The position numbers and the translations under genes are program-made. Below, in pieces: positions 1-42,326 of a stretch of 42,326 bases of DNA. Position 1 is the first letter of the stretch. Every line of letters starts with the position of its first letter. The notes beneath the pieces are model-generated. The model worked only from the letters and a program-made list of their open reading frames with translations, searched no databases and was not told where the DNA came from. The DNA is taken from contig MVBO01000130.1 in the NCBI GenBank assembly GCA_002261195.1, positions 1 through 42,326 on the forward strand. Reading direction: 5' to 3'. The stretch is from Bifiguratus adelaidae (taxonomy: Eukaryota; Mucoromycota; Endogonomycetes; Endogonales).

Positions 1-978
1 ACACGTTGATCTCGATTTCCGCTTTCGACTCGAAAGAAATGACCGGCTGCAGTCGTCGGAGCCGCAACGTGTCTTCAAGCCGCTTCCATGACAGTCCACT
101 ATAGAGTTCCTTCCGTATTGTCGTCGTCTTGGACACCCTTCTCGAGAACATCGTCGAGAACGTACCCATACTCGCCCACACCTTCGTCTTTGCCGTCTCC
201 TCGAGGCGTCTTTCTTCGTCGGCAGATTTCAGATCCAATTTGTACAAGGTAGGTATTCTTTAGCTCGCCCTCTGAATTCCATTTCTCAAAGATGTCGCCA
301 ATGTCATTGTATGATAGACCGAGCGATTTGTGGAGAAGACCAAAGGCCTCGCACATCGTCGATAGCATTCCGTTTTCGATGCCGTTGTGAACCATCTTTA
401 CATAATGTCCCGATCCACGCGGCCCGATATTGACGACGCAAGGCTTGCCAGTTTTGGTATCTTTGGCCGAGAACTTTTCCAGCAATGGAAGGACCATATC
501 GACGGCATCCTTGTCGTCTCCAGGGGACATGCTTGGGCCATGCCTGGCAGATTGATAACCACCTGATACTCCCATTCCGATCCACTTGATTCCGTGCACA
601 TCCAATTCCAGCTGACGCCGCTCCGTATCCCGATAGTGCTCGTTCCCTCCGTCAAGAATGATGTCCCCTTCACTCAGTTTGCCTCTGATTTTCTCCAAGA
701 CGGAGTCAGCAGGCGAGCCATGCGTGATGGAAAAGGTCAACAATTTGCGTTCGGATTCGTCCATACTCTTCATGAACTCATTGATGTCTGCTAACGTTTC
801 CTTTCAGTGTCTTTGTATCCGTGACTTTCTCCATGGCTTGATCAACACTTTTAGCCGTTATATCCCACAATGAGACATCAAGACCTTGCTCTGCATAGCC
901 AAGAGCCATCATCGTTCCCATACTGCCAGCACCGACAATGCCGATATATTTGAATTTCTCTTCCGAAGCGGACATCAT
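1..978 (-). pseudogene. 6-phosphogluconate dehydrogenase (decarboxylating), broken and cut by the window edge
   Basis: The encoded enzyme would oxidise 6-phosphogluconate to ribulose-5-phosphate with NADP+. The start is the ATG pair at 973-978, followed by a Rossmann motif (GIVGAGSMG). Family blocks GVSGGYQSARHGPS and GPRGSGHYVKMVHNGIENG follow, then the QDDDNTEGT block of the long eukaryotic 6PGDH form. Three lesions are visible. Near 778-795 the frame shifts by one base with no room for an intron, between TDTKTLKGN and DINEFMKSMDE. There is an in-frame TAG at 99-101 and an in-frame TGA at 75-77. Beyond both stops the same frame still reads family-like sequence (RHVAAPTTAAGHFFR, then SGNRDQR) to base 1. 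A two-codon insertion (GEYGYVLDD) may also be present. The rest of the gene lies outside the window. Either this is a young pseudogene or the sequence at this edge is poor. Confidence 0.8.
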
Positions 979-1347
979 TTTGCTCGATTGTACAGTTCTT
1001 CTATTGTAACGGGAAGACACAAAGCAGTCTGTATGTCTGAAAGCGACGTGGATGAAGCAATGACGAGTGTGAGCGAGAACGTTGTGTGGAAAAAAAACAC
1101 GCTTATGTAACATTGTCGCGGCAAGCTCGTTATTTTTACGTCACTGCTAAAGATGGAAAGAAGTGCTTTTATGCTATGAAATCTTTCGCCATTGTTTCTC
1201 GTGTAAATGTATTTGACCCGGCTGAAGCGCAGGATTATAGTATAGAAAGACATAAAATTCTCGACTTAACTAGGATAAACTCGTCTTCATGTGTCACATC
1301 AAATCTCTTGAAATATTTGATTCAAGAGGCGCTAACAACTCTCGGTA
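979..1347. other. intergenic region, 6PGDH to ErdS-like gene
   Basis: This 369-bp stretch holds the 5' flank of the 6PGDH-like gene and the 3' flank of the AspRS-DUF2156 gene, both on the minus strand. No convincing coding, RNA or repeat feature was seen. Confidence 0.5.
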
Positions 1348-4065
1348 TCATTCCGAATTCACCTTGCAAAAGTCGATGACCGCTCGAATACCGCGTACGC
1401 CAAGGCCCCTTTTTGGATAAGCGATATACATTGGGTCATCATGTACGCCAAACTTTCGCCGAAAATCAGACTTGTTACCCAACTTAAACGCCTTGGCAAT
1501 CGCGGCATAAGAATGTGAGAGAAGCTTGACGTGAAGACCGTGTATATGGTGTTGAGCGCTCAGCGTAGCGGTTGCACCAGCTCCGAAGGTGACTTGCTTA
1601 CAGCCAGTACTAGCTACCATTTGCAATGCGCGAGATATAGCCGTTTCGATGGTTCCGTTGGGTGCACCTGGGAAATCGAGCGCCCATTTGACTTGGTATC
1701 CATGTTCATAGGACAGTTGCGCGAGAACAACTAGGGCACATACGCGACCGTCCTGATCTTGTGCGTAGACATACGTTCTGTGCTCCTGGTCTTTCCATGG
1801 GTCGATGTGGCTGATACTTACTTGAGTGCCGCTTCGGTGGTTCAACCACTCTTGTATTCCCTGATCGCACTGATCTTTGATGGTTTCCGGGACGTCATCG
1901 CCGATGGGAACTTCTGTAAAAGAGATTCCCGCTCGCTCACTGCGTCGTTCCTTTTTGTGTATAGAATGATTACCGGGCTCTGTTCTTTGCTCTGCAGCGC
2001 AGCTGACAACTCGCCATCCAAACTTGTTCGACAATATCTCCTGTACGCGATAGCTCGTGAGTAGCCAGATAGGATCGAGTTTTGTTTCCTGCTTCAGCCA
2101 GGCAAGAAATTGACTGATGATGGTCTCGAATTGACTCTTGTCACAGAGAGGATCGCCCATGAGGATGGCGAAACCGTCTGTAGGGACGTAAGCAACCGCG
2201 GCACCGGTGCTCATATCCCGCCATTTTTGGTACCGATCGTCTACCCACGACGTATTCGAGGCGTCGCCGTAGTTGGCAATCAGTTTTTCCAAAGGTTGAA
2301 GCTCGATATTGCCATTAGGGCTTCGGTTCCACGGCGGATGAAGGGTACTGGCTTCGGGATGACGGAGCTTAAGGTCGTGGCTATCTGAATGTAAGCTTTT
2401 TGGATCTCGTGGGAAAAGCGATCCAAGTCGAATGTTGCCGAGACCAAGCATAAGCATGACTAGACGCTCCAATCCAATCCCAGCACCAGCATGTGGCGGT
2501 GCTCCCCACCTGAACCCATTCATGTATTCCTCCATGGTTTCCGGTCGCACGCCAGACTCTCGCATACGCTGCTCGAGCATCTTTGGATCGTGTATACGTT
2601 GACCGCCGGTTAATATCTCTTGCCCGCGGAGGAATATGTCAAAAGAATTTGTAAATTTCGGATTTTCGGGATCGAGCATGGTATAAAAAGGACGAGCAGA
2701 TGCCGGAAACTTGTCCAAGATGTAGTAGTCGGTTCCATATTTCTCCCTGACGAGTTCACCTAAGCGAATCTCGGCTGGCGTACTTAGATCTGCTTCTTCT
2801 GAAGGCGGTTCATTGTTCTCGTCCGTCCAGCCAGAGTCGTGAAGGAGTCTGACACCTTCAGTGAACGACAACCGCGGAGTCTCTTCGAGCCAGACTATAT
2901 CCTGCGCCGGAAACTGTGTCTTGATCAAGTCCAATTGGGATCGGTACCGTTTGTGTATGCCGGCAAAGACACTCTTTAGCATGTCGTCGATGAGCTCCAT
3001 CGCTTCGTGATAATGACCGTCTATTGTCATTTCTAAATCCAATCCGGTATATTCTGTCAGATGTCTGTGAGTGTTGCTGTTTTCGGCGCGAAAAACAGGT
3101 CCAATTTCATAGACTTTCCCGAAGTCAGCTGCGATACACATTTGCTTCGACAGCTGAGGACTTTGCGCCAAAAATGCTTCGCGTCCAAAATAATTGACCT
3201 GGAAGACACTTGAGCCTGACTCGGTCGCGCTAGCTTGCAATTTGGGCGTATGGATCTCGATAAAATCATGCCCTTCCAGGTAGGAGCGAAAAAGGGTGCA
3301 TATGCCAGCATTGACACGAAAAATGGCCTGAGAGACCGGCGTCCGCAGGTCCACGATGCGACTCATCAGGCGTTTTCTGTCGGTGATGTGAGTTGCATGA
3401 GATATTGGCGTATTCGTTTGGTCAATGGCGTATACGCTGAATGGCAAGCGTTGAGTGACTTGAGATATTAGGAATATTTCGCGCACATCGATTTCGGTGT
3501 CCCTGATGGAAGCGCCCTCCACCGTCTTTGGAGGCTTCGTGAGGATGCCTCTGACGAGCACAATATCTTCAGGGCGGAGGCGCGCGATCCATTTCATCAT
3601 GTGAGAGGATACGACTTGATCCCGCCGATGAAGAACGCTTTGAATCGTCAATGCCCGCTGCCGGAGAACGATGAAGGTGAGCTGAGGGCCCATATTGCGA
3701 ATAGCATGCACTCGAGCTTGCATCGTGACTTGGTCACCGTACTGTCGACAAGATAATGTATGCAAATCTGAATCTGGTTTCCGCTCCGCTAGCGTCATTT
3801 TGTCGTTGCTCAAGAAGCCATATCGCTGACGCATATCTGGCGAGTCTTCTTGAGCTGCCCGCTCATCCTCCTTTCGACGCCTATTCTCGATTTCTCTTTG
3901 GTATTCTTCACGCTCGTTGCTTCTGGCTTGCTGACGTCTCCGTCTCACCTCTGCCTTGCTTTGAGAATGACTTTGAGCGTGGCCATTAGTATAGCTAGTG
4001 TCATTATCTGGACGTATGCGGAGGCTTTCGCGCACGTTCGCTAGGCGTTCCTTCAATCTTGACAT
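1348..4065 (-). CDS. erdS: Aspartyl-tRNA synthetase-DUF2156 fusion (ergosteryl-3beta-O-L-aspartate synthase, ErdS type)
   Basis: Single-exon, 905 residues. Residues 1-100 form a charged basic extension. About 105-205 is the OB-fold anticodon-binding domain. About 235-560 is a class IIb AspRS core with motif 2 GPVFRAENSNTHRHLTEY (322-339) and motif 3 GAGIGLERLVMLMLG (from 527). Cytosolic AspRS markers are FLAQSPQLSKQM and the RAENSNTHRH block. Residues about 577-905 are a second module of the DUF2156/LPG-synthase C-terminal type (GNAT-like fold), with SDFRRKFG and DPMYIAYP near the end. This domain pair is the described ErdS: the AspRS part charges tRNA-Asp and the DUF2156 part transfers Asp to the 3beta-hydroxyl of ergosterol. 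The alpha/beta hydrolase gene directly upstream fits the reverse enzyme, ErdH. The ATG at 4063-4065 is the first in frame. A bacterial-style lipid lysyltransferase fusion was considered, but the synthetase part is AspRS, not LysRS. Confidence 0.9.
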   Translation of the reverse strand: MSRLKERLANVRESLRIRPDNDTSYTNGHAQSHSQSKAEVRRRRQQARSNEREEYQREIENRRRKEDERAAQEDSPDMRQRYGFLSNDKMTLAERKPDSDLHTLSCRQYGDQVTMQARVHAIRNMGPQLTFIVLRQRALTIQSVLHRRDQVVSSHMMKWIARLRPEDIVLVRGILTKPPKTVEGASIRDTEIDVREIFLISQVTQRLPFSVYAIDQTNTPISHATHITDRKRLMSRIVDLRTPVSQAIFRVNAGICTLFRSYLEGHDFIEIHTPKLQASATESGSSVFQVNYFGREAFLAQSPQLSKQMCIAADFGKVYEIGPVFRAENSNTHRHLTEYTGLDLEMTIDGHYHEAMELIDDMLKSVFAGIHKRYRSQLDLIKTQFPAQDIVWLEETPRLSFTEGVRLLHDSGWTDENNEPPSEEADLSTPAEIRLGELVREKYGTDYYILDKFPASARPFYTMLDPENPKFTNSFDIFLRGQEILTGGQRIHDPKMLEQRMRESGVRPETMEEYMNGFRWGAPPHAGAGIGLERLVMLMLGLGNIRLGSLFPRDPKSLHSDSHDLKLRHPEASTLHPPWNRSPNGNIELQPLEKLIANYGDASNTSWVDDRYQKWRDMSTGAAVAYVPTDGFAILMGDPLCDKSQFETIISQFLAWLKQETKLDPIWLLTSYRVQEILSNKFGWRVVSCAAEQRTEPGNHSIHKKERRSERAGISFTEVPIGDDVPETIKDQCDQGIQEWLNHRSGTQVSISHIDPWKDQEHRTYVYAQDQDGRVCALVVLAQLSYEHGYQVKWALDFPGAPNGTIETAISRALQMVASTGCKQVTFGAGATATLSAQHHIHGLHVKLLSHSYAAIAKAFKLGNKSDFRRKFGVHDDPMYIAYPKRGLGVRGIRAVIDFCKVNSE

Positions 4066-4549
4066 GGGGTATAGTCGGCTAACGAAACCTAGGTTGAATC
4101 GAGTTCGAGGTGTTGAACCCCGTGAGATAGCTGTAGATCGTTGACCCGTCTTTCGTCACGTTGCCCGTGCGCTTGGGACGCATGACTTTCATTACCCGGT
4201 ATTCTCTCTCACGCGAGACAGACGTCATTCTGCTTTCATCGCAAAAATAGATCATTGGACTTGCGGAAAGCTTATCGTTAGCGCGATTTGTCGGATAAAC
4301 TGGACAAGAGACGTCATGGTGGTGTAAAAAGGGATGGAGTAATGCCTTTTTGTTCTTGCTGTAAGATTGGAGTGTTTCAGCAGCGATGAAGTCAAGCATT
4401 GCGCTCTATCCGTACGCTAAAAGCATTGTTCTCTAGTCAAACTTTCATTATCACATGATAGGGGGTGCCTACATCGCATCAGGGTCTAAGTCTGAGTAAG
4501 CTAGACCGGATGGATCCAGAGCGTTCTATGTAGACTATTAACGTACATG
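4066..4549. other. intergenic region between ErdS- and ErdH-like genes
   Basis: This 484-bp stretch is the presumed promoter and 5' UTR of the ErdS-like gene and the 3' UTR of the upstream hydrolase. A minus-strand ORF of 106 codons (4079-4399) lies inside. It shows no recognisable domain, and I could not join it to ErdS by a plausible splice, so I do not call it a gene. Confidence 0.45.
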
Positions 4550-5668
4550 TCACCCATGAATATTCTCTAGAATCTGCTTGAGCTGAAAGCATGCCTCCCG
4601 ATATAATAGTTCGACGGCGGCATCTGGCCGCAGCCTTGGTTTCTTATCCCAGGCATGTTGGACGTTTTCAATCATGCAGAGTTGTACCTTTTTGCCGAGA
4701 TCCTTCAATCGCTGGCCGAATCTGTAGGCTTCATCTTGTAACATGTCCCATTCGCACGTGTAAATGATGAGATTGTCGGGTAGAGCAGCGAGTATCTCGT
4801 TAGGAGCTACGCCAGGTGATAAATAAGGGTGATGCAAATCACCGCCTGGGGGATATAGGTAGGCGGTGTCAAAGAGTTCCGCAAAAGTTGCGGAAAGAGT
4901 GAGTTCCGGACGAGCGCATGTCGACCTGCGTTGCGAACGTGTAATCGTGTAGTCGGTGCTTGGATACCAGGAAACGACGGCCGTAATGTTGTAGGACGGT
5001 GTCTGAATCAAGGGCTTGTTCAGAGGCTGAGAGCTAATACTTTGCCAAGCGTCGGCGGACAATGAACCGTTGTCCTCTTGCAAAACCTCCTCCTGCTTCA
5101 GTTCCTCCAACTTGAGCGGAACCGTAAAGGCAAGATTACCTCCCGATGAGAATCCAGTGAGTACTATCGATGCCGGATCGATGCCAAACTCTTCGGCCTG
5201 TCGTACGAGGTACAAGATAGCGTCAGCTCCGTCGTCTACCGCGGTCGGAAATGGATATACTGGTGCAAGCCTGTAGTCCACGCTCACCACCACCGCTTCT
5301 AACGTCTCCAAGACGACCTTGACCCAAGAGGCGTCGTCCGTCGCTGACCCAATAGTGAATCCCCCACCGTGAAAATTGACGACAACAGGATATCGTCGGG
5401 TTGTGCCTGCTCTATAGCCGCGAGGGGTGTAAAAGAAGAGTCGAATGTCGCCCACGCGATGAGAGATTGTAGCGGGTATAGACTTGACAAAAGATGGTCT
5501 CGGAGGAGTCGGACGGTGAAAACGTAGCCAGAGCATGCCGAAGCGCATCAATGTTCGCCAATATAGTGCCCTGGCGTGTACCGTCCATCGCGGCGATTTG
5601 ACGAGCGCTGTCATTTTAGGACTGGTGCGAGCCTGAAGCGCCTGTATTGTAGCAGACCTTGCTTCCAT
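4550..5668 (-). CDS. erdH: HSL-family alpha/beta hydrolase, candidate ergosteryl-aspartate hydrolase (ErdH type)
   Basis: Single-exon, 372 residues, uninterrupted. It has the hormone-sensitive-lipase (alpha/beta hydrolase 3) signature: oxyanion motif HGGG at 100-103, SVDYRLAPVYPFP after it, nucleophile elbow GFSSG at 172-176 (Ser174), probable acid Asp308 in CEWDMLQDEA, and probable His338 in ENVQHAWDKKP. It lies upstream of the AspRS-DUF2156 gene on the same strand, 484 bp away. Family knowledge: ErdH is an alpha/beta hydrolase that removes Asp from ergosteryl-aspartate. The family and catalytic residues are visible. The specific substrate is inferred from the neighbour, and a generic esterase is the alternative. 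A hydrophobic stretch around residues 36-50 may help membrane association. Confidence 0.78.
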   Translation of the reverse strand: MEARSATIQALQARTSPKMTALVKSPRWTVHARALYWRTLMRFGMLWLRFHRPTPPRPSFVKSIPATISHRVGDIRLFFYTPRGYRAGTTRRYPVVVNFHGGGFTIGSATDDASWVKVVLETLEAVVVSVDYRLAPVYPFPTAVDDGADAILYLVRQAEEFGIDPASIVLTGFSSGGNLAFTVPLKLEELKQEEVLQEDNGSLSADAWQSISSQPLNKPLIQTPSYNITAVVSWYPSTDYTITRSQRRSTCARPELTLSATFAELFDTAYLYPPGGDLHHPYLSPGVAPNEILAALPDNLIIYTCEWDMLQDEAYRFGQRLKDLGKKVQLCMIENVQHAWDKKPRLRPDAAVELLYREACFQLKQILENIHG

Positions 5669-7224
5669 CCAATGACATTCAGTAGTTTTCCAAGCCGTTG
5701 GAACTCGCTAAACCTTGGAAAACCAACGTCGCAATGACGACACCTTGTTCCTGAATCACGTACGAATTTGAGTTTCATATGAAAGACGTTTGAGTGTGGA
5801 GTGATGGGGTGTGATGTGCATCGCAGTATCCCACAGGATGCTGTAAGCCATGTTCCATGTTGTACACTGTAGATAACAAAGAGTAGAAACAAATGATAAT
5901 CGAATGGGAAGCAAGGGTAGGAGAGGGTTGGATGCGAGCATATTCATGATCATTCTTTTGATTTCGATCTGTTGCTGTGGCGCTTGACGGCGTCAACTGC
6001 TCAATGGAAGACTTTATGACACGATGCATGCAAATAAACACCAACCATGACGGTTCCAGATTCAAATATCAGCTGTTTCCGCGAGCTTGTTAGTCAAGCT
6101 ATGGGAAATTAAGAATTCAATCAATGTCAAACAGGATGAAAGAGGACGCGGTCAATGGACTATCATCGGCAGACACATGGACCGTGCGCTTCTAGCAGTT
6201 TCAAATACTCTCCCTTCAGTAATCGTCACGAGGTTGAGGTTCAAGTCTTGCATGATCTTTGTCAGCTGCGAAAATATGCGGAACGAATTCCAACGTTAGA
6301 AAGCAAGGCGAGCAGTAAGTTGAATATCGATACGTCCTTAAGACTCTTTGCACTTTGTCACTTGGATCTCTAGCTAGCTCATTTCGCGCAGCCAACGTGG
6401 TAATAAGAAGAGAATGAAATATAGTTCCTCTGCAGTTTACGTTGTTCTTCATGTGGTCAGTGGTGTCACTCGGTAGCTCCTATGTCAACGATCCAGGTAC
6501 CCTGTTCCGCAGTTAAGTCTTGGAACAGCCAGGTAGACCTTCGCTCTCAGGGCTGATCAAAACCTCGTAGAAACTTCAAGTTCAGTCAATACAGAGGCGT
6601 TGGGGAACGACGCGATAATAAATTGAAGGGTTGAGGTTTTGAACAAGGATGACCTTCTGGGAGACATTGTTTCTTGCTTTCAACCTTGTTTTCCAGGAGC
6701 AGAGTATGTTGTAGCTTTTTGACTCGCCACGCTGTGGATCTATTGCACGCAAAAGTAGACTAGACATCAACAGCCCCTGTCAAAGTCCACATGTCTTCGT
6801 TGCCCTCATCCGCAGGCTTTTGATACTCTTCCGTATTCGTACTTCTGCACTGCACTCATGCATGACTACTTTTCGGATGCGAGTGCATACGGAGTACACT
6901 GTAGAGTAAGAAAGCGTGACTCGACGCTTCAAGATACCCATAGCGAGCAATTAAAAAGTTGTGCCTTGTTGATGCGCATTGGATGTTTTGACTTGTAAAA
7001 ACACCGTGATCTCCCAAGGTGACATGATAACGACATTATTGGGCCAAATGGGTCCAGTACAGGGAAATGTAAGGCTAGAGAGCACAATGAATGCAACCTG
7101 CGCAATTTTCGGAAGGGCCAAAATTACCTTGTTAGTATATTGCTCACTTGAAGTGTATAAAGAGAAGGAAAGGTCAGTCTATTGATGAATACTGAGCAAG
7201 GCATATCAAAGCAAACAAGGAAGT
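5669..7224. other. long intergenic region
   Basis: About 1.56 kb between the ErdH-like gene (leftward) and the dehalogenase-like gene (rightward). Only short ORFs without recognisable motifs are present. A perfect 7-bp inverted repeat, CTGTTCC at 6502-6508 with GGAACAG at 6522-6528, could form a small hairpin of unknown meaning. I saw no tRNA, transposon ends or recognisable coding remnant. Confidence 0.5.
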
Positions 7225-8141
7225 ATGGCAGCAGTCACCATCCATCATGTGCACGTTGAGGGTGTCCATGTCTTTTAGCGACAGGCTGGATCCAAGGATT
7301 TACCAAAATTGCTTTTGCTTCATGGCTATCCCACCAATTCCTTCATGTTTCGAAACTTGATTCCTCGCTTATCATATAAGTTTCATATCGTTGCACCGGA
7401 TCTCCCAGGTTCGTGATAAGAGCATCATACCAAATGCCAAGGACAGATTTATTGACAGGTCGGATTACTACAGGTTTCGGCTTCACTGAAGTTCAAGATA
7501 AGTACAAATACACTTTTGCAAACTTGACAAACACCATCGCCAAATTTTTGGACGCCATCCAATGGCACAAGTACATCATTTACGTCTTTGACTACGGTGC
7601 GCCAGTTGGATTTCGATTGGCTTTACACCGCCCGCAAGACATAATCGGTATCATTTCTCAGAACGGTAATGCCTACGAGGAAGGTTTGGGGGACGCCTGG
7701 GCTCCAATCAAGTCCTATTGGCAAGAGTCTACCAAGGAGCACCGCGACGCTTTCCGACCTTTTGCAGAATATGATGCGATAAAATGGCAATACATGCACA
7801 ATGTTCCAGATCTAAGTTTGATTGATCCGGCCACCTACACATTGGACGCGGCGTTGACAGCAAGGCCTGGTAATCAAGACATCCAGATGGATCTCTTTCT
7901 CGACTACCAAACCAATGTCAAGCTATATCCAGAATTTCAACAATACTTTCGGGACAACCAGCCTCGGCTTCTCGCCATTTGGGGAGACGGTGATCCGTTC
8001 TTTATTCCGGCTGGTGCTAATGCATATAAGCGGGATTTGCCGCAAGCGGAGATCCGCTTCCTTCGGACGGGTCATTTTGCACTTGAGACCCATTCTTCAG
8101 AGATTGCCACCGCCATCATTGATTTCTTTTATTCAAAGTAA
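7225..8141 (+). pseudogene. Haloalkane dehalogenase/epoxide hydrolase-like alpha/beta hydrolase with in-frame stop
   Basis: Two exons: 7225-7408 and 7474-8141, with a 65-nt intron (GTTCGT...TACAG) restoring DLPG-FGFTE. The product would be 283 residues, normal for the family. Motifs: LLLLHGYPTNSFMF (oxyanion loop), nucleophile elbow VFDYGAPVGFRLA with Asp in place of Ser as in haloalkane dehalogenases and epoxide hydrolases, WGDGDPFF near the acid position, and catalytic His in TGHFALETH. A TAG at 7276-7278 interrupts codon 18, between VHVF and RQAGSKDL, where relatives usually read on (often FYR). The frame is otherwise intact, so this is a recent nonsense mutation, a base error or readthrough. 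No start downstream of the stop preserves the first core strand. Substrate unknown. Confidence 0.75.
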
Positions 8142-8463
8142 TGCGTCGCTTCAGTGTTATTGTTCAATCTTAATATAACTCCGATAGGATGTATGATGTG
8201 CAATATTTGCCAATACAAGTGACTGTCGAATGAAATGGGTATCCTTTCATGAAGGTGCAGAGAAGATACAGCATCACAACTCTCATGCCAGGTATTCCGT
8301 GCGAATATGGTACACATTTCCTACAATTTACAAGCAGTGTCCCTCTGTTCCTGCGAAAGGCCCAAATTCAGATGCGATGATCATTCCGGCGAAAGCATTA
8401 ACCAGGCAAACTTTGAAAACCTCGTATGCCATCTCATTGAACAACCGTTGGATCATCAATTAC
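8142..8463. other. convergent intergenic region
   Basis: This 322-bp stretch holds the 3' flanks of the hydrolase (plus strand) and the regulator (minus strand). It is AT-rich. No gene or repeat was seen. Confidence 0.5.
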
Positions 8464-10518
8464 TTAAAATGTGCGTCCTTGCTGATTGGACACCAACCAA
8501 TCTTCGAAATTTGTCGAAAACATGGAGGTGAACAAGGGCATGTCGAGCATCTCCGCTGACGTTGGTGACACAGAAGATGACATGGAACGCCGTGCTGTTT
8601 GCGGAGCATGCTTTTCCGAGATCTCCTCGCGCAATATCCGAAAGGCTGATAGGGGATGTAGCTTGTAATCGGCAGAGGTTTGCGGCGGCGAGGACTCGCC
8701 AGGTTCGGGTGTCGTGTCTGAGCTTGGCGTAGGCCTAGGTGTAATCGTGCTCGAGGAAGCAGACTTGTTGACGGACAGACCGTGTTTGTGTAGCACCTTT
8801 TCCACCGAGGAAACAAATCGTTTCGTTGTCGGAAACCGCTTGCACATTGTCAACAGGTAGTCCATGTTAATCTCAATTCGTCGCATGGTCTCCATGAGTT
8901 TGTCGTCTGTCACTCGATCCACGGCTATGCGCATGACATACAACAATTGAACTCGCGTGGCCTCATGAGCGGCTATTGGGCTTGCTGATTCATATAACGC
9001 CGATGACCGGTGAAAGAGAGATTGGTCGAAAATATCCGACATGGCATTAGCATGCTCAAAGCACGAATCTTGCGACTGTACCAGGAATTCGACAGGCGCG
9101 GCAATCTCGATGGCTTGCATACTTGAAGTAGGTGGATAGGACAGACCGGGCATCACAATCCGATACAGATCGCAAAAGCACAAGTGATACAGCAGGTGCA
9201 TGTGGAGGATGGCTGAAAGCAGACCCTGCTCTTTTCGGATGTAAATAATGGAGGGTGTAATGAGAAGGTCGGCAGGTAGATTCGATCTCCATAGCGCGAG
9301 GTCAGCAAGGATTTTTGAGAATCCGGATGTCGGACTCCATGGATCCTCGTCTACGTGAAAATGTTTGACGTACACCAACACTCTGTTGCGCAAAGACATG
9401 ATTCGCACAATATGAGCGCGATAGTCCATGTTGCTTGCGGGTGGACTAGCCATATCGACAATGTTGACAAACTTGAGGACCTCTCCCGGTGTAATGGTCT
9501 CGGTGATGCAAGACCGCTGAAACAAGAAATTGTCTTCACTGCAGGGCAACTGTATTTTGATGTCGCCTTCGTTAATGAGCTGTAATTGTCGTACGCCGGA
9601 CGACGTGAACGTGTCAAGCAGATAAAAAGCCCACATAAGGCGTCGGCGGCATTCCTTCTCGGTGCACGTCATGCTCGAATCGACACACAAAACATCGAAG
9701 TCGTATTCGAGGTTGATCTGAAGGGCTTGAGACAACCGAGCGGCCATGCCGGAAAGCAAAAAACATGCTGTAAGTCTTCCAGCGCGAAACTCGTGCTCAT
9801 GCAAAAGTACTACAACCATTAGAGTGCTGACGGATATCCTGTTGATGCAGGCAACCAAAAATGATTGCGCCTCAGTGGCCCAAGTGTTGCCGGTTTCCCA
9901 AAGCTTTGGATCTTCCTCGTGGTTAATTTTGGTCGCGAGAGCACAAATGACGAGCAATAGCATGCGTTCGTCAATGGTCGATCCATAGTCATCGTCCAAG
10001 CGAAGCATAAAGGATGGCTTGTGCAAGAAACCGAATAAACGGCATGGATAGACGTCTCGAAAGAATTTCTCCACAAGTGACCGTACGACCGCTTTCTCGG
10101 GCAAACGTTCGTTGGAAGTGATTGATGGTGGTGATGTTGGCGAAGTATTGAACACAGTCGTCAAGCCGTGCCCGTTCGTTGGGGAGACACTCGGTGCCGA
10201 AAAGTCGTATTGACACTCGAGTTTGTTGTGTTTGCAACGTGCGCATGTTGGCCTTTCCCCAGTGCATTTACGTTTGCGATTCCGACAGTTGATACAGCTG
10301 ATGAGGGTTCGTCGTCGCTTCGTGCCCGCCTGTGTCACTGTCAGTGTTCTCCCCAGCAACTGTTTCACACCGTCAACATCCTTTGCATCGTCGGAGCTCC
10401 GGCGGCACATCTCATTCAGCCGTTGACAGTTTCCACAAACGCCAACGTCGGCATCACACTTCACTTTACGAGCTCTGCACGTCAAACACCCCGTCCGACT
10501 CCGCTTTGTTGTCTCCAT
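8464..10518 (-). CDS. Fungal transcription factor with two tandem Zn2Cys6 clusters
   Basis: Single-exon, 684 residues, uninterrupted. Two complete binuclear zinc clusters sit near the N-terminus with identical spacing, C-x2-C-x6-C-x6-C-x2-C-x6-C: Cys 11, 14, 21, 28, 31, 38 and Cys 75, 78, 85, 92, 95, 102. Both carry the basic loop (RARKVKC and RNRKRKC). The central part resembles the fungal transcription factor middle region, with FFRDVYPCRLFGFLHKPSF and later RRRLMWAFYLLDTF. The C-terminus has a Ser/Thr/Pro-rich stretch. A nuclear regulator is expected. It lies between the dehalogenase-like gene and a sugar porter, so local catabolic control is possible but unproven. Most Gal4-type factors have one cluster, so the duplicated DNA-binding module is unusual. 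Confidence 0.9.
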   Translation of the reverse strand: METTKRSRTGCLTCRARKVKCDADVGVCGNCQRLNEMCRRSSDDAKDVDGVKQLLGRTLTVTQAGTKRRRTLISCINCRNRKRKCTGERPTCARCKHNKLECQYDFSAPSVSPTNGHGLTTVFNTSPTSPPSITSNERLPEKAVVRSLVEKFFRDVYPCRLFGFLHKPSFMLRLDDDYGSTIDERMLLLVICALATKINHEEDPKLWETGNTWATEAQSFLVACINRISVSTLMVVVLLHEHEFRAGRLTACFLLSGMAARLSQALQINLEYDFDVLCVDSSMTCTEKECRRRLMWAFYLLDTFTSSGVRQLQLINEGDIKIQLPCSEDNFLFQRSCITETITPGEVLKFVNIVDMASPPASNMDYRAHIVRIMSLRNRVLVYVKHFHVDEDPWSPTSGFSKILADLALWRSNLPADLLITPSIIYIRKEQGLLSAILHMHLLYHLCFCDLYRIVMPGLSYPPTSSMQAIEIAAPVEFLVQSQDSCFEHANAMSDIFDQSLFHRSSALYESASPIAAHEATRVQLLYVMRIAVDRVTDDKLMETMRRIEINMDYLLTMCKRFPTTKRFVSSVEKVLHKHGLSVNKSASSSTITPRPTPSSDTTPEPGESSPPQTSADYKLHPLSAFRILREEISEKHAPQTARRSMSSSVSPTSAEMLDMPLFTSMFSTNFEDWLVSNQQGRTF

Positions 10519-10770
10519 ACTTCAACAGCGAGAAAATGTCAAATTCCACAAAATGCGGGGAAAAATGCACCAAAGCGCAAGTGTGCGGAAGACACGTGCG
10601 TGGATGGCCATTGTGCCGCGTTGTTGCGCTGATGGGAATTCTTGCATTATTCTCTTCGATTTAATGTCTACAAGTACTAAAGTTTTACGAAAAATCATCG
10701 GCCATTCTTGAGTACGAGAAATACAAACTTTACAACCCTACGGAATCGCGACCACGCTATACAACATACA

Positions 10771-12421
10771 TTACACTTTCTCGTGCACCTTCACATCCTC
10801 AATCTCCTGCACAGTACGCTTTTTATGGTTTCCAGCATACGCGGCTTCCTCAGCTTCCAAGATTTGCCGGCCAATTCCCGTGGATTGGAACTTGTTGGAC
10901 TTGAGCGCCGATATCTTGGCGGCAAACATTTCGTCAATCTCTTCAAGAGAGCGATTCTTCATTTCGGGTACATAGAAGAGGGCAAAGAAGAAGGTGAGGA
11001 TGGAGAAGGCACCATAGATGTAGCCGACTTTGGCCCCAAGGTTGGCATAATGTGCATTGAGCAAATAGGGCAGGGTGAACGTGACAAGGAAGGTGATGAT
11101 GACGGATACGGAGGTGGCAAGGTTCACCGTCTTCTCACGAAGACGATTTGAGGCGACCTCACCCATAATTACGTAACTCAAGGGAGCCCAGGACATGTCA
11201 TAAGACTTGCCAAATAACATGTTTGCCGCGACCAGAACGTTCTTTTGTACTTGATTGGGATGCGGAATGATACCGATACCGCCCAGGACAAACAGCCACA
11301 GAGATACGAAGAAGGATCCGACCAGCAGAATGGGGCGTCTACCAAAGCTATCAATGATAAAACTGACAAGGAGGCTAGCCACCAGACTCGTCGTCGTTCC
11401 AATGACGTTTAGCAAGAAAGGAGATGGATTGTCGATGCCTTATTGCTGATAAAAGATCACCGAGTATTGACTCGCAAAGGCTTGTCCCTGTTTAAAAGAA
11501 AGGACGTAGTATCAGCATGCTGTTCGTACCATCTTTGTATCCACCTACCGTAATCTGTTGACAGGCCATAGCACCCACGGCAATCAGCGTTCGTCTTCTA
11601 TTGGCGCCTTTAAATAAATCTTTCCAGGGACCACTTTGCTGTTGCTCAGCCATGGCTTTGGCCATCAACCGTAGCTCATACTCTACCTCCTCTACCGTTG
11701 TGCCTTTAGGACGTATAGACAAGAGAGCACCGACGGCTTCCTCTTTCCGACCTTGCGACAATAGCCACCGAGGAGATTCTGGCACGAAAGGGTATCCGAT
11801 CAAGATGACGACTGGAATGATAAATTGAAGGCCGGTAGGAATAAGCCAGGCAGCACGGGTAGGCATTGCTTGGGTAGCGTTGGTGATGACACTACCAAGC
11901 ACTTGCCCAACTCCAATCCATAGTTGCAAAGTGGCAGTAATAGCACCGCGAAGCTCGGCTGGAGCAGTCTCGGATTGATAGGCGGGTACAACACCGATGG
12001 TTATACCTGTGGAAAGGTAGCAGAGGATCCGACCGATCGTAAACTGCGCCGCAGTGGTTGTGGCGCATTGGAGAATCACACCAATGATACTGATGATAGC
12101 AATAGCGAACATGGCAGGTTTGCGTCCGTATCGAGCCATGAGAGGACCACACATGAGTGTGCCAATGAACTTGCCCAGAAAAGGTGTCGAGTTCATGATG
12201 GAGGAAAGGTAGGGAGCAATGATATACCGGTGTTGGAGGTCATTATAGACACCAAACTCGACGTCAAAGGATGCCATGCCTTGTATAGAAGCAAATAATG
12301 AGGTGTCGTATCCAAAATTGAAGGCGGACATGGACATGTAGAGGACGCTCCAAGTCAGCATGGGCGTGAAGAGATACCTCTTCTGCCATAGTAAGAATGG
12401 TAGGACCATGATGCTGAACAA
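10771..12421 (-). pseudogene. MFS sugar porter with in-frame stop in the middle of the protein
   Basis: Exons 12421-11549 and 11487-10771 with a 61-nt intron (GTAGGT...AACAG), for a 529-codon frame of typical length. Sugar-porter marks: NFGYDTSLFASIQG in helix 1, GPLMARYGRKPAM after helix 2, PAELRGAI before helix 5, VPESPRWLLSQGRKEEA before the central loop, CQQITGQAFASQYSVIFYQ in helix 7, and FGRRPILL in the C-terminal half. An in-frame TAA at 11440-11442 falls right after FYQQ and before GIDNPS. The frame then continues to a normal end, with VPEMKNRSLEEIDEMF before the tail. Alternative splicing that skips the stop would remove conserved helix 7. It is divergent from the arylsulfatase. Substrate not determinable. 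Recent inactivation or base error is most likely. Confidence 0.75.
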
Positions 12422-12762
12422 GTCGTCAGACGGTCATCATATTATAGGAATCATCGTGCGGTCCGACTTCCGCCTCTACCTTTCCCCTTTAGCGACTCCT
12501 TTCCCGCACAGTTATTAGGGTGGGAATGGCGTGCTAAGTTGGATCAATGGTGAGAAGAGTGCAAAGATCCCAAATTTTGGAACGCGTGGAGTTACCTTCC
12601 TTTTTCGGATAGATTTGACACCCCACGCCATCGCGCGGTGACAATGCCGCCATCAACATTGCTGCCGCGTGACGGGGCGGAGCGAGATGCGCTTCATATC
12701 CGCCTCGGTGAACGGCTTGTATAAAGCTTCTGCGTCACTTTCTGAGCACGTTATTCACATCC
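12422..12762. promoter_or_regulatory. divergent promoter region of sugar porter and arylsulfatase
   Basis: This 341-bp stretch lies between the two divergent start codons. A TATAAA at 12720-12725 lies 38 bp before the arylsulfatase ATG and is a plausible TATA box for that gene. No regulator site was identified. Confidence 0.45.
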
Positions 12763-14496
12763 ATGACCACCAAGCCCAACTTTCTCGTCATTGTCGCCGA
12801 TGACCTTGGCTTTTCCGATGTGGGCTGCTTTGGTTCGGAGATCACAACACCCCACCTAGATGCCTTGGGAAGACAGGGTGTTCGGTTCACCGACTTTCAC
12901 GCAGCTGCAGCATGCTCACCCACACGCTTGATGCTCATGAGTGGAACCGATCATCACTTGACGGGACTCGGTCAACTGGTGGAGTTTATAAGCAGGAGTC
13001 CTGCTCATCAAGGCAAGCCTGGTCACGAAGGTTACCTAACCGAGAACATTGCTACACTTCCCGAGGTTCTACGCGACGGAGGATATCACACCTTGATGTC
13101 TGGCAAATGGCATCTTGGCCTCCGTCCCGAGTACGCGCCTTGCTCGCGTGGTTTCACAAAGTCGTTCTCTCTTCTCCCTGGTTGTGCCAATCACTATGGT
13201 TGGGAGCCGCAGTTGGAAGATCCAAACGATCAACCCAAGTTTATGGAGACGGCGGTCAGTGCTTTGCACATTGAAGACAACGAATACGTGGACAATTCCA
13301 AGCTTCCCGAAGACTTTTACTCTTCCGATTACTACACCGACAGACTGTTGGAGTTTATCGATCGTCGACCGGAGGGCAAGCCCTTCTTTGCCTATCTGCC
13401 TTTCTCTGCTCCGCACTGGCCTCTGCAAGCACCTGAGGAGAACATGCTGCCATACCGGGGTATTTACAGTGATGGCCCGGATGCTCTGCGAGCCAAACGA
13501 TTGCAAGGTCTCATCAACGAAGGTCTGACGACGCCCGATGTCGTACCGCATCCGGTACAAGCACCAGGGGTCCCCGAATGGAAAACCATGGATGAAGACA
13601 CACGTGCCAAGTCGGCTCGAGCTATGGAAGCCTTTGCGGGTATGGTCGATCGCATGGACTACAACATTGGCCGAGTGGTCGAGTATCTAAAGGAAAACAG
13701 CCTGTACGACAATACACTCATCCTGTTCATGTCTGATAATGGCGCAGAAGGTGCATCATTCGAGGCTCTTCCTGTACTTGGCGACGAGGTGATGGCTCAT
13801 ATTGAGAAATACTACGACAACTCGTTGGAGAATATTGGCCGCAAGGACAGCTACGTATGGTATGGGGCTCGGTGGGCACAGGCGGCCACGGCGCCATCCA
13901 GGTTGTACAAGATGTTCTCCACTGAAGGAGGCGTGTGCGTGCCTCTCATCATGAAACCGTTAGGTTCCTCGCAGCCCTCTATCTGCCAGGAATTTTGTAC
14001 GGTGATGGACATCATGCCAACACTGCTGGAATTGGCTGGTATCGACAAGCCTGGAGAGGTCTATAATGGACGTCCGGTCGCCAGCATGCGTGGATCGTCA
14101 TGGGTGCCGTATTTCTCGGGCAAATCCTCTCAAATTCACGACGACAACTACGTGATCGGATGGGAGCTGGTAGGCCAAGCTGCTCTTCGCAAGGGTCCAT
14201 GGAAGATCAATTTCGTGGCTAATCCCTTTGGTCCCGAGAACTGGCAATTGTACAATCTTAAAGAAGATCCAGGTGAAACGAATGATTTGGCCAAGCAGTA
14301 CCCGGAGAAACTCAAGGAATTGATCAAGCATTGGGAAGATTATGCTCTTGAGACTGGTGTGGTGGGATTGCGTCCAGATTTGGGCACGATCGTTATCCGA
14401 GACGAGATGGAGGATCCAACCAAATGGATGAAGTACGACACCAGCTCCGCTCTATCCCGTAGCCTCAGAAGTAAAAATATTGCAACATTAGCATAG
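12763..14496 (+). CDS. Arylsulfatase, bacterial AtsA-like type
   Basis: Single-exon, 577 residues, uninterrupted. It hydrolyses sulfate esters. Metal-site start FLVIVADDLGFSDVG (Asp13, Asp14), sulfatase signature CSPTR at 51-55 with Cys51 expected to become formylglycine, second signature SGKWHLG, and metal ligands in LFMSDNGAEG. From memory, the order and wording of blocks (TDHHLTGLGQL, FSLLPGCANHYG, FFAYLPFSAPHWPLQAPEE) closely resemble Pseudomonas-type AtsA. There is no N-terminal signal peptide, so the enzyme is probably intracellular and would need a cellular formylglycine-generating activity. Divergent from a sugar porter, which hints at uptake plus desulfation for sulfur or carbon scavenging. 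The intronless gene and bacterial-like sequence suggest old horizontal transfer. Confidence 0.93.
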   Translation: MTTKPNFLVIVADDLGFSDVGCFGSEITTPHLDALGRQGVRFTDFHAAAACSPTRLMLMSGTDHHLTGLGQLVEFISRSPAHQGKPGHEGYLTENIATLPEVLRDGGYHTLMSGKWHLGLRPEYAPCSRGFTKSFSLLPGCANHYGWEPQLEDPNDQPKFMETAVSALHIEDNEYVDNSKLPEDFYSSDYYTDRLLEFIDRRPEGKPFFAYLPFSAPHWPLQAPEENMLPYRGIYSDGPDALRAKRLQGLINEGLTTPDVVPHPVQAPGVPEWKTMDEDTRAKSARAMEAFAGMVDRMDYNIGRVVEYLKENSLYDNTLILFMSDNGAEGASFEALPVLGDEVMAHIEKYYDNSLENIGRKDSYVWYGARWAQAATAPSRLYKMFSTEGGVCVPLIMKPLGSSQPSICQEFCTVMDIMPTLLELAGIDKPGEVYNGRPVASMRGSSWVPYFSGKSSQIHDDNYVIGWELVGQAALRKGPWKINFVANPFGPENWQLYNLKEDPGETNDLAKQYPEKLKELIKHWEDYALETGVVGLRPDLGTIVIRDEMEDPTKWMKYDTSSALSRSLRSKNIATLA

Positions 14497-14647
14497 GTTT
14501 AAGTAATGAATCTCATCGCTTGTACATGGCATTTTGCTGTTCTTATGGTATATGATTAAACTATATCTACACGAAAAGCAACGATTTGTTACAATACCAA
14601 GAAACGTGGCCTGACGTTTGCACACAATCTCGATCCTCCATCAATCA

Positions 14648-17600
14648 TCATTTTACGCCAACTGCCGGTAAAAGATCAAGGTACATCCTTGACCCACACT
14701 TCGATCGTCGCGATGCAAAGTACTGCTCCTCGGTACATTCCTCATTTGCTCTTTCTGAGTCGCTGTCCGAGTGCGCATGAGCGTAGGTCGCGACGACAAC
14801 GTCTCCACTCAGACTCAGAATTGCGTAACCTTGGTTTTTCACATTTTCCTCAATGTACGTCTGATCGACATGATATCCGACGATGGCATTTCCTCCAAGT
14901 GCAGCAATGTGTGCTCTCGCAACCGATTGCACCTCCATCAGGAATTGGTTTGCAAAGGAGCCAATACCGCCCGTGAAACTGTCATGCGTGACATGAGCCT
15001 CCTTGACGAAATGAAGCGACAATCGGCCAAGATATCGATCGATGCTTGCTCCAGGAATGTGAGATAGAGGTGTAATGTCGACAAATAATGGCGGTTCGCT
15101 GAGGTAGGTGGTAGGATTGGCTTCTGTGAGATTGATTGCCGAAGGCGATTGCTCGGTTATCTTTGCACCGGACGCGGTGAGATTATTTTTGATTGATCCG
15201 TTCCGCCTGAGGTTACTCTTATCATTCGGTACACCTAATTTCATCGTGTTGAACGTCATTGATAAGAGGTTGCCGATGCTTGGTAGAGACGGCCGTGCAC
15301 GGCGGCCTAGGTTGCCGTTTTTGTTTGTGAACGTACGGCGAAAAGCGACCAGACTGGCGCCATTCGCCTTCCGTACAAAAGGACTCTCAAACTTGAACTC
15401 GCCGTTCTGCCAACCTTCGCGCATGTTGCTGTTTCCAAGATCCGTTTGCCTAGACGTGTCGGCGTCCACGTCCACTTTGCTCAATGCCGCCTGCGGTTCT
15501 TCTATGCGCACTTTTCCGAGCGCAATGCCCGTCATGCGGATTTGGATGTCATTATCATTAGGTAATTGTATATCGTATTCAATGCCGCTAAAGACGCAGC
15601 TTTCAAAGTAGCTTAATTTTAGTCGGAGCTCTTCGTAAAGGCTTCGAAAGACGGATGCAAGTTGTCGGTTAGGGTGATGTGAGGAGGCATTGATCTCAGT
15701 TTGTTTGACCATCGTGATCAAGTGCATATCATCTGGTAGCTTATCCGGGTCGCTGCTGGTTTCAGAACTAGTATCGTCATCCTTCTTGTTGACATACCGT
15801 GACTGAAGGCCGGCGAAATAAACGTGCTTCGGCAAAAAGTCCGTGTTACACAGTGTAAAGTCTTCGGCCCAGACAGGATCCAAAAGTACAGCAATAAGGT
15901 CTTCGTCCGTATCATCGTCGACCTGCACGATCGCATTGTGCTGGTATTGATCAGCATCTAGCTCGGAACTATCATCGCTGGAATCGTCGCTACTAGTTTC
16001 ATTGACAGAAGCGCCGTCCTCATCCGTGCCTTCCTCAATGTCTGCTAGCTCACGCTGCGCTCGAAATTCCTTATCCAAGAGCTCTCGATTCCTTTCGGAT
16101 AGATCCATAATCTTTTGCTGCATCTGCAAAAGCTTTGCATCCTCCTCGTCAACGACTTCAATGTTTCTTGCAATCCGAAGGGCTGGTGGTGTCGGTAGTG
16201 CGCTCAAATAGCTTGCCGTTCCACATGCATAGCCCACAATGAGACTCTCGCCAACAGCGAGGTGGAATTTAAGGCCAAAGATCGAATTGAGACCTTGAAT
16301 TTTGAGCTTGTAAAGGAGTTGGCGATGCAAGTCGTATTCGATAAAAGGTACAGCATCGCTAACAATGCCAGCGTTTGTCTCGCCTTCTTTCCGTTTTTTC
16401 GGTCGGCAGACATGAGCTTCAACAAAAGCGGGTGATCCAACCGTTTCGAGTTCAAGAGGCGTTTCGATTGTTGCCAGTAGCATCTCCGCCACGTACTTAT
16501 TTTTACAACAGCCACATCGCACAAAGCCCATCGAAAATGGTGACGACCGTCGAGAGTACGGAATGTGACACATCCGACATCTCAACGGTTCTTCTTTGGC
16601 AGCGCTCTGCTGATGACGCAGCTTTTCGCTCGGCGTCGGGCCGACAGTAGACCTCGTCGCTGTATGCGTCAGGTTATTCTCCTCTGTCCATGACATTGGC
16701 TCTCCCGTGCGGATGGACGTGCTGTCGGCCGTGGAAACATCGTCGGCATTAGACGCCATCTGCGGTGTGAAAAGAGACATGTCAATTATAGCAGCTGTAC
16801 CGTTGGCTGAAAGGACGCATAGCTCGTCATTGATAGTCGTCGTCTCTGAATAACCAATGACATGAGGGCACCCAAGGGATCGAGCATGACTTTTGATCTC
16901 TTCGCGTAGCTCATCCCACCATGTATCTCGAACCTCTTCCTCGTCATCCTCGATTAATTTGACGGAGCGAGCAGACACGATCCCACCGAGATGAAGGACG
17001 CTGCCTTGAGGAAAGTCTCGTATAGTCAGGATTTGCTCGTCGAGTAAATGATAGTCGTGTCCCCTTCGATGCTGAACCGAATTTGCAGCAGATATGGTGG
17101 TAGAGTCAAGGGAGCTTTGACGTGGTTTGTGTGGGAATGGGATAGGAGCGAGAGGTGTGGGCGGCGATTCACTGCTGACCGAAGACTTGCTGTCGCTGTC
17201 ATCTTTCGACGTGGTTTTAGCCTGCATCTCATTGACCATATAAACCGCATCACTGTCCTCCTTCGAGGGTGAAACTTGGGCACGAACAGGCGTGGCGCTA
17301 TCGTTGTCAGAGACCGGGGACGCGATATCAGTGTCCTGTTTACTTTCGCTATCGGAAGACGTATCGGACGACATATCGTATTCGGATATTGGAATCAATT
17401 TGACCGCCGTCCCTATGGCTCTAGCCGTGATGGATCGCTCTTCGTTTTCCAGATCAAAGCATTGCTTATAGCCGACAATTGCATTTCCACCCAATTGAAG
17501 AACTTTTTGACCCACCAACCTTCTCAAATTGCCCGCAAGTCGAAAGAAGAGCCTTTGTCGGGACTCATTGCTCACACGCGGGCTTCGAAACGAGTCTGAC

Positions 17601-18262
17601 CAATGGTATTCTGGATCATCCTCGGTGAGCAGGTCGTCTACGAGGCCAAACATGGCGGTCACATTGAAGCCAGGTGGAGGACACCCTGAGTGGAATCATG
17701 AGCCCTTGGCGAAGAACAGAGCTGGATGCTAGGTATTAAGCGATCTCTTACCTGTCGAGAAGAACTGGACGCCAGCAGAGCTCTCCTTGAAAGGATTCAC
17801 GTCTCCAAAGAATTGAAGCTTGACAGACGCATTAATCTCACCTTGCATCTCTCTAAGCGTATCATATATGGGAAACCACCCAGACGTCTGGCCAAGCGAC
17901 GCCCATGTAAGCAAGGGATTGAGATCTAATATCACGGCGCCGATCATATCATTAATGATCCGGTCATAGTCGAAGACGCGGATCTCTAGTGGCTCATTCT
18001 GAAGATCAGCATCATCAGACACCTCGAAACGAAAGTCCTATTTGACAACCGCGTGAGCCTTACGTGATGCGAGCCCTGGTCGCGTCTCTTGTCCACCAAC
18101 CTCATTCCAAACGGGATTCAACGTTTTACGAGCAATACCCGTTCGCTGCGGCTCAAAGTCACCGAACTTCACTTCCACATACGCATCAGTCAGTTCGGAT
18201 GACCTATCCATGACGGGCAAGTCTCGTGCCGCGTTGATTTTGACCTTGAGAACGCATGGCAT
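14648..18262 (-). CDS. C2CD5/CDP138-like C2-domain protein
   Basis: Exons 18262-18101, 18037-17752 and 17685-14648; introns of 63 nt (GTTGGT...ATAG) and 66 nt (GTAAGA...CTCAG). About 1,161 residues against about 1,000 in human C2CD5. The N-terminal C2 domain begins MPCVLKVKINAARDLPVMDR, with LTDAYVEVKFGD, NPVWNEDFRFEV and GWFPIYDTLREMQGEINA. The family continues with DDPEYHWSDSFRSPRVSNES and RQKLF-like text. The signature GGNAIVGY occurs near the N-terminal core (GGNAIVGYKQCFDLE) and again near the C-terminus (ALGGNAIVGYHVDQTY). The middle is acidic and Ser-rich. The ATG at 18260-18262 matches the family start. Animal C2CD5 binds Ca2+ and phospholipids and acts in vesicle insertion; the role in fungi is unknown. 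Confidence 0.87.
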
Positions 18263-18834
18263 CTCACTCAAGCCAAAGGGCCAATCGAAATGCTTGAAAT
18301 TGAAACAATGGAAGAGCGCAAGAGAAGAGGAATGATCAAGTGTAAGGAAATCTAGAGGATGATGCGGAGAAGGGCTGGTGAAGAGTGCGCAATGGCATTA
18401 GTTACTATCGTCCAATGTTATTTTCAAAGACTAGGAAAGGAGATTGGTGGTGCAGTGTTCTATCCCAGTCATTGTTGTGCCTTGCGGATGGCACCTAAGC
18501 TTGTCTGTCATGTTTTGAGTGCAAACCTTAAGCTATAGCCATTGGAAATCGTTACTGATCACCCTTCCGACCCATGCCCATGCAAATTGGCGCGTGCATT
18601 CGGCAAGAGCAAGGGCCCAAGCTCCGGACTTGTGTCACCGATACCAGACCACAAGAGAATTACGCTCGCAAGTCGATAATCAAAATCCAATTCGGCGATG
18701 CTAAGGTGACACAAGGCCGATCGGGCATTGTTGTTACACAAGCGCCGGTCAACTGGCTGACGACTAAAGCTTGACGTTTCACACGGCTCCGCTCTTTCGC
18801 TTTTCCTCTGCCTTGGCGACGGACGTTGTCAAAT
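18263..18834. other. divergent intergenic region, C2CD5-like to kelch-like gene
   Basis: 572 bp between divergent starts. Only short ORFs without recognisable motifs. Presumed promoters for both genes; no specific site called. Confidence 0.5.
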
Positions 18835-20001
18835 ATGAAGACCGCCTACCTTGCCGCACTCTTATTGCTGGAATATTTTGTTCAGATCCTATCTCAACTG
18901 GTCTCGCTTCCACCCTATCCGGGCAAACATGACTCGCGTTGCAATACGATAACGGCCATGACCGGTGCCATCGTCAAGGACAAGATTTTCGTATTTGGAG
19001 GATGCTACAACATCCCACATGTCGTGGACCCTGACAGCGACTACTACCAGCATTTTCTCATTCCACAACACTAGTACAACGTGACAGACGAGATCTATTC
19101 GTACAATGTAGTCACTGAAGAGTGGATCATGGAAGGGAAAACGCCGTGGCCCCTCAAAAGTGCTTCACTTCAAGTGGTGAATGATGACATATACCTCTAC
19201 AACATCCGATGGAACAGTACAGAGAGGACATCTATAGGTCTTTGGGCATACAACACAAAGAACGGCGCTTGGAAGAGTCACGGCGACTTTCCATTCCTAT
19301 GGCACGGGGCCTTGGTCTCTTGTGAGCACGATGGCAAACTCTACTTTGGCGGTAGCGATGACGGTTTTCAAAGAAACATACTCCAAGTCTATGACCTTAG
19401 TACTGAATCCTGGAAGTCAGCCATATACCTTTCAGATCGATTGGTGCTCCGTGCACTCATCTGTCGACACCAAAGTATTCAGTTGATTGCTGGGAGGCTT
19501 GGCGACATTGACGAGGATGAACTTCGCCAACGACACCGTGGACATAGTGGCCCTCAATCAGTCGCTAACTTACATCGCAATGGTACCCTTGGATACCCAC
19601 CGGTATTGATCAGGGCATACACGCGCGGACAGATATCAAACGCTGATCCGAGCGATCCAAACCTCTACATGCTCATTCAGAGCGGCAACCACATTAGTAT
19701 CAGCTACCTCAACTTGGACACGTTTGAGGAGAAACCAGTTGGTAGTATTCTCTCAAACGTTCAAATGCCACTCTTGATGGTCCATGGCAAGGCAGTCTAT
19801 CTGCTGGGTGGTGTAAAAAGTCGACGCTCCCGAAACATCGATCCATTCGGTAAGCAAAACAGCGACGAGGATGCTACAGCTCTAGAGGAAGAAGAGAATA
19901 TTTTTCATCACAAGTTTATTGTGAATGAGGCGGTTGTACCCACCAACCTCACCTTACACAGACAAGGGGTTCAATGGGACAACGGCAGATTCGAAAAGTG
20001 A
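18835..20001 (+). pseudogene. Secreted kelch/galactose-oxidase-type beta-propeller protein, interrupted or spliced
   Basis: A 389-codon frame with a signal peptide (MKTAYLAALLLLEYFVQIL). Kelch-like repeats follow: GAIVKDKIFVFGGC, DEIYSYNVVTEEWIMEG, LWAYNTKNGAWKSHGDFP, HDGKLYFGG, LQVYDLSTESWKSA, and KAVYLLGGVKSRRS near the end. A TAG at 19072-19074 interrupts the frame between LIPQH and YNVTDEIYSY. Two readings are possible. One is a nonsense codon. The other is an in-frame 54-nt intron, 19021-19074 (GTCGTG...ACTAG), but that donor is poor compared with every other intron in the window. The C-terminal stretch is acidic (EEEEN). No membrane anchor is obvious. Ligand or partner unknown. Confidence 0.6.
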
Positions 20002-20226
20002 AAAGAAAAGTGTACGCTCAGATAGCTGAGTGGGACGCTTGAAAACGTATTTGCCCTCATTCGCCGCTCGCTTACCTCGTAACCTGAATGGGAATTGTAA
20101 ATTAGATTCACGCACCTGGCAGTCCAGGACGCGCGCATAATAGTCTCGAAGCAGTATATACACGAGTGCCTATGTCTAAGGGTATACGTACAGTACTCTT
20201 TCATGGAAAAATATAAACTGATCGGT

Positions 20227-21901
20227 TCAAGTTTTCAATTCTCGTCGCGAACGGACAAGAACAATGTGTAGAGCGAGCAAACACCCAGCGCCAAAGACGT
20301 AGCTTGCACCTGTGAACATGATGACGCCAGTATAACTTGTTCGATGTGTTGCGTCGAATAACGCGCCACAAATGGGAATAGAAGAGATGGAGCTGACGGC
20401 GTTGGCAAAAAAGACAAAGGACAGACCGGACGACAGTGAAGGGACCCCCTAAGAAAAGAAAAGCATGGATGAGCTCATGATAATCACTCAACTGTGCAAG
20501 CGACGTACCGTAACCTCTGCGGTGATAGGTGCTGCAAGCGTGAAAAAGACACCGCTGAAAAAACCGTAGACCACACAATAGGCCATGAGACCACCAAATG
20601 TGTGCACAAATTCCCACATCACCAGGCAAAGAATGCCAGAGACAGCATAGCAAAAGCAAGCAGTCAGTACGCGTCCAGAACGATCGGCCACCAGCCCAAT
20701 GACTATGCGTCCCTAGAGAAGAGATGAGATCAAGGCCTTATCAGACATTGTCATTTGACACATGTACATACCACCGCGTTCACTCCAGCCATGACAGAGA
20801 TACATGCTGCGCCTTGTTGAGCAGTCATACCATACGACTCTGCATAAGCTTATACAATGTGAGTCCACTTCCGAATGCCATAGCACCTCGACACGTACAT
20901 GGTACATAACTCAAAGGATTCATGTAAGCAAAGGTATACATCATGGCAGCCATAAACCACAGAGGGAATCCCGGCTTCTGCATCACACTCCAATCCAATG
21001 TCTTTTTCCGTTCAGCTGTCTCCTGCTCCATGACAGCGTTTTCGGCCCTCGCTTCCGCAAGCGATCTTGGGTTTGGAGGTCGGATCAGAAGTGCACCCAT
21101 GACACAGACAACGAGCTCAATGATTGCGACAACACGAAGGGTCCATGGCATGCCATACTTATCCAATAGTGTCTGAATAATGGGACTGAGCGCAACTCCA
21201 CCAATTCCGGATCCTGAGGCCGCAATGCCCATCATCAAGGATCTTCGCTGCTTGAACCAGAGTGGTGGAATAGCCGAGGCCGTCATAAACAGCAATGATG
21301 CTCCAATACCAAATAATATTCCCTGCGACAAGTAGAGGTGCCAAACCTAAACCATCATGGAGTCTCAGCATTTCCACGAAAATAAGATTTTGCTGCCACT
21401 CACCTGACTTCCCCAACTAGCCAGCAAGATTCCAAGTGTTACGCAAAAAGTTGCCGCCCACATGACAACGCGAAGACCGAGGCGATTGAGCAGCGGGCCA
21501 GCTAACAAGCCAAAGCCAAACTCAAAGCCAGTCGCAAGGGAGCCGATAAGCGATATCTCCGAGACCGAAGCTCGGCCTGCAAAGGTGTGAAAAGTGTAAT
21601 AGTCCTGAAAAAGGCCCCTTGACAAAGGTGTGAGGACAGAAACCAGAGTACGGATCAATACCTACCAGCATGTCACGTATCCGTAGGCCGCAAAACTTAA
21701 CATAAAGGACGCAAAGACAATCACATAACCGTACCGATCGCCATTCTCTCCGGGGAACAGATTAGCGTCCTCGACCGGTGCCGTATCAACTTGTTGGTGC
21801 TCCTCCTTTTCCACTATCGTATTCTCCTTTTCATCCTCCACTAATGTCTGGTCCGCCTCTGAGAGCGCAAGCACATTGTACTTGTCACCCACAGCGTCCA
21901 T
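20227..21901 (-). CDS. MFS transporter, monocarboxylate (MCT/MCH) type, copy 1
   Basis: Six exons: 21901-21666, 21617-21404, 21346-20899, 20848-20772, 20712-20509, 20448-20227, giving 466 residues. Introns of 48-60 nt all have GT donors and AG acceptors and keep the frame. The N-terminus is a cytosolic acidic tail, followed by YGYVTCWGLFQDYYTFHTF, GLLAGPLLNRLGLR, LWFKQRRSLMMGIAASGSGIGG and AESYGMTAQQGAACISVMAG, typical of fungal MCT-like carriers. About 12 membrane helices are expected. Substrate unknown; yeast relatives include the riboflavin carrier Mch5 and orphan Mch proteins. The exon boundaries match the second copy at 26054-27705 one for one, so the two are duplicates. Convergent with the kelch-like gene. 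Confidence 0.88.
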
Positions 21902-23553
21902 GGTTAAGAAGCAACTCTAGTCCTAGCTATGGAGCGGTTTCCTATTAGGGATGAGTCACCGACGAGAGAGGGACACAATGGTTGAACGGCGCGTCCGAAT
22001 TACGGTCAACGAGCCATTGATCGCTAGCATGAATGTAGCTGACAGATTAAGCAGGTCATTGAATTATAAAGGACAGCAGAGAGGTATTTCATCTGCACGT
22101 TAAGTATACAAGGCTTTGTTTGGAAGTGCTTTATATTTTGCTGCCATCATTAATTAAACTTTTCTTTCTCTTACCTCGAGCAAGGCGATGCTCTCGGACA
22201 CGTTTTTAACATCTCTACACGCATCAAAGCCGCAGAAGTCTGCTCAGTTGAAGCTGCCGTATGATGTGCAGGAGCTTTTGGTGATTGAAGCCTTTACACC
22301 ACAAGTCAAATTATGTTCTGCGAACTTGGATGAATCGAGCACAAGCAGGATGAAGGCAGAGGTTGGCAGGGCGGAATTGAAAGGGATCAGAGCAAGTTGA
22401 CTTACCTATCGTTCGCTCCATCGATGCTGTCAGCTATTCTATACGATATGTGGATCTATCTTTGTGCGGCAAAAGGCATTTGACAAGCTCTGCTGAGGCT
22501 ACCCATACGAATACTTTGAAGCACAGGTATATTATCATACTCATCATTCATAGCAGCATACTATGAATTGCGAGAGGATCAAAAACTGTCGCTGTACTAC
22601 GATTTGACTACCTTCGACAACTTAAAAGGTCTTACGCAACCTGATTTCGACTATTGGAGAACTGTGCGTTAACGCACTTCCAAACCGTCATCTACGACGC
22701 ATTGGGTGACTTGCCTTGCAGTTTTTTCGGCCATGATACCAGAATTGGCTATCGTACGCCTTCGACATGTTGAACAGATAACACAGGAGGGTATTACTTG
22801 CTACATTTGGCCGGCTGTTTGAGCAAGAATAGCAAGATTGGTGCAGGCTTGAACCAACAGTATAGTGTCCGCATCGTTCCATTAGACGTCGATACCATGC
22901 CTTTCGCATCACTCCTTTCCAACAGGAGAACCAACCTATCCACGCCATCGCCTGTGAATTCCGAGGTGCAAAGCAATACTTGATCAGGGATGTCCTGTGA
23001 ACAGCGCGGGCGTGTATCAGCTATACAGACACAGAGAATGTGATTTTCTTAGTCTTTCTCAGCCTGACGCGTTCGTACCGGAAGGAGATCGCTCTTTGTC
23101 TGGGAGTATAAGGACTTCGATCAGGTCGATATAGGATTTGCGCGCCGGATGAGCACTATGTCTATCATCCATTGTATCGATCTTTGCAACAAACGATCAC
23201 AGACACATAGGCAACGACGATAGCAGAGGATTCATCAGATTCAGCTCTTGCTCATTACAGTAATAGAGCATACGTTTACTGGCAACGATAGTTCCATTGT
23301 CCTAGTATTCATAGCCTGAATGCACCAAAATTACAGCATTACGACATGCTAGACTCCCTCTTCAACCATTTCGGATTAGTGAGCGCCGACCCGTGGCCAA
23401 TCATAGACTGGACGTCTCTTTAGCCCACGGTGGCACAAGAAGCTCCTGAATGTGTACGACAAACAGGTCGAACAACTGCTACAAGATGACTGGGATCTTG
23501 ATCTCGGTTCAGTTGTGGCTAGTTGAATTTACACAGTAACAATCTAAGCAAAA

Positions 23554-24228
23554 ATGCCCTTTGCAACGCTGTTCAGCGCAGATGCTGGGGCTTTGCAACC
23601 TATAGAAATGCAGTCTCTTTCCCGCAGAGCGTGGAGAGGTCTTATGAGAAATGTAATATGGGCACCACATTGCGTGTGTAGTGACAGCAAGTGCGTGGGT
23701 ATCCTCTGGGAGATCTGGAGTGTCAAGGATTTACAAGGTCGCTTTCCCACCTTATCCACAAAGTGGATGGCCTTCCTCGATTACGACCTAGTTCTTTGGG
23801 ACGCGCTGATGGCGTTGCTTGGTCTACCAGCCACAATCCTGTCCCGTTGCCGTTTGGATTTGCTGCAAGTTATTCTCAAGGTTTTATCCTTGGTCGAGGA
23901 TCACTTGAAGTTGGTGAACAACTGGCGCTTCTTAACTTACAGACGACGGCCCAAGACGATCGGGGTGTGCGACCTAATTCTCGAATACGATGGCCGGTTC
24001 ACAAAAGACTCAGGAACGCAACATCATGACGTCCGGGAGGCGATAGGTCCGGCCAATCACTGGCCCACTATTTCATCTAGTAGTAACTGTACTATATTGG
24101 CTTCCTTACATATGCAGCAACAATATCTGTCTTCAGAGCGTGGCCAGTATCGGACCGGACCATGTGAATGTCCGAAGTGTGCAGTGGAGGACCGCGTGGC
24201 ATCCACTGCCACATTAAGGTACGTGTGA
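23554..24228 (+). CDS. Hypothetical ORF, 224 residues, family unknown
   Basis: The longest open frame in the first half of the degenerate region. It starts MPFATLFSADAG and contains a Leu-rich part (WMAFLDYDLVLWDALMALLG, then LVEDHLKLVNNWRFL) that weakly resembles the end of the ORF at 24640-25251 (WQLAFLDDCLRALLG...LLARNRHFL). A Cys pair, CECPKC, occurs near the C-terminus. No known domain is recognised. It may be a remnant of a duplicated gene rather than an active one. Confidence 0.3.
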   Translation: MPFATLFSADAGALQPIEMQSLSRRAWRGLMRNVIWAPHCVCSDSKCVGILWEIWSVKDLQGRFPTLSTKWMAFLDYDLVLWDALMALLGLPATILSRCRLDLLQVILKVLSLVEDHLKLVNNWRFLTYRRRPKTIGVCDLILEYDGRFTKDSGTQHHDVREAIGPANHWPTISSSSNCTILASLHMQQQYLSSERGQYRTGPCECPKCAVEDRVASTATLRYV

Positions 24229-24639
24229 TATTGTATGGGTGGGCTCAAAAAGGGCATGTGTGTGTGGATGAACCATCACCTTCTCCGCGATATCTCTCCG
24301 ATAAGATTTCCTTTGCCTATGTGATTATATTGAACGTGCTGTGGTGTAGTCGGAGTCCTTTACAAGATGATGTTGCGTATCTTTCAAAAGGAAGTTTGGT
24401 TGAAGAACACATTCCAGGAATCAATGTCAATCTTGACCCTTGAAACGAATCGAACTATAGGGAAACGTCGTTTCGTTGTTTGACTTTCTTGTTCAAGTGC
24501 CCGTGCCTTGAATTTGCTTCATCGCACCAGTGATATATAACATAGCGTACTGCTTTGAAGCTCTCGCTAGGCCGTCAATAGTGAGCAAAATCGGTTGTAA
24601 GCTCGTGGTCATTGATATGTTTCTCGAGGAGGTGGACGA

Positions 24640-25251
24640 ATGCCATCTTTGTTGTCGCCCAAGGTCGACTGGCTGTTGAATTCTCCGAGCACAACGAGCA
24701 CAAGTCGGTCACATTGTCTCTTCGAACATTTTCCGAATTGGAAGCTAGACTCACTAATAAGACTCCCGGAAGAAGTGACGAAGGTTGTGGTTATCATAGC
24801 CATTTCCGAAGCATATCATCTTTATGAGGAGCGCGAACTAAGTGATCTGGATACCGACGAGACGCACCAGCGATATGAAGAAGCATGGAGGAATGAGTTC
24901 GATACCAATAGCCAAACATACTATTCCCTTCAATGTTGCTGCAAACGATTTACACAAGATAGACATCTCTTCGAGATTTCGGAATGTATCTTCGAGCTCA
25001 TTAACCGAGGCAACAATCCTCCAGGAGATCTTAAACTTGACGGGGTAGTACAAAGTTCGTTCTGGTATACGCCTATGCAGTGGCAATTGGCCTTTCTCGA
25101 CGACTGTTTGAGAGCATTGCTTGGTCCTCTTGATCCAGAAACGGAAGTTGGATATGATGTTTTAGGCGAATGCTTCACTTCTTTCATGATATACATAGAT
25201 ATGGAGTTGCTTGCGCGGAACAGACACTTTCTGAATCTTTCCCTGCGATAG
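24640..25251 (+). CDS. Hypothetical ORF, 203 residues, family unknown
   Basis: Starts MPSLLSPKVDWLL. It has an LIRLPEEVTKVVVIIAI segment, then acidic helices, a Cys cluster (LQCCCKRF) and a C-terminal Leu-rich segment resembling that of the ORF at 23554. No family recognised. It is the best preserved member of the putative degenerate family here; whether it is expressed cannot be told from sequence. Confidence 0.35.
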   Translation: MPSLLSPKVDWLLNSPSTTSTSRSHCLFEHFPNWKLDSLIRLPEEVTKVVVIIAISEAYHLYEERELSDLDTDETHQRYEEAWRNEFDTNSQTYYSLQCCCKRFTQDRHLFEISECIFELINRGNNPPGDLKLDGVVQSSFWYTPMQWQLAFLDDCLRALLGPLDPETEVGYDVLGECFTSFMIYIDMELLARNRHFLNLSLR

Positions 25252-26053
25252 AAGGTCATATCAATATGCAATCAACTTATCGGGCACTCGCTGCAAGGCA
25301 ATAAGCGAAGCGGATCGGCTTTATGGTATGCACGCTTACCTTGTGTGATCACAAAAGACAAAAGCATGCCCTACGAGAGGTTACTCTTCAGCCCGATGCA
25401 AAGCCATGCTTGCTATATAGACTGTACAAACGATTATGGGTATAATTTCGGTCGTATTTTCCGCAACGTGTTCTTCCAACCAGTGTGCGATCCAGATACG
25501 AAAAGCAAAATGTCGGTGTTGTACTCACTTCCCGGAAGATGGATCCGCGACCGCGACGCGGTTCGTGTGATGTTTGGCTGAATTTCAATTCGAATTGTTG
25601 TTATCGAATTTGCGGTTTGATTGAGACCTACAATCATCATCTTTTTGGTGAGTATATACCTGCAGCCGACGAGGAGAGGAGGAAAAACACCAACTTTACT
25701 CCCTACGAGCTTTCCGATCGCGACCGATATTGATGAGTTTAGATAGATGAGTTGCTTTCTCGACGAAGAGTCATTCAACAGTATAACCAAGGATAATTCT
25801 CGCATAGTGAAATTACTGTGAATCGGCTACTTGCTGACTTGGCTGTAAATGATATGAGGATTTTACCTCAAATCGTTCGCCGTATGAATATCAAGCACGA
25901 TTATGCCGCCTGCGCTAACTGGTTTGGATTGCCTCGAGGTAGCCGAAGTCTGTATAAAACCTGCCTGCATCTCACCTGCACAACATCTTTACATCATAAC
26001 CATAGGTTATTTGTAACGAAGTAACTGATCTTTTAAAGTGTGCTAATGTACAT

Positions 26054-27705
26054 CTATGTGGTATGAGATCTATGGCGCTCTCTAACCAGAATGATTTCTA
26101 GTGCAACTAGACAAAAGGCGCCAATGACATAGGACGCTCCTGTGAACATAATGACTCCAGTGTAACTGGTACGGTGGGTAGCCTCAAATATGGCACCACA
26201 GATGGGTATAGCGGAAACGGCACTGATCGCGTTGGCGAAGAAGATGAAGGATAATGCGGAAGATAATGACGAGATACCCTACGCTAGTCTTGAGATACGT
26301 TTCACTAGCATGTCGCAGATGTGCTTACCGTCACTTCAACGGTAATGGGTACGGAGAGTGCGAAATAGACGCCACTAAATAGACCAAATAGGGCAGAGAA
26401 TCCCATCAGCGTGGCGAACTTGGTCGCGAATTGCCAAATGAAAAAGTTTGCAATGCCAGCAATAAAGTAAGACACGATGCCGATCTGTACCTTTCCAAAC
26501 CGATCGGCGCAAAAGCCAATGATGATGCGTCCCTGGAAAGCAGCTATAGATCAGAAAGGGGTATATCATACGATGAAAGGCGATATACCACTGCGGTCAG
26601 ACCAGACATGACGGCTATACAAGCCGCTCCTTGTGACGGACTCATGCCATACATTTGAGCATACGCTGAATGATAACGCGAATGAAAGGGTGACATATTG
26701 AGAATCCATATTACTCACATGGAACAAAACTGAAGGGCGTCGCATAGCCAAAGGTAAACATGGTAGCGGCCAAGAACCAAAAGGGAAAACCGGGTCGTTT
26801 CAAGACTTGAAAGTCCAGTATCTTTTTGCGCGATTTCTTGGCCTTTTCGCCGTTGTCTGCTGTCCCTTGGTGACTGCTGCGTCTCTTCTTCGGTGGTCGA
26901 ATCAAGAGTGCTGCAGTAACGGAAGCAACCAGTTCCACTAGAGCCACTACCCGAAGAGCCCATGCTACCCCGACTCTGTCTTGTACAGTCTGGACCACCG
27001 GACTGAGCACAAGACCGCCAACACCGCTTCCAGACACTGCAATACCCATCATCAAGGACCGACGTTTGAGAAACCACTGGGGTATAACGGTCGATCCGGC
27101 CATATACAGGAGCGCGGCCCCAAACGCAAACAAGACGCCTTGCGAAAGACATAGTTGCCAAATCTATACCATCAGTGAGCGATCGATCATCAACCAGACG
27201 TGTCCTTACCTCAGTTCCCCAACTCGCCAAGAGAATACCGAGCGTGACGCATGCCGATCCCAACCAGAGGATGAAGCGAAGTCCGAATCGGTTCAACAGC
27301 GGTCCAGCTAACAATCCGAACGCTGCTTCACCGCCATTTCCGATGGATCCAATCACTGTCACTGCTGTGACGGATGCGCGTCCGGCAAAGGTATGATAGG
27401 TATAATAGTCTTGAAAGATACCCCTATCATCACACAATGAGCGCCATGGATCACGTCTGCCGCACGAATAACACTTACCAACAGTTGAGGTATCCATAGG
27501 CAGAAAAGCAGCATAGAAATGACGCAAAAACCGTCAAGTAAGCATGCAAATTCCCCGTGTCGCCAGGGAAGATGTCCTCTTCCACCGTGCCGTCATGCTG
27601 ACTCGAGTGATCGGGCTGATTAACGGCAGTCTCAGTCTCTGAAGCTGTAACAGTGTCGTCTTCACAAGCTGTTGGCGGTACAGCTGCTATATCCTTGTCA
27701 CCCAT
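26054..27705 (-). CDS. MFS transporter, monocarboxylate (MCT/MCH) type, copy 2
   Basis: Six exons: 27705-27479, 27423-27210, 27163-26719, 26665-26589, 26532-26329, 26278-26054, giving 463 residues. Five introns of 46-56 nt with GT donors and AG acceptors keep the frame. Markers: YGYLNCWGIFQDYYTYHTF, GLLAGPLLNRFGLR, FLKRRSLMMGIAVSGSGVGG, SYAQMYGMSPSQGAACIAVM and EATHRTSYTGVIMFTGASYV. The last block is nearly identical in copy 1. Exons 2, 4 and 5 have exactly the same lengths as in copy 1 (214, 77 and 204 nt). I chose the ATG at 27703-27705; an ATG at 27765 would add 20 residues. Lies 154 bp downstream of AVL9 on the same strand. Substrate unknown. Confidence 0.88.
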
Positions 27706-27859
27706 CTTCTCACCGAGTGCGTACCGATAGCAAGCGCATGCCAACCGAGATTTGAGCAAGAGCAAAAGCCCTTTGTCGCACTTCCCGACATTCGGGCAAA
27801 GGTTTTTCCATTGCCATCAAAGAGTGTTACAATGAATTAAATATCCATTTATGGTTATT

Positions 27860-30811
27860 TCAACTAGAGTGGGCCCGTGGTGATACCGGCGGAGGAGCGA
27901 TGGTTGACATCGCATCTTGCAAATCATGTTCCACAGGTACCTGCGGACTGGATCGAATTGCTTCTACGGATTCAGATGGTCTCGGTGGTGTAAAAAGGAT
28001 GGACGTGCTTGAAGCGGTGGGGTTTGGTGAAGATGAAGGAATTGTATGGTGGGCATTGGAGGGAGGCGGGTTGCTTAAAGGTTGATTAGAAGATAAGGCG
28101 CCTGCTGCAGACGCCAGGCTAGACCATGAGCTACTTGTCGTAGTACGCTTGCTGTTAGCATGATTGGCTTCTCCCTCAGCCTCTAATTGATCTAGACTTT
28201 CGCGGACGGCCTGAGCAACTTCACGTTGCTTCTTTTTGAAGAACGTTGAGACACTCGCGAATAGCCTTCCTGCTTGCTGTGTCGTGTTTTCTGCTGTTGC
28301 TGCCAAACTATCCATCACGTTTGGACCGGCCTCGTCCGCGTGATCCTCTGCCGTTGCTTCGGGAGGAAGAGCCTATCATGTTACCTACATTACCATCGAA
28401 GACCTGATGCCAAGGAACGACTTACTTGTCGGCCCATCTCTTCATATTGCTCATATTCGGCGCGGCTTCGTCCTACCAAGCCCTTCTCCCTCTGCGTCTC
28501 TTGCTCATCACTACCTTGCTCCATGCCTTTCTCAAATTCCGACCAAAGCATGTCCATCGCTTTGGTCAAACCTCTGCTTCCTGACGATACCGCCTTTTGC
28601 AAAGAATTACTACTAGACGACATTGCCTTGGTGAGGCGCTCCCGGAACGGGCCAAAATTATGATCCAAGTTCAAATCCTTGATTCGGCTGCAAACATATA
28701 ATGGTTAGTCGACCAGCCCTAGCGTTGAGGTGAAAGAGAACACTTACTTTGAGAGAGAATTTTGAATGTCTTCAATGGAGATGTTTCCTTGGCCAGGATG
28801 ACTATCACATCTCAGTTATGCGCAATGAACAATGCACCGCAGTACTTACCCAGGCTCAACGATCTCGTAAATCTCGTGATCGGTATGGACATCCCAGACG
28901 AGGTAATTCTTGGTATTTTGCCATGCTCGAACAAATGAGAGACCATAATCATTCAGAAAGTTGCGATCTGGCCGAGGCATGAGAAACATCTTCAAGGCCT
29001 TATACCCACCTTTCTCGGCACTTCCTATGCCCAGACCTTCAGGTTCATCGTCTGCCGCGCCAGCTATGCCTTGGACATCTTGCATATACTTTACAGAACT
29101 CAACAGGCTGAACAAATACTCCTCAAACTGCGCGCGTAGAAACTCATCGGATCCGAGGTACTGATTGGTTGAAGGCCGAGTGGGATCAGTTGGATCCCAA
29201 GTGTCATACACTGTCTTGACAATCTTTTCCATCCATCTCCGATCTGCCATCGTCAAAGCCGTGACGCTGGAAATCAATGGGTTCCGAAAGTCAATGGTGC
29301 CATTCTCAACCTAAGGACCGTTTGTTTTAATCCACAAGGCAAAGTTTGTACAAATGATCTCACATTGACGAGGACATCCAGACCAATTTCCTCTTTGTGA
29401 TGCAAGAAAATCTGGTTTGTCGTCCCAACCATATAGGCATTGGTACCTCGATCCGAGAGAATGTCAATTTGCTGCAAGGGCAAATACGGTTGGAAGAAGT
29501 TGCCCTTCGAAACATCGAAATGAGTGCATACGTTAAGCGGAATGTCAGTGTTCTTACCTGACCAAAGATGTGAAGCGGTAAGCCGACATAGCGCAATAGC
29601 GATGCTTTGTCACCGCTCTTGAGGTCTGATCCTTTGACGATTGGGATATCGTCGTTGATGGTATCAAGTTCGGCGGCTCCAGAATCCTGCAGGTGCCGTA
29701 GCAGCTCTAGGTGAAGAGTTAGCATGAGGCGACAACGAGTCTGCTTGCCACTTGCCTGGCATGAGCGAGATTAAAGAATATTGAAATGTACACAGCCTTT
29801 CTACAGGATATCCATAAAATAACACCTGATACGAAAACATGAGCACCGTACCGAAGGCAGCCGCCATCTACTCACCTTCTTCTCCACCAGCAGAAGTTTT
29901 AATAAGATTAATGTCTTCATCTTGAATTTATGAACAAGCTCTCGGAGCGAGGTACCTGCTCCAGATGTAAGCCGACCGTTATCGACGATATGAGCTGAGA
30001 AACTTACCCAGGTACAGTGAATTATCATCCAGCTCTTTGGCGAGTATGACATTCAGATTGGTATAAAAGTTCTGCAAGTAGGGTACCCACTTAAGTCGCC
30101 ACCAAGCGTCGCCAATCCACTTGCCTTCAAGATATCAATTTGGGTGAAATCCCGTTGCTCAAACCAAGATTGAGTGACAACGGCCAGCTTTTGTCGTAGA
30201 GCTCCAAACACGGGCTACAAAGAACAAGGAGCATCCCCATCAGCTCTGCCATGCATGTCGACAAGCATTGAGGTGTCAATCACTTGCCTGTCGCGAGAGC
30301 ACCACTAGCGCCTTTTGTACCGTTGTTCGCGTCATGTCTTCATCTTTGACCAGCAAATCCTGCAATTCACAAAGTCAGAACGCTAAGCCCACACGTCCAA
30401 GGCATTATACATCGCAAAGACACACCTTCACGGCTATCTGCCGATGACAACTCATACCAAACAAGGTCGTCTGCGCAACATCCCAGTGCGGAACCGGCGG
30501 AAGGTGAAAGTACGAAAAGTCTTGGCCACTTTGATGCGCTCCATCTACCCACATCCTCGTCAGCCTCTGCCAGCACACGCGCTCTCTTGACGGTGCCTCT
30601 TACCGGGTAATGCAAGGAATGGCAAGAAGCTCCATTCCGTCGGCAATTCGAGTCTACGTAACCTGCTCTGCTCTTCTGTACCCGGCAGTGGAGGATACAC
30701 GTACTCTACAATAGGACCGTATGCATGGTGAAAGCCAACCACCGCAATGGCAGCGACTGGAGGATGGCCATTCTCTGCCATGAAGAAGCGCGAGTTGCCA
30801 AATGGAGGCAT
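27860..30811 (-). CDS. AVL9: AVL9-family protein (late secretory pathway, DENN-like)
   Basis: Thirteen exons: 30811-30604, 30544-30426, 30359-30288, 30214-30125, 30071-30008, 29955-29876, 29825-29756, 29706-29558, 29504-29364, 29310-28850, 28801-28748, 28687-28426, 28372-27860. The product is 760 residues, close to yeast Avl9. Markers: VVGFHHAYGPIVEYVYPP near the start, DFSYFHLPPVP, TTLFGMSCHRQIAVKDLLV, LMFSYQ-type text lies only in an intron, VLFYGYPVERLCTFQYSLIS, VGTTNQIFLHHKEEIGLDVL and GNISIEDIQNSLS. The C-terminal 170 residues are Ser/Pro-rich. Avl9 acts in exocytic transport from the Golgi. Three of the twelve introns begin with GC (GCAAGT): 30287-30215, 30124-30072 and 29755-29707. Translation may instead begin at the internal ATG at 30779-30781 (MAENGHPP). 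Confidence 0.9.
29707..29755 (-). other. GC-AG intron in AVL9 (intron 7)
   Basis: The exon ends ATGCCAG, the intron starts GCAAGTGG and ends TCACCTAG. Excision joins SLMP to ELLRHLQDSG in frame. Confidence 0.85.
30072..30124 (-). other. GC-AG intron in AVL9 (intron 4)
   Basis: The exon ends TTGAAG, the intron starts GCAAGTGG and ends ACTTGCAG. Excision joins DILK to NFYTNLNVILAKEL in frame. Confidence 0.85.
30215..30287 (-). other. GC-AG intron in AVL9 (intron 3)
   Basis: On the minus strand the exon ends CGACAG and the intron starts GCAAGTGATT and ends TTTGTAG. Excision joins LSRQ to PVFGALRQKL in frame. No GT donor nearby gives a sensible join. Confidence 0.85.
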
Positions 30812-30841
30812 TTGGATTGAGTTCGTCTCTGGAGCGCGAGC

Positions 30842-31549
30842 ATGGAACTGAACAAGGATACAATCATTCGGCTCGAATCACTTCGTTCTAAGCTAACGAG
30901 CTTACAAGAGACGTTCAATACGCACTTGCTCTACCTCAATGACCCCCATTTCGCGTTTACATGGCCAGATCTCGTCAACAAGTTCAACACGCTCACTGCC
31001 AAGTTTGCATCCTTATCCGAAGACTTTTACGGCTATACCCTCTTGCAAACCGCCTCTGATCCTAAACGCTTGAATCTTCACCCTCAGAAACCACCTACGA
31101 GTGAACATGATGCGACGGTACTGTCGGTTCTATTACGCACAAAGCTGATACCCGAGATTGAGAAGGAGGAGGCGAGTATACGACAGGCGGTCGAGCAGGA
31201 ACTCGGCAAGAGTCAAACGTCAAAGAGCACCAGCTCCTCCTTTGAAGACACCACGGCACTTGCGAAGGAACTGGAGCATTGGCAAACCTTGCGAAAAGAT
31301 CACGACGCCTTGGCTCATTACGCCTCCGAATACGTGTCTAATCTCGTGGATGCCAACAAGTCGCTCTTATTTACGCGCGTTCAGGATGCGCCACAAGCCA
31401 AAGCGGAGGGTATATGGCAGAGTCAAGGGTTCAAGAGTGAAGATACCTGGAATCAATGGCGATTGGAAAGCATGCTGTGTTACGCGAGTAGTGGCCGAAC
31501 ATCCATGCCAGATTCCGATTTCAAAACAGCTCAAGCAGCGCGTACATAA
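30842..31549 (+). CDS. MED8: Mediator complex subunit 8
   Basis: Single-exon, 235 residues. The helical N-terminal part (IIRLESLRSKLTSLQETFNT, then DLVNKFNTLTAKFASLSEDF) and VLSVLLRTKLIPEIEKEE match the Mediator Med8 pattern, in which LLRTK-L-P-E-(I/V)-E is a typical block. Med8 is part of the head module and helps link Mediator to RNA polymerase II and TBP. The start is 31 bases from the first ATG of AVL9 on the other strand. It ends 97 bp before the convergent WBP1 stop. Length is normal for fungal Med8. Remote paralogy with other coiled-coil proteins cannot be excluded by eye. Confidence 0.8.
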   Translation: MELNKDTIIRLESLRSKLTSLQETFNTHLLYLNDPHFAFTWPDLVNKFNTLTAKFASLSEDFYGYTLLQTASDPKRLNLHPQKPPTSEHDATVLSVLLRTKLIPEIEKEEASIRQAVEQELGKSQTSKSTSSSFEDTTALAKELEHWQTLRKDHDALAHYASEYVSNLVDANKSLLFTRVQDAPQAKAEGIWQSQGFKSEDTWNQWRLESMLCYASSGRTSMPDSDFKTAQAART

Positions 31550-31646
31550 TAGAGCGGAAACTACATGGTTCTCGTCATGTTGTATAAAAGACCACTGTAT
31601 TTAGCAGCTTAATTTTTGGGTTCTGGGCAGAAGGCGCTCTCCACTT

Positions 31647-33272
31647 CTATATTCTTTTTGGCACTTGTTGCTTGACTTCCTTGACAACCTCCTTCTTTTC
31701 CTTTGCCGTTTCCTTGCGTTGTTGTTCTTGCTCCTTGGCTTCAATGCGTTGCAGATTGCTCTTGTTGTCTTTACGGCCCCATGACAAGAGCCAGATAGTG
31801 GAGAAGACAAGAAAACCGACAGACATGGAGGCGGCTGAGGTGTAATAAGGCCAGGCAGCGGACAAGAAACGTGGAAACTCATTGTGTCTAAAGGGTGTGA
31901 AAGCCATGGTCTCGCTGTTTTCGATATACGTCAAGCCAGGGCGCTTGTAGTTGATTTTGAAGGTGAAGACGCCGTAGACATCAGGTAGTTGCAATGTCGT
32001 TTGATAAGTGGCAAATGCGCCAGAAGTATCGACGACATCGAACGTCTTTCGAACGTAGGGATCCAACATGATGATCTCTAGCTGCACATCTGGAGCAACA
32101 AAAGGCACCCATTTGTCATCCTTATATTCCGACAGGGACACAGAGTAGGTCTAGGGGGGGGAAGTAAACAACCTATCTTAGATGTTTGATATCTCTCGCA
32201 ACGGCACACTTACCACATTGTCCTTGATACGATACGATCCTTCTTGTAGTTTTCCGCCCACCTTGTGATGTTGAGTCGACACGAGCTTCAAAACTCCCTT
32301 TTCTTGGAAGGTCCATTGTGTCAATTCCTTGGCGAGTTGCCGATTGCCAACCGGCACCTGCTTTCCATCCCGAGTGACGGATGCATTGAAATATAGGTCG
32401 CTAAACAAGTCTAGGGATCCGACAAAGGTCACCCGAGCACTGTTGCGGGCCTGCGTGGCCGATACGAGTCCGACCTGGTTGCCGGTCGCAAACACGTCCG
32501 ATTCCACTGGGTTTTCCTCGTTTGGTTCGGCCGAGTAGGCTGTACTACTACCCATAACAATGCGGTTGACCAAGGGATTCTTGTGCAAGATCTTGTGGCC
32601 GATACCCTTGTACAAGAGAGGCTGAGCAAGCAGAGATGGTGAAATGACGGACGAAATAAATGGATTGTAATTGGTTGCAATGATCGACGTGTGCGTTCCA
32701 TCATCTGTCGCCGTGTTGACATTAAAGTGATCAATCACAGATGAGTCGGTCTCATCGAACTGAACCGAGAACTCGTGAGCAATGTCGCGAATCGTATCTT
32801 GAAGGGTGCTGTCGGCTCCGATCAAGAGGTTTCCACCGTCCTTGACGAATTTGACCAAGGCTTGCGGGGAGAACTCGGTACTTGCAAAGGCTTCAACAAG
32901 GTTAGACGGCATCCGAGCGCAAAATGCAGCACGACTTACACTTGACGCCAGGCGCAAAGAGAATAATGTGATCGTAGAAATGCTCGCCTAGCATTCCCGT
33001 TGCAAGTTGAGCATCAGAAGCGCCCTTGAAATCCAGTTCATAGTTGCGCTCTAAACAATAGATGAGCCGTCTTGGTCCTAGATGATTCTTTCAGCGCATC
33101 CATGACACGTACCTTGCAAGTCATCCCAGAATGTACTCCATTGTCGCTTTTTTGATACGTCTTGCAAGACAACAAGGACTCTGTTGCCTTTGACACTAGC
33201 GCAAGTGACCATCTGTACGATACCAAGTAGCGCAACGAGCCCAAGTGCTATCATGCTCAATGTTCGAACCAT
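31647..33272 (-). CDS. WBP1: Oligosaccharyltransferase WBP1/OST48 subunit
   Basis: Four exons: 33272-33113, 33050-32940, 32890-32214, 32150-31647; introns of 62, 49 and 63 nt. Product 483 residues. It has a signal peptide (MVRTLSMIALGLVALLGIVQ), a start block GNRVLVVLQD, HIILFAPGVK, VKDGGNLLIGADSTL and SSVIDHFNVN. LYFNASVTRDGKQVPVGN, a luminal domain with VRKTFDVVDTSGAF, then YGVFTFKINYKRPGLTYI follow. One C-terminal membrane helix (SAASMSVGFLVFSTIWLL) precedes a cytosolic Lys/Glu-rich tail. This subunit is part of the ER complex that transfers glycans to Asn. The last intron has a pure pyrimidine run (eight C) before TAG. The tail is longer than in yeast Wbp1, which ends in a KKXX-type signal. 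Confidence 0.93.
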
Positions 33273-33377
33273 GGCCGAACAGTGTCTTGGACGAAATTGA
33301 TTGGTCAAAGGTCGTTCTTGGCAAAGACAATAGAAGCAAGAGAAGAATGGATACATAAAGAGGACATTTTCAAGGAT

Positions 33378-36300
33378 TTACAATACAAAGAGAAAGCGAA
33401 GATCCTCTTCAGAGAGCTTGGCTAATGCACTCGAGTCCTTGCCAATTGTACTTTCTACCAACGCCGTCTTCTTTTCCTGCAATTGAACAATTCGACTCTC
33501 GATGCTGTTTTCGATAATGAGTCGGGTGATTTTGATGGGGCGATGCTGTCCTAGACGATGAATACGGTCCATAGCCTGGATTTCGGTGGAAGGGTTCCAC
33601 CACGGATCACAGATAAATACTTGACTCGCTTCAGTCAAGTTGAGTGCGACACCTCCGGCTTTGAGAGAGATCAAGAAGACTGTAATATTGGGGTTGTTTG
33701 AAAAGGCCTTGATGGTGGCATCACGCTGTTGGGGAGACATGCGTCCATCGAGTTTTACGCATTCGAATCCAGCTCGTTTGAGACGCCAATTGACGAGATC
33801 CAAAAAGTTGACAAATTGCGAAAAGACGATGGACTTGACGGTTGAATCTTCGCGACGGAGAATGGTCAATTCTTCAACGAGCGCTTCAATCTTGGTTGAG
33901 CTGCGCCAGTTGGACATATTGATGCGGTTAATAATGGAAGTACGTGCATAATTGGTGCTATTCAGATCACCCTCTTCCTCGGGCAGTTCGTAGGTTGGCT
34001 GGGATAGATCAATGGAAAGCTTTGAGAAACACGTCGGACAGTCCGGAACGCTGTTGGCAACTTCGTCTGCGTAACTCTGTACAAATTGCGTGCAACACTG
34101 GATTGGCGGTTAGCTTGATGCTTGCCAAAAAGTGATTGACGGACTTACCTCTCGACAAAACACGTGATGGCATTTGCTGATGATGGCATCCTCTGGAGGG
34201 TCCGAGCAGATGGCACACACCAATTGGCGATTTTTCTTGTCAATATCGATGCGCCTGAGTACCAGATCAGGATGATTGACGCATTGTCTCATCTTCATCA
34301 ACAGCTCGAAAATGTTGGCGTAATTATTGAGTACCGTATTCTGCTCCACATAGGTGCTGAATTTGCGCGCAGAGTCCGTATAGAGACTCTCATACATGTC
34401 CTCTTCTTCCTCATTGAAGAGATCGCGACGAATGGTTACGGTGCGTGGTGGCAATCCCAAATCATCGGCTCTTTCGACCTTGGTTCTTCGAAGCATCAGT
34501 TTGTCCAGCAATTTTCGAAGCTTTTGGAAGGCTTCAAGGCCTTCACCTTGAGCACCATAGTTTTGGATAGGTTTGAGAATCTCATAATTCCACCAACACA
34601 CATGGTCCATGGGTTTGTGACCACATTCATCACATCCCTTCTTGTCACTGAATCGCCAACTGAGCGATTTGCAGGGACACTTTTTGCAAAAGTAGTACCC
34701 ATAGGGATCAGCTTGCATGAAACGAATCAGTGAATACAATTCGCCCACACGATTTTGCAATGGCGTTCCGGTTAAGGACCACTTTCTAAGCGATGTCATG
34801 TGAAACTGGAGGCACGCAGGTGAGTCAAGGTCCGCATAAGCAACAATTCTTGCCACCTACTACTGATCGTGCGGTATTACAACTTCTATCCTTGATGTTG
34901 TGCGCTTCGTCCAAGACAATGCGAGCCCATTCAATCTTGTGGAGAATCGATGGCGACTTGACAAGGCCACCCTTTCGTCTGAATCCATACTCCTGTCTTC
35001 GAAAGAGCGCTTCAACAACCGCATCTGCGTGTTTCTGATGAGCAACATACAAACAATCAACATTCACTTCGCAGCACTTACACGTCGTCATGACCACGTC
35101 GTAGGATGTAAGTTTTTCAATGTCCTCCAAACGATTTGAACCATGAAAGAGATAAACAGACAACTCATTGTCGGTATGCGTCTCAATCTCTGATTTCCAT
35201 TGCATGATCGCGACAGTGGGTGCAATGATGAGATTGGGTTTTAGGCGAGGTTCTGAGAGAAGGAGCGATATCATTTGAATAGTTTTGCCCATGCCCATTT
35301 CATCTGCTAAAATGCCACCTTTCAACTACAACATATTTGCATCAGTGCAAGTGCTATAGGTATGACGTCTTCAGCCTACCTCGCCTATGGACTCTTGGCC
35401 GCACATCCAACCCACTCCTTCCTTTTGAAAGGGCAGAAGAGGTAATTTCAGGTGCTTGGGTTGTTCAATCGGATGTGCTTCACCGCCCTTCATATTGTCT
35501 AAATCAGACCACACCGTTTCTAGTTCAGGATGATGCTCCAGCAACTTTTCCTTGACACGCTGTGACTAGGAAGCGACGTTAGCCTACCCAGGACGGCTCT
35601 TAGACTAAACACTTACAAAGGTTTTTTGCGTCGCTCTTTGCCGTTGTGCGCCTCCTTGACGACGCCTTACTGTCGCTTCCGCTGCACCGACTTGGTCATC
35701 AGAAGATTCACCTCCCTGATCTGTACTGACCGCTGATTCACTCGAGCTCTCGGCTTTAGACAAGTCGGTCAAATTAAACTCCGATTCGCTGCCCGAAACT
35801 GCACGCCGAAATGACGTTGAAGCGCGATTCTTGGATGAGACCGCATCAGACTCTGCATCCGTGCCGCTTTCTGTCACCTTTTGTTTGCCTTTGAATGAAT
35901 GCGCTTGCGTGCGTATACGCCTTTTTGGTGTTCGAGCCTTGGTAACTCCCTTCCCTTTGCGTTGATCCTTCTTTGACGGAACGAAATCGTCATCTTCGGA
36001 TTCGTCAAATGACATATCAACAACTGTGCTTTGGGGAGTCACAGCACTAGAACTACTTGGGGGATCAAATAAGGCGGTCATGTCGGTAGAGGTTGGCGTG
36101 GTCAATTTGCTGGATGAACTAGAGTCATCTTGACGGCTGGCTAATTTCCGTTTCCTTGATAGTCGACGTGAATGCATGCCAGATACCTCCGGTGTTTGTA
36201 CTGAGTGATCATCTGAATCAACATCAACATTAATATCGCTCTCTGAAGGTATACTGGTGGGATCAAGACGTTTGAGTGGTTTTCTATCGTCCATGTCTAA

Positions 36301-36543
36301 ATCGGTGGACCTGGCGGGACTATCTATGGAGGCGCTCGCCGACACCCCGACGTCCAGCTTTTCATCCTTTTTCTCCTCCTTGATGACGCTTTCAACAATC
36401 ACCTTTTTGCTGCTTCTCGATCGCTTTGCAGGGCCCTGTAGGGTATCTAAGTTGGCCACTTGCTTGGCTCGCCGTTTGTTGGACAACGTCGCTGTCAAGG
36501 GTTCCGCAGTAGCCGCAGTCTCGGAACGCCGCCTTGCCACCAT
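33378..36543 (-). CDS. RAD16: RAD16, SWI/SNF-type ATPase of global-genome nucleotide excision repair
   Basis: Six exons: 36543-35617, 35565-35380, 35325-35082, 35024-34861, 34805-34149, 34097-33378; five introns of 51-57 nt. Product 965 residues. Residues 1-300 are a basic and Ser/Glu-rich, low-complexity tail. The SNF2 core starts [15 protein letters not shown] (from about 372), with DEAHNIKDR and [21 protein letters not shown] zinc-binding insert has Cys pairs (CKKCPC, CDECGH). A RING finger ([20 protein letters not shown], continued by CPTCF) sits between the helicase lobes, as in Rad16. The second lobe ends with [17 protein letters not shown] and [14 protein letters not shown]. With Rad7 it recognises damage in untranscribed DNA. 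The start is the first ATG after an in-frame upstream splice junction, so a 5' UTR intron at 36589-36639 is possible. Confidence 0.95.
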
Positions 36544-37037
36544 CGTTGACTGTTGTCGAGCTTTTTTCTGTAAGCAAACCAGCCGTCATTCAGGTCGCAC
36601 TAGAGTCTTGGACCTTATCGAGCCTTCACACCTTACCTGTTGTTCTCTTCTACGCAGCCAGAATGCAAGACAGCCGCAATTTCAATACTATCCACCAGTT
36701 GTTGGAGAGTCCAGGTGACTACAACGGATAGGCAAAGAGAAGGAGAGAGGACAAGTGCGCAGTAAAATTTCTCGATTTGCGTTTTTGCTGCGGCACAGCA
36801 AGTTCAAGGTGTAAAAACGGGTGAGAGACAAAAGAATAGAGATAGAGTGTAGAGATAGAGTAGAGAGTAGAGTGGGGAGATAATAGCAAGATCCCTCTTT
36901 ATCTTCTCTCTTATCCAATCCAATGCACCAATGCAATGCTCTAGTAACACGCTTTCGATCGCGCCCTAAAATGAATTATGAACCAATCGGGTTTGACTGC
37001 GCCACCCTTCCTGCTTTTCTGTTCTCTGCTGGCAGGC
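36544..37037. promoter_or_regulatory. shared divergent promoter region of RAD16 and RAD7
   Basis: 494 bp between the two start codons. It contains a purine-rich low-complexity tract at about 36835-36884 built from GATAGAGT/AGAG-type units, and a candidate 5' UTR intron for RAD16 (GTAAGG donor, TTACAG acceptor at about 36639-36571 on the minus strand). No other gene was seen. Co-regulation of the two repair partners is plausible from this arrangement. Confidence 0.55.
36835..36884. repeat. GA-rich low-complexity tract
   Basis: A run of imperfect AGAGATAGAGT-like units with no pyrimidine other than T. It lies in the RAD16/RAD7 intergenic region and may be a nucleosome-depleting or GAGA-like element. 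Confidence 0.6.
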
Positions 37038-39208
37038 ATGTCTCGACGCAATGGGGTGAGAGGGCCTACATCGGCATTGACTAGCTTCCTTAGGGTGAGT
37101 ATAGAATATTAGAGGCTGACTTGGCTGACATCGCAGTAGGATCACGGCATTCGACCTCGCAATATCGGTTATCGTTCAAATGCGCAGCAAGGGGCAAGCA
37201 CGTCGACCAGTACCGCAAACACACCGTCAGCGGAAGAGGGCAACTCCACGAGTGTTTTAACGGCGACAACAAGTACGACGGAGAGTTTGGTGGACGAGAA
37301 TGGGCAGATCGAGGCATCGACGACCGAGACAATGACGGTAACGCAGAGTGGGGAGAATCTCGTGGTCGAATACACACTAGCCACATCGTCCACATCAAGT
37401 GGTCGGCAGACGAAGAAGAAGACCAAGAAGAAGCGTGGGCATGACTCTGATTCGGATGAGGATTTCCGTATTGACGATGACGATCTCAAACCAATGGCGA
37501 GTTCAACATTGCCTCGCGCTGGGTTTTCTGCCAAGAATCGGAGCAAGACGCATATCGAGTTTTGCTCACAGTGCAAGTGTCGCTTTACGGTGGAGAACGG
37601 GATGGAGTACATCTTTCGTAATGAGACTGGCCTCATGATTTGCACCGCCTGCAAAAGCGGCAAGACCTCGGTTCGTCGTCCTGCGAAACGGAAGCGTCGG
37701 GTGCCTGGCACGGGTGCCGGCGATGATGGCATCGAGATAACGACGTTGCAGGATCTCTGTATACAGCTCATCGCAAAGTACATTGAGGATGTGGAGGCCT
37801 TGGGAGATATTGGTTTGGTGAATATGGACAAGATTTGCAAAATTATCTCCAAGAATCGATCACTCAACACCCAGACTGCACGCTTGTTTCTCGATAGCTC
37901 AGAAAAACAGATTCGACTGTATGATTGCACCAACATTGAAGAACAAGGCTTGTTGTCGATTTCCAACTATTGTCCACATCTCGAAAGTCTTCACTTGGAT
38001 TTCTGTGGGCGCATCAATGACACCGTTATCCGTCGTTATGCCGATCTGCTACCGAACCTTCGTCATTTTAGCATCCATGGACCATATCGCGTCACGCCAG
38101 CCGCCTGGCTTTACTTTTTTGAAAAGCTGGGTCATCAACTCGAAACATTTAGCGTCGATGATACACACCGATTCAATGCAGATTGTTTGCGCGCTCTTAT
38201 TTCTAGAGCTAGCGATCTCAAGGTGCTTCGTCTGAAGCGTCTTGGTTTACTCGATGACGAGATGGTGTCCATGATTGCTCAGCTGGACGCCCTCGATGTG
38301 CTGGATCTCACTGAACCGAGAACCACCGACCAATATCAGACCGATGTCCATGTCAGCCCTCATGCCATCATCACCGTGCTTAACAAACTTGGTTCATCCC
38401 TGGAAGAATTTGTATTGACCGGCTTCACGTCCTTGACGGATGATGTACTTTTGGAGGGTATCCTGCCGACCTGTACCCACCTTCGGAAACTCTCACTTTC
38501 GTCCTGCGACCTCATCACATCACCTGGCCTCGTCAAATTATTCCGTACCTGGACGTATACACGGCTCAATCCTGGTCTGACACATCTTGACGTATCCAGA
38601 TGTACGCATCTACAAGATATGTCTTTGTTTTGGATCGTAGCTCACTCCGGTACGACGCTTCAGTTCTTAAACGTAAACTCCTGTGACGAATTGAGCTCCA
38701 TGGCCTTTTACTGCATTGCCGGAGCCCTCACCGCTGATCGTATTAATGAGGCCATCCATGAAGAAGCCAAGAAGGAACATGAGGAAGAGGAGGAGAAAAA
38801 GAAGCAGGAAAAAAGCAAGCAAAAAGGAAAACGAGCCCAGAGGGATGCTCCGGCTACCTTAGAAAGTCCCAATCCAGTGGGAGAAGCATTTGCGGTCGAA
38901 CTTCGGCAGCCGAACGGCATGCTGTCCCATGAAATAGATCAACTCGCCGCCCAAGTACCCAACATTAGCCCATGCTCAGAATTGCGAATTCTTGATACAG
39001 CCTTCGTTCGAGCCGTGGATGACGAAGTCGTTGGCACTCTCATGCGTTCTTGCCTTGGTCTGAAATGCATCAAAGTTTATGGTGATCACAAGGTAAGCAA
39101 CTCATAATGATTAGACTGCGTGTGACTCATCATCGATCATAGGTGACCGAATGTGCCTATATCCGCAAGGGTGTGAGATTGGTCGGCCGAGAAAGCGATG
39201 ACTTGTGA
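37038..39208 (+). CDS. RAD7: RAD7, leucine-rich-repeat subunit of the RAD7-RAD16 repair complex
   Basis: Three exons: 37038-37094, 37140-39092, 39143-39208; introns 45 nt and 50 nt. Product 691 residues. The N-terminus MSRRNGVRGPTSALTSFLRD followed by HGIRPRNIGYRSNA is characteristic of fungal Rad7. A Ser/Thr-rich linker and a Cys-rich motif (CSQCKCRF, ICTACKSGK) precede about ten leucine-rich repeats (for example LESLHLDFCGRINDTVIRRY and LRKLSLSSCDLITSPGL). A Lys/Glu-rich insert (residues about 490-525) interrupts the repeats. It ends VGRESDDL. Rad7 partners Rad16 in damage recognition and in a cullin-linked ubiquitin ligase. It is transcribed away from RAD16. Only 147 bp separate its stop from the LEU1 start. 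Confidence 0.95.
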
Positions 39209-39279
39209 GAACAATTGCAATGTCCCAAAATGGGAGGATTTGCCGCCCGCAAAGGGGGCCATTGCCATAATTGTAATAT

Positions 39280-39285
39280 CACGTG
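39280..39285. promoter_or_regulatory. CACGTG E-box upstream of LEU1
   Basis: A palindromic CACGTG 71 bp before the LEU1 ATG in a 147-bp intergenic region. Such boxes bind bHLH factors (Cbf1/Pho4/Tye7 type). No Leu3 site (CCGG-N4-CCGG) was found. Functional role is inferred from motif alone. Confidence 0.35.
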
Positions 39286-39355
39286 ATTTAGATGATCTTG
39301 TTAAAAGCCCTCGTCCTTTCAACGTTCTTTCTCCGCCTCCCTTTCACACGCAACC

Positions 39356-41668
39356 ATGCCAGCTCCCACATCGACTGAGCCACGTACGCTCTACGACAAG
39401 GTTTTTCAAGACCATATTGTCGATCAACAAGAAGACGGTACATGTCTCTTGTATATTGACCGACACTTGGTCCACGAGGTGACTTCCCCACAAGCCTTTG
39501 AAGGTCTCAAGAATGCGAACCGCAAGGTGCGTAGACCCGATAATACCCTCGCTACGGTGGATCACAATATTCCTACGATACCTCGCAAGACGTTCAAGTC
39601 CATGAGTACGTTTATTGACGAGGCTGAATCAAGAACGCAATGCATGACGCTCGAGACGAACGTTCGCGAATTTGGACTGACTTACTTTGGTATGGACGAC
39701 AAGCGTCAGGGGATTGTACACGTGATTGGTCCTGAACAAGGTTTTACCCTACCTGGTACGACGGTTGTCTGTGGAGATTCTCACACCGCCACACACGGTG
39801 CTTTCGGAGCGCTGGCTTTCGGTATCGGTACTTCGGAAGTTGAACACGTTTTGGCTACGCAAACACTTCTACAGAAGAAGAGCAAGAATATGCGCATCAC
39901 AGTGGATGGTGCGTTACCCGAGGGTGTGACGAGCAAGGATATCATTCTACACGCGATCGGTTTGATTGGTACCGCTGGTGGTACCGGTTGTGTCATTGAA
40001 TACGCCGGTTCGGCCATCCGCAGTTTGTCCATGGAGGCACGTATGTCTATTTGCAATATGTCCATTGAGGCAGGTGCTCGAGCTGGCATGATTGCCCCAG
40101 ATGAGATCACCTTGGAGTATCTCAAGGATCGTCCTCTTGCCCCTCAAGGCGCCGAATGGGACAGAGCCGTCGAATACTGGAAGTCGCTCGTCTCCGACGG
40201 AGGTGCCAAATACGACGTGGAGGTTCACATTGACGCTGCCGATATTGCGCCTACGATCTCTTGGGGCACGAGTCCACAAGACGTGGTTCCCATCACCGGT
40301 TCCGTGCCTGATCCCGCTGAAGCCACAGATCCCGCCAAGAAGGCTGGTATGGAGCGCGCTCTTGAATACATGGGCCTGAAGCCAAACACGCTGATAGAAG
40401 ATATTGTCATCGACAAGGTATTTATTGGATCTTGCACCAACTCTCGTATCGAAGACCTTCGTCAAGCCGCCAAGGTGGTCCATGGTCGCCACGTGGCTCC
40501 CAACATTTATGCCATGGTTGTCCCTGGTTCCGGACTGGTCAAGGATCAAGCTGAAGCTGAGGGGTTGGATCGCGTCTTTAAGGATGCCGGATTTGACTGG
40601 AGAGAAGCTGGTTGCTCAATGTGTCTGGGCATGAATCCTGATCAGCTCAAGCCTGGTGAACGCTGCGCCAGTACCAGCAACCGAAACTTTGAAGGTCGTC
40701 AAGGTGCCGGCGGTCGTACGCATCTCTGCTCCCCCGCGATGGCCGCTGCCGCAGCTATAGCTGGCCACCTTGTCGATGTTCGCAAGTTCGTGGGCAGCGC
40801 GTCTGGCGCGGCTGATCACGACAAGCCTAAGATTACCATTCTCGACCCTAAATCCTTCTTGCGTGAAGACAATTATCAACTCTTGAAGGTGGCTGAGGAG
40901 GAAGCTGCAGATCAAGCTAGTGAAGTGACAGATGCTCCGCGAGATACCAATTTACTATCCGGAGGCAATGGAGGTATGCCCGCCTTCACGGTTCTCAAGG
41001 GTATCGCTGCCCCTCTGGATCGCTCCAACGTCGACACCGACGCCATCATCCCCAAACAATTTCTCAAGACCATCAAACGCACTGGTCTCGGCAAATCTCT
41101 CTTCTTCCCTCTTCGCTATGATCCAAAGACTGGTGAGGAGAACCCCGACTTTGTGCTCAACAAGGAACCCTACCGTCAAGCCAAGATTCTGATATGCACG
41201 GGACCCAACTTTGGTTGTGGATCTTCCCGCGAGCACGCTCCGTGGGCCCTTAACGACTTTGGTATTCGATGCATCATTTGCACCAGCTTCGCCGACATCT
41301 TCTTCAACAACACCTTCAAGAACGGCATGCTTCCATTGACACTACCTCAAGAGCAAGTGGACATCCTTGCTCAAGATGCCCGTGAGGGACTAGAACTTGA
41401 CATCGATCTCGAGAATCAAGTGATTCGCCGTCCTAATGGAGAAACTATCCCCTTTACCGTCGAAAGCTTCCGACGACACTGTCTTCTCAACGGCCTGGAT
41501 GATATCGGTCTCACCCTGCAAAAGGAAGATAAAATCGCCAGCTTTGAAGCCCGACGCTCCGAGACTTGGCCATGGTTGGATGGCAAGCAATATCGTGAAG
41601 GAGGTGAACCTGTGCGACTGACCCCTGTCAAGGTCAATGACGCTAAGAAGCAAAAGTTGGACTGGTAG
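39356..41668 (+). CDS. LEU1: 3-isopropylmalate dehydratase (isopropylmalate isomerase)
   Basis: Single-exon, 770 residues, uninterrupted and full length. It interconverts 2- and 3-isopropylmalate in leucine biosynthesis in the cytosol. The fungal enzyme fuses the bacterial LeuC and LeuD subunits. N-terminal block [20 protein letters not shown], then [33 protein letters not shown] and [11 protein letters not shown] carry the 4Fe-4S cysteines. The swivel domain starts near residue 540 with [17 protein letters not shown] and ends after [18 protein letters not shown]. Intron-free and strongly conserved. Confidence 0.97.
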
Positions 41669-41902
41669 TTTTGTAGGTGCTATTGTAATGTATAAACAAG
41701 AAGTTTGAATTGGACCTGGGTCATCGTTGGCACTCATGCGTCAATTCCTCAATAATTGCACGGTGGTACAAGAGAATAGCAGAGAAAAGAAACAATATTC
41801 GATGCTGAGAACTTAACATGGTACAACAAGGGAAGCGACTCTAATGAGCATGACGATCCTTTCTTTTACTATCTTCGTGCTTGTGTTTGCAAGAGTTAGG
41901 AA

Positions 41903-42175
41903 CTAGATTTGGAACTCTTGGGACAATGTCGCGGCTTGATGCAATTGTTCTTGGTGTCGCGCACAGACACAGGTAGGCTTGGAGGTCCAGTCCCCGGTCA
42001 AGTCCTTGGAGCAGTTCCAGTTGCACATGGGATGGCGATTCTCGCAGGTAGGTTCGCAGGTACTGTTACAAAAGCTGGGTACTTCATTCTTGCAGCATCC
42101 ATCCTTGCCGTCGTGGGCTTGGACGGTGGAGAGAGCCAAGGAGACGGCGATGATAAAGAGAGAGAGTTTGGCCAT
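41903..42175 (-). CDS. Small secreted cysteine-rich protein
   Basis: 90 residues from the ATG at 42173-42175 (MAKLSLFIIAVSLALSTVQA, a clear signal peptide). The mature part has nine cysteines starting GCCKNEVPSFCNSTC and including CNWNC and CVC. A frame-upstream ATG at 42221-42223 was not chosen, because it overlaps a TATATAA-like box (minus strand, about 42222-42229) placed about 50 bp from the selected ATG. The Cys spacing loosely resembles trypsin-inhibitor-like domains. Function unknown; extracellular binding, inhibitor or effector-like roles are all open. Confidence 0.65.
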   Translation of the reverse strand: MAKLSLFIIAVSLALSTVQAHDGKDGCCKNEVPSFCNSTCEPTCENRHPMCNWNCSKDLTGDWTSKPTCVCARHQEQLHQAATLSQEFQI

Positions 42176-42221
42176 TGGATGCGATGGTGTTGACTTGCAT
42201 TGACTCGGCCTCATCTCTTCC

Positions 42222-42229
42222 ATTATATA
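42222..42229 (-). promoter_or_regulatory. TATA box of the small secreted protein gene
   Basis: TATATAA-like sequence on the minus strand 47-54 bp before the chosen start codon. Its position supports MAKLS as the real start. Confidence 0.5.
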
Positions 42230-42326
42230 GTGTTGACACCATGACGCCGAAGAAGCTTGACTTCATTTTCCGACCAGTAGACGCGAGCGCGACGGACCAC
42301 ACTCGGATACACCAAACCCCCCCCCC

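Follow-up and report, generated by a model that had tools for sequence, protein, structure and literature searches.

A window of 42,326 nt, by which we mean the whole stretch of DNA analysed, very probably carries the ErdS-ErdH pair of Bifiguratus adelaidae, a putative writer and eraser of sterol-bound aspartate. In the 2020 work of Yakobov et al., ErdS is said to be the ergosteryl-3beta-O-L-aspartate synthase of Dikarya and ErdH the eraser, an ergosteryl-aspartate hydrolase, and the pathway was reportedly presented as one of higher fungi. B. adelaidae, a soil fungus (genome of 18.6 Mb in 286 contigs), belongs to Mucoromycota, Mucoromycotina, Endogonomycetes, Endogonales, as befits the early-diverging fungal host guessed at in an initial annotation of this DNA. 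The enzyme pair is one already known, but its host belongs to a phylum where it was not expected and lies outside the group with which the pathway is usually associated. The literature searched contained no joint mention of Bifiguratus with ErdS, ergosteryl or DUF2156, and the 2020 survey may list the species. The two ORFs lie in tandem on one strand, 484 bp apart, with the hydrolase as the upstream member, which upholds the adjacency of fusion and hydrolase claimed initially; a 106-aa ORF (4079 to 4399) is the sole listed ORF of at least 100 aa between them. Feature coordinates are collected in Table 1.

Table 1. Features of the candidate sterol-aspartylation locus and of the host marker gene (window positions)
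Feature	Position	Strand	Evidence
ErdS, 905-aa AspRS-DUF2156 fusion, ergosteryl-3beta-O-L-aspartate synthase candidate	1348..4065	-	ORF, Pfam, alignment, trees, predicted structure
Class II AspRS catalytic core, residues 231-554; QSPQ 301, FRAE 325, GLER 531	2404..3375	-	Pfam and motifs
DUF2156/LPG_synthase_C aminoacyl-tRNA transferase domain, residues 603-883	1417..2259	-	Pfam
ErdH, 372-aa HSL-type alpha/beta hydrolase, ergosteryl-aspartate hydrolase candidate, triad S174-D308-H338	4550..5668	-	ORF, Pfam, alignment, trees
Spacer between the ErdS and ErdH genes, 484 bp	4066..4549		ORF ends
LEU1 (3-isopropylmalate dehydratase), host marker and control gene	39356..41668	+	Database match

The ErdS ORF runs unbroken from an ATG start and encodes one polypeptide with the order typical of its class, AspRS first and DUF2156 second. 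Pfam identified an OB-fold domain (tRNA_anti-codon; residues 113 to 198; E = 2.5e-6), the synthetase core (tRNA-synt_2; E = 1.7e-75), and LPG_synthase_C, i.e., DUF2156 (E = 5.2e-17; 62.3 bits against a cut-off of 27.5). The complete AspRS core fused to DUF2156 that had been read from the DNA is thus a single ORF with both domains, the transferase being detected at residues 603 to 883 where 577 to 905 had been given. The AspRS active-site motifs are intact, including GGQRIHD at residue 487 in addition to QSPQ, FRAE, and GLER, which we take to be such motifs, and their columns are mostly invariant or near-invariant in an alignment of 42 sequences. The DUF2156 part likewise retains its conserved columns and fold, a transferase fold as in MprF/PGS, within a predicted structure of low overall confidence (pTM 0.50). 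ErdS matches PDB entries 9w9e/f/g nearly end to end; these entries are absent from the 50 structural matches listed for the ErdS model, and no mention of their codes was found in the literature searched. In a tree of the AspRS part, with sequences drawn from the best matches to the window and archaeal outgroups included, ErdS grouped with Dikarya ErdS and apart from canonical AspRS with support of 99/96 (34 sequences versus 5). Scored by site, the window carries the ErdS letter at 44 of the 53 positions where Dikarya ErdS agree and canonical AspRS differ, the canonical letter at 1, and another at 8. Its end branch is long (0.96 versus a median of 0.29).

The upstream ORF is an HSL-type alpha/beta hydrolase with a Ser-Asp-His triad and an HGGG motif. 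Abhydrolase_3 was found at residues 96 to 340 (E = 1.5e-45), with HGGG at 100, GFSSGG at 172, EWDML at 306, and QHAWD at 337. Ser174, Asp308, and His338 are invariant in 30 of 30 aligned sequences, in keeping with the intact Ser-Asp-His hydrolase noted initially. The E-values exclude chance as the source of the domain matches in either protein. In trees with HSL paralogues from B. adelaidae, ErdH stood apart from them whether eight were included (98/99, with a long-branch warning) or three (100/100); its end branch measured 1.25 versus a median of 0.31. Rather than joining unrelated esterases, it grouped with proteins that include four labelled ErdH by JGI, the labels being annotation and not assay.

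Linkage of the two genes recurs elsewhere. Six named species are common to the ErdS and ErdH matches listed, and three of them (Candelaria pacifica, Piccolia ochrophora, and Xylona heveae) carry both genes on one contig, an equal base count of the two records being taken as the same contig. Locus tags of the two genes differ by three in Candelaria and by one in Piccolia, and a further contig of 100318 bases among the matches listed also carries both genes; in Trichodelitschia, Verruconis, and Rhizodiscina they are on different contigs. Adjacency is therefore seen elsewhere and is not special to B. adelaidae, so that the compact two-gene module proposed initially stands as an arrangement of this genome but is shared with some ascomycetes.

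That ErdS and ErdH were both acquired by transfer from Pezizomycotina appears marginally, though not decisively, more likely than vertical descent followed by loss in other lineages. Tentatively, the pair may have moved as a complete neighbouring unit from a fungus of that group into an endogonalean Mucoromycota and been kept there under constraint, a tRNA-dependent lipid-editing pathway having in that case spread between phyla. ErdS trees drew on the best 120 of 1090 matches, of which 115 were long enough and 57 were kept at 80% identity; 30 of those 57 were hand-picked for the whole-ErdS tree, with one basidiomycete ErdS (Tulasnella). The best such tree places the window with Leotiomyceta, leaving Orbilia and Tulasnella outside (84/65). 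The DUF2156 part sets Tulasnella and Orbilia against Leotiomyceta plus the window (98/91), and here Ascomycota without the window was rejected (p = 0.037), Leotiomyceta without the window giving p = 0.09. For ErdH, trees were built from the best 120 of at least 5834 matches (8000 candidates scored). With eight paralogues (38 of the 120 hand-picked), the window is nested in Pezizomycotina sequences at forks of 86/69, 91/78, 93/81, and 94/87, under a long-branch warning. Sorting of individual sites gave small numbers: where Tulasnella and Orbilia agree against Leotiomyceta (n = 6), the window follows Leotiomyceta at 4 and the others at 2, and where Tulasnella has the canonical letter (n = 4), it equals Leotiomyceta at 2 and has another letter at 2.

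These nested placements and the DUF2156 split speak against vertical descent, in which the pair was present in the Mucoromycota-Dikarya ancestor and lost in most Mucoromycota, with an old copy surviving in Bifiguratus, a history that we consider possible if rather doubtful. In its favour, eight of the nine origin tests (p values unadjusted for multiple testing) leave groupings that omit the window unrejected, at p = 0.09 to 0.51. By the AU test on whole ErdS, a Dikarya clade without the window was kept (p = 0.30), as were Ascomycota (p = 0.31 and 0.40) and Leotiomyceta (p = 0.50 and 0.37); the AspRS part with archaeal outgroups gave p = 0.18 for Dikarya. The ErdH tree with three paralogues (36 of the 120 hand-picked) left the place of the window unresolved (p = 0.51 for the listed ErdH without it). 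Median identity of ErdS is 52.8% to the ascomycete-dominated sequences and a similar 55.7% to the one basidiomycete sequence, and the GC3 values of ErdS (0.52) and ErdH (0.54) are those of five other ORFs of the window (0.52 to 0.57). Mucoromycota names are absent from the 61 named sequences among the best 120 of 1090 ErdS matches, whereas by our count 35 of the 120 listed LEU1 matches bear Mucorales names, which again counts against descent. This is a hint only, since the best 120 were listed, about half of them were named, and even the 120 listed LEU1 matches include no Endogonales name besides B. adelaidae, so that little can be concluded about this order from its lack of further members among the ErdS matches listed. 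Because of this LEU1 result and the unresolved second ErdH tree, we trimmed the likelihood given to transfer and raised that of descent. The LEU1 tree (37 hand-picked of the 120) unites seven Pezizomycotina sequences in one clade without the window (100/100) and resolves the position of neither Saitoella complicata nor Mucorales; S. complicata (Taphrinomycotina; 74% identity) is, by score, the best full-length named LEU1 match listed, above Mucorales.

Two further signals were set aside. The AspRS part joined Lasallia and three other sequences (95/83), but no longer did so once archaeal outgroups were added, and the AspRS-part tree puts Tulasnella inside Leotiomyceta and therefore tracks species relations poorly. 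The lack of introns was not counted in favour of transfer, as further long ORFs of the window share it. As to the wider distribution foreseen in the initial annotation, the pair is present in one member of Mucoromycota, but the trees lean slightly to acquisition from Pezizomycotina rather than to an ancient presence in early-diverging fungi.

According to PMC9437257, the AspRS module of ErdS makes Asp-tRNA and the DUF2156 module hands the aspartate to ergosterol. By analogy with the characterised families, the AspRS domain of B. adelaidae ErdS would charge tRNA-Asp with aspartate, the DUF2156 domain would pass it to ergosterol, or to a closely similar sterol of this host, at the 3beta-OH, and the adjoining hydrolase would strip it from the sterol again. 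The two proteins would then write and erase an amino-acid label on a membrane sterol, apart from protein synthesis; conserved residues, fold, and gene company suggest each of these steps in B. adelaidae. The end branches of ErdS and ErdH are long, and the acceptor or the amino acid could therefore have shifted.

The rest of the genome bears on this assignment. Class II D/K/N synthetase genes, sorted and named by our own reading of ORFs, comprise a cytosolic AspRS on contig C178, a mitochondrial-type AspRS on C30, AsnRS on C215 and C206, and LysRS on C207 and C57. The C178 gene is the separate canonical AspRS whose presence the initial annotation had proposed checking: it has several exons, stops directly past motif 3, and shares 46.6% identity with the AspRS region of ErdS across 459 aa. 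ErdS is its own sole full-length match in the genome. A search for three sterol-pathway families found Sterol_MT_C on two contigs, ERG2_Sigma1R on one, and ERG4_ERG24 on three, which suggests that B. adelaidae may make ergosterol itself. That the fusion is mainly a second translational AspRS or serves another acceptor lipid, with the hydrolase an unrelated neighbour, appears unlikely. ErdS does exceed the cut-off of NCBIfam TIGR00458, aspartate--tRNA(Asn) ligase (446 bits against 368), and the long end branches of both proteins and the separate contigs in three of the six species named in both lists would fit such a function, but the genome has a separate AspRS gene, the DUF2156 part keeps its conserved columns and fold, and fusion and hydrolase occur together as direct neighbours.

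Ascomycete contamination of the assembly, by the contig or by the pair region, is highly improbable: the named best matches of both genes are almost all ascomycete, but LEU1 of the same contig lies outside the Pezizomycotina clade, composition is even along the window, and identities of at most 56% to 115 ErdS sequences and 57% to NYXK01000071.1 are lower than expected had a sampled lineage recently contaminated the assembly. A prokaryotic origin of the fusion was also discarded, on a scan of prokaryote genomes that returned at least 80 loci: of the 80 listed, 79 match the AspRS part (a few extending slightly beyond) and one covers the fusion. This last locus, at 3001 to 6124 of NYXK01000071.1 (from a MAG labelled Deltaproteobacteria), encodes an ErdS-like fusion matching residues 27 to 901 (57% identity in the best segment), whose N-terminal region lies in other frames, as introns would cause; the contig appears to be fungal DNA that contaminates a bacterial record, and ErdH-like matches above 34% were not found in that genome record.

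Other features of the window were noted in passing. LEU1 is 100% identical over 98% to BZG36_05108 of B. adelaidae, an NCBI protein of 1341 aa with LRR and LEU1 domains that occupy two ORFs here (37287 to 41668) and that is probably a merged gene model. No such 100% match of the host's own was among the database matches listed for ErdS or ErdH, genes that may lack annotation, have a different gene model, or have been omitted from the listing. At its left end the contig has a 6-phosphogluconate dehydrogenase-like gene (99 to 1113) seen as two ORFs, the larger (99 to 773) with Pfam support; close to the pair, on the opposite strand, lies a further alpha/beta hydrolase (7413 to 8141), which belongs to a different Pfam family, Abhydrolase_1; and a C2CD5-like ORF of 1004 aa (14648 to 17662) has YbjQ-like domains and no C2 domain at E = 0.001. 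Rfam models gave no match in the window at or above their gathering scores.

With its linked and conserved pair, this member of Mucoromycota lends itself to two questions: is sterol aspartylation an old trait or one that can be passed on, and do two genes suffice to install it? The answer, whichever way it falls, bears on the role of aminoacylated sterols. Among known systems, ErgS resembles the candidate as a sterol-specific aminoacyl-tRNA transferase of the DUF2156 kind, but it is not known to have a fused synthetase. Identity with ErgS was rejected, as the DUF2156 domain of the window is fused to AspRS and the fused gene is the only PF09924 match in the genome. ErgS, the ergosteryl-glycine synthase, is found only in Ascomycota according to PMC10449517. 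LysX of actinobacteria, as well as MprF, A-PGS, and L-PGS, share tRNA-dependent lipid aminoacylation but attach different amino acids, and to glycerolipids. The LysX model NF002821 matches ErdS at the synthetase end only (model positions 580 to 1096 of 1102) and, at 86.6 bits, stays far below its cut-off of 742, which dismisses LysX. The hydrolase candidate, likened to known ErdH by sequence alone and 44 to 53% identical to 29 aligned sequences, has in common with it the HSL fold, HGGG, GxSxG, and the Asp and His residues, and clusters with the JGI-labelled ErdH. From Dikarya ErdS the fusion differs in its Mucoromycota host, its long branch, and identities of 48 to 56% (41 aligned sequences), while sharing the AspRS-DUF2156 order, length, conserved residues, and clade.
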